This document shows, piece by piece, positions 1-39,076 of a stretch of 39,076 nucleotides of DNA. Numbering within the stretch: position 1 is the first letter of the stretch; each line of letters begins with the position of its first letter. The stretch lies in contig JAICNY010000003.1 of assembly GCA_025930955.1 (NCBI GenBank), positions 1 through 39,076 of the forward strand. Reading direction: 5' to 3'. The translations under genes and the position numbers were made by a program. The notes beneath the pieces are model-generated. The model was not told where the DNA came from. It did no database searches and was given only the letters and a program-made list of their open reading frames with translations. The DNA comes from Thermoleophilia bacterium (lineage in GTDB: Bacteria; Actinomycetota; Thermoleophilia; Gaiellales; Gaiellaceae).

Positions 1-68
1 CCCTTGGGTGGGGGGCAGCGGTCATGTGACGACCGTCGTCGCCTGGACCGGGATCGCAGCTCGCGCGC

Positions 69-1139
69 TCAGCTCCGCGCGCTCCCGTACTCGCGGGCGA
101 GGAAGGGCAGCGCCTCCGGTGAGCGCTCCGCCGCGGCGCGCGCCTCCGCAAGCCGGCGCGAGCGCGAGTCGGCGGCGACGAGCGCCGGCTCGACGGGGCG
201 GCCCTCGACGAGCGCGGCCCGAACGGCCTCGCCCGGCTCCGCCCCCGCGGCGACGAGCTGACCGGTCGTGAGCGGCATCGTCCGCCGGAGGAGGGCGAGC
301 GCCTGCTCCTCGGCGTCGACGGACGGCGCGGCCGGGACGCCGAACGCCACGATCACACGCGTCCGGCCCCGCGCGAGCGGGTCGTAGGCGAGCGCGACCG
401 GCAGGAGCGCCGGCGGGCGCGCACGCCGCACGAGCGCGCCGAGCCCGCGCTGGAGCGGCCCGATCTCCCCGTCCGGCGACGGCCGTCCCTCGGGGAAGAG
501 CACGAGCGGCCGGCCGCCGCGCACCAGCTCGACGAGCGTGCGGAAGTCACCCGCGGCCTCCGTCGCGCGCCGCGACCAGAACCCGTCCAGCCCGAGCCCG
601 GCTGGATCGTCGGGCCCGACCGCCCGCCAGAGGAGATCCGCGTACTCCCCGCGCAGCACGTCCCGGGCCACGACCGGCGCGCGGAGCCCGCATGCCGCCG
701 CCCGCTCGACGAACGCCCGCGCCTCCTCCCTCCCGAGGACGTCCTCGATCCGCTCCCCGCGCCGGTCTCCGAGCACCTCCGCGAGCCGCGCGACGCGCGC
801 GCTCCGGATCGGGAACACCTCCACGCGCGGAAGCCACCCGGCGACCCCGAGCGGATAGAGCAGGCGGCGCATGCGCGGCGGCAGCCCCGCGGGGAACCCT
901 GCGAAGAAGCCCGGCAGGAACATGTCGTCCCGGGCAGCGAACGCGACCCGCTGCCGCCGCAGCTCCCCGCGCCGGTAGAGCGGCGGGCAGAGGACGGGGA
1001 CGTCGGTCTCGCGGCGGTGCGTGACGACGAGCAGCGTCCCCGGCGCGATCCTCAGCCGCTCGGGCCCGAGCACGGTGATCCGAAAGGCGGCACGCGAGTA
1101 GGCCCACATCCCGGCGGCAACGGCGTCGTAGAGAGTCAC
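69..1139 (-). CDS. 1-acyl-sn-glycerol-3-phosphate acyltransferase-like protein (PlsC family)
   Basis: Likely transfers an acyl group to a glycerolipid at the membrane. The PlsC-type HX4D motif (HRRETD, residues 41-46) lies in the first fifth of the protein, and an FPEGR motif, which binds the glycerol-phosphate substrate in this family, lies near residue 215. The GTG start at 1139 is chosen because the protein reads smoothly from VTLYDAVAAG; the open frame continues to 1472 only as arginine- and proline-rich shadow sequence that overlaps the divergent gene. At about 356 residues it is longer than a minimal PlsC (about 240), with the extra length mainly between the two motifs. It is divergent from the peroxiredoxin-like gene with only 17 nt between starts. 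The family is clear; the exact acceptor lipid is not. Confidence 0.8.
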   Translation of the reverse strand: MTLYDAVAAGMWAYSRAAFRITVLGPERLRIAPGTLLVVTHRRETDVPVLCPPLYRRGELRRQRVAFAARDDMFLPGFFAGFPAGLPPRMRRLLYPLGVAGWLPRVEVFPIRSARVARLAEVLGDRRGERIEDVLGREEARAFVERAAACGLRAPVVARDVLRGEYADLLWRAVGPDDPAGLGLDGFWSRRATEAAGDFRTLVELVRGGRPLVLFPEGRPSPDGEIGPLQRGLGALVRRARPPALLPVALAYDPLARGRTRVIVAFGVPAAPSVDAEEQALALLRRTMPLTTGQLVAAGAEPGEAVRAALVEGRPVEPALVAADSRSRRLAEARAAAERSPEALPFLAREYGSARS

Positions 1140-1144
1140 GGGGA

Positions 1145-1150
1145 TAGCAT
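1145..1150 (+). promoter_or_regulatory. -10 box TAGCAT before the peroxiredoxin-like gene
   Basis: TAGCAT ends 6 nt before the GTG start at 1157, which puts the expected transcription start on or next to the start codon. No Shine-Dalgarno sequence fits in the gap, so a leaderless mRNA is inferred. Confidence 0.45.
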
Positions 1151-1156
1151 GGCGTC

Positions 1157-1675
1157 GTGGCGCGCCTGGCGCTCGGCGACCCCGGCCCGACGTTCTCGCT
1201 CCCCGGCGTGGACGGGCGCGAGCACGCGCTCGCCGACCACGCGGGGACGCCGGTCGCGGTCGTCTTCTCCTGCTGCCACTGCCCGTACGTCGTCGCCTGG
1301 GAAGACCGCCTGAACGCGATCGCCCGCGACTACGCGGGACGCGCCGCGCTCCTCGCCGTGAACGCGAACCACCACATCGGCGATACCTTCGAGCACATGC
1401 AGGAGCGCGCGGTGGAGAAGGGCTTCGTCTTCCCGTTCCTGCGCGACGAGTCGCAGGACGTCGCCGCCGCATACGGCGCTCAGCGGACGCCGGAGGTCTT
1501 CCTCCTCGACGCCGAGCACCGGCTCGCCTATCACGGCGCGCCGGACTCGGACTACACGGACGAGACGGGTGCCGAGCCGTGGCTCCGGCGGGCGCTCGAC
1601 GCCGTGCTCGCCGGCGAATCGCCGCGCGTAGCCGAGACGCCGCCCGTCGGCTGCACGGTCAAGTGGGCCGCGTAG
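1157..1675 (+). CDS. thioredoxin-fold peroxiredoxin-like protein (PRX_like1 type)
   Basis: A 172-residue cytoplasmic AhpC/TSA-fold protein with no signal peptide. The motif FSCCHCPYVVAWEDR contains a redox C39-x-x-C42 pair followed by Pro, as in the thioredoxin-like family whose members read NHCPYV at this point. The C-terminus (TPPVGCTVKW) is also typical of that family and adds a third conserved Cys. It probably acts as a thiol-disulfide oxidoreductase or peroxidase; the substrate is unknown. The GTG start fits the family N-terminus and a -10 box 6 nt upstream. Its 3' end overlaps the convergent nucleotidyltransferase gene by 17 nt. Confidence 0.85.
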   Translation: MARLALGDPGPTFSLPGVDGREHALADHAGTPVAVVFSCCHCPYVVAWEDRLNAIARDYAGRAALLAVNANHHIGDTFEHMQERAVEKGFVFPFLRDESQDVAAAYGAQRTPEVFLLDAEHRLAYHGAPDSDYTDETGAEPWLRRALDAVLAGESPRVAETPPVGCTVKWAA

Positions 1676-2696
1676 CCTCGCGGCGGACGAGCTCGAGCGC
1701 CTCCTCCCGCGTCGAGATCGTGCCGGCGGCGCGCTCCTCCGCGACGCGCTCGAGCAGCCGACCGATCTCCGGGCCGGGCGGAAGGTCGAGCTCGTCTCCC
1801 CGCAGGAGCGGCTCGCCGGGGTCGCCGGCGCGGGCCCGCTCGACGGCGCCGCGGTAGCGCTCGCTCGCGGCGAGATAGGCGAGCGCCTCGAGCGCCCACG
1901 GCTCCGTGGCGCGGCGGAAGCGGTGGATGGCGCGCGGCGAGTCGTCCTCGGGTGCTTCCGCGGCGAGCAGGCGGCGCGCGAAGCGCCGGGTCTCGTTCGA
2001 GACGGGCAGGCGCATGAGCGCCTCGCCGAGCACCACGACGAGGAGATAGTCCGGATGCTCGGCCGGCTCGGCGGCGTCGAGCCGGTCGGCCGACCCGCCG
2101 AGCGGCCCGAGCAGGCCGAGCTCGTCGAGCCGGCGGAACCCGTCGCCGGAGAGCCGCGCGAGCTCGCCGAGGATCCGCTCCCCGGCCGGCCGCGCGACCA
2201 GGGCGGCGTCGCGGCGGACGAGCTCCTCCGTGTCGGCGTCGAGCCGCAAGCCGAGCTCGTCCGCGAGCCGCACCGCGCGGAGGAGCCGGAGAGGATCGTC
2301 GCGGAAGACGTCCCGCGTCACCGCCCGGAGCGTGTTCCGCTCGAGGTCCGGGAGGCCGCCGAGCGGGTCGAGAAGCTCGCGCGCGCCGAGCGGGCGCGCG
2401 ATCGCGTTTACCGTGAAGTCGCGGGTGCGCAAGTCGGCCTCGATCCCGTCCCGAAGCGGCGTGAAGTCGACCGTGCGCCCGTCCCGGAAGGCGACGCGCC
2501 ACGCGCCGTGGCGCTCCGAGAGCGGGAAGAGCGCGCCGCCGGTCGCGTCCGCGTGGGCGCGGGCGGCGCGCTCGGGATCCCGGCAGGCGACGTCGAGGTC
2601 GACGACCGGTCGCCCGAGGAGCTCGTCGCGCACGGCGCCGCCGACGACGTACGCGTCTCCGGGGCCGGTATGCGCGCGGATCGCGGCCTCATCCAT
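1659..2696 (-). CDS. CCA tRNA nucleotidyltransferase / poly(A) polymerase family protein
   Basis: A class II nucleotidyltransferase of 345 residues. The head domain shows the signature GGAVRDELLG followed by the metal-binding DLDVA (DxD), then DFTPLRDGIEADLRTRDFTV. The RNA-binding neck shows DPLRLLRAVRLADELG. These features fit addition of CCA or poly(A) to RNA 3' ends; sequence alone does not decide which. No clear HD phosphohydrolase domain is visible, and the protein is shorter than the roughly 480-residue actinobacterial CCA enzymes, so a second copy may exist elsewhere. The ATG at 2696 overlaps the end of alr by 8 nt, indicating translational coupling; the upstream in-frame extension to 2741 lies inside alr and is rejected. 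Confidence 0.85.
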   Translation of the reverse strand: MDEAAIRAHTGPGDAYVVGGAVRDELLGRPVVDLDVACRDPERAARAHADATGGALFPLSERHGAWRVAFRDGRTVDFTPLRDGIEADLRTRDFTVNAIARPLGARELLDPLGGLPDLERNTLRAVTRDVFRDDPLRLLRAVRLADELGLRLDADTEELVRRDAALVARPAGERILGELARLSGDGFRRLDELGLLGPLGGSADRLDAAEPAEHPDYLLVVVLGEALMRLPVSNETRRFARRLLAAEAPEDDSPRAIHRFRRATEPWALEALAYLAASERYRGAVERARAGDPGEPLLRGDELDLPPGPEIGRLLERVAEERAAGTISTREEALELVRREATRPT

Positions 2697-3744
2697 CGAG
2701 GGTCGTCCTCGTGGCCCGCTCGGACTGGGTGCGGATCCCACATGTGACCTCGTAATTGATCGTCCCGAGGACGCGGGCGTGCTCTTCGGCGAGCACGCCG
2801 TCCCCGATGATCGTCACGTCGGCGCCCTCGGGCTCGTCTCCCAGCTCGACGGCGAACGAGTCCATCGAGACCGTGCCGAGGACGCGGCGGCGCGTCCCGG
2901 CGACGAGCACCTCGGTTCCCGTCAGGCCCCGGCGGAACCCGTCCGCGTAGCCGACCGGGACGAGCCCGATGCGCGTCGGCCGCTCGGCGACGAAGCGGCG
3001 CCCGTAGCCGGTGCTCTCGCCCGGGCCGAGCGTCCGGGCCCGGGCCACGCGGCTGCGCCACGAGAGGACGGGCGCGAGGGCCTGGTCGGCCGGGTCGTGG
3101 CCGAACGGGTCGAGACCGTACAGGGCGACGCCGCACCGGACCGCGTCGTGGCGCGCCTCGGGGAAGCGGAGCGTGGCCGCGCTGTTCGCGACGTGCGCGG
3201 TCGCGTCGGGGAAGCGCGCGGCGAGGGCCGCGAACGCCTCGAGCTGCTCACGGGCGAAGGTCTCGTCGGGCTCGTCGGCCGTCGCGAGGTGGCTCATCAC
3301 GCCCGCGACCCGGTCCGATGGGACGCTCAGCGCCTCCTCCGCCGTGAGCCCGTAGCGGCCCATGCCGGTGTCGATCTTGAGGTGGACGACGAGGCCGTCC
3401 GGAAACGGAAGCCGGGAGACGGCGACCTCGAGCCCGTACTCCTGCGCGACCGCCTCGTCGCCGGCGTCGAACGGGCCCATGACGAGGATGCGCGTCCCGC
3501 GCCGGATCCTTGCGCGCAGCGCCGCGCCCTCGCGCGCGGTGGCGACGCAGAGCGCGGCCGCCCCCTCGGCGAGCGCCGTCCGGGCGGCGTCGCCCACGCC
3601 GTGGCCGTAGGCGTCCGCCTTGACGACCGCCCAGAGCGCGGCCGGGGCCGCGACCTCGCGCAGCCGGCGGACGTTGCGCCGCAGCGCGCCGAGGTCGATC
3701 GTGACCTCGGAACGGCCGCGGGTCGTCTCGGTCTCACGCTGCAC
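2689..3744 (-). CDS. alr: alanine racemase
   Basis: A PLP-dependent enzyme interconverting L- and D-alanine for peptidoglycan. The 351-residue protein has the PLP-lysine motif AVVKADAYGHG (Lys42), the tyrosine-containing segment STGYGRRF that matches the second catalytic base region, and the late motif GTVSMDSFAVEL. The GTG at 3744 is chosen because family homology begins right after it (SEVTIDLGALRRNV); the longer frame to 3954 runs through the palindrome region and is not protein-like. A -10-like GACAAT lies 6 nt before the GTG. It overlaps the downstream nucleotidyltransferase gene and lies beyond nnrD and acpS on the same strand, separated from them by the repeat region. Confidence 0.95.
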   Translation of the reverse strand: MQRETETTRGRSEVTIDLGALRRNVRRLREVAAPAALWAVVKADAYGHGVGDAARTALAEGAAALCVATAREGAALRARIRRGTRILVMGPFDAGDEAVAQEYGLEVAVSRLPFPDGLVVHLKIDTGMGRYGLTAEEALSVPSDRVAGVMSHLATADEPDETFAREQLEAFAALAARFPDATAHVANSAATLRFPEARHDAVRCGVALYGLDPFGHDPADQALAPVLSWRSRVARARTLGPGESTGYGRRFVAERPTRIGLVPVGYADGFRRGLTGTEVLVAGTRRRVLGTVSMDSFAVELGDEPEGADVTIIGDGVLAEEHARVLGTINYEVTCGIRTQSERATRTTLDG

Positions 3745-4091
3745 GCCGGGATTGTCCCCACCGCGCGTGACGGCCGCCTGGCCGTTGCGCACAGGATCTT
3801 CAAGGGGTCTGACCCAGTAAGCCCGGGCGGCGTGACACTCTCGGCACAGCTTCGGGCACCGAAATCCGCGCGATTTGCGGGGACATCGCCGTTTCGGGAC
3901 GAACGCCTGCGGCTTCCGCGACGGGGTCTGACCCCGTGAGCTCGGGCCCGTCACACTCCCGTGACGGGTTCAGACGGTGGAGAACCCCGCTCCGAGCAGG
4001 GACGGTACGAAGTCGGCACACATTCTCATCTGCTTTTGTGCGGGGTCTGACCCCCTTACGGCGGCCGACCCGCTAAGCGCGCGCGAGTAAC
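3745..4091. repeat. gene-free region with three REP-like odd palindromes
   Basis: This 347-nt gap between nnrD and alr holds no convincing ORF. It contains three copies of a GGGTC-T-GACCC palindrome: 3805-3815 (5+1+5), 3921-3937 (8+1+8) and 4042-4054 (6+1+6). The first two begin imperfect direct repeats of about 36 nt (3804-3840 and 3923-3958), which share the palindrome, then a GT(A/G)AGC step, a CGGGC block and an ACACTC end. Spacing between copies is about 119 and 120 nt. The form resembles REP/BIME elements spread by REP-associated transposases, but no transposase is in the window. A role in transcription ending or mRNA stability is possible. Confidence 0.7.
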
Positions 4092-5585
4092 CTACGAGAG
4101 GACGGGCGAGAGGGCCTCGACGACGTCGCGGGCGATGAGGCCCGCCTCGCCGTGGCGGCGCGCGGCCTCGGCGGCGGCAACCCCGCCGGCGGCGGCACCG
4201 ACCGCAGCGGCCGTGGGCGCATCCATGCCCTTGGCGAGGAACGCGGCCACGATCCCGGTCAGGACGTCGCCCGTCCCGGCGCTCGCGAGCCCCGGGCTCC
4301 CGAGGTCGCAGACGAGCAGCCCGCGGCCGGGCGCGGCGACGAGCGTGTCCGCCCCCTTGAGGCAGACGACCGCGCCGACGTCGTCCGCCGCCCCGCCGGC
4401 CGCGTCGAGCCGGTTCGCGTCCACCCAGGCCGCGTCGCGCCCGAGCAGCCCGGCCAGCTCCCCGGAGTGCGGCGTCAGCACCGTCGGCGCGTGCCGGGAG
4501 AAGACCCAGTCCAGGTGCCCGGCGAGCGCCCAGAGCCCGTCGCCGTCGAGCACGACGGGGATCTCCAGCCGGTCGAGGAGCGCCCGCACGAGCGCTCGGG
4601 TCCCGTCGCTCCTCCCGAGCCCCGGGCCGAGCGCCACGCAGTCCGCCTTCGCCGCCGCCTCGAGCACGGCGTCGGCCGCCGACTCCGCGAGACGTCCCTC
4701 CCCGTCGTCCGGGCAGGCGCTCGTCGTCACCTCCACGAACCGCCCGGCGAAGACCGGGGCGAGCGACGCCGGAACGCAGGCCCGCACGTAGCCGGCCCCC
4801 GCCCGCATCGCCGCCTCCGACGCGAGAAACGGCGCGCCGGTCAGCCCCGCGGACCCGCCGACGACGCACACGAACCCCGCGGTGTACTTGTTGTCGCGCG
4901 GCCCGCGTCGGGGCACGAGCTCGAGGGCATCCGCCCGGACCCGCCGCGCCCGCGTCTCCCCGCCCGGCGCGAGCCCGATGTCCGCCACCTCCACCCGCCC
5001 CGCGTGGAAGCGTCCCGGGCCGACCGCGAGACCGACCTTCGCGCCGTGGAACGTCACCGTGCGTGCCGCCTCGACCGCCGCGCCGCCCACGCGCCCGGTC
5101 GACGCGTCGACCCCCGAGGGGACGTCCACCGCGAGCACGGCGCCGCCGAGCGCCGAGAGCGCCTCGATCGCCGCGGCGGCCTCCCGCCGCGGCGCGCCCG
5201 AGAACCCCGTCCCGAAGAGCGCGTCCACGACGACGTCGGCCCGGCCCCCGGCCGTATCGGCGAACGGCCGCACGGGGACGCCGGCCTCGCGCGCCCGCGC
5301 GAGCATCGTCGCGGCGTCGCCCGCCACGCGCCCCTCGTCCCCGACGAGCACCGCCTCCACCTCGCGCCCGGCCGCGTGCAGGAGCCGAGCCGCGACGAAG
5401 CCGTCCCCGCCGTTCGCGCCCGTCCCGCACCAGACGGCGATCCGCCGAGCGTCCGGCCAGGACGCGGCCACCGCGTCGGCCACCGCCGCCCCCGCCCGCT
5501 CCATGAGCTCCTCCGTCGGGCCGGGGTAGGCCGCCTCGGCCGCCCGCATCTCCTCCGCAGTGAAGAGCGGCTCGAACGCGCTCAC
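4092..5585 (-). CDS. nnrD: bifunctional NAD(P)H-hydrate epimerase / ADP-dependent NAD(P)H-hydrate dehydratase
   Basis: Repairs hydrated NAD(P)H: the N-terminal YjeF_N half epimerises the hydrate and the C-terminal ribokinase-like half dehydrates it using ADP. The N-terminal half shows GTGANGGDGFVAARLL, DALFGTGFSG, VDVPSGVDASTG and FHGAKVGLAVGPG. The C-terminal half shows VLDGDGLWALAG, LTPHSGELAGLLG, LKGADTLVA and SAGTGDVLTGIVAAFLA. The 497-residue length fits the two-domain fusion. The GTG at 5585 overlaps the acpS stop by 4 nt (GTGA), so the pair is translationally coupled; the longer frame to 5741 lies inside acpS. Confidence 0.95.
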   Translation of the reverse strand: MSAFEPLFTAEEMRAAEAAYPGPTEELMERAGAAVADAVAASWPDARRIAVWCGTGANGGDGFVAARLLHAAGREVEAVLVGDEGRVAGDAATMLARAREAGVPVRPFADTAGGRADVVVDALFGTGFSGAPRREAAAAIEALSALGGAVLAVDVPSGVDASTGRVGGAAVEAARTVTFHGAKVGLAVGPGRFHAGRVEVADIGLAPGGETRARRVRADALELVPRRGPRDNKYTAGFVCVVGGSAGLTGAPFLASEAAMRAGAGYVRACVPASLAPVFAGRFVEVTTSACPDDGEGRLAESAADAVLEAAAKADCVALGPGLGRSDGTRALVRALLDRLEIPVVLDGDGLWALAGHLDWVFSRHAPTVLTPHSGELAGLLGRDAAWVDANRLDAAGGAADDVGAVVCLKGADTLVAAPGRGLLVCDLGSPGLASAGTGDVLTGIVAAFLAKGMDAPTAAAVGAAAGGVAAAEAARRHGEAGLIARDVVEALSPVLS

Positions 5586-5938
5586 GGGTCGGTCACGACG
5601 CAGATCGCGGCGGCGAGCTCCCTCGAGTGCGTCATCGAGAGGTCGATCGAGCCGGCACGAACCCGCTCGCTCCACGCCTTCGTCCAGCCGGAGAGGTTGA
5701 CGCCCGGCTTCGGCCGCCCCGCGATCTCGATCTCGCGCCACGTGAAGTGGACGCCGCAGCCGAGCGCCTTCCCGATCGCCTCCTTCCCCGCGAACCGGCC
5801 CGCGTAGTGCTGCGCCGGATTCGGCCGGGAGTCGCAGTACGCCCGCTCAGCCTCGGTGAAGACGCGCTCGCGAAACCCCGGACGCTCCAGCGCCCGCCGG
5901 ATCCGCTCGATCTCGATCAGGTCGACGCCGATCCTCAC
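5582..5938 (-). CDS. acpS: holo-[acyl-carrier-protein] synthase
   Basis: Transfers 4'-phosphopantetheine from CoA to the serine of acyl carrier protein, activating fatty-acid synthesis. The 118-residue protein opens with MRIGVDLIEIERI, whose Asp binds Mg2+, and contains RFAGKEAIGKALG, the second conserved Glu/Lys motif, and the late SMTHS segment. The GTG start is preceded 7 nt upstream by CAGAAT, a near match to the local -10 pattern. It is first in a coupled pair with nnrD, a common actinobacterial order. Confidence 0.95.
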   Translation of the reverse strand: MRIGVDLIEIERIRRALERPGFRERVFTEAERAYCDSRPNPAQHYAGRFAGKEAIGKALGCGVHFTWREIEIAGRPKPGVNLSGWTKAWSERVRAGSIDLSMTHSRELAAAICVVTDP

Positions 5939-5945
5939 GAGCCGG

Positions 5946-5951
5946 ATTCTG
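5946..5951 (-). promoter_or_regulatory. -10-like CAGAAT before acpS
   Basis: CAGAAT lies 7 nt before the GTG at 5938 on the minus strand. It differs from the window's TAGAAT form only in the first base. No Shine-Dalgarno sequence is seen, so a leaderless start is inferred. Confidence 0.3.
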
Positions 5952-6042
5952 CCGAAGCGCGGTAGCGCGCCGCGCAGCCCGAGCCGCCGGGCCGCCTAGA
6001 GGTCGTCGCCGACCATGACGCGTCGCCGGCCACCGACGGTCG

Positions 6043-6492
6043 CTAGCGGACGATTACGACAGGACAACTCGCGTGGTGGGCGCACTGGGCGCTCACGGAG
6101 CCGAGCAGAAGCGAGCCGAACCCGCCGTGGCCGCGGTTGCCGACGACCAGGAGGTCGGCGCCGCCGCTCAGCTCGACGAGGGTGTTCGCGACATGACCCT
6201 CGACCGCGTGCGGCACGGCACGCGCTCCGAGCGCCGCCGCACGGCGGGCGGCGTGGTCTGCGACCGTTTGCGCATGCTGGGCGACCGCATCACGGACGCC
6301 CGGCTCCACCCGGGCCACGGCTGCCACGTCCGCGGCGCCGGCGCCGTACAACGGCCTCGACGCCTCCCAGGCGGTCACGACCTCGAGGTCCGCGTCCCGC
6401 AGCCGCGCCTCGCCCGCGGCCCACTCCAGGGCGCGCTCGGCCGGTTCGGAGCCGTCCACTCCGACAACGATCCGACGGGTCTTCTGATCCAT
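6043..6492 (-). CDS. universal stress protein (UspA family)
   Basis: A single Usp domain of 149 residues. The N-terminus has the beta-strand and Asp pattern RRIVVGVDGSEPAERAL. The C-terminal nucleotide-binding loop reads GNRGHGGFGSLLLGSVS, matching the G-2x-G-9x-G-S/T pattern of ATP-binding Usp proteins. The final strand is CPVVIVR. The ATG at 6492 is preferred over the GTG three bases upstream because GAGGAGG sits 6 nt before the ATG but only 3 nt before the GTG. Such proteins support stress or dormancy survival; no specific partner is evident. Confidence 0.9.
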   Translation of the reverse strand: MDQKTRRIVVGVDGSEPAERALEWAAGEARLRDADLEVVTAWEASRPLYGAGAADVAAVARVEPGVRDAVAQHAQTVADHAARRAAALGARAVPHAVEGHVANTLVELSGGADLLVVGNRGHGGFGSLLLGSVSAQCAHHASCPVVIVR

Positions 6493-6602
6493 CACTCGCC
6501 TCCTCGTTCCGGTCCATCGTCCCGGGGTACGTGTGCGCGGTCATCCGTACCGGCACGGATCCGGCTTCGGCCAACTACTGGGACGCCCGGCCGGCAAACG
6601 CT

Positions 6603-6616
6603 GGCCCTGCAGGGCC
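6603..6616. promoter_or_regulatory. 14-bp perfect palindrome upstream of the universal stress gene
   Basis: GGCCCTGCAGGGCC lies 110 nt upstream of the Usp start in a 222-nt gap. It could be an operator or a chance GC palindrome. No matching regulator is identified. Confidence 0.25.
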
Positions 6617-6686
6617 GGTCGTCCTGCCGTCTGCGAGCGGATCGCCCGCTCGCGGAAGCGTCGGGGACGCGGACGGGCTCGCCTCG

Positions 6687-6711
6687 GATGAGCGAGCGAC
6701 GCTCGCTCATC
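6687..6711. terminator. 25-nt perfect inverted repeat after the HAD gene
   Basis: A 12+1+12 perfect inverted repeat (arms GATGAGCGAGCG and its complement) starts 3 nt after the stop codon of the HAD phosphatase gene on the minus strand. In RNA it would fold as an 11-bp stem with a three-base loop. There is no U-tract, so termination is inferred from position and strength only. Confidence 0.5.
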
Positions 6712-6714
6712 GGT

Positions 6715-7506
6715 TCAACGAGATGCGTTCGCAGACCGCTGGATCCACGCCGGGAGATCGGCGACGGAGTCGAGGACGGCGTTGGGCTTCGGATCAACCG
6801 CGGCGAGGTCGTCCTCGCGGAACTTGCCGGTGCGAACGAGGACGCCGCGAAGGCCGAGCCGCCTGGCCGCTGCGACGTCCGACTCGACGTCGTCGCCGAC
6901 CATCACGGCGTCCTCCGCCGCGACGCCGAGGGCTGCGAGCGCCGCCTCGAAGTACGCGGCGCTCGGCTTCCCGACGAGCTCGGCCTCGACGCCGGCCGCG
7001 TACTCGAGCCCGGCGACGACGGCGCCGGAGTCGAGCCGCAGGCCGTCCGCCGTCATCCACCACTTGTTCCGGTGCAGGCAGACGAGCCGGGCGCCGCGCT
7101 CGAGCTCGCCGAACGCGCGGTCGAGGCGATCCCACGCGAAGACCTCGCCGGCCTCGTCCGTCTCATCCGCGCCACCGACGAGGACGACGTCCGCCCGCTC
7201 GTCCACGAGCTCGACGCCGAGCGCCAGGTCGTCACGCACCGCCGCCATCGTGAGCGGAAGCACTCTGAGCCCGGCGAGCAACCGGGCGGCGGCCACCGGC
7301 GTCGTCTCGACCTCGTCCTCGGCGACGTCGACGCCCAAGGCGCGGAGCTCCGCCGCGAGGGTCGCCCGCGACCGGACCGTGTTGTTCGTGACGAAGCGAA
7401 GCCGATGCCCGCCAGCGCGAAGGGCGGACACCGCTTCGCCGGCCCCGGGCAGCGCACGACCCGAGAGCTGGAGCACGCCGTCGATGTCGAGGAGCACGGC
7501 CGCCAT
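6715..7506 (-). CDS. HAD-superfamily subfamily IIA phosphatase
   Basis: A 263-residue NagD/LHPP-like hydrolase. Motif I is LLDIDGVL with nucleophile Asp7 and acid/base Asp9; motif II is VTNNT in the stretch after residue 38; the conserved Lys is in VGKPSAAYFEAAL; motif III/IV is VMVGDDVESDVAAARRLG. The cap lies between motifs II and III, as in type IIA enzymes acting on small phosphorylated metabolites. Substrate cannot be told. It is divergent from the ArfB-like gene with 36 nt between starts, and TAGACT lies 9 nt before its ATG. Confidence 0.88.
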   Translation of the reverse strand: MAAVLLDIDGVLQLSGRALPGAGEAVSALRAGGHRLRFVTNNTVRSRATLAAELRALGVDVAEDEVETTPVAAARLLAGLRVLPLTMAAVRDDLALGVELVDERADVVLVGGADETDEAGEVFAWDRLDRAFGELERGARLVCLHRNKWWMTADGLRLDSGAVVAGLEYAAGVEAELVGKPSAAYFEAALAALGVAAEDAVMVGDDVESDVAAARRLGLRGVLVRTGKFREDDLAAVDPKPNAVLDSVADLPAWIQRSANASR

Positions 7507-7515
7507 CGCGCGGCG

Positions 7516-7521
7516 AGTCTA
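7516..7521 (-). promoter_or_regulatory. -10 box TAGACT before the HAD gene
   Basis: TAGACT on the minus strand lies 9 nt before the ATG at 7506, which would give a leader of only one or two bases. The same hexamer precedes yihY. Confidence 0.35.
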
Positions 7522-7542
7522 GTCCGGCGGGAGAATGACGCC

Positions 7543-7956
7543 GTGCCCGACGACGAGCTCCGCGTCACCGCCCGCCTCTCCCTCCCCCTCCGGGAGGTCG
7601 AGCTCCGCACCTCGCGCTCGAGCGGCCCGGGCGGCCAGCACGCGCAGAAGACCGAGACACGGGTCGAGGCCGTCTTCGACGTGGACGCGTCCGAGACGCT
7701 CACGAACACCCAGCGCGCCCGCGTCCGGGAACGGCTCGGCCCGGTCGTCCGCGCCGTGGCCCAGGACGAGCGCAGCCAGGCGAGAAACCGCGCGCTCGCG
7801 CTGGAGCGCCTCGCCGCGACCCTCGCTGCGGCCCTCCGGCCCACCCGCCGACGCCGCCCGACCCGACCGACCGCCGCCGCCCGCGAGCGCCGCCTGGCGG
7901 AGAAGCGCCGCCGCGCCGAGCACAAGCGCCTCCGCCGCCCGCCCGGCGAAGACTGA
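7543..7956 (+). CDS. arfB: alternative ribosome-rescue factor B-like peptidyl-tRNA hydrolase
   Basis: Rescues ribosomes stalled on mRNAs lacking a stop codon by hydrolysing peptidyl-tRNA. The 137-residue protein holds the release-factor GGQ at residues 30-32 in SSGPGGQHAQKTETRVE and lacks the codon-recognition domains of RF1/RF2. Its C-terminus is a lysine/arginine-rich tail, the part that enters the mRNA channel in ArfB/YaeJ. The GTG at 7543 is chosen because the coding frame and family N-terminus begin there; the nearby ATG at 7535 is in another frame. A weak GGGAG lies about 10 nt upstream. Confidence 0.88.
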   Translation: MPDDELRVTARLSLPLREVELRTSRSSGPGGQHAQKTETRVEAVFDVDASETLTNTQRARVRERLGPVVRAVAQDERSQARNRALALERLAATLAAALRPTRRRRPTRPTAAARERRLAEKRRRAEHKRLRRPPGED

Positions 7957-7993
7957 ACGACGGCGGAGGCCCGAGAAGGGCCCCCGCCGTCGT
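7957..7993. terminator. bidirectional terminator hairpin between convergent genes
   Basis: A 10-bp outer stem (ACGACGGCGG with its complement), an A/C mismatch, a 5-bp inner stem and a GAGAA loop begin on the base after the arfB stop codon. The structure ends 14 nt before the 3' end of the M14 peptidase gene on the other strand, so it can serve both transcripts. No U-tract is present. Confidence 0.7.
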
Positions 7994-8007
7994 CGTATGC
8001 CCCTCTG

Positions 8008-10812
8008 CTAGCCGACCGTCGTCTTGTTGAAGTTCCTGCCGCTCGACGACGGGTCGTAGTTGTTCTCGACGTTGCCGGCCGAATCGACCGAGAACCAGTG
8101 GATCGTGGTCCCGGTCGGAACCGTGAGCGTCTCCGCGCCCTCGCGGATCCCCGCGGCGGCGTAGAGCGTCGACTCGTAGGTGGGCCTGGAGCCGTCGAGC
8201 GTGTAGAAGACCGCGGCCGGCTCGGACGTGTCGAACATCACGTCGACCGTCCCGGGCTCGGTGCCCGGCGTCGCGACGACCGTCGACTCCGGCCGGCTGT
8301 GGTCCTTGTCGAAGTCGTACGCGACGTGCATGAGCTCGACGAGACCGTTCGAGAACTCCATCGCCTCCTCGTGCGCCTCCTCCCAGTCGGGCTGGAACGA
8401 GGTGCCGACCTCGAAGTTCCAGGCGTAGATGCCGTGCTTGTACCAGAGCATGTCGCCCGAGTTCCCCGCGGCCGAGTAGAGGACGTCGGAGATCGGACCC
8501 GTCCGGGCCGGCGTCACGGAGAGGCCGCGATGCTGCTTGATCGCGGTCAGGATCCGGGACGACGCGCCCCAGAAGAACGACTCCTCGGCGAGCGTCGGCC
8601 GCGGCGCCGAGATCCGCCCCGGCAGCAGGTACGAGCCCGGCGACCACATGAAGTAGTTGCCCGAGCTGTGGAGGTTCATCGAGAACTTGATGTTCGGGTA
8701 GTTCCCGGCGATCCAGTCCACGTTGGCCGACTCCGGCTCCGAGAGCTCGCTCGGCCCGGCGAACGTCCCGCTTGTGCAGCTCGTGGACGCCCCCGAGTAG
8801 CCGTCGAAGAGGCTGTACTCGTCGTAGTTGCGGTTGTTGTCGACGCCCCAGGAGTTCCGGCCGTTCGGATCGGCCGGGCCGGTCAGCGGACAGTGGTTCG
8901 TCATGTTCTTCCGCTGCGAGGCGAAGTCGTAGAACGAGTAGTGGCCGCCGTCCGGGTTGACGGACGGGATGATGAAGATGTCGAGGTTGTTCAGAAGCTG
9001 CTTCGTCGTGCCGTCGTGCGCGTAGTTGCGAAGCAGCCGCTCGGCCGTCTCGACGGAGACCAGCGGCGGCACCCACTCACGCGCATGCTCCTGCGAGTAC
9101 GCGAGGACGCCCAGCTTCGACCCGTCGCGGGTCTTCCCGATCCGGAGCGCCCGGACCGTCCAGGGCTCCCGCGACACCGTGTCCGGTGCGCTCAGGAAGT
9201 CGCTCAGCTGGATCTCGCGCGTCGGGTTGACGACCGCGTCGCCCGAGCTCCCGCGGTACGTGTAGGCGTCGACGAGCGAGCCGGCGTCCGCGTCCAGCGC
9301 GGCCACGACCTCGGCGGCCGTGCTCGTCACCGCGCCGCTCGCGTCCGTCGCGAGGCTGACGGCGATCGAGTCCCCGACGACCCCGACGTCGAGCGCCTGG
9401 TTCGTGGTGCCCGGGTCGAGGAGCTGCACCGAGATGTCGTTGCCGCCCTCGTGGCCCCAGGCGAGCGAGTCGACGACGACGCGGCTCGCGTTGCTGATCG
9501 ACGGGGCGCCGAAGACGGTTCCGGTGGCCGGCAGCCCGGCCTTGATCGCGGTGCCGTCGTCCTGCGAGACCATGACCGCGGGGATCGTCACGGGACCGCT
9601 TCCTCCCATGTTGAACGGGTCGCCCGGAACGTTGTTCGCGACGATCACCGCGATCGCACCCGCGTCCTGGGCGTTGACCGCCTTCTGGACGAACGGGCAC
9701 GAACCACGATCGACGAGTGCAATCGTGCCGGCCGGGAAGCCGACGAGCGGCTCACAGCCGTCGTTCACGTCGCCGGTTGCGTCGTCGCCGAGCGCGATCG
9801 TCCCGGGCAGCCCCGCGACGGGCGCGTCCGGCCCGAACGACGCGCCGGCGAGCTCGTACTCTCCGGCGGCCGGCGACGGCGTGTCGACGACGAGCCGCAT
9901 CCCCGGTGGCTCGAGGATCGCCTGCGCCTTGCGCCGATAGCCGTTCGTCTCGTACGGCAGCTCGACGATGTCCGTCAGCGTCGGGAACTCCGCATGGAGC
10001 TGCTCGATCCGCTCGTAGAGGTCGGTCGGCGTCAGGTAGCTCGTCACGAAGTCCTTGAAGTACGGCGCGTCGCCCTGGTCCTCGTCCGGGAGCGGCAGCC
10101 AGTCGTTCACCTTCGCGACATCGCTCCCGCCGTTCGGGCTCGTCACCCGGATGTAGTCCGGGCGCGGGTTGCTTCCGAGATTCGAGGCGCCGCGGTGATA
10201 CAGGTAGACGCCCGCGTCCACAAAGCGGCTGATGTTCTGCGTACCACCCGAGCCGAAGTCGGTGCCCGGCCCGGAGTCACGCTCCACGGTCAGCTGGAAG
10301 TTCTCGCTCTGCCCGTCGCTCGTCTTCGCCTCGACGGACAGGTAGTGGTTGCCGAGCGAGGTGTAGTAGTCGGCCCGGATGATCTTGACCGTGTCGGTGG
10401 CGAGCGCCTCGACCTCGAGCGCCTCGAGCGCCTCGACGTGCTCGGCGATCGTTGCCTCGCGTTCGGCCACACGCGCCTCGGCGTCGTCCTCGCTGTAGAC
10501 AACCTTCCCGAGCTTGAAGCCCTTGCCCTTCAGGGCTTCGGCCTCCTTCGCGGTCACGACGGCGTGCGCGACGATCCCGTCGGCGGTGGTCGTGACGTTG
10601 TGGTCGAGATCGACGCCGGTCGCGACGAGCGCGTCCAGCGCGTCACGATCCTCGAGGAGAACCTCTACGACGCTGACGTCGTCCGCGGCGACGCGGCCCA
10701 GGTCTCCCTGGCCCGTGTCCCCGGGCGCGCTGGTCGCGAGCATCGTCGCCCCGAGCAGCGCAAGTGCGAGCGTCGCGAGCGACAGGCGCGCGAGCCCGAT
10801 CCGCTTTCGCAT
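8008..10812 (-). CDS. secreted M14 zinc carboxypeptidase with inserted PA domain and C-terminal CHB_HEX domain
   Basis: A 934-residue exported metallopeptidase. Residues 1-30 form a signal peptide (basic MRKR, hydrophobic LATLALALLGATML, ATSA cleavage region). The M14 fold starts near residue 250 (YLTPTDLYERIEQL), is interrupted by a protease-associated domain near residues 310-430 (around RGSCPF), and resumes before the zinc motif HARE near residue 577. DNNRNYD holds the substrate-binding Arg, NLHSSGN near 715 the third zinc ligand, and FEVGTSF near 800 the catalytic Glu. The last 85 residues (FYTLDGSRPTYES, HWFSVDSAGNVE) look like a chitobiase/hexosaminidase C-terminal domain. AGGAGGT lies 5 nt before the ATG. 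It likely degrades extracellular peptides. Confidence 0.9.
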   Translation of the reverse strand: MRKRIGLARLSLATLALALLGATMLATSAPGDTGQGDLGRVAADDVSVVEVLLEDRDALDALVATGVDLDHNVTTTADGIVAHAVVTAKEAEALKGKGFKLGKVVYSEDDAEARVAEREATIAEHVEALEALEVEALATDTVKIIRADYYTSLGNHYLSVEAKTSDGQSENFQLTVERDSGPGTDFGSGGTQNISRFVDAGVYLYHRGASNLGSNPRPDYIRVTSPNGGSDVAKVNDWLPLPDEDQGDAPYFKDFVTSYLTPTDLYERIEQLHAEFPTLTDIVELPYETNGYRRKAQAILEPPGMRLVVDTPSPAAGEYELAGASFGPDAPVAGLPGTIALGDDATGDVNDGCEPLVGFPAGTIALVDRGSCPFVQKAVNAQDAGAIAVIVANNVPGDPFNMGGSGPVTIPAVMVSQDDGTAIKAGLPATGTVFGAPSISNASRVVVDSLAWGHEGGNDISVQLLDPGTTNQALDVGVVGDSIAVSLATDASGAVTSTAAEVVAALDADAGSLVDAYTYRGSSGDAVVNPTREIQLSDFLSAPDTVSREPWTVRALRIGKTRDGSKLGVLAYSQEHAREWVPPLVSVETAERLLRNYAHDGTTKQLLNNLDIFIIPSVNPDGGHYSFYDFASQRKNMTNHCPLTGPADPNGRNSWGVDNNRNYDEYSLFDGYSGASTSCTSGTFAGPSELSEPESANVDWIAGNYPNIKFSMNLHSSGNYFMWSPGSYLLPGRISAPRPTLAEESFFWGASSRILTAIKQHRGLSVTPARTGPISDVLYSAAGNSGDMLWYKHGIYAWNFEVGTSFQPDWEEAHEEAMEFSNGLVELMHVAYDFDKDHSRPESTVVATPGTEPGTVDVMFDTSEPAAVFYTLDGSRPTYESTLYAAAGIREGAETLTVPTGTTIHWFSVDSAGNVENNYDPSSSGRNFNKTTVG

Positions 10813-10949
10813 GAGCTACCTCCTGGGTCGTGCAGCCTGACGACTGCGTTGCACCGCGGCGCGCCGTGACATTTCCTGGTGGGGGTAGCGGCGGCGCCGC
10901 GCCCATTAGTAGCGGATCCGTTGAGATACGTCCACGCCCAATCTTGTGG

Positions 10950-10963
10950 CGCGCTCTTGCGCG
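10950..10963 (-). terminator. weak hairpin after the response-regulator gene
   Basis: CGCGC, a four-base loop and GCGCG form a short stem about 30 nt past the regulator stop codon. It is the only hairpin seen before the M14 gene leader. Without a U-tract the call is weak. Confidence 0.25.
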
Positions 10964-10992
10964 TCGCGTGGAGATCTGCTAGGCGCGGATCG

Positions 10993-11643
10993 CTACGAGC
11001 CCTCGAAGAGCTTGAGCGCCGCCTCGCGATCGGGGACGCGCAGCTTGCGCAGGATCGCGGCCACGTGACTGCGCACCGTCGCCGGCGAAACGACGAGACG
11101 TCGCGCGATCTGCGCGGTCGTGAGTCCCTGGCGCATGAGCTCGAGCACCTGCCACTCCCGGCTCGTGAGCTGGGCGCCCGTGCTCTCGGCCGAGACGGGC
11201 GTGCGCCGCCGCGGCCCCCGGTCGCGAAACTCCGCGACGAGCCGGGCGACGAGGCTTCCGGGAAGCGCGCTCTCGCCCGAGAGCACCGACTCGAGCGCGT
11301 CCGCGAGCCGGTCGGGCGCGACGTCCTTCAGGAGGTATCCGGATGCGCCCGCGCGCAGGGCGGCGAAGAGATCCTTGTCGTCGCGCGAGACCGTGAGCAT
11401 GACGATCTTCGTGTCCGGGAGCCGCGCGCTGATCTCCCAGGCCGCAGCCACGCCCCCGCCGGGCATGCGGACGTCGAGGAGGCACACCTGCGGCTTCCCT
11501 TCGACCGCCGCCGCGACGGCCGCCGGGGCGTCACCCGCCTCCCAGACGACGGTGAAGCGTCCGTCCTCCTCGAGGATCGAGCGGATGTCGGCGCGCGTCG
11601 GCGCGTGGTCGTCGGCGATGAGGACGGTCGCGGGGTCGCTCAC
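10993..11643 (-). CDS. NarL/FixJ-family response regulator
   Basis: A 216-residue regulator. The receiver domain has the acidic pair Asp11-Asp12 (LIADDHAPTRADI), phospho-acceptor Asp57 (CLLDVRMPGGG) and the conserved Lys106 (YLLKDVAPD). The C-terminal LuxR-type helix-turn-helix reads LTSREWQVLELMRQGLTTAQ and continues through SPATVRSHVAAILRKL. Its GTG start overlaps the kinase stop by 4 nt (GTGA), so the two form a two-component pair. Its targets are not evident; the M14 peptidase gene follows after about 180 nt on the same strand. Confidence 0.93.
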   Translation of the reverse strand: MSDPATVLIADDHAPTRADIRSILEEDGRFTVVWEAGDAPAAVAAAVEGKPQVCLLDVRMPGGGVAAAWEISARLPDTKIVMLTVSRDDKDLFAALRAGASGYLLKDVAPDRLADALESVLSGESALPGSLVARLVAEFRDRGPRRRTPVSAESTGAQLTSREWQVLELMRQGLTTAQIARRLVVSPATVRSHVAAILRKLRVPDREAALKLFEGS

Positions 11644-13007
11644 GGGAGCCGCACCTCCACGATCGTCCCCGCGCCCGGCCGCGACGCGATGCGGAGGTCG
11701 GCGCCGAGCGCCTCCGCCCGCTCGCGCATGACGCCGAGCCCGAAGCCGCCGGTGCTGGGAGGCGGCGCGCCCGGGTCGAAGCCGACGCCCTCGTCGACGA
11801 CGCGGAGCAGGATGCCGTCCCCGTTCTGGAGCTCGAGGCGCACGTGCCCGACCCCGGCGTGGCGCGCCGCGTTCCCCACGGCCTCGCAGGCGATGCGGAC
11901 GAGCGCCTCGCGGGTCGGCGGGCTGACGTCCACGTCCTCGTCGAGCGCGAGCTCGACCGACGCGCCGGTGCGCTGGGCGACCTCCTCGACCGCCTGCGCG
12001 AGCGCGACGTCGAGCCGCTCGTCGAACGGCGAGGAGAGCGCGGCGATCGCCCGCCGCGAGTCGTTCAGCGCCCGCTCGGCGGAGGCCGCGATGATCGGAA
12101 GCGACTCGGGCGCCTGCGGCCGGCGGGCCCGCCGGACGATGAAGGCCAGCTCCTGCGCGACGCCGTCGTGCAGCTCGCGCGCGATCCGGCGGCGCTCGTC
12201 GAGCACGGCGGCCTGCGCGAGGCCCCGCCAGTACCCGCGCACCTCGTTCGCGGCCGCGAGGAGCAGGATGGAGTAGAAGGCGAGGATGAAGACGTCGCCG
12301 GTGTGAATCCAGTACTTGCCGGCGGGCGGGGAGATGACGTACTGGACGCGCGCGAGGGCGGCGAGCACGGAGCCGACGGCGACCCAGGAGAGGAACACGT
12401 CCTCCGTCCGCCGCGCCGTTCGCGAGAAGCCGAGGGCGGCGACGACGAAGCCGGCGCACGTGACGAGCTGGAAGGCGACGATCACGCCGTTCCGCTCGGG
12501 GAACGGCTGTCCGGCGTCCGCGAGCCGCCCGACGAGGTCCTGGGCGTCGGCGGCGGCGAAGAGGAGGAACGTCGAGACGAGCGCGAGGATGACCGCGGCC
12601 GTCGAGCCGGCGAGCAGCGCGAACGCGCGGGTCTGCTCCCGCGGCTCGACCGCGGGGAGGAACGCGGCCCCGACGAGCGTCCAGGCGCCGACGAGCCGGG
12701 TGGCGAAGGCGACGACGAGGAGCTCCTCCGGCGCCGACGACGTGGCGACGAAGATCGCCACGAGGAAGCTCGCCGCCGCGAGCTGCCCGAGGGCGACGAC
12801 GAGCACGAGCCCGTTCAACGTCGGGCGGTGCCGGAACCGGCCGTAGACGACGAACGCCGCCGTGAGCGCCGCGAGCGCGCTCGTCGTCTCGAGCGCGATT
12901 CGGAGCGAGGGCGCGTAGTACGAGAAGCTCAGGTCCGGCGCGAACGTGACGACGAGCGTCAGCGCGAGCGCGAAGAGGACGACGGGGCTTCTGAGCAGCG
13001 CTGGCAT
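11640..13007 (-). CDS. membrane sensor histidine kinase (HisKA_3 type)
   Basis: A 455-residue kinase partnered with the adjacent LuxR-type regulator. About eight hydrophobic segments occupy residues 8-255 (for example PVVLFALALTLVVTFAP and VFILAFYSILLLAAANEV), with no large extracellular domain, so it probably senses within the membrane. The H-box is ERRRIARELHDGVAQEL with His280 as phospho-acceptor. The ATPase part shows the N-box EAVGNAARHA, the G1 motif VDEGVGFDPG and the G2 motif GGFGLGVMRERAEALG, matching the NarX/DesK group. It starts 49 nt after glmS ends, so it may be read from the glm transcript. Confidence 0.92.
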   Translation of the reverse strand: MPALLRSPVVLFALALTLVVTFAPDLSFSYYAPSLRIALETTSALAALTAAFVVYGRFRHRPTLNGLVLVVALGQLAAASFLVAIFVATSSAPEELLVVAFATRLVGAWTLVGAAFLPAVEPREQTRAFALLAGSTAAVILALVSTFLLFAAADAQDLVGRLADAGQPFPERNGVIVAFQLVTCAGFVVAALGFSRTARRTEDVFLSWVAVGSVLAALARVQYVISPPAGKYWIHTGDVFILAFYSILLLAAANEVRGYWRGLAQAAVLDERRRIARELHDGVAQELAFIVRRARRPQAPESLPIIAASAERALNDSRRAIAALSSPFDERLDVALAQAVEEVAQRTGASVELALDEDVDVSPPTREALVRIACEAVGNAARHAGVGHVRLELQNGDGILLRVVDEGVGFDPGAPPPSTGGFGLGVMRERAEALGADLRIASRPGAGTIVEVRLP

Positions 13008-13056
13008 CGGATCCGCCCCGAATGATGCCTCTCGCCCGGCGCGCTGACCAGCGGCG

Positions 13057-14877
13057 CTACTCGACCGTGACGGTCTTCGCGAGGTTCCGCGGCTGGTCGA
13101 CGTTCATCCCGCGAAGCCGCGCGATCCGGTAGGCGAGCAACTGGAGCGGGAGGATCGCGAGCGGCGCCTGGAGGAACGGGTGCGTCCGCGGGACGAAGAT
13201 GACGTCGTCGGCGTGATGCTGGACGTCCTCGTTCCCGTCCGTCGCGATCGCGATCACCTGCGCGCCGCGCGCCCGCACCTCCTGGATGTTCGACACGACC
13301 TTGTCGTAGACGTGCGAGTCCGTGGCGACGACCACGACCGGCGTGTCCTCGGCGAGGAGCGCGATCGGCCCGTGCTTCATCTCGCCCGCCGAGTACGCCT
13401 CGGTCGGGATGTACGAGATCTCCTTCAGCTTGAGCGCGCCCTCGAGGCACACGGGCAACCCGATGTGGCGGCCGAGGTAGAGGAAGAAGTCCTCGTCGTG
13501 GTGGCGCCGCGCGATCTCCTCGATCGGATGGCGCCCGTCCAGGAACGCGCCCATCTTGTCCGGCACGCCGCGGAGCTCCGCGAGGAGGCTCTGGATCTCC
13601 TCGTCGAGGAGCGTTCCGCGCAGCTCGGCGAGCCGCAGCGCGAGCAGGTAGAGCACGGTCACCTGCGCCGTGAACGTCTTCGTCGCGGCGACGCCCATCT
13701 CGATCCCCGCCTTCGTGTAGAGGACGTGGTCGACCTCGCGCGTGATCTGCGTCCCCGGGAGGTTCGTGATCGCCACCGTGCGGGCCCCGAGCTCGCGCGC
13801 GAGCCGCAGCGCGTGGACGGTGTCGCGCGTCTCCCCGGACTGCGAGATGCCGACGACGAGCGTGCCCTCGGTGACTACGGGGTTGCGGTAGCGCCATTCG
13901 CTCGCCACGTCGAACTCGCACGGCATCCGCGCCCATTCCTCGATCGCATAGCGTCCGACGACGCCCGCGTGGTAGGCCGTGCCGCAGGCGAGGACGAGCA
14001 GGCGGTCGATCCCGTCGAGGGCGTCCGGCGGGAGGCCCTCGAGGTGGACGCCCGCCGCGGTCGCGTGCTCCTCGATCGTCCGTGCGATCGCGGCCGGCTG
14101 CTCGTAGATCTCCTTCAGCATGAACGTCTCGAAGCCGTGCCGCTCGGCGTACTCGTCGTCCCAGTCGACCTCGAGCTCGTCGCGGTCGCGCTCCTCGCCC
14201 TCGGTCGAGAGGAAGCGGGCCCCCTGCGCGGTGAGCGCCACGATCTCGCCGTCCTCGATCAGCTGGACGCGAGTCGTCTCGCGCTGGAACGCGGCGATCG
14301 AGGAGGCGAAGAACATCTCGCCGTCCCCGACTCCGACGACGAGCGGGCACTGGAGCCGCGCGCCGACGAGGAGCTCCGGATGTTCGCGGTGCGCGACGAC
14401 GAACGCGAAGTGGCCGTCGAGCTGCGGGTAGACGCGGTGGACGGCCTCGACGAGATCGCCCTCGTAGGCGCGCTCGATCAGGTGGGTGACCACCTCCGCG
14501 TCGGTCTCGGACGTGAAGGTGTGGCCGTCCTCGAGGAGGCTCTCCTTGAGCTCGCGGAAGTTCTCGACGATCCCGTTCAGGACGAGCGCGATCTCGGGCG
14601 CGTCGCAGCCCGTGAGGGGGTGCGCGTTCGCCTCGGAGACCCGCCCGTGCGTCGCCCAGCGCGTGTGCCCGAGGCCCGCGGTCGTCGTCGAGCCGTTCGG
14701 GCCCGCCGCCTCCTTCAGGTTGTCGAGGTTCCCGACGGCGCGGACGTACTCGAACCCGGCGTCCTCGGCGAGCGCGAGGCCGGCGGAGTCGTACCCGCGG
14801 TACTCGAGGCGCTCGAGGCCCGCGATGAGCAGCGGCTTCGCCTCTCTGAACCCGACGTATCCGATGATCCCGCACAT
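13057..14877 (-). CDS. glmS: glutamine--fructose-6-phosphate aminotransferase (isomerizing)
   Basis: Makes glucosamine-6-phosphate from fructose-6-phosphate and glutamine, the entry step to UDP-GlcNAc. The 606-residue protein starts MCGIIGYVG, exposing the Cys nucleophile of the type II glutaminase domain. Two SIS sugar-isomerase domains follow, with LACGTAYHAG, GISQSGETRDT and PIALLAEDTPVV. It ends PRNLAKTVTVE, the conserved active-site tail. GAGGAGG lies 6 nt upstream of the ATG. It follows glmM by 65 nt on the same strand. No glmS ribozyme-like leader is seen, and actinobacterial glmS genes generally lack one. Confidence 0.97.
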   Translation of the reverse strand: MCGIIGYVGFREAKPLLIAGLERLEYRGYDSAGLALAEDAGFEYVRAVGNLDNLKEAAGPNGSTTTAGLGHTRWATHGRVSEANAHPLTGCDAPEIALVLNGIVENFRELKESLLEDGHTFTSETDAEVVTHLIERAYEGDLVEAVHRVYPQLDGHFAFVVAHREHPELLVGARLQCPLVVGVGDGEMFFASSIAAFQRETTRVQLIEDGEIVALTAQGARFLSTEGEERDRDELEVDWDDEYAERHGFETFMLKEIYEQPAAIARTIEEHATAAGVHLEGLPPDALDGIDRLLVLACGTAYHAGVVGRYAIEEWARMPCEFDVASEWRYRNPVVTEGTLVVGISQSGETRDTVHALRLARELGARTVAITNLPGTQITREVDHVLYTKAGIEMGVAATKTFTAQVTVLYLLALRLAELRGTLLDEEIQSLLAELRGVPDKMGAFLDGRHPIEEIARRHHDEDFFLYLGRHIGLPVCLEGALKLKEISYIPTEAYSAGEMKHGPIALLAEDTPVVVVATDSHVYDKVVSNIQEVRARGAQVIAIATDGNEDVQHHADDVIFVPRTHPFLQAPLAILPLQLLAYRIARLRGMNVDQPRNLAKTVTVE

Positions 14878-14942
14878 GAGGAACCTCCTCTTCGCGTCGG
14901 CGTCCTGAAGGCCTGGACGGCCTGGGGGGTTGCGGATTGCCG

Positions 14943-16220
14943 CTAGCCGAGCTCGCGCCCGACGAGGGCGGCGATGGTATCAGAGAGCCGATCGGCCGTT
15001 TCCTGGCTTTCCGCCTCCGCGAGCACGCGGACGACGGGCTCCGTGCCGGACGGGCGGACGAGGATGCGACCCCTGCCGTCGAGCTCGGCGTTCAGGCGTG
15101 CGAGCTCCTGCTCGAGCGCGGTCGTGAAGGTCTTCGTGCGGACCGGCACGTTACGCTTGGCCTGGGGCACCGGCTCCAGCCGGGCGGCGAGCTCGGCAAC
15201 GGGCCTGCCGGTCTCGCGGACCGCACGCGCGAGGAGGATGGCGGCCACGAGCCCGTCGCCCGTCGTATGGCCGTTCAGGTAGACGACGTGGCCTGACTGC
15301 TCGCCACCGAGGACGCCCCCCTCGCGGCGGAGCGCCTCGAGGAGATAGCGGTCGCCGACGGGCGTCGCGACGCTGCGGATCCCGCGCTCGGCCATCAGGC
15401 GATGAAAGCCGAGCGAGCTCATCTCCGTCACGGCGACGAGGTCGACTTCGAGGTGGAGCGCGAGGATCGCGACGAGCGCGTCGCCGTTCACCTCGTTCCC
15501 GGCGGCGTCGACCGCGACCACGCGGTCGCCGTCCCCGTCGAGCGCGACGCCGAGGTCGTGCTCGCTCTCGCGCGTCGCGGCGGCGAGCGCGGACGGGTCG
15601 GTCGCGCCGCAGCCGACGTTGATGTTCGTCCCGTCGGGTGCGTTCCCGAGCGCCGTGACACGCGCGCCGAGGCGCTCGAACGCCTGCTGGGCGAGGCCGC
15701 TCATGGCGCCGTTCGCCGTGTCGACCGCGATCCGGAGCCCGTCGAGCGGCGCGCCGAACCGCCCGGTCACGAGCTCGAGGTAGCGGTCGCGGGCGGTGTC
15801 GTCGCGGCGCGGCTCGGCGTCGACGGCCGGCACCTGCTCCGGCAGGAGGCCCTCGACGAGTGCCTCGTCCTCGTCCGTGAGCTTGCGACCCTCGCGCGCG
15901 AAGAGCTTGACGCCGTTGTACTCCGGCGGGTTGTGGCTCGCGGAGACGACCGCCCCGCAGCCGTCGGCGAGCAGCGCGACGGCGGGCGTCGGGAGCACGC
16001 CGCCGAGCGTGACCTCCGAACCGGCGGCGGCGAGCCCTCGAGCGAGTGCCGCCTCGAGCGCCGGCCCGGACGCGCGCGTGTCGCGCCCCACGAGCACGGG
16101 CGCCGCGTCGCTCCACTGCGCGAACGCGAACCCGACCCGCGCCGCGAGGCCCTCCGTGAGCGAGTCGCCCACGACCCCGCGAACCCCGTCCGTCCCGAAG
16201 TACCGCCGCCCGTCACCCAT
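14943..16220 (-). CDS. glmM: phosphoglucosamine mutase
   Basis: Converts glucosamine-6-phosphate to glucosamine-1-phosphate, the step after GlmS. The 425-residue protein starts MGDGRRYFGTDGVRG, has the phosphoserine loop SASHNPPEYNG (Ser95), the metal loop DGDGDRVVAVD, the sugar loop GGEQSGHVV and the phosphate-binding RPSGTEPVVRVLAEA. It is slightly shorter than the usual 445 residues but all four motifs are intact. TAGCGT lies 7 nt before the ATG, and a 21-bp palindrome lies further upstream, so it probably has its own regulated promoter in addition to read-through from rpsI. Confidence 0.96.
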   Translation of the reverse strand: MGDGRRYFGTDGVRGVVGDSLTEGLAARVGFAFAQWSDAAPVLVGRDTRASGPALEAALARGLAAAGSEVTLGGVLPTPAVALLADGCGAVVSASHNPPEYNGVKLFAREGRKLTDEDEALVEGLLPEQVPAVDAEPRRDDTARDRYLELVTGRFGAPLDGLRIAVDTANGAMSGLAQQAFERLGARVTALGNAPDGTNINVGCGATDPSALAAATRESEHDLGVALDGDGDRVVAVDAAGNEVNGDALVAILALHLEVDLVAVTEMSSLGFHRLMAERGIRSVATPVGDRYLLEALRREGGVLGGEQSGHVVYLNGHTTGDGLVAAILLARAVRETGRPVAELAARLEPVPQAKRNVPVRTKTFTTALEQELARLNAELDGRGRILVRPSGTEPVVRVLAEAESQETADRLSDTIAALVGRELG

Positions 16221-16227
16221 GAACGCA

Positions 16228-16233
16228 ACGCTA
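16228..16233 (-). promoter_or_regulatory. -10 box TAGCGT before glmM
   Basis: TAGCGT on the minus strand lies 7 nt before the glmM ATG at 16220. The surrounding bases (CTCTATTAGCGT) are unusually AT-rich for this DNA. It implies a leaderless glmM mRNA. Confidence 0.4.
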
Positions 16234-16266
16234 ATAGAGAGACCGGGCGCAGGGTCGAACCCGCAC

Positions 16267-16287
16267 CTAGTACCACAGTGGTACTAG
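16267..16287. promoter_or_regulatory. 21-bp perfect palindrome, candidate operator of glmM
   Basis: A 10+1+10 perfect palindrome with arms CTAGTACCAC and GTGGTACTAG is centred about 57 nt upstream of the glmM ATG and about 45 nt upstream of the -10 box. About half its bases are A or T, in a region otherwise nearly all G and C. Size and symmetry suit a dimeric repressor or activator. It is not the DasR-type TGGTCTAGACCA site, though the half-site composition is similar. No regulator gene lies beside it. Confidence 0.5.
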
Positions 16288-16371
16288 TCATCGGGCTCCC
16301 GGCGTTCGTCGCCGTGCCGGGCTCGGCCCGGCGCGGCCCGAAGCCGGCCTGGGGACCCGCGAGAGAAGCGC

Positions 16372-16410
16372 TCAATCGTCATGGTCGCGGCGAAGCCGCG
16401 GCCGGATTCA
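16372..16410. terminator. 39-nt stem-loop element at the rpsI 3' end (copy 1)
   Basis: On the plus strand the element starts TCAATCGTCATGG and ends GATTCA; its last three bases are the complement of the rpsI stop codon. In the middle, CGCGGC-GAA-GCCGCG (16386-16400) folds in the rpsI transcript as a stem capped by a UUCG-type loop. Its ends and 39-nt length match a second copy at 21817-21855. It probably acts as the rpsI terminator or as an mRNA 3'-end stabiliser. Confidence 0.55.
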
Positions 16411-16803
16411 GCGCTTGCTGTACTGGGGCGCCTTGCGCGCCTTGTGGAGGCCGGCCTTCTTGCGCTCCACGATGCGGGCGTCGCGTGTGAGGAAGCCCTC
16501 GCGCTTGAGCGCCGTCCGCAGCGCCGGATCCGCCTCGACGAGCGCGCGGGCGAGGCCGTGGCGCAGCGCGCCGGCCTGACCGGACGGGCCGCCGCCGTGC
16601 AGGCGCACGCGGACGTCGAACCGGCCCTCGGACTCGGCCACGCGGAGCGGCGCGGTCGCCACCATCCGTTGGGAGGCGCGCGGGAAGTACTCCTCGAGCG
16701 TCTTCCCGTTCACCCACCACTGCCCGTCGCCGGGCCGGAGGATCACGCGGGCGACGGAGGTCTTCCGCTTGCCGGTGCCCCTGTACTGGGCGAGCTCGCT
16801 CAC
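16408..16803 (-). CDS. rpsI: 30S ribosomal protein S9 (uS9)
   Basis: Small-subunit ribosomal protein contacting the P-site tRNA through its basic tail. The 131-residue protein shows [21 protein letters not shown] near the start, [21 protein letters not shown] in the middle and the tail [18 protein letters not shown]. All are standard S9 features. The start overlaps the rplM stop by 4 nt, the usual coupled rplM-rpsI arrangement. Confidence 0.98.
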
Positions 16804-17234
16804 TTGTCCTCCGGGAGCGGCTTCGGGTTCTGGGCCTCGTGCGGGTGGTCGGGGCCGGCGTAGACCTTGAGCTTCGTGATCTGCCGGTTCGCGAGGCGGT
16901 TGCGCGGGAGCATCCCCTTGACCGCCTTGCGGATCACCTCGGCCGGCTGGCGGTCGAGCTGCTCGCGCAGCGTCCGCGAGCGCAGGCCGCCGGGGTAGCC
17001 CGAGTGACGGTAGTACCGCTTCTGGTCGAGCTTCGAGCCGGTCACCCGGATCTTCTCGGCGTTCACGACGACGACGAAGTCACCGGTGTCGACGTGCGGG
17101 GTGTACGTCGGCTTGCGCTTGCCGCGCAGCGTGTCGGCGATGCGCGTGGCGAGACGCCCGAGGGTCTGGCCCTCGGCGTCCACGACGAACCACTCGCGCT
17201 CGACGTCCTCGGCTTTCGCGTTCCAGGTCTTCAT
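16800..17234 (-). CDS. rplM: 50S ribosomal protein L13 (uL13)
   Basis: Early-assembly large-subunit protein, 144 residues. It reads [20 protein letters not shown] at the start, then [33 protein letters not shown] and KGMLPRNRL, all conserved L13 segments. The ATG at 17234 is chosen from the family start; the frame reaches upstream to 17309 through the acetyltransferase tail and a hairpin. No Shine-Dalgarno sequence precedes this ATG; instead a hairpin followed by CTTCTTT lies just upstream, suggesting control in the leader. Confidence 0.97.
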
Positions 17235-17243
17235 GCAAAGAAG

Positions 17244-17265
17244 CGGCGGACGCGTGTGTCCGCCG
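17244..17265 (-). promoter_or_regulatory. hairpin with U-rich tail in the rplM leader
   Basis: On the minus strand CGGCGGAC, a six-base loop and GTCCGCCG form an 8-bp stem followed by CTTCTTT, ending 9 nt before the rplM ATG. It looks like an intrinsic terminator. It may end the transcript of the upstream acetyltransferase gene, or act as an attenuator or binding site in the rplM leader. E. coli L13 is known to bind its own leader, but this structure has not been matched to a known L13 leader. Confidence 0.5.
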
Positions 17266-17272
17266 AGGGCGC

Positions 17273-17300
17273 ATGGTAGCAGGAACCACCGGGCCGTCAC
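17273..17300 (-). promoter_or_regulatory. candidate rplM promoter
   Basis: GTGACG (17295-17300) and TACCAT (17273-17278) are spaced 16 bp apart on the minus strand, overlapping the acetyltransferase stop codon. Transcription would start near 17266, so the mRNA would begin directly with the hairpin. Each hexamer matches the consensus at four of six positions. Confidence 0.35.
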
Positions 17301-17776
17301 GGCGTCCACCGGAGCTCGAGCTCGTGGCGGATCGGGATGCCGTCGTCGCCCGTCTCCGGGATCTCCGGCTTGAGCCGCCGCGCCTCCGTCACCGCGTCGC
17401 GGTGGAGCGCGACGAGCTCCCAGCCGCGGCGCTGGTAGAAGCGGAGCGCGCGCGTGTTGTCGTTCGTCGTGACGAGCCAGGCGCGCGTGCCGCGGCGCGC
17501 CGCCTCGCCCTCGAGCGCGGCGAGAAGCGCGCTCCCGACGCCGGCGCCCCGCTCGAGCGCGAGGAGCCCCACGACCTCGAGCCCGTCCTCGCGTTCGACG
17601 AAGAGCACGAGCCCGGCCGGGCGCCCGTGGAGCTCCGCGACGAACCCGGGACAGGCCGAGACGGGCTCGATCAGCCGCCCGCGGGTGACCATCCGGTCGG
17701 ACGCCCAGGCACCGGCGACCGCCTCGCGCAGCCAGCCGCGATCCCGCTCCTCGACCGGCCGGACCTCGACCGGCAC
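17297..17776 (-). CDS. GNAT-family N-acetyltransferase
   Basis: A 159-residue acetyl-CoA-dependent acyltransferase. The N-terminal strand [18 protein letters not shown], the acetyl-CoA loop [19 protein letters not shown] and the late motif [20 protein letters not shown] follow the GNAT fold. The substrate cannot be told from sequence. The GTG start lies 4 nt after the uracil-glycosylase-like ORF, so it is probably the third gene of an MFS-glycosylase-GNAT operon. Its stop codon overlaps the candidate rplM promoter. Confidence 0.88.
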
Positions 17777-17780
17777 GGCC

Positions 17781-18629
17781 TCAGGACTTCTCGACGACCT
17801 CGAGCCCGACGATCGTCGGGCTGCCGTCGACGTCTGCCCAGTGGGAGTCGACGTCGGTCGCGCCGCTCTCGCCCGTGTAGCGGATCCGGCACGTGTAGCC
17901 GCCTGCCGTCTCCTCGACGGAGGTCACCTCCGAGCCCGTGAGCGGGCGCGGCATCTCCTTCATCACGGCCCCGGCGGCGTCCATCATCCCGTCGCCGAGG
18001 TACGACCCGGCCGTCGGGTAGTCGCGGTCCACCGTGGCGCGGGCGTGGATCTCCGCCGCCTCGCGCACCGTCTGCTCGTCCATACGGCTCCTCTCGATCG
18101 GTTGGTGCGCGGCGATTCTACGCAGGGCTTCGAGGAAGGGCCGCGCCCCGCCGTGCGAGGGATGGCGGACGTACGCCCCGCCGAGCGCCGCGTGCGCGAG
18201 CCGGCCGACCGGGACGACACGGCGGCCGCGCGCGAGCCGGCGGACGAACGGCAGCGACGCCTCGACCTCCGCGCGGGTCGGGCGGCGGTTCGTCTCCGGA
18301 CGGCCCGGGAGGTGCGGATGCGTCGGCACGACGTTCCAGAGGAGCACGTCCTGCGTGAGCCCGGTCTCCCCGAGCGCGCGGTGGACGATCGTCGCGGTCG
18401 CCTCCGCCGGCCCCGAGCCCGTGAGCTGGCGCTCGGACGTGAGCGGCACGCCGCTCACGCGCGTCCCGCGGTAGCCGGGCGCCTCGGCCACGAGCAGCGC
18501 GGGCGCATCGGCCCGCGCCTCGAGGTACGCGCGCAGCCGATCGCGTCGCAGCTCGGCGCCCTCGCCGTCCCGGTAGAAGTTGAACGTCGCGCCGATCCGC
18601 GCGCGGGCGAGCTCCGCGACGAGGCTCAC
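17781..18629 (-). CDS. uracil-DNA glycosylase-like protein fused in frame to an NTF2/SnoaL-like domain
   Basis: A single 282-codon ORF holds two apparent proteins. Residues 1-182 resemble a small uracil-DNA-glycosylase-like family: LLVAEAPGYRGTRVSG near the start, PLTSERQLTGSGPAEATATI, LLWNVVPTHPH and the late His motif YVRHPSHGGARPF. Residues 183-282 begin MDEQTVREAAEIHARATVDR and resemble a small NTF2-like alpha+beta domain of unknown ligand. No stop codon separates them. AGAGGAG lies 5 nt before the internal ATG at 18083, so the second part may also be made alone. The GTG at 18629 overlaps the MFS stop by 4 nt. Domain identities are by motif only. Confidence 0.7.
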   Translation of the reverse strand: MSLVAELARARIGATFNFYRDGEGAELRRDRLRAYLEARADAPALLVAEAPGYRGTRVSGVPLTSERQLTGSGPAEATATIVHRALGETGLTQDVLLWNVVPTHPHLPGRPETNRRPTRAEVEASLPFVRRLARGRRVVPVGRLAHAALGGAYVRHPSHGGARPFLEALRRIAAHQPIERSRMDEQTVREAAEIHARATVDRDYPTAGSYLGDGMMDAAGAVMKEMPRPLTGSEVTSVEETAGGYTCRIRYTGESGATDVDSHWADVDGSPTIVGLEVVEKS

Positions 18630-19873
18630 GCCGCCTCGCCGACCGGCCTGCGCGGCGGCGAGACGAACGACCGGGCGAGGAAGAGGGCCGGCAGGAACGC
18701 GACCACGGTCGCCCCGGCGGCGAGCGCGCCGACGCCCCAGCCCTGCAGGATCCAGCCGCCGAGGATCGCGAGCGTCGCGCCGACGAGCCCCGACGAGAGG
18801 TCGCTGAAGCCGACGAGCTTCCCCCGCTCGGCCGGCGCCGTCCGGTTCACGAGCGCGGTCGTCGCGGCCACGAAGGCGAGGTTCCAGCCGAGCCCGAGCC
18901 CGAAGAGGAGAAGCGCGGTCGCCCAGACGCCCTCCGCCCAGGCGAGCCCGAGGGACGAGACGCCCTCGAGCGCGAGCCCGGCGACGAGCACGACGCTCCC
19001 GCCGAAGCGGTCGACGATCTGCCCGATCACGAGCACGAGCGCGAACATCCCGAAGACGTGCGCGCCGATGATCGGGAACACCGAGCTCTGCGAGTGCCCA
19101 TGCTCGTGGACGACCGCGTAGCCGGTCAGGTTCATGACGGCGACCATGACGCCGAAGCTCGAGAACGCGGCGAGGAGCGCGGAGGGCACCCCGGGGCGGC
19201 GGACGAGCTCGCGAAGCGGCGCGGGCGGGGCCGGCGCGACCCCCTCCGCGGCCGGGAACAGCCGCTCGCCGATCGTCTTCGGGTCCGGCCGCACGAGCAG
19301 GATGAGCAGGAGCCCGGCGACCATGAAGCCGCCCCCGGCGAGCCACGGGACGACGAGCGAGTCCGCGGTCAGGTCGCGGCCGGAGAAGATCGGCCCGAAG
19401 ACCGCGGGCCCGAGGATCGCGCCGAAGACGGAGCCGAAGAGGACGAGGGAGATCCCGCGCGCGCGCCGCTCCGGCGGGTACATGTCGCCGGCCGCCGCGC
19501 GGGCGAGGAGCACGGTGCCGGCGGCGATCCCGATCAGCGCGAAGCCGAGGACGACGCCGATCCCGAGCTCCGCGCCGACGGCGAACGCCGTCACCGTCGT
19601 CCCGATCGCCCCGAGCGCGAACCCGACCGCGATGACGGGCTTGCGCCCGAAGCGGTCCATCGCGCGCCCCGCGGGGAGCGCGGCGGACGCGGAGCTCGCG
19701 AGGAAGATCGCCGGCCCGAGCCCGAGCAGCCCCTCGATCCCGGTCGCGATCACGAACGTCGTCGAGGCAAGCGCGGCGACGAGCTGCATCGTCGCGGACG
19801 TCACGGCGGTGGACGTCGCGAGCAGCAGCGTGTTGCGCCGGACGGCGCGCTGCAGGGAGAGTTCGGAGCCCAT
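18626..19873 (-). CDS. major facilitator superfamily transporter
   Basis: A membrane transporter of about 415 residues with roughly 12 hydrophobic segments. The loop 2-3 motif GRAMDRFGRKPVIAVG is the MFS signature, and a related QIVDRFGGSVVLVAG occurs in the second half. The substrate is unknown; drug or metabolite efflux is the usual role. The ATG at 19873 is preferred over the frame start at 19921; GAGACT, a near match to the local -10 form, lies 7 nt before it. It is divergent from a second MFS gene 71 nt away. Confidence 0.87.
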   Translation of the reverse strand: MGSELSLQRAVRRNTLLLATSTAVTSATMQLVAALASTTFVIATGIEGLLGLGPAIFLASSASAALPAGRAMDRFGRKPVIAVGFALGAIGTTVTAFAVGAELGIGVVLGFALIGIAAGTVLLARAAAGDMYPPERRARGISLVLFGSVFGAILGPAVFGPIFSGRDLTADSLVVPWLAGGGFMVAGLLLILLVRPDPKTIGERLFPAAEGVAPAPPAPLRELVRRPGVPSALLAAFSSFGVMVAVMNLTGYAVVHEHGHSQSSVFPIIGAHVFGMFALVLVIGQIVDRFGGSVVLVAGLALEGVSSLGLAWAEGVWATALLLFGLGLGWNLAFVAATTALVNRTAPAERGKLVGFSDLSSGLVGATLAILGGWILQGWGVGALAAGATVVAFLPALFLARSFVSPPRRPVGEAA

Positions 19874-19944
19874 CGACGCCAGTCTCACAAACGCTCGTAA
19901 CGACGGCGTAACGCGAGGCATGCCTCGCAGGGAAGACTGCCGTC

Positions 19945-21081
19945 GTGCGCGTGACGCTCCCTCTCTACGCGGGCGGGTTCCTCGGGCCGTTCGGGGGCGC
20001 GATGCTCATCGCGCTCATCCCGAACGTCGCGGAGGGGCTCGACACGTCGCTGACGCTCGTCGCGGCGGCGATCACGACGTACATGGTTCCGTTCGCAGCG
20101 CTCCAGCTCGTGTCCGGGACGGTCGCAGAGCGGCTCGGCGCGCGCCGCGTCGTGCGGACCGCGTACGTCGTCTTCGGGCTCGCCGCGCTCGCGTGCGCGC
20201 TCGCGCCGGAGATCTGGACGTTCCTCGGCGCGCGCGCCGTGATGGGCGCGGCGAACGCGTTCCTCTCGCCGATCCTGCTCGCGGCGCTCTCGGAGGTCGT
20301 GGCGCCGGAGGTGCTCGGCCGGACCGTCGGAACGTTCGCGGCCTGGCAGACGGCCGGGTTCACGTTCGCGCCGGCGCTCGGCGGCGCGCTCGGCGAGGTG
20401 TCGTGGCGGCTCGCGTTCGCGGCGGTGACGATCGCGGCGCTCGCGCTTGCGGTGCCGACCCGGACGCTCGGCTCGTTCGAGCGGCCGCCCGGCGAGGGGC
20501 ACGCGAGCATCCGCGGGCTCGTCTCGGGCTGGTTCGGCGCGCTCGCGGCGAAGGCGCTGCTCGGCTACCTCGGCTTCACGGCGATCGGGTTCGTGCTGGT
20601 GCTCGTCGCGGCGGAGGAGTTCGGGCTCGGGCCGGGCGCGCGCGGGCTCCTCGTCGCCGGCTACGGCGTGGGCGGCGTGCTGCTCGGGCGCTACGCGGGC
20701 GGCGTCGTCGACCGCGCCGGGCGACCGGCGACCGCGCTCGGCGGCGCGCTCGTCTGCGCGGCCCTCGTGCTCGGCCTCGCGTTCGCGCCGAGCGCGTGGT
20801 CGCTCGCGCTCCTCTGGCTCGCGGTCGGGTGCGCGGGAACGTTCGTCTGGGCAGGCCTGAACACGATGGCGGTCGAGTCGTTCCCCGAGAACCGCGCGGG
20901 CGCGATCTCCGCGTACTCGGCGTTCAAGTTCGCGGGCGTCGCGATCGGGCCGCTCCTCTACCTTCCGATCTTCCACGCGAGCGCCCGCGCGCCGTTCGTC
21001 GTCGCAGCCGGGCTCACGCTCGTGCTCGCGCTGCTCGTCCTTCCGTGGTTCCGGCGTTACCGGCCCGAGGCGGTCGCGTGA
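19945..21081 (+). CDS. major facilitator superfamily transporter
   Basis: A 378-residue membrane transporter with about 12 hydrophobic segments (for example LPLYAGGFLGPFGGAMLIAL). The loop 2-3 motif is GTVAERLGARRVVRTAYVV, and the second half repeats it as YAGGVVDRAGRPATALGG. It is short for an MFS protein, with little extra sequence at the ends or in the central loop. The GTG start has AAGACT 6 nt upstream and no Shine-Dalgarno sequence. Its stop overlaps the acylphosphatase start. The substrate is unknown. Confidence 0.87.
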   Translation: MRVTLPLYAGGFLGPFGGAMLIALIPNVAEGLDTSLTLVAAAITTYMVPFAALQLVSGTVAERLGARRVVRTAYVVFGLAALACALAPEIWTFLGARAVMGAANAFLSPILLAALSEVVAPEVLGRTVGTFAAWQTAGFTFAPALGGALGEVSWRLAFAAVTIAALALAVPTRTLGSFERPPGEGHASIRGLVSGWFGALAAKALLGYLGFTAIGFVLVLVAAEEFGLGPGARGLLVAGYGVGGVLLGRYAGGVVDRAGRPATALGGALVCAALVLGLAFAPSAWSLALLWLAVGCAGTFVWAGLNTMAVESFPENRAGAISAYSAFKFAGVAIGPLLYLPIFHASARAPFVVAAGLTLVLALLVLPWFRRYRPEAVA

Positions 21082-21344
21082 CCCGGCGCCGCGTCGTCTG
21101 TCACGGCCGTGTCCAGGGCGTCTTCTTCCGCGATTCCGTGCGCCGGCTTGCGGAGCGCGAGGGCGTGGCCGGCTGGGCGCGCAACTCCCTCGACGGGACG
21201 GTCGAGGCGGTGTTCGAGGGCGAGGCCGACGCCGTCGAGCGGCTCGTCGACTTCTGCCGCCTCGGCCCGCCGCACGCCTCGGTCGAGCGGGTGGAGGTCG
21301 CGGAGGAGCCGCCCGAGGGGCTCGCCGGCTTTCGCGTCGGCTGA
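21078..21344 (+). CDS. acyP: acylphosphatase
   Basis: An 88-residue enzyme that hydrolyses acyl phosphates. The signature GRVQGVFFRDSVRRLAE holds the phosphate-binding Arg18, and GWARNSLDGTVEAVFEG holds the catalytic Asn36. The length is standard for the family. The GTG start overlaps the MFS stop by 4 nt (GTGA), so it is translated from the transporter message. Confidence 0.93.
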   Translation: MTRRRVVCHGRVQGVFFRDSVRRLAEREGVAGWARNSLDGTVEAVFEGEADAVERLVDFCRLGPPHASVERVEVAEEPPEGLAGFRVG

Positions 21345-21418
21345 ATCCGCGAAGACCCCGATGCGCCGCGGCCGCGATGCAGCCATCCTTCCCCGGAAGC
21401 GACGAGGAGGCACACGCG

Positions 21419-21760
21419 ATGGAGAGCGAGACGACGTTCGTCGAGACGCTTGCCGAGCGGATCGGCGCCCGGTTCGGGTCGACCGCGGTCTTCGGCGAGC
21501 CGGTCGAGGCCGAGGGAGTGACGGTCATCCCGGTCGCCCGCAGCACCTGGGGCTTCGGCGGCGGTACGGGCTCGCGGCCGGAGGCCGAGGGCGAAGGCGA
21601 AGGAGGCGGAGGCGGCGGCTCGACGAGCCCGGTCGGCTTCATCGAGCTCCGCGACGGGAAGGCGGCGTTCCGCCCGATCGTCGATCCTCGCCCGTTCGTC
21701 CTCGCGGGCGCGCTCGGCCTGGCCGTGGGGATCTTCGCCGCCGCCCGCCGACGCCAGTAA
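21419..21760 (+). CDS. GerW/YtfJ-family sporulation-type protein
   Basis: A 113-residue protein. The N-terminal part (TFVETLAERIGARFGSTAVF, then a VTVIPVARSTWGFGGG segment) matches the YtfJ/GerW family, which in Bacillus helps spores germinate. A glycine/glutamate-rich linker follows, then GFIELRDGKAAFRPI and a C-terminal hydrophobic segment PFVLAGALGLAVGIFAA with a basic tail, suggesting one membrane anchor. The ATG at 21419 is chosen because GAGGAGG lies 8 nt upstream. Family members also occur in non-sporulating actinobacteria, so a spore role is not implied. Confidence 0.8.
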   Translation: MESETTFVETLAERIGARFGSTAVFGEPVEAEGVTVIPVARSTWGFGGGTGSRPEAEGEGEGGGGGGSTSPVGFIELRDGKAAFRPIVDPRPFVLAGALGLAVGIFAAARRRQ

Positions 21761-21814
21761 CGCTGTGTTACCAAGTCGGGGCTCCACCGGGGCACCGGGG
21801 CGCGGCCTCGGACG

Positions 21815-21857
21815 CGTGAATCGTCATGGCGATGCGACGGCGTCGCCGTGATTCACG
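21815..21857. terminator. stem-loop terminator between gerW-like gene and guaA (element copy 2)
   Basis: Arms CGTGAATC (21815-21822) and GATTCACG (21850-21857) enclose a second stem GGCGA/TCGCC (21828-21832 with 21843-21847). It lies between two convergent genes, 7 nt past guaA, so it can terminate both. The inner 39 nt (21817-21855) share both ends with the element at the rpsI 3' end: AATCGTCATGG at one side and GATTCA at the other. Confidence 0.65.
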
Positions 21858-21863
21858 GCGGTG

Positions 21864-23444
21864 TCACTCCCACTCGATCGTCGCGGGCGGCTTGGACGAT
21901 ATGTCGAGGGCGACGCGGTTGACGCCGGGGATCTCGTTGATGATCCGGCCGGAGATGGCCTCGAGCACGTCGTAGGGCAGCCGCGCCCAGTCGGCGGTCA
22001 TCGCGTCGTCGGACGTGACGGCGCGGATGACGATCGGGTACGCGTACGTCCGCTCGTCGCCCTGGACGCCGACCGAGCGGATCGCGGGCAGCACGGCGAA
22101 CGACTGCCAGAGCTCGCGGTAGAGCCCGGCGCGGCGGATCTCGTCCTGGACGACCGCGTCCGCCTCGCGGAGGATCGCGAGCCGCTCCTCCGTCACCTCG
22201 CCGATGATCCGGATCGCGAGCCCGGGCCCCGGGAACGGCTGGCGCCAGACCATCTTCTCGGGCATCCCGAGCTCCTCGCCGACGCGGCGCACCTCGTCCT
22301 TGAAGAGCATCCGGAGCGGCTCGACGAGCTCGAGGTCCATCTCCTCCGGGAGGCCGCCGACGTTGTGGTGCGACTTGATCGTCGCGGCGACGCCCTCGCC
22401 GGAGCCGCCCGACTCGATCACGTCCGAGTAGAGCGTCCCCTGCACGAGGTAGCGGACGGCGCCGAGCTTCCCGGCCTCCTCCTCGAAGACGCGGATGAAC
22501 TCCTCGCCGATGCGGCGGCGCTTCTCCTCCGGGTCGCTCACGCCGGCGAGCCGGGCGAGGAAGCGCTCACGCGCGTCGACGTGGACGAGCGGCACGTGGA
22601 AGTGGCCCGCGAACGTCTCGACGACCTGCTCGGCCTCGTCCTTGCGCATGAACCCGTGGTCGACGAAGACGCACGTGAGCTGGTCGCCGACCGCCTTGTA
22701 CGCGAGGAGCGCGGCGACCGCGGAGTCGACCCCGCCCGAGAGCGCGCAGAGCACCCGCTCCGAGCCGACCTCGGCACGGATCCGCGCCGTCTCCTCCTCG
22801 ATCACGGCGGCGGCCGTCCATGCGGGCGGGGCCTCGGCGACCCGGTAGAGGAAGTTCTTGAGCACGTCCTGGCCGTACTCCGTGTGCACGACCTCCGGGT
22901 GGAACTGGACGCCGTAGAGCCGCGCGGCCGGATCCTCGAACGCGGAGATCGGCGCCGCGGCCGACGCGGCGACGACGCGCGCGCCCTCGGGCGGCGCGGT
23001 GACGGAGTCGCGGTGGCTCATCCAGCCGACCTGCTCGTCGGGGAGGCCCGTGAAGAGCTCGCTCTCGCGCTCGGCGCGCAGGTCGGCGCGCCCGAACTCG
23101 GCCGTGTCCGTCCGCTCGACGCGCCCGCCGCGATCGAGCGCCATGAGCTGCATCCCGTAGCAGATGCCGAGCATCGGGATCCCCAGCTCGTAGAGCGCCG
23201 GATCCATGCGCGGCGCGCCGTCGGCGTAGACGGACGCCGGCCCGCCGGAGAGGACGAGCGCGAGCGGCCGGCGCGCCCGCACGGCGTCCGCCGAGATCGT
23301 GTGCGGGACGAGTTCCGAGTACACGCGCGCCTCGCGCACGCGGCGGGCGATGAGCTGCGAGTACTGCCCGCCGAAGTCGACGACGAGGACCGGCCGCTCC
23401 TCCGGCGCCGGCTCCGGAAGCGAGAGGACGGCCGGCTCGCTCAC
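21864..23444 (-). CDS. guaA: GMP synthase (glutamine-hydrolyzing)
   Basis: Makes GMP from XMP, glutamine and ATP. The 526-residue protein has an N-terminal class I glutaminase ([14 protein letters not shown], nucleophile Cys95 in [12 protein letters not shown], then [11 protein letters not shown]) and an ATP-pyrophosphatase domain with P-loop [20 protein letters not shown]. The C-terminal dimerisation domain ends with [11 protein letters not shown], as in all GuaA. The GTG at 23444 lies 2 nt after guaB3, so the two are co-transcribed; the frame beyond 23444 lies inside guaB3 and is rejected. Confidence 0.97.
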
Positions 23445-23446
23445 GG

Positions 23447-24604
23447 CTAGCCCATCCCGATGCGCTGCGCCTGCTGGAGGGCCTTGCCCTCCGTCTTGAG
23501 CGCGGGCGCGAGCGCGATCTCGGCGCGCTGGAACTCGTGGATGTTCTCGTAGCCGCACGTCGCCATCGACGTCCGAAGCGCGCCCATGAGGTTGAGCGTC
23601 CCGTCGTTCTCGCGCGCGGGGCCGACGAGGATCTCCTCGAGCGTCCCGGCCGGCTCGACCTTCACGCGCGCGCCGCGCGGGAGCGTCGGATGGAACGTCG
23701 CCATGCCCCAGTGGTAGCCGCGCCCGGGCGCGTCCTCGGCGCGGGCGAGCGGCGAGCCGATCATGACCGCGTCGGCGCCGCACGCGATCGCCTTTGCGAT
23801 GTCGCCGCCGGTGCGCATCCCGCCGTCGGCGATCACGTTCACGTAGCGCGTCGTGTCGAGCAGGTGCTGCGCGCGCGCCGCCGAGGCGTCCGCGATCGCG
23901 GTCGCCTGCGGCACGCCGACCCCGAGCACGCCGCGCGTCGTGCAGGCGGCGCCCGGCCCGACGCCGACGAGCACGCCCTCGGCGCCCGTCCGCATCAGGT
24001 GGAGCGCGCCGTGGTACGAGGCGCAGCCGCCGACGATCACGGGGATGTCGAGCGAGGCGATGAACTCCTTCAGGTTGAGCGCGGAGCCGTTCGCCGAGAC
24101 GTGCTCGGCCGAGACGACCGTCCCCTGGATGACGAGGATGTCGAGCCCCGCCTCGCGGGCGGCCGGGTAGTGGTCGCGCACGCGCTGCGGCGTGAGCGCG
24201 CCGGCGGCGAGCACGCCCGCGGACTTGATCTCGGCGATCCGCTTCGGGATGAGCGACGGGTCGATCGGCCTCGCGTAGATCTCCTGCATCCCGCGCGTCG
24301 CCTCGTGCGGGCCGAACGACGCGATGCGCTCGAGCTCGCTCTCCGCCTTGGCGTAGCGCGTGAAGATCCCCTCGAGGTTCAGGACGCCGAGCCCGCCGAG
24401 CTTGCCGATCTCGATCGCGGTCTTCGGCGAGACGACCCCGTCCATCGCCGACGCGAGAAGCGGCAGCTCGAGCAGGTGGTCGCCGAGCTTCCAGCCGATG
24501 TCGACGTCGTCCGGGTCGCGCGTCCGGCGGCTCGGGACGATCGCCACGTCGTCGAACCCGTACGCGCGGCGCGCCTTCTTCCCGAGCCCGATCTCGACGT
24601 CCAC
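23447..24604 (-). CDS. guaB3: GuaB3-family IMP dehydrogenase-related protein
   Basis: A 385-residue IMPDH/GMPR barrel without CBS domains. It reads [20 protein letters not shown] at the start, has [14 protein letters not shown], the nucleotide loop with catalytic Cys221 ([15 protein letters not shown]) and a phosphate-binding [20 protein letters not shown]. GuaB3 forms a family distinct from canonical GuaB and is common in actinobacteria; its place directly before guaA supports a role in guanine nucleotide supply. GGGGGAG lies 7 nt before the GTG start. The stop of an upstream 27-codon leader ORF is one base away, and a terminator-like hairpin lies in that leader. Confidence 0.93.
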
Positions 24605-24605
24605 G

Positions 24606-24689
24606 CTAGCGCTCCCCCGGGAACGAAAAAGCCCAGGCGGACCGCGCTTGCCTGGGCACCAGGACGGAGGTTTCCGTCGCCACTCTCAT
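24606..24689 (-). CDS. candidate 27-codon leader peptide before guaB3
   Basis: An ATG ORF of 27 codons begins 8 nt after an extended -10 box, so it would sit at the 5' end of a leaderless mRNA. It starts MRVATETSVLV and ends FSFPGER, has rare AGA and AGG codons and one Trp, and spans both a small hairpin and the terminator. Its TAG stop is one base before the guaB3 GTG. It shows no run of one amino acid, so classical amino-acid attenuation is not indicated. Its translation is inferred only. Confidence 0.35.
   Translation of the reverse strand: MRVATETSVLVPRQARSAWAFSFPGER
24626..24657 (-). terminator. intrinsic terminator / possible attenuator before guaB3
   Basis: On the minus strand GCCCAGGC (24650-24657) pairs with GCCTGGGC (24631-24638) across an 11-nt loop, followed directly by TTTTT. 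This is the best intrinsic terminator in the window. It lies 70 nt past the fruK stop and 22 nt before the guaB3 start. An upstream CCTGG (24659-24663) can pair with CCAGG (24651-24655) inside the terminator's 5' arm, so a competing fold exists. Confidence 0.75.
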
Positions 24690-24697
24690 GCGGGGCG

Positions 24698-24706
24698 ATG
24701 CTAACA
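24698..24706 (-). promoter_or_regulatory. extended -10 promoter before guaB3
   Basis: TGTTAGCAT on the minus strand combines a TGn extension with TAGCAT. It lies 8 nt before the leader ATG and has no good -35. Transcription from here would cross the hairpins before reaching guaB3. Confidence 0.45.
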
Positions 24707-24727
24707 CCGGCTCATGACGTCGCCGGC

Positions 24728-25687
24728 TCACGCGTCCTGGGCGACGGGCGCGAGCCGCTCGACCTTCACGAGATTCGAGACGCGGCTCACCGCGCGAGGG
24801 TCGAAGCGGCCCGGGCCGGGCTCGAGAATGGACGCCGCGCCGGCCGCGACGGCGGCGCGCACGGACTCCTCCACGTCCTTCCCCGCGATGCGGGCGGCGA
24901 GGAAGCCGGCCAGGAGCGTGTCGCCCGCGCCGATCGTCGAGACGACCTCGAGCCGGGGCGCGATCCCGCGCACGCGGTGGGCCTCGCGGTCGTCGCGGAC
25001 GAGCGCGTAGCAGCCGGTCTCGAGCGAGACGAGGACGTTGCGCGCACCGAGCTCGGCGATCTCTTCGAGGCCGTGCGCGAGGTCGTCGTCGTCCACGAAC
25101 TCGTGCCCGACGAGCGCCTCGGCCTCGCGGAGGTTCGGCGAGACGAGGAACGGCTCGGCGCCGACGCCGAGCCGGAGCGGCTCTCCCTCGGTGTCGAGCA
25201 CGGTGAGGATCTGCTGCTTCGCGAGGTCGCGGACGAGCTCGCCGTAGAACGCGGGGTCGACCCCGCGCGGGAGCGAGCCGGCGAAGACGACGAACTCGGC
25301 ACCCTGGGTGAGGTACGCGAGCTTCTCGCGGAGGGCGTCGAGCTCCGCCTCGCTCACCTCGGGGCCCCACTCGTTGACCTCCGTGTACTGGTCGGAGATC
25401 GGATCGAGGAGCGCGACCGACGTCCGCGACTCGCCCTCGATCCGCACGAAGTCGTTCAGGATCCCCTCGTCGGTCAGGAGGTCGGCGACCTGCGCGCCGT
25501 TTCGCCCGCCCAGGAACCCGGTCGCGACGACCGGCACGCCGAGGTGCCGGAGCGCGCGGGCGACGTTCACGCCCTTCCCGCCCGCGCTCGAGAGCGCGAG
25601 GCTCGCGCGATGCCGCTGCCCGAGCTGGAAGTTCGGGACGAGCAGCGTCCGGTCCATGGCCGTGTTGAGGGTGACGGTGACGATCAC
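24728..25687 (-). CDS. 1-phosphofructokinase family hexose kinase (PfkB)
   Basis: A 319-residue PfkB-family sugar kinase. The first signature is SSAGGKGVNVARALRHLG and the second is STIGAGDTLLAGFLAARIAG, whose Asp is the catalytic base. The start VIVTVTLNTAMDRTLLVPNF is typical of FruK/LacC/PfkB members that phosphorylate fructose-1-phosphate, tagatose-6-phosphate or fructose-6-phosphate. No PTS genes lie nearby, so the substrate is open. Its GTG overlaps the dacA stop by 4 nt (GTGA), an unusual pairing of a sugar kinase with a cell-wall enzyme. Confidence 0.9.
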   Translation of the reverse strand: MIVTVTLNTAMDRTLLVPNFQLGQRHRASLALSSAGGKGVNVARALRHLGVPVVATGFLGGRNGAQVADLLTDEGILNDFVRIEGESRTSVALLDPISDQYTEVNEWGPEVSEAELDALREKLAYLTQGAEFVVFAGSLPRGVDPAFYGELVRDLAKQQILTVLDTEGEPLRLGVGAEPFLVSPNLREAEALVGHEFVDDDDLAHGLEEIAELGARNVLVSLETGCYALVRDDREAHRVRGIAPRLEVVSTIGAGDTLLAGFLAARIAGKDVEESVRAAVAAGAASILEPGPGRFDPRAVSRVSNLVKVERLAPVAQDA

Positions 25688-26847
25688 AGGATGGCTCCGA
25701 AGGCGGCGTCCAGCATGTCCCCGGCCTCTTCCAGCGTTCGCCCAGCGTACCACTCCGCCCGTTCGAGAAGCCCCGGCTCTTCGAAATTCGCAGCGGCGAC
25801 GAGCGGCCTCCGGGCGACGACCCGCTCGCCGTCGCGGATGACCACCTCGCCGAGCACGTCGCCCTCGCGGACGGGCAGGTCCACCGCGCTCTCGGCAACC
25901 ACCGTCTCGACGAGCGGGCGCCCGAGAAGGAGCACCGGCGCCGCGCTCTCCTCCGCCACGAGGTCGACCCGGTCGTCGGTGTACGGGAGGTCTGCGGAGG
26001 CGTACGCGCGCCCCGTCGTGACGACCTCCGTGCGGGCAAAGCGGTCGAAGCCCCAGTCGAGCAGGTCGGCGAGCGCGTCGTTCCGCCGCGCCCGCGTCGG
26101 GCTCCCGAGCACGACCGCGTAGACGGTCGCCCCGTCGCGGCGAGCGACGCCGACCTGGCACCAGCCGGCGAGGTCCGTGTGGCCCGTCTTCACGCCGAAG
26201 AGCCCGCGATACTCGCCCAGCAGGTCGTTCCAGCCGAAGAGCTCACGCCCGCCGGCGATCGCAAGCGAGTCCTGGCGGACGAGCCGGCGGACGAGCGGCT
26301 GCTCCATCGCCGCGCGGGCGAGCGCGAGCACGTCGCGGGCGGTCGACCGGTGGCCCGGGACGTCGAGCCCGTCCGGGCGGACGAAGGTCGTGTCGTCGAG
26401 CCCGAGCTCCTGCGCCTTCTCGTTCATCAGCTCGACGAACCGCGGGACGCTCCCGTCGCCCACGTGCGCGGCGAGCGCGAAGGCGGCGTCGTTCGCGCTC
26501 TGGATGAGCGCGGCCGCCAGGAGGTCGCGGACGCTCATCCTCTCGCCGGGGACCAGGTCGATCGACGACTCGCCGATCGAGCTCGCGCGCGGGACGACAG
26601 TCACCGTCTCGCCCGGCCGCGCGTGGTCGAGGACGACGAGCGCCGTCATGAGCTTCGTGATGCTCGCGATCTGGCGGCGGGCGTCCGCGTTCCGTTCGGC
26701 GAGGATCTCGCCCGTCCTCGCGTCCGCGACGAGGAACGCGGGGGCGGCGACGTCGGGCGGCTCGGGCGCCTCCGTCTGCGCGGACGCGGGCGCGGCGGCG
26801 GCGAGCGCGGCGCAGACGGAGAGCAGGAGCAGCAGGCCACGCCGCAC
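25684..26847 (-). CDS. dacA: D-alanyl-D-alanine carboxypeptidase (PBP5-like)
   Basis: Trims the terminal D-Ala of peptidoglycan stem peptides outside the membrane. The 387-residue protein has a signal peptide (MRRGLLLLLSVCAALAAAAPASAQ), the serine motif SITK (Ser62, Lys65), the SAN motif (117-119) and KTG (220-222), all in normal order and spacing. A beta-rich C-terminal domain follows, as in PBP5; the extreme C-terminus may be amphipathic. The GTG start at 26847 has TACAGT 8 nt upstream and no clear Shine-Dalgarno sequence. It is divergent from the small unknown gene, 34 nt away. Confidence 0.93.
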   Translation of the reverse strand: MRRGLLLLLSVCAALAAAAPASAQTEAPEPPDVAAPAFLVADARTGEILAERNADARRQIASITKLMTALVVLDHARPGETVTVVPRASSIGESSIDLVPGERMSVRDLLAAALIQSANDAAFALAAHVGDGSVPRFVELMNEKAQELGLDDTTFVRPDGLDVPGHRSTARDVLALARAAMEQPLVRRLVRQDSLAIAGGRELFGWNDLLGEYRGLFGVKTGHTDLAGWCQVGVARRDGATVYAVVLGSPTRARRNDALADLLDWGFDRFARTEVVTTGRAYASADLPYTDDRVDLVAEESAAPVLLLGRPLVETVVAESAVDLPVREGDVLGEVVIRDGERVVARRPLVAAANFEEPGLLERAEWYAGRTLEEAGDMLDAAFGAIL

Positions 26848-26855
26848 GGGGCCTC

Positions 26856-26874
26856 ACTGTACCGTCACTAGAAT
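26856..26874. promoter_or_regulatory. back-to-back -10 boxes for dacA and the divergent small gene
   Basis: TACAGT on the minus strand (26856-26861) is 8 nt before the dacA GTG. TAGAAT on the plus strand (26869-26874) is 7 nt before the GTG at 26882. The whole divergent promoter fits into 34 nt, so both messages would be leaderless. Confidence 0.4.
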
Positions 26875-26881
26875 TCGCCTC

Positions 26882-27205
26882 GTGGCAGAGGAAAAGGCTG
26901 TGGTGCGGCGGCGCGGCGTGGAGCGCTCGCTCGAGATCCAGCTCGGGCCGCTCGGGGGGATCGACGTGCGACCGACACGCGTGTTCGTCTGGGGCGGCGA
27001 GGAGCGGGAGGGCCGCGAGCGCGTCGTTCCGCTCGGAAGCCCGCCGAGGCACCTCCGCATCCCACGGCGCGAGCGCGAGCTCCAGGCGGGGGCCGTGCAC
27101 GTGCGCTCGCTCGGGAACCCGCTCATGACGATCGCCCTCGTGGGCGTCCAGGTCGCGCGCCGGCTCGTCGCCGAGCGCGACGACGAGAAGCGCCCGGCTA
27201 CCTGA
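26882..27205 (+). CDS. conserved-looking small protein of unknown function
   Basis: A 107-residue protein not recognised. It has third-position bases almost all G or C, as in the surrounding genes, which supports coding. It opens with a charged segment (VAEEKAVVRRRGVERSLEIQ), has a mixed hydrophobic and arginine-rich middle and ends in a likely helix (GNPLMTIALVGVQVARRLVAE) with a charged tail. No signal peptide or membrane span is clear. A -10-like TAGAAT lies 7 nt before its GTG. Its 3' end overlaps the convergent LysM gene by 8 nt. Confidence 0.6.
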   Translation: MAEEKAVVRRRGVERSLEIQLGPLGGIDVRPTRVFVWGGEEREGRERVVPLGSPPRHLRIPRRERELQAGAVHVRSLGNPLMTIALVGVQVARRLVAERDDEKRPAT

Positions 27206-27587
27206 CCCGGATCCGCTGGCCGGGCGAGAGGTTGTTCGGCTCGATGTTCGGATTGAGCCGCAGGAGGTCGTCCACGGTCGTCTCGTAGCGGTTCGCGACC
27301 GCCTCGAGCGTGTCGCCGGGCCGGATCCGGTGGAACTGCCGCTCGCGCCGGGGGACGTTCTCGCCGTCCGCGCCGGTGCCGGTCGCGCTCGTCTCGGTCG
27401 CGACGGTCGCCGGCGGCGGGGTCGTCGTGGCCGCCTCGGAGCCTCCGTCGAGCGCGCGGTTCACGACGAGCACGAGCGCGGTCGCGGCGGCGAAGAAGGC
27501 GAGCGGCGCGAGAATGCGCGCGCCCCACGGCTGGCGGGGCCGGCCGGGCTCGCCTCGCTCGATCCGCTCGTCGGTCTGCTCCTTCAT
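27198..27587 (-). CDS. membrane-anchored LysM-domain protein
   Basis: A 129-residue protein. Residues 1-26 are charged and cytoplasmic, followed by one membrane span (ILAPLAFFAAATALVLVV), a Thr/Pro/Ala-rich linker and a C-terminal LysM domain (RIRPGDTLEAVANRYETTVD, then LLRLNPNIEPNNLSPGQRIRV). LysM binds peptidoglycan GlcNAc, so it probably tethers the membrane to the wall. Its ATG overlaps the pyrF stop by one base (TGATG), so the two are coupled. Confidence 0.9.
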   Translation of the reverse strand: MKEQTDERIERGEPGRPRQPWGARILAPLAFFAAATALVLVVNRALDGGSEAATTTPPPATVATETSATGTGADGENVPRRERQFHRIRPGDTLEAVANRYETTVDDLLRLNPNIEPNNLSPGQRIRVR

Positions 27588-28516
27588 CACCAGCCCGAGG
27601 CCGTCCAGACCTCTCGTTTGAGCCGGGCCGCCTCCGCGGCCGCGGCGGTCCGCCAGTCGGCGCCGTCGACGCGGAAGGCGTAGATCACGCTGCGGGAGAC
27701 CGGCACGAGCGCGCTCGCCGGCCCGCTCGTGAACGCGCGCGCCACGTCGGCGGGCGTCGCGCCCTGGGCACCGATGCCCGGCAGGAGCAGGATCGCCTGC
27801 GGCATGAGCCGCCGCGCCTCGCCGACCGCGCGCGGATACGTCGCGCCGACGACCGCACCGACGCTCGAGAGCCCGTGCTCGCCGACGAGCTCCTCGCCCC
27901 AGTCGGCCACGAGCTCGGCCACCTGGTGCCAGACCGGCCGCCCGTCCGACAGGGTGAGCTCCTGCACGTCCGCGCTGCCGCCGTTCGAGGTCTTCACGAG
28001 CACGAAGAGCCCGGTGCCCGAGCGGCGCGCGGCGGCGAGGAATGGCTCGAGCGAGTCGCTCCCGAGGTACGGGTTCACGGTGATCGCGTCTACGCGTGGC
28101 CCGCCGGCCTCCGTCGCCTGGACGTAGGCGTCCGCGTACGCGCGCGCGGTCGAGCCGATGTCGCCGCGCTTCCCGTCGGCGATCACGAGCAGCCCGGCGG
28201 CGCGCGCGTAGGCGCAGGCCTCCTCGAACGCGGCGAGCCCGTCCGCGCCGAGCGCCTCGAAGAACGCGAGCTGGAGCTTTACCCCGACGACGTACGGGCC
28301 GGCAGCGTCCACGAGTCCACAGGAGAACCGTGCGCACGCCTCGGCGGCCGCCGCGCGGCCCGCGTGGGCGGCGGCGCGGAGCTCGAGCGGCAGGAGCTCG
28401 GGGCGCGGGTCGACCCCGAGCACGAGCTGGCTTCGCTTCCGCTCGACCGCCTCGGCGACGCGGTCGGCGAAGGGCACGACCGCCGTCTGCGGGACCGCCG
28501 CGAGCTCCTGCTCCAT
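27587..28516 (-). CDS. pyrF: orotidine-5'-phosphate decarboxylase (type 2)
   Basis: Final step of UMP synthesis. The 309-residue protein carries the catalytic Lys-Asp segment VIADGKRGDIGSTARAYADA, the early strand QLVLGVDPRPELLPLEL, GVKLQLAFFEALG and the late PGIGAQGATPADVARAF, matching the longer type 2 group found in actinobacteria. The ATG at 28516 lies 5 nt after the exonuclease gene. TAGCCT lies 7 nt before the ATG, so it may also have its own leaderless promoter. Confidence 0.94.
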   Translation of the reverse strand: MEQELAAVPQTAVVPFADRVAEAVERKRSQLVLGVDPRPELLPLELRAAAHAGRAAAAEACARFSCGLVDAAGPYVVGVKLQLAFFEALGADGLAAFEEACAYARAAGLLVIADGKRGDIGSTARAYADAYVQATEAGGPRVDAITVNPYLGSDSLEPFLAAARRSGTGLFVLVKTSNGGSADVQELTLSDGRPVWHQVAELVADWGEELVGEHGLSSVGAVVGATYPRAVGEARRLMPQAILLLPGIGAQGATPADVARAFTSGPASALVPVSRSVIYAFRVDGADWRTAAAAEAARLKREVWTASGW

Positions 28517-28521
28517 GGCTC

Positions 28522-30216
28522 TTAGGCTACATCGGCGTCCGCCCGGTATCCGAGGGTCGCGGCGGCGATCCGCGCGGCGTCGAGCTCGCAGACGTCGAGC
28601 TCCGGAGGCGGGCGGCGCAGGAAGGAGGAGACGAGCAGGAGCTCGTCCGCGGCCTCCGGGCTGTGCGTCGTCCCCGCGCGGCGGGCGTCCCCGGCCTCGG
28701 CGACGAGCGCCGCCGCCTCGACGATCGCGCCGCCGTGGAGCGGGAGCCGGCGGGAGGCGGCGAGCCGCCCGCCCGCGACCGCGTACGCCTGCCGGAAGCC
28801 CGGCTCGCGCGCAGGGACGAGGAGGCAGAGCTCCGCGCACCGGAGCCGGTCGAGCGCGGCGAGCCCGCCGGCGACCGCCTCGAGCGCCCGGAGCCGGTCG
28901 CGCATGCGGGCGGCGTCCTCGTAACGCTGCGCCTCTGCCAGCCGGGCGAGCCTCGCGCGGACGCGGGCGAGCGGGAGGCCCGCGGCGAGGCCGTCGAGCT
29001 CGTCCGGCGTCGCGCCCGCGAGCGCCCGGGCGGCGAGCTCGGCCCGGCGGCGGCTGCGGATCGGCCCGAGCGGCCCCGGCTCGTCGGTGACGACGACCCG
29101 GTCGCCGCGGAGCTCGAGATACCGGTAGCGGTCCGGCCGCCCGCCCCGGGCGTTCCCGGGCGGGCGGAGCTCGCGGATGAGCCGCAGCTCCTCGAGCGCC
29201 GCCTCGAGCTCGGAGCCGAGCACGCGCCACTCGATCCGCTCGAGCGCCGAGAGCGCCGCCTCGACCGCGGGCCGCTGGCGCCCGCTCCCGAAGTACGAGC
29301 GAAGCCGGGCGCGGAGGTCGCGCGCCTTGCCGACGTAGAGCACCTGGTCACCGGGCCCGCGGAAGAGGTAGACGCCGGGGAGCGTCGGCGCGCCGAACGC
29401 AAGGGAGCGCTTGTCGTGCGCCCGGCGCGGGCGCGGCGCGGCAAGGCGCTGGAGGTCGGCGACCGTCTCCGCGCCGCGCTCCTGCGCGAGCCCGATCAGG
29501 TGCACGAGGATCTCGGCCGTCGCCTGCGCGTCGGGGAGGGCGCGGTGGCACGGCTCGACCGACGTCCCGAGCCAGGCGGCGAGCGAGGCGAGGCCGTGGC
29601 GGCGCACGCGGCCGGCGAGGAGCGTCCGCGCGAGCCCGACCGTGTCGAGGACGGGCGCGGCAGACCGCCGCCCGTCGAGCCGCTCGACGGCGCGGTCGAG
29701 GAACCCGACGTCGAAGCGGGCGTTGTGCGCCACGAGGACGCAGTCGCCGGCGAAGGCGAGGAAGCGGCGGACGGCCGCGCCGAGCGGCGGCGCGCAGCGG
29801 AGCTCGGCGTCGCGGATCCCGGTGAGGGCGGCGACGGCGGTCGGGAGCGGCGCCCCGGGTCGCACGAGCGTCTCGAACGTCCCCGCCGGCTCGAGCCCGC
29901 GGATGCGGACGGCCCCGATCTCGCAGATCTCCGCCGTGCGCGCCGAGAGCCCGGTCGTCTCGAGGTCGAAGACGACGAAGGTCGCCGCCTCGAGCGGGAG
30001 GCTTTCCGGCCCGCGCCCGGCGAGCGCGACCGCGGAACCGGACCAGGCGAGGCGCGCGTCCGACTCGACCACCTCGGCGAGGAGCGTCGCCGCGAGCCCC
30101 GCGGCGGGCCGCGCGAGCGCGAAGAGCGCCGTCGCGGCCTCGGTCGCGGGCACGGGCGCACGGCGCTCCTCCACGAGCTCCACGAGCCGGTCCGCTGCGT
30201 CGAGGCGTAGCTGCAC
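28522..30216 (-). CDS. DEDDh exonuclease fused to a UvrC-like GIY-YIG nuclease
   Basis: A 564-residue two-nuclease protein known in actinobacteria (for example mycobacterial Rv2191-like proteins). Residues 78-235 form a DnaQ-type 3'-5' exonuclease with Asp84 and Glu86 (VVFDLETTGL), Asp169 (HNARFDVGF), and His224/Asp229 (CHRALPDA). Residues 279-370 form a GIY-YIG domain (LPGVYLFRGPGDQVLYVGKA, then DLRARLRSYFGSG). A UvrB-interacting UVR motif lies near 415-440 (LARLAEAQRYEDAARMRDRL). It lacks a recognisable UvrC RNase H-like half. A LexA-like box abuts its -10, indicating DNA-damage control. The GTG at 30216 lacks a clear Shine-Dalgarno sequence. Confidence 0.9.
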   Translation of the reverse strand: MQLRLDAADRLVELVEERRAPVPATEAATALFALARPAAGLAATLLAEVVESDARLAWSGSAVALAGRGPESLPLEAATFVVFDLETTGLSARTAEICEIGAVRIRGLEPAGTFETLVRPGAPLPTAVAALTGIRDAELRCAPPLGAAVRRFLAFAGDCVLVAHNARFDVGFLDRAVERLDGRRSAAPVLDTVGLARTLLAGRVRRHGLASLAAWLGTSVEPCHRALPDAQATAEILVHLIGLAQERGAETVADLQRLAAPRPRRAHDKRSLAFGAPTLPGVYLFRGPGDQVLYVGKARDLRARLRSYFGSGRQRPAVEAALSALERIEWRVLGSELEAALEELRLIRELRPPGNARGGRPDRYRYLELRGDRVVVTDEPGPLGPIRSRRRAELAARALAGATPDELDGLAAGLPLARVRARLARLAEAQRYEDAARMRDRLRALEAVAGGLAALDRLRCAELCLLVPAREPGFRQAYAVAGGRLAASRRLPLHGGAIVEAAALVAEAGDARRAGTTHSPEAADELLLVSSFLRRPPPELDVCELDAARIAAATLGYRADADVA

Positions 30217-30226
30217 GGGCCGCCGG

Positions 30227-30232
30227 AGGATA
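30227..30232 (-). promoter_or_regulatory. -10 box TATCCT of the exonuclease gene
   Basis: TATCCT on the minus strand lies 10 nt before the GTG at 30216 and directly abuts the LexA-like dyad. Binding of LexA there would block the polymerase. Confidence 0.4.
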
Positions 30233-30246
30233 GAACGTATGTTCGG
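30231..30246. promoter_or_regulatory. LexA-type SOS box
   Basis: GAACGTATGTTC (30233-30244) is a perfect GAAC-N4-GTTC dyad, the core of the LexA box in Bacillus and actinobacteria (extended form TCGAAC-N4-GTTCGA). Flanks read TA and GG. It lies between the divergent exonuclease and YciI-like genes, 17 nt before the former and 32 nt before the latter. Confidence 0.7.
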
Positions 30247-30275
30247 ACGACACGCGCCGCTGCTACAACGCTCGG

Positions 30276-30584
30276 ATGGCGATGTTCCACGTCGTGATCC
30301 ACCGCTCGGGGCCGAAATGGCAGCCCGGGCTCCCGCTCGAGGAGCAGTCCGGCTGGGAGGAGCACGCGGCGTTCATGGACGGCCTCGTCGAGGCCGGCGT
30401 GATCGTGCTCGGCGGCCCGCTCGCGGACGAGTTCCGGGTCGTCCACGCGATCGAGGCCGAGTCCGAGGAGGCCGTCTGCACGGCGCTCGCGCCCGACCCG
30501 TGGGCCGGCACGCACCTCGAGATCGCCGCCGTCGAGCCGTGGACGATCCGGCTGGACGGCAGACGGATGGAGGGCCGCCCGTAG
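30276..30584 (+). CDS. YciI-like (YCII-related) protein
   Basis: A 102-residue ferredoxin-like dimeric domain related to YciI. It shows HVVIHRSGPKWQPGLPLEEQ, the central EEHAAFMDGLVEAGVIVLGG segment typical of the family and a final strand IAAVEPWTIRLDGRRM. Enzymatic activity is uncertain. It is divergent from the exonuclease gene and may share the LexA-like box. TACAAC, a near match to the local -10, lies 6 nt before its ATG. Its stop codon is the loop of a 13-bp hairpin. Confidence 0.85.
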   Translation: MAMFHVVIHRSGPKWQPGLPLEEQSGWEEHAAFMDGLVEAGVIVLGGPLADEFRVVHAIEAESEEAVCTALAPDPWAGTHLEIAAVEPWTIRLDGRRMEGRP

Positions 30585-30597
30585 CGGGCGGCCCTCC
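30569..30597. terminator. 13-bp hairpin with the stop codon in its loop
   Basis: A perfect 13-bp inverted repeat (left arm GGAGGGCCGCCCG) has a three-base loop that is exactly the TAG stop of the YciI-like gene. It lies between that gene and the convergent HU gene and can act as a terminator in either direction. There is no U-tract following it on the plus strand. Confidence 0.65.
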
Positions 30598-30623
30598 GAA
30601 GTCGGAAAAGAGGGGCGGTTCTT

Positions 30624-30908
30624 CTAGGAGCCCTTGACGGCGCTCTTGAGCTGGCTGCCGGCCGAGAACTTCGGCACCTTCGCGGCGGCGATGGTGACCC
30701 GCTCGCCGGTGCGGGGGTTGACGCCCTGGCGCTCGTTGCGCTGCTGGGCGGAGAACTTGCCGAACCCGGTGAACGTGACGGAGTCGCCCTGCACGAGCGT
30801 CTCCTGAACGGAGTCGAGGAACGCGTCGACGGCCTTGCCGGCGTCCCGCTTCGAGAGCCCGCTCTTCGACGCAACGCGATCCACGAACTCAGACTTGGTG
30901 ACTGCCAC
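30624..30908 (-). CDS. HU-family DNA-binding protein
   Basis: Nucleoid protein that bends and compacts DNA as a dimer. The 94-residue protein shows MAVTKSEFVDRVASKSGLSK, VTFTGFGKFSAQQRNERQG and NPRTGERVTIAAAKVPKFSA, the HU arm and core. It lacks the long Lys/Ala-rich tail of mycobacterial and streptomycete HupB/HupS, consistent with a deeper actinobacterial lineage or a tailless paralogue. GGGAGGAG lies 6 nt before the GTG start. It stands alone, with a hairpin downstream. Confidence 0.97.
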   Translation of the reverse strand: MAVTKSEFVDRVASKSGLSKRDAGKAVDAFLDSVQETLVQGDSVTFTGFGKFSAQQRNERQGVNPRTGERVTIAAAKVPKFSAGSQLKSAVKGS

Positions 30909-31006
30909 TGCCCTCTCCTCCCTACTGGTCGGTACTCGGACGAACTGGCACGGAACCGTAACAGGTGCGTCGGAAATCCCGCAACCAAGCGGCCTGGAGG
31001 GATCTT

Positions 31007-31537
31007 CTAGACCGTCTGGAGGTCGCGCGTGCGGAAGAGCGGATAGAGGCGGACCGCGGCCCGCGCGAGGGCGTCGGCACCTCCCTCGTCACGGTCGACG
31101 ACGCAGATCGCGCGGCGGCACTCGAGGCCGGCGCCGCGCAGCGCCTCGACGGCTGCGACGGCCGCGCCGCCGGTCGTCACGACGTCCTCGACGAGGCAGA
31201 CCCGCTGCCCCGGCTCGAAGACGCCCTCGATCCGGTTCGAGGTGCCGTAGTCCTTCTGCTCCTTGCGCACGATCAGGAACGGGAGCCCGGACGCCATCGA
31301 GGCGGAGGCGGCGAGCGCGACCGCGCCGAGCTCCGGCCCGGCGAGGAGGTCGGGCGGGTCGCCGCCGTTGCGCGCCTGCGCCGCGATCCGCTCCCCGAGC
31401 TCACGCAGGAGGGCCGGATGCGTCTCGAAGCGGTACTTGTCCAGGTAGTACGAGGAGCGCCGGCCGGAGCGGAGGACGAAGTCGCCCTCGAGCCAGGCCC
31501 GCTCCTTGAGGAGTGCGGCGAGCTCCGCGTCGTTCAC
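31007..31537 (-). CDS. pyrE: orotate phosphoribosyltransferase
   Basis: Joins orotate to PRPP to make OMP, the substrate of PyrF. The 176-residue protein has the PRPP loop VCLVEDVVTTGGAAVAAVEA, the KYRF segment after SSYYLDKY and the flexible-loop KEQKDYGTSN. The GTG overlaps the upstream small gene stop by 4 nt (GTGA). It lies only about 2.5 kb from pyrF but in a separate operon with a roadblock-domain protein, an unusual partner. Confidence 0.95.
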   Translation of the reverse strand: MNDAELAALLKERAWLEGDFVLRSGRRSSYYLDKYRFETHPALLRELGERIAAQARNGGDPPDLLAGPELGAVALAASASMASGLPFLIVRKEQKDYGTSNRIEGVFEPGQRVCLVEDVVTTGGAAVAAVEALRGAGLECRRAICVVDRDEGGADALARAAVRLYPLFRTRDLQTV

Positions 31538-31731
31538 GAGCGGGCCGCGGCGAGCACGTCGCGGGCGAGCCCGAGGAGCCGCTCGGCGTCCTCGGACGCC
31601 GCGGGCAGCGAGACCATCGAGCCGTCCTCGAAATGGAGGTCGACTCGCTCCGCGGGCGCGCCGCCGCGCCTGCGCCAGAGCGCGATCCCCGCCGCCGCGC
31701 CGGCGACGCCGACCGCGAGGAGCCTACGCAT
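31534..31731 (-). CDS. small single-pass membrane protein
   Basis: A 65-residue protein between the roadblock and pyrE genes, overlapping the first by 8 nt and the second by 4 nt. The N-terminus (MRRLLAVGVAGAAAGIALWR) looks like one short membrane span followed by a basic anchor. The rest (VDLHFEDGSMVSLP, then a helix ending LGLARDVLAAAR) is cytoplasmic or folded. No family is recognised. The tight overlaps on both sides support that it is real. Confidence 0.7.
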   Translation of the reverse strand: MRRLLAVGVAGAAAGIALWRRRGGAPAERVDLHFEDGSMVSLPAASEDAERLLGLARDVLAAARS

Positions 31732-32152
31732 CGGCGGTCTCCCCGGCGGCATCGGACGCGGCGGCCTTCCTTCGCGCGGCCAGCTTGCGCTTGGGCTTCT
31801 CGTCCGCGGCGAGGCGGAGGGTCGTGCGCAGGTCGTAGAGCACGAGGCCGACCGTCGGCTCCTTGACGGTGACGGCGGCGACGGCGCGCCCGTCCTCGCG
31901 CACGCAGACGACGGCGCCGTCGGGAAGCTCGACGACGACCTGGCCGATCGCCGCGCGTTCGGCGCGGGCCTGGGACTCGTCGGCGGCGCGGAGCAGCTCG
32001 GATGCCGCGCCGGCGACGCGCTCCGCCCGTCCGGCGTCGGGATACGTCGACGCGACGAGCGCCCCGTCCTCGGCGAGGAGGACGGCGCCCTCGATCTGCG
32101 AGGAGATCTCGACGAGCTCCTCGAGCGCCTGAGCAGCGTCCGCGGCGGCCAC
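31724..32152 (-). CDS. roadblock/LC7-domain protein
   Basis: A 142-residue protein whose first 110 residues fit the roadblock/LC7 fold: ISSQIEGAVLLAEDGALVAS, then a helix, then IGQVVVELPDGAVVCVREDG and a final strand AAVTVKEPTVGLVLYDL. In bacteria such proteins often act with small GTPases, as MglB does with MglA, or scaffold two-component systems. No GTPase gene is beside it. The C-terminus is a Lys/Arg/Ala-rich tail, possibly disordered. It is first in a three-gene overlapping operon with pyrE; TAGCTT lies 6 nt before its GTG. Confidence 0.85.
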   Translation of the reverse strand: MAAADAAQALEELVEISSQIEGAVLLAEDGALVASTYPDAGRAERVAGAASELLRAADESQARAERAAIGQVVVELPDGAVVCVREDGRAVAAVTVKEPTVGLVLYDLRTTLRLAADEKPKRKLAARRKAAASDAAGETADA

Positions 32153-32158
32153 GCGCGC

Positions 32159-32164
32159 AAGCTA
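32159..32164 (-). promoter_or_regulatory. -10 box TAGCTT before the roadblock gene
   Basis: TAGCTT on the minus strand is 6 nt before the GTG at 32152. No Shine-Dalgarno sequence fits, so the operon is probably leaderless. Confidence 0.4.
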
Positions 32165-32328
32165 CCACGGCGCCCGCACTCGTCTCGCCCACGCCCCGCC
32201 CCCGGGGGCGGATCCGGTCCCCCTGCGAACGAGCCTAGCGGCGACGGACGCGCAGGTCCGTGCCGGAACCGTGCCGATTCTGTGCGGCGGCCGCCGCGTC
32301 GGCCACGGCCACCGGCGGGGCGGCGTCC

Positions 32329-32334
32329 TAGACT
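32329..32334 (+). promoter_or_regulatory. -10 box TAGACT before yihY
   Basis: TAGACT ends 6 nt before the ATG at 32341, followed by CGCCGG. The same TAGACTCGCC word precedes the HAD phosphatase gene. Confidence 0.45.
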
Positions 32335-32340
32335 CGCCGG

Positions 32341-33153
32341 ATGCACCAGCCGCCCGTGCTCGGGAAGTTCCTCGCCGACCGCGGGACGCACCTCGCCGCG
32401 ATGATCGCGTATTTCGCGACGCTCGCGTTCGTGCCGCTTCTCTTCCTCGCACTCTCGCTCGTCGGCGTGTTCGGCCAGGCTGAGGAGTCGAGCTACCTGA
32501 TCGAGCAGCTCCGCCGCGCATTCCCGGCCGCGTCGGTCGAGAACCTCGTGAGCGTCGTCGAGGAGATCCAGGCGAGCGCCGCCGGGCTCGGGATCGTCGG
32601 CGGCATCGCGCTCGTCTGGGCGGCGCTCGGGTTCTTCAGCGTCGTCGAGAGCGCGCTCAACATCGTCTACGGGCTCCCGAACCGCCCGTTCATCCGGCAG
32701 AAGCTCTTCGTCCTCCTCCTCACCGCGGCCGCGCTCGCGCTGCTCTTCGTCGCCCTCTTCGTCGGTTCGGTCGGGGTCGGGATCGCGCGCCACATCGGCT
32801 TCGGCGGGACGGTCGCGTACCTCTACGGAATCGCGCTCTCGAGCGTCCTCGTCCTTGCTTTCGTCTGGAGCATCTACACACTCCTCACGAACGAGCGGCT
32901 CCGCTGGCGCGAGACGCTGCCCGGCGCGCTCTTCGCCATGATCGTGCTCCAGGCGAGCTTCCAGCTCCTCCCGCTCTTCGTCCGCGCGACAAGCGGCCTC
33001 ATCGCGCTCCAGGCCTTCGGCGGCTTCGCGCTGCTCCTGCTCTGGATCTACCTGATGGCGAACGTGATCGTGCTCGGCGCGGAGGTCAACTGGTACCTCT
33101 CGCGCGGGCGCATCGAGGCGCGCCGCGAGGCGGAGACCGAGGGGCTCGCCTAG
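32341..33153 (+). CDS. YihY/BrkB-family inner membrane protein
   Basis: A 270-residue protein with about six membrane spans, matching the YihY/virulence factor BrkB family once misannotated as RNase BN. It shows MIAYFATLAFVPLLFLALSL, GIVGGIALVWAALGFFSVVE, the conserved ALNIVYGLPNRPFIRQKLF and a late LLLLWIYLMANVIVLGAEVN. Transport or envelope function is suspected but the role is unknown. Its 3' end overlaps the convergent cyclic-nucleotide-domain gene by 4 nt. Confidence 0.9.
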   Translation: MHQPPVLGKFLADRGTHLAAMIAYFATLAFVPLLFLALSLVGVFGQAEESSYLIEQLRRAFPAASVENLVSVVEEIQASAAGLGIVGGIALVWAALGFFSVVESALNIVYGLPNRPFIRQKLFVLLLTAAALALLFVALFVGSVGVGIARHIGFGGTVAYLYGIALSSVLVLAFVWSIYTLLTNERLRWRETLPGALFAMIVLQASFQLLPLFVRATSGLIALQAFGGFALLLLWIYLMANVIVLGAEVNWYLSRGRIEARREAETEGLA

Positions 33154-33599
33154 GCGGGCTCGTGCCGGTTCGCGGTCGTCGGGTCGCCCCAGTTCTCGAC
33201 GACCCGGCGGGCGAGGGTGCGGAGGACCTTCCGCTCGACGTCCGGCATCCGGTCGACGATGCTCCAGAAGGCCTGCCGCGTGAGGACGAAGAACCGCAGG
33301 TGGCTCGTCGCCGTGACGGTCGCCGTCCGCGGGATGTCCTCGATGAGCGCGATCTCGCCGAAGAAGTCGCCCTGTTCCATCGTCCCGAGCTGTCGTCCGT
33401 CCTTCGTCGCCTCGGCCGTGCCCTCGATGATGACGAAGAACTCCTGTGCCGGCTCGCCTTCGCGGCAGAGCACCTTGCCCGCCTCGACCTCGAGGTCTTC
33501 GGTCAGCTTGGCGAGCTGCTCGAGCTCGTCCTTCGAGAGGTCGGCGAAGAGCGGAGCCTCGCGGAGCCGTTCGACCTTCGTGTCATGCGGAAAGAGCAT
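33150..33599 (-). CDS. cyclic nucleotide-binding domain protein without DNA-binding domain
   Basis: A 149-residue CNB domain. The core reads AGKVLCREGEPAQEFFVIIE, then the phosphate-binding cassette FFGEIALIEDIPRTATVTAT with the conserved Glu and Arg. The C-terminal helices (FWSIVDRMPDVERKVLRTLA) end without a helix-turn-helix, so it is a stand-alone sensor rather than a Crp-type regulator. Partner unknown. TAGATT lies 6 nt before the ATG, overlapping the rdgB stop. It is last on the murI-rph-mgtC-rdgB strand. Confidence 0.87.
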   Translation of the reverse strand: MLFPHDTKVERLREAPLFADLSKDELEQLAKLTEDLEVEAGKVLCREGEPAQEFFVIIEGTAEATKDGRQLGTMEQGDFFGEIALIEDIPRTATVTATSHLRFFVLTRQAFWSIVDRMPDVERKVLRTLARRVVENWGDPTTANRHEPA

Positions 33600-33605
33600 G
33601 CGCGC

Positions 33606-33611
33606 AATCTA
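33606..33611 (-). promoter_or_regulatory. -10 box TAGATT before the CNB-domain gene
   Basis: TAGATT on the minus strand is 6 nt before the ATG at 33599. Its first three bases are the rdgB stop codon, so chance is harder to exclude here than at other sites. Confidence 0.3.
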
Positions 33612-34199
33612 CACCGTGGGCGTACGCTCGCCTAACGCGCCGGCGAGGGCGCGCGCCGCGCGGGCGCGGTGGCTCCACGCCGCCTTCCACGCGTCGCCGA
33701 GCTCCGCGACCGTGCGCGTCTCGCCGTCGGGGACGAAGACAGGGTCGTAGCCGAAGCCCGCGCTGCCGCGACGCTCCTCGGTGATCGTGCCCTCGAGCGT
33801 GCCCTCGACCGCGAGCTCCTCCCCTCGGGGAGAGAACGCGACGAGCGCGCAGACGTAGCGGGCCTCGCGCGACCAGGGCTCGAGCCCGTCGAGCTCCTCG
33901 AGGAGCTTCGCGGTGTTCGCGTCGTCGGTCGCGTGCTCGCCGGCATAGCGGGCCGAGAAGATTCCGGGCCGCCCGCCGAGCCCGGTCACCTCGAGGCCGG
34001 AGTCCTCGCCCGCGACCCACGCGCCCGGCGGGCCGTGCGCGCGACCGAACGCCGCCTTGCCGCGCGCGTTCTCGCGGAACGTCGCGCCCGTCTCCGGCGG
34101 GAGCGGCGGGCCCGTCCACGGCTCCACCTCCCAGCCGGGGAGGGCGGCGGCGAGCTCCCGCGCCTTGTGCGGGTTCTCGGAGACGAGGACGAGCCTCAC
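33609..34199 (-). CDS. rdgB: XTP/dITP diphosphatase (Ham1/RdgB family)
   Basis: Removes XTP and ITP from the nucleotide pool, keeping deaminated bases out of DNA and RNA. The 196-residue protein shows LVLVSENPHKARELAAAL, AGEDSGLEVTGLGGRPGIFS, then ARYAGEHATDDANTAKLLEE and GSAGFGYDPVFVPDGETRT. The GTG overlaps the mgtC stop by 4 nt (GTGA). Its place after rph repeats the common rph-rdgB pairing, here with mgtC inserted between them. Confidence 0.95.
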   Translation of the reverse strand: MRLVLVSENPHKARELAAALPGWEVEPWTGPPLPPETGATFRENARGKAAFGRAHGPPGAWVAGEDSGLEVTGLGGRPGIFSARYAGEHATDDANTAKLLEELDGLEPWSREARYVCALVAFSPRGEELAVEGTLEGTITEERRGSAGFGYDPVFVPDGETRTVAELGDAWKAAWSHRARAARALAGALGERTPTV

Positions 34200-34903
34200 G
34201 CGCCCCAGCGGACGGCGGTCACGTCCTCGCGGCGCGCGAGGTCCTCGACGAGCTCCGAGCCGGCGCCGCCGAGGGGCAGGTCGATCTCGACGCGGACCTG
34301 GCGGCCCTCGTCGAGGTCGGAGATCTCGACGCGGCTGATCCGGACGGTGCGGTCGTGGAGCACGTCGAGCACGCCGCCGATCGACTCGCCCGGGTGGAGC
34401 AGGATCTCCAGCGCCCGTCCCTCCCGGCGGAGGTCGCGGATGAGCGGCGCCCCCTCGAGCCAGCGGATCGGCCCGAGCCCGACGAGGACGATGCCCGTCC
34501 CGATGAGCGCAGCGGTGTAGTACCCGGCCCCGGCGGCCATGCCGATCGCCGCGACGACCCAGAGGCCGGCCGCGGTCGTGAGCCCGCGCACGGAAAGCCC
34601 CTGGCGAATGATCGCGCCCGCGCCGAGGAAGCCGATCCCGGTCACGATCTGCGCGGCGATGCGGGTCGGGTCGAGGATCGTCCCCTGGTCGCGGTTGAAG
34701 ACGAAGTCCGACCAGCCGTACGCGGAGACGATCGTGAAGAGCGCGGCGCCGACCCCGACGAGCATGTGCGTGCGCAGGCCGGCGGCCCGCTCCCGGAGCT
34801 CCCGCTCGAGGCCGATCGCGCCGGTCAGCGCGGCGGCGACGCCGAGCCGGAGGGCGAGCTCCCAGAGCTCGAGCTCAGGAATGAGCTGCTGCGTCTGCTG
34901 CAC
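34196..34903 (-). CDS. MgtC/SapB family membrane protein
   Basis: A 235-residue membrane protein with about four to five N-terminal spans and a soluble C-terminal domain. The signature GAIGLERELRERAAGLRTHM and the following LVGVGAALFTIVSAYGW match MgtC/SapB; QIVTGIGFLGAGAIIRQG is also conserved. In some bacteria MgtC supports growth in low magnesium or in host cells by restraining ATP synthase. Here it lies inside an rph-rdgB operon, overlapping rph by 29 nt and rdgB by 4 nt. Its role here is unknown. Confidence 0.9.
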   Translation of the reverse strand: MQQTQQLIPELELWELALRLGVAAALTGAIGLERELRERAAGLRTHMLVGVGAALFTIVSAYGWSDFVFNRDQGTILDPTRIAAQIVTGIGFLGAGAIIRQGLSVRGLTTAAGLWVVAAIGMAAGAGYYTAALIGTGIVLVGLGPIRWLEGAPLIRDLRREGRALEILLHPGESIGGVLDVLHDRTVRISRVEISDLDEGRQVRVEIDLPLGGAGSELVEDLARREDVTAVRWGA

Positions 34904-35588
34904 GGCGCTGGGCCTCCGCGATCCGGTCGATCCCCCCGCGGGCGAGCGCGACGAGCGCGTCGAGCGTCTCGTGCGGGAACGGGCCCCGCTCCGCTGTCGC
35001 CTGGATGTCGATGATCCGTCCGTCCCCGGTCATGACGATGTTCATGTCCACCTCGGCCGACGAGTCCTCGCCGTAGTCGAGGTCGAGGAGGAGCCCGCCG
35101 TCGACGATGCCGAGCGAGACGGCGGCGATCGTCTCGGGCGGCTCGGTGAACCCGCGCGCGCGGGCCGCGAGCACGAGCGCGACCCAGGCGCCGGTCACCG
35201 CCGCGGTGCGCGTCCCGCCGTCCGCCTGGAGGACGTCGCAGTCGAGCCAGACGGTCCGCTCGCCGAGGTTCGCGAGGTCGTAGGCGCCGCGGATCGAGCG
35301 ACCGATGAGGCGCTGGATCTCGACCGTGCGGCCCTTCTGCCTGCCGGCGCTCGCCTCGCGGCGCATCCGCTCGCCGGTCGAGGCGGGGAGCATCCCGTAC
35401 TCGGCCGTCAGCCAGCCCTCGCCCTTGCCCTCGAGCCAGCGCGGGACGCCGTCCTCGACGGTCGCGGTGCAGAGGACGCGCGTGCGGCCGAGGGAGATGA
35501 GCGCCGAGCCGTCCGCCTGCTCGAGGAAGCCGGGGGCGATCTCGAGCGGCCGCAGCTCGTCCGGCCGGCGTCCGTCGGCGCGCGTCAT
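34875..35588 (-). CDS. rph: ribonuclease PH
   Basis: Phosphorolytic 3'-5' exoribonuclease that trims tRNA 3' ends. The 237-residue protein shows RPDELRPLEIAPGFLEQADG, the RNA-binding EYGMLPAST with a following arginine cluster, CDVLQADGGTRTAAVTGAWV and the catalytic EVDMNIVMTGDGRIIDIQAT. The ATG overlaps the murI stop by 4 nt (ATGA); the frame beyond 35588 lies within murI and is rejected. Its last 29 nt overlap the start of mgtC. Confidence 0.96.
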   Translation of the reverse strand: MTRADGRRPDELRPLEIAPGFLEQADGSALISLGRTRVLCTATVEDGVPRWLEGKGEGWLTAEYGMLPASTGERMRREASAGRQKGRTVEIQRLIGRSIRGAYDLANLGERTVWLDCDVLQADGGTRTAAVTGAWVALVLAARARGFTEPPETIAAVSLGIVDGGLLLDLDYGEDSSAEVDMNIVMTGDGRIIDIQATAERGPFPHETLDALVALARGGIDRIAEAQRRAADAAAHS

Positions 35589-36403
35589 GCGGCCTCGAAG
35601 GCGAGCTCGTCGAGCGCGACGCGGCGCGCGCCCGCGACGGGAAGCTGGAGGAAGCGCTCGCCGAGCGCCGCGAACTCCGCGGGGGAGCCGGTGGTCAGGA
35701 ACGTCGTCTCCCCGTGGCGCGCCGAGTCGTTGCCGACGCCTTTCCGGTGGAGCGTCTCCGCCACCTCGCGTGCGGTCTCGTCGGCGGAGAAGACGAGCGT
35801 CGTCCCGCGTCCGAAGACCCGCTCGAACACTGGGCGCACGAGCGGGTAGTGCGTGCAGCCGAGGACGACCGTGTCCACCTGCGCGTCGCGGAGCGGCTCC
35901 GCGTACTCGCGGACGGCCGCGAGGAGCTCGTCGTTCGGGCCGCCTGCCTCGATGAGCGGGACGAGCTTCGGGCATGCGACGGAGACGACCTCGACCCCCG
36001 CGTCGAGCGTGTGGATGACGTCCGCGTACCGGCCGCTCTCGATCGTCGCCTCGGTGGCGAGGACGCCGACCCGGCGGTTGCGGGTCGCCTGCACGGCCGC
36101 GTGGGCCTCCGGCGCGAGGACGGCGACGACCGGGACCTCGAGCCGCTCCTGGAGGTACGGGAGCGCCGCGGCCGCGGCCGTGTTGCAGGCGGCCACGACG
36201 AGCTTGACGCCGCTCCGCTCGAGGTACGAGGCGAGTTCGAGCGCGAAGCGGCGGATCTCCTCCGCCTCGCGCGGCCCGTACGGGCACCGCTCGCCGTCGC
36301 CGAGGTAGACGAAATCCTCGTGCGGGAGCGTGACGAGGCACTCGTGCAGCACGGTGAGGCCGCCGGCGCCCGAGTCGAAGATCCCGATCGGCCGGGAGTC
36401 CAT
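35585..36403 (-). CDS. murI: glutamate racemase
   Basis: Makes D-glutamate for peptidoglycan without a cofactor. The 272-residue protein starts with RPIGIFDSGAGGLTVL and has the two catalytic cysteines, Cys73 in VAACNTAAA and Cys183 in VVLGCTHYPLV. TAGAAT lies 7 nt before the ATG with no Shine-Dalgarno sequence, so the operon murI-rph-mgtC-rdgB is probably leaderless. A cluster of REP-like palindromes fills the gap behind it. Confidence 0.96.
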   Translation of the reverse strand: MDSRPIGIFDSGAGGLTVLHECLVTLPHEDFVYLGDGERCPYGPREAEEIRRFALELASYLERSGVKLVVAACNTAAAAALPYLQERLEVPVVAVLAPEAHAAVQATRNRRVGVLATEATIESGRYADVIHTLDAGVEVVSVACPKLVPLIEAGGPNDELLAAVREYAEPLRDAQVDTVVLGCTHYPLVRPVFERVFGRGTTLVFSADETAREVAETLHRKGVGNDSARHGETTFLTTGSPAEFAALGERFLQLPVAGARRVALDELAFEAA

Positions 36404-36410
36404 GCCGGCG

Positions 36411-36416
36411 ATTCTA
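36411..36416 (-). promoter_or_regulatory. -10 box TAGAAT before murI
   Basis: TAGAAT on the minus strand lies 7 nt before the murI ATG at 36403. It is the best match to a consensus -10 among the leaderless candidates. Confidence 0.5.
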
Positions 36417-36462
36417 CGAGCCGCCCAGGCCGGGCCCCGACGGACGAGGCCGCCGTGGACGA

Positions 36463-36619
36463 GGGGACAGTCCCCCGCCCATGGCCGCCACGGACCTGGC
36501 CGGACACCGGGAACCCGCGTCGTTTCCCGGCGCGCGCGACTCCGGGGACTGTCCCCGGGGCCTGGCCCGCGCGGACACGGCCGGTGCCTGGCACCGGGCG
36601 TGTCCGCCCGGCACGTGCC
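36463..36619. repeat. second cluster of REP-like odd palindromes, upstream of murI
   Basis: Palindromes with a one-base centre: 36463-36475 (GGGGAC-A-GTCCCC), 36542-36558 (8+1+8, CCGGGGAC arms) and 36581-36597 (8+1+8, CCGGTGCC arms). The third is nested within 9-bp arms GCGGACACG/CGTGTCCGC (36571-36579 and 36599-36607), separated by a single G/G mismatch. A 10-bp palindrome GGCACGTGCC lies at 36610-36619. No ORF fits the gap. The form matches the cluster before alr; the arm sequences differ. Confidence 0.7.
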
Positions 36620-36625
36620 CAGTCG

Positions 36626-37873
36626 CTAGAGGGCCGCGCGGGCCTTGGCGCGCAGGTACGCGCCGACGCAGGCGGCGCCGAGCGCGTCCGGCGGGGCCTC
36701 GATCACGTCCGCGCCGGTCGCGCGGATCCGCGCGGCGACCCGGGCACGGGCGTCCAGCACCTCGACCGCGACCGAGGCGGCGTACGCGTCGAGCGCCGTC
36801 TCGGGCGCGCGGCGCACAAGCCGGTCGAGGTCCGTGTCCGCGGCGCTCGCGACCGCGACCGCGTGGCGGCGTCGCAGCACGTGGACCGACTCGACGAGCG
36901 GCCGCGCCGCCGCCTCCTCGAGGAGGTCGGTGAAGACGATCACGAGCGCCCGCTTCGACGAGCCGACCGCGCGGAAGGCGAGCTCGTAGTCCGAGTCGAC
37001 GCGCTCCGGCTCGACGTCGAAGAGCGCGCCGATCACCGACCGCCCGCCGCCCCGGCGGGGGGCGACGTTTCGCCGCAGCTCGGCGTCGAACGCGATCGCG
37101 CCGCAGCGGTCGCCGAGCTCGTCCGCGACGGCCGCGACCGCAGCGGCCGCATCGACGGCCGCGTCGAGCCGCGTCCGGTCGCCGAGAGGCGCCGCCATCA
37201 GCCGCCCCGCGTCGACCAGGCAGACGACGTCCCGGTCCTGCTCGATCCGGTACTGGTTCGACATCGGCCGTCCGAGCCGCGCGGTCGCGCGCCAGTTCAC
37301 CTGCCGGACGTCGTCGTCGGGAAGGTAGTCCCGCACCGACTCGAACTCCGTCCCGAGCCCGAGCGGGCCGCGGGTCGCGCGCCCCGTGTCCCGGAAGCGG
37401 CCCTGGCGCACGGCGAGCGCGAGGCGGAACGCGGCCGGGAGGTCGGGGTAGACGAGGGCCTCCGCCGCCTCGCCCGCGCTGTGCGTCCACGCGCCGAGCC
37501 CGAGCGGGCCGGTCAGCCGCACCGCCGCCGAAGGAAGCACGTGCCGGCCGCGCCGCCGCGGCAGGAGGACGCCGTCGAGCCGCCCGTCCGCCTCGGAGGG
37601 CTCGAGCCGGAGGTCCGGCGGCACGGGCTGCCGCAGCCGCGCGGCGCCCGGCGGCGGCTCCTCGAGCTCGAGCCGAAGCGGCGCCGCGACCCCGCGCGAG
37701 AGCGTCGCCGGCAGGCTCCGTCGGACGAACGGCGGGCGGCGCACGAGAAACGCGTCCACGCCGGTCGCCGCCAGCACCGCGACCGCGAGAAGCGCGGCGA
37801 CCGGGAGCGGGACGAGGAGCGCCGCGAGCGCCGCCGCGCCCACGAGCACCGCGGCGCGCGGGGTCGGGCTCAC
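36626..37873 (-). CDS. DUF58-domain protein
   Basis: A 415-residue membrane-anchored protein with two N-terminal spans ([20 protein letters not shown] and the next). The DUF58 signature [20 protein letters not shown] lies near residue 190, followed by a von Willebrand-A-like region ([12 protein letters not shown], then [12 protein letters not shown]) with a partly degenerate MIDAS. DUF58 proteins partner with MoxR ATPases. Its GTG overlaps the moxR stop by 4 nt (GTGA). The REP-like cluster begins downstream. Confidence 0.92.
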
Positions 37874-38799
37874 CGCGGGACGGGCACGGCCGCGAGCGCG
37901 GTCTGCACCGCGTCGTCGGGCCGGTAGCGCTCGAGCTCCGCCTCGGGCCGGAGGACGAGCCGGTGGCGGAGCACCGCCGGCGCCATCCGGACGACGTCGT
38001 CGGGCGTCACGAACTCCCGCCCGTCGAGCCGGGCGGCGGCCCGCGCGGCGGTCACGAGATGGACGGCGGCGCGCGGGCTCGCGCCGAGCGTCACGCTCGG
38101 CAGGTCGCGCGTCGCCCGCACGAGCGCGACGACGTACGCCGCCACCTCCTCCGAGACGGTCGTCGCGTCGAGAGTCCCGCGCGCGTCCGCGAGCGCCCCG
38201 GCGTCCACGACGCCCCCGACGTCCTCGAGCGTCGCGGGCACGACGCCGCGGCGGCGCAGCCGGAGCACCGCGTGCTCGTCCTCCTCGGACGGGTACCCGA
38301 CGTCCACCTTGAAGAGGAAGCGGTCGAGCTGCGCCTCGGGGAGCGGGTACGTGCCCTCGTACTCGATCGGGTTCTGCGTGGCGACGACGAGGAACGGGTC
38401 GGGGAGCGGATGCGACTCGCCCTCGATCGTCACCTGCGCCTCCTGCATCGCCTCGAGGAGCGCGGCCTGCGTCTTCGGCGGCGTCCGGTTGATCTCGTCC
38501 GCGAGGAGGAGCTGCGTGAAGACCGGCCCGGCGCGGAAGACGAGCTCCCCGCCCTTCAGCGTCATCGTCCCGGTCAGGTCCGAGGGGAGCATGTCCGGCG
38601 TGAACTGGACGCGCCGGTACTCGAGGCCGAGCGCCCGCGCCACCGCGTTCGCGGCGAGCGTCTTCGCCACGCCGGGGACACCCTCCAGGAGGACGTGGCC
38701 GCGGCAGACGAGCGCGGCGAGCATGAGCTCGATCGCCTCGTCCTGGCCGACGAGCACCTTCCCGACCTCGGCGCGGACCCGGTCGCGGAGCCCCCTCAC
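37870..38799 (-). CDS. MoxR-family AAA+ ATPase
   Basis: A 309-residue AAA+ chaperone-like ATPase thought to mature protein complexes. Walker A is GVPGVAKT (40-47), Walker B is LLLADEINR near residue 98, followed by the sensor segment [20 protein letters not shown] and the Arg-containing [13 protein letters not shown]. The C-terminal helical part ends [20 protein letters not shown] overlaps join it to both neighbours, giving the conserved DUF4350-MoxR-DUF58 order. Confidence 0.94.
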
Positions 38800-39076
38800 G
38801 CGCGGTCGCTCCCCGAAAGCCGCGCGAGCGCCCGCCCGGCCGCGGCGAGGCCGGCGGAGTCGCGCACCCGGCCGAGCGCCGCCTCCCGCTCGTCCTCCGG
38901 GAGCCCGAACCGCGCCGCCGCGGCCCGCAGGTCGTCGTCAGGGGCGCCAGGGGGCAGCCCGGTGCGGCGGGCGAGCGCGCGGCGCACGGCCGCCTGGAGG
39001 GGCGCCGCCGCCTCGCCCGGCCTCCGCGACCGGGCGAGGAGCGCCGCGAGCGACTCCACGTACTCGAGCCGGGGCG
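38796..39076 (-). CDS. C-terminal part of a DUF4350-type protein (5' end beyond window)
   Basis: The frame stays open to the right edge and its 3' end overlaps moxR by 4 nt, so only about 93 C-terminal residues are seen. The visible part starts [20 protein letters not shown] and is helical and Arg/Ala-rich. Position next to MoxR-DUF58 and the [12 protein letters not shown] helix fit the tail of actinobacterial DUF4350 membrane proteins. The internal GTG at 39059 is not taken as the start because the frame continues upstream. Confidence 0.65.

What the first reader, a model, noticed from the sequence alone, without database searches (positions are those of the whole stretch)
24602..24706. Promoter, leaderless leader ORF and terminator/antiterminator before guaB3-guaA
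In about 100 nt the minus strand holds an extended -10 (TGTTAGCAT), a 27-codon ORF whose ATG would be at the RNA 5' end, a small hairpin (GACGG/CCGTC, 24663-24678) and a strong hairpin with TTTTT (24626-24657). CCTGG at 24659-24663 can pair into the 5' arm of that terminator, giving two exclusive folds. The leader ORF stop is one base before guaB3. The simplest alternative is that the hairpin only ends fruK transcription. If regulatory, this would be an attenuator controlling guanine nucleotide synthesis; I do not recognise it as a known purine riboswitch.
Basis: partly seen in the sequence, partly recalled or inferred. Interest (0 to 1): 0.65.

Follow-up and report, generated by a model that had tools for sequence, protein, structure and literature searches.

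The report
Terminator leader before guaB3-guaA genes
The genes that commit this soil actinobacterium to making GTP are preceded by a short RNA leader with a built-in stop signal for transcription, kept in many distant relatives, so it looks like a real brake on guanine nucleotide synthesis, although what releases the brake is not known.

Summary
Related genomes show that the promoter and terminator are real and belong to guaB3. The same extended -10 lies upstream of guaB3 across Thermoleophilia, followed in several families by a leader whose terminator-like hairpin mostly starts 40-60 nt after it. The hairpin covaries (5 pairs with double-sided changes, 0/500 shuffles on the covariation score). 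It also stays with guaB3 where the upstream gene points the other way, so it is not simply the fruK terminator. Close relatives carry the same promoter directly at the guaB3 start codon, with leader and terminator missing. This is attenuator architecture on the guaB3-guaA operon. GuaB3 appears to be the only IMP dehydrogenase in this genome.

The CCTGG antiterminator is absent from the nearest relatives, and pairing of the 5' arm is at chance level across 51 leaders. The leader ORF is only suggestive. A start codon sits near the RNA 5' end in 34 of 58 leader clusters (14% background), but the peptide shows no codon-level conservation and its openness is barely above chance.

Best reading: a conserved premature-termination leader. 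Release through leader translation (pyrBI-like) or polymerase speed is possible but unproven. New variant of a known kind.

The parts
24698..24706 (-). Extended -10 promoter element P1 (TGTTAGCAT) of guaB3
   Evidence: TGnTAnnnT found at the corresponding place upstream of guaB3 in most Thermoleophilia examined; abuts the guaB3 start codon in sister genomes without a leader
24606..24689 (-). Candidate leader ORF, 27 codons plus TAG, ATG 8 nt after the -10 (near or at the RNA 5' end); runs through the terminator
   Evidence: Start codon 5-12 nt after the -10 in 34/58 leader clusters vs 14% background and 11/40 terminator-less leaders; no codon-position bias, weak openness signal: suggestive only
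24663..24678 (-). Small hairpin GACGGA-AACC-TCCGTC
   Evidence: Present, -7.6 kcal/mol; not seen at the same place in G016, G041, G040 by eye
24659..24663 (-). CCTGG proposed as antiterminator strand
   Evidence: 5-bp pairing possible (-5.4 kcal/mol) but absent from nearest relatives and at chance level: rejected as a conserved switch
24631..24657 (-). Intrinsic terminator hairpin (8 bp perfect stem, 11-nt loop)
   Evidence: Only perfect CCCAGGC..GCCTGGGnTTT match in its own genome; hairpin in the same place in relatives with compensatory changes
24626..24630 (-). U-tract TTTTT of the terminator
   Evidence: Sequence; no T-run on the other side, so it points towards guaB3
24609..24616 (-). Shine-Dalgarno-like G-rich stretch (GGGGGAG region) upstream of the guaB3 GTG
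   Evidence: Sequence; would let guaB3 be translated from a read-through transcript
23450..24604 (-). guaB3, IMP dehydrogenase family
   Evidence: TIGR01304, 534 bits; the only clear IMP dehydrogenase catalytic domain found in this genome
21864..23450 (-). guaA, GMP synthase
   Evidence: NF000848/TIGR00884, 786/493 bits; adjacent to guaB3 in 86 of 104 loci
24728..25675 (-). fruK-like 1-phosphofructokinase, upstream gene
   Evidence: TIGR03168, 282 bits; upstream of most but not all leader-bearing guaB3 genes

Best explanation
The minus-strand stretch 24706-24604 is the promoter and 5' leader of the guaB3-guaA operon. Transcription starts just after TGTTAGCAT, and about 65 nt later reaches an intrinsic terminator placed before guaB3, so part of the transcripts stop there and only read-through RNA makes IMP dehydrogenase and GMP synthase. 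Comparison of genomes supports the promoter, the terminator and their place in guaB3's own leader. That termination is conditional, so that this is a regulatory attenuator rather than a fixed brake, is inferred from its wide but patchy retention on a GTP-committing operon. The release step is not resolved. There is no conserved antiterminator helix and no known aptamer. The candidate I find most likely (about 0.35) is kinetic: a ribosome that starts at or near the RNA 5' end on a mini-ORF running through the hairpin melts the terminator when RNA polymerase is slowed, for example by low GTP, as in E. coli pyrBI.
For: P1 TGnTAnnnT upstream of guaB3 across the class, with two distance classes: about 35-45 nt without a terminator and about 90-135 nt with one. 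Hairpin mostly 40-60 nt after the -10 in f1, f2, f5, f6, f8 and f10. Covariation: 5 pairs with double-sided changes, 91.7% of cells paired, 0/500 shuffles on the covariation score, collapse when slid; likewise for f10. Stringent terminators in 38/205 guaB3 upstream regions against about 2 expected. Same promoter, no leader in G006, G011, G022, G090; leader in G000, G016, G041, G040. Leader kept with divergent upstream genes in L038, L042 (NAD(P)H-binding) and L053 (aminoacyl-tRNA synthetase). No canonical GuaB in this genome. For the mini-ORF: start codons 34/58 against 14% background, CTG depleted near the 5' end (7 of 42) against elsewhere (46 of 102).
Against: No RNA data: start site, termination and read-through are unmeasured. 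The leader is missing in several close relatives, so it is dispensable. The mini-ORF shows no third-position bias, its openness is near chance, many leaders use TTG, which is ineffective at leaderless ends in Mycobacterium smegmatis (PMC4633059), and 24 of 58 clusters have no start codon there. In E. coli a terminator within the first 100 bp of a coding region is hardly repressed by the ribosome (PMC4824070), so a polymerase pause must be assumed.
Confidence: 0.62

Rival explanations
1. Constitutive brake: the terminator is real and in the guaB3 leader but only lowers P1 output by a fixed fraction, with no signal.
For: No conserved antiterminator, no conserved leader sequence beyond short lineage-specific boxes, no Rfam match; repeated presence/absence between close relatives with the same promoter.
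Against: Kept in at least six families with compensatory changes and fairly constant spacing; a weaker promoter would do the same job more simply (inference).
Confidence: 0.25
2. The hairpin merely ends fruK transcription, and guaB3 has another promoter.
For: fruK lies directly upstream here and in 56 leader-bearing loci in all; hairpin plus U-tract is a standard terminator.
Against: The conserved promoter lies between fruK and the hairpin; sisters with fruK and the promoter have no hairpin; the hairpin persists with divergent upstream genes; no promoter-like site was seen in the 21 nt between U-tract and start codon.
Confidence: 0.06
3. RNA switch: small hairpin and CCTGG antiterminator against terminator, with a ligand such as guanine or GTP.
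For: The pairings exist in this sequence.
Against: CCTGG is missing in G016, G041, G040; arm pairing at chance over 51 leaders; CCUGG/CCAGG is -5.4 against -15.8 kcal/mol for the terminator; no Rfam hit even at E 1.
Confidence: 0.03
4. A short non-coding RNA gene (promoter plus terminator) that happens to sit before guaB3.
For: Promoter, about 65 nt of RNA and a terminator; terminated RNAs would accumulate.
Against: Leader sequence differs between families while the layout persists; the same promoter drives guaB3 directly in sisters; no second promoter seen in this window.
Confidence: 0.04

Closest known systems
E. coli pyrBI (pyrL) attenuator
   Same: Nucleotide-synthesis operon; intrinsic terminator in the leader; candidate leader ORF running through the terminator; no antiterminator helix needed
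   Different: No evidence here for a nucleotide-sensitive pause tract; the mini-ORF is unproven and would start at or near the RNA 5' end rather than from an SD site; no sign of homology; class Thermoleophilia
Leader-peptide attenuators such as trp, and ilvB1 in Mycobacterium tuberculosis
   Same: Promoter, short uORF (candidate only, here), intrinsic terminator before a biosynthetic operon in an actinobacterium
   Different: No run of regulatory codons, no conserved antiterminator, ORF extends through the hairpin instead of ending before it
Leaderless polycysteine short ORFs of mycobacteria (cysteine attenuators)
   Same: Short ORF at or near the RNA 5' end upstream of a biosynthetic operon
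   Different: Those act through cysteine codons and are described as translation attenuation (PMC13236596); here there is a transcription terminator and no codon bias seen
Guanine (purine) riboswitch with terminator before guaA/guaB genes
   Same: Controls guanine nucleotide genes by premature termination
   Different: No aptamer: no Rfam match at gathering score or E 1; leader before the hairpin is only about 30-40 nt and not conserved

Membership tests
Transcription attenuator (terminator in an operon's own leader) | Promoter upstream of the terminator drives the operon | tested here: met
   By comparison, not by RNA mapping: P1 conserved; same P1 at the start codon in leaderless sisters; kept with divergent upstream genes
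Transcription attenuator (terminator in an operon's own leader) | Intrinsic terminator structure under selection | tested here: met
   Covariation 0/500 shuffles; 38/205 vs about 2 expected
Transcription attenuator (terminator in an operon's own leader) | Read-through changes with a signal | not testable with these tools
   Needs RNA or reporter data
pyrBI-type attenuator | Translated leader ORF that overlaps the terminator | tested here: inconclusive
   Start codon enrichment 34/58 vs 14%; no codon-position bias; openness 40/44 vs 36.6 expected
pyrBI-type attenuator | Nucleotide-sensitive polymerase pause before the terminator | not testable with these tools
   No pause data
trp/ilv-type leader-peptide attenuator | Mutually exclusive antiterminator and terminator | tested here: not met
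   No conserved antiterminator; arm pairing mean z -0.24 over 51 leaders
trp/ilv-type leader-peptide attenuator | Run of regulatory codons in the leader peptide | tested here: not met
   Leader peptides listed, read by eye, show no shared codon run
Purine (guanine) riboswitch | Conserved aptamer | tested here: not met
   No Rfam match

The most novel reading that the evidence does not exclude
A class-wide, translation-coupled attenuator of GTP synthesis: a ribosome loading at or near the RNA 5' end on a mini-ORF that runs through the terminator decides, without any antiterminator RNA, whether IMP dehydrogenase and GMP synthase are made, linking GTP supply to transcription-translation coupling.
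Probability: 0.25. Interest if true: 0.72.

Novelty: new variant of a known kind. Interest (0 to 1): 0.5.

Why it matters
GTP level sets growth rate and stress tolerance in bacteria, and IMP dehydrogenase is its entry point. In this genome GuaB3 seems to be the only IMP dehydrogenase, so a leader that stops its transcription early would be a main control point. No described regulator of guaB3-guaA in Thermoleophilia turned up in the papers I searched. The sister genomes with and without the leader offer natural test pairs, and the possible mini-ORF would make 5'-end translation coupled to termination directly testable.

Tried and rejected
CCTGG antiterminator and general antiterminator search: at chance level. 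Codon conservation of the leader ORF: no third-position bias in close pairs. ORF openness as proof: GC-rich frames are open anyway; weak against shuffles, somewhat better against the other two frames. Reading CCTAGGAT before guaB3 in Solirubrobacterales as a second promoter: judged more likely a Shine-Dalgarno sequence, because AGG stays while the T-A positions vary (GCAAGGAT, GCGAGGAT, CTGAGGAT), which keeps P1 as guaB3's promoter there; not tested statistically. Stop codons near the guaB3 start as a sign of coupling: largely forced by the guaB3 codons (GAAATTGAG, GAAGTAGAG). Rfam: nothing. The hairpin search picks the best hairpin per leader, so its count is generous; one search is the stringent one.

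Full report
What was checked. From the window alone they are not clearly above chance. The simple scan finds one terminator-like site in 9 kb against 1.6 in shuffles and no sigma-70 promoter, and the leader folds at z = -1.6. The genes are guaB3 (TIGR01304), guaA and an upstream fruK-like kinase.

Relatives. I collected upstream regions of guaB3 from about 205 distinct loci, by named contigs and by whole-genome searches in order and class with stretches fetched. Named relatives are Thermoleophilia, Solirubrobacterales and more distant Actinomycetota. Below, f1 is the window's own family and the other f-numbers are families as labelled by the search tool.

Promoter. TGnTAnnnT recurs upstream of guaB3 throughout Thermoleophilia. 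Its distance to the start codon falls into two classes: about 35-45 nt where there is no terminator, and about 90-135 nt where there is one. In f1, G006, G011, G022 and G090 have this promoter directly at the start codon, while the window genome, G016, G041 and G040 have a leader with a terminator in between. G041 and G022 are congeners with nearly identical promoter sequence, so leader and terminator differ as a block while the promoter stays. This ties the promoter to guaB3 and the terminator to guaB3's leader.

Terminator. A hairpin followed by a T-rich stretch sits mostly 40-60 nt after the -10 in f1, f2, f5, f6, f8 and f10. In the CCCAGG-type set (18 sequences from f1, f2 and f5) five pairs have changes on both sides, 91.7% of cells pair, and none of 500 shuffles reaches the covariation score; sliding the partner by one to three bases destroys it. 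The f10 set behaves likewise. Counted stringently, 38 of 205 upstream regions hold such a terminator where about 2 are expected from its density in the same loci. In the window's own genome this hairpin pattern occurs once, here.

Not the fruK terminator. Of the leader-bearing loci, 56 have fruK directly upstream and 27 show no fruK within 600 nt. In L038, L042 and L053 the upstream gene is divergent (NAD(P)H-binding proteins and a class I aminoacyl-tRNA synthetase) and the leader with terminator is still there. No upstream transcript needs ending there.

Switching. The proposed CCTGG antiterminator is absent from G016, G041 and G040. Over 51 leaders, pairing of the terminator's 5' arm with upstream sequence is no stronger than with shuffled upstream sequence (mean z -0.24; window -0.1). 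CCUGG/CCAGG is worth -5.4 kcal/mol against -15.8 for the terminator. Rfam gives nothing at gathering scores or at E 1. The two-fold switch and the riboswitch reading are therefore not supported.

Leader ORF. A start codon lies 5-12 nt after the -10 in 34 of 58 leader clusters, against 14% in other windows of the same leaders and 11 of 40 in terminator-less leaders (Fisher p 0.004). Near the 5' end the NTG triplets avoid CTG (7 of 42 in cluster representatives) although CTG is the commonest NTG further in (46 of 102). That is a start-codon-like signature. Against it: no third-position bias between close relatives, and openness through the hairpin of 40/44 against 36.6 expected from shuffles, though 62/88 in the other two frames. 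In the window the frame is open for 477 codons anyway. Many leaders use TTG, and mycobacterial work found ATG and GTG but not TTG effective at leaderless ends (PMC4633059). I treat the ORF as possible, not shown.

How it may work. Shown by comparison: promoter, terminator and their place in guaB3's leader. Inferred: premature termination limits guaB3-guaA. Speculative: the release step. With no antiterminator RNA, two simple routes remain: a ribosome on a 5'-end ORF that melts the hairpin, or polymerase speed alone. E. coli data show that a terminator in the first 100 bp of a coding region is only slightly repressed by translation unless the polymerase pauses, as in pyrBI (PMC4824070; PMC5021804). 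A pyrBI-like scheme would thus need a pause, for example at low GTP. The alternative of a fixed brake without a signal remains open.

Context. The window genome has no protein over the cut-off for canonical IMP dehydrogenase; apart from GuaB3 the hits are short and weak, the best one to the part of the profile outside the catalytic core. Of the f1 genomes searched, the five with GuaB3 lack canonical GuaB, and of the five without GuaB3 four have it over the cut-off and one just below. A 2026 study of Synechococcus elongatus treats GuaB3 as its IMP dehydrogenase, with guaB3 and guaA mutations suppressing loss of (p)ppGpp (PMC13273366). So the leader sits on a real control point for GTP.

Known systems. 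Mycobacterium tuberculosis ilvB1 is controlled by a classical leader-peptide attenuator (PMC13236596), and mycobacteria have leaderless polycysteine short ORFs acting as attenuators (Canestrari et al. 2020, cited there; not read here). Neither matches in detail. I found no report of a guaB3 leader terminator in the papers searched, but the library holds only part of the literature.

Verdict. Observation confirmed; attenuator layout supported; the specific switch not supported; the leader ORF undecided. New variant of a known kind, moderate interest.

Noticed in passing
L254 (G018), L257 (G005), L256 (G030); In the window's family GuaB3 and canonical GuaB look mutually exclusive; in G018, and apparently G005, canonical guaB occupies the same place after the fruK-like gene, in G018 with an abutting promoter, as if one IMP dehydrogenase had replaced the other in situ.
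   Followed up: partly
L257 (G005), upstream of canonical guaB, about 1280-1420 of the reverse complement: Canonical guaB in G005 also has a short leader with a 5'-end ATG ORF and a hairpin (no U-tract), the ORF stop overlapping a candidate guaB start (GTGA).
   Followed up: no
L038, L042, L059, L145, L166, L223 (about -78 to -99 from guaB3) and L077, L080, L128, L133 (upstream of P1); A palindrome CGCAnnnTGCG is about six-fold enriched upstream of guaB3 in several relatives (13 in 61 kb vs 8 in 217 kb); it could be a regulator site.
   Followed up: partly
L036, L167, L168, L172, L173, L176, L183, L186, L190, L196, L200 leaders: A box GGTTGCCGCC (or near variants) shortly after the promoter is shared by many f10 leaders, also by some without a terminator; function unknown.
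   Followed up: no
L059 (record title): Contig titled Bifidobacterium breve MAG carries a guaB3 and leader of the Solirubrobacterales type (its leader matches L223); the label looks wrong.
   Followed up: no
L120 (G020): The 5' end of guaB3 (codons around KKARQA) appears twice, about 0.1-0.2 kb apart, upstream of the intact start.
   Followed up: no
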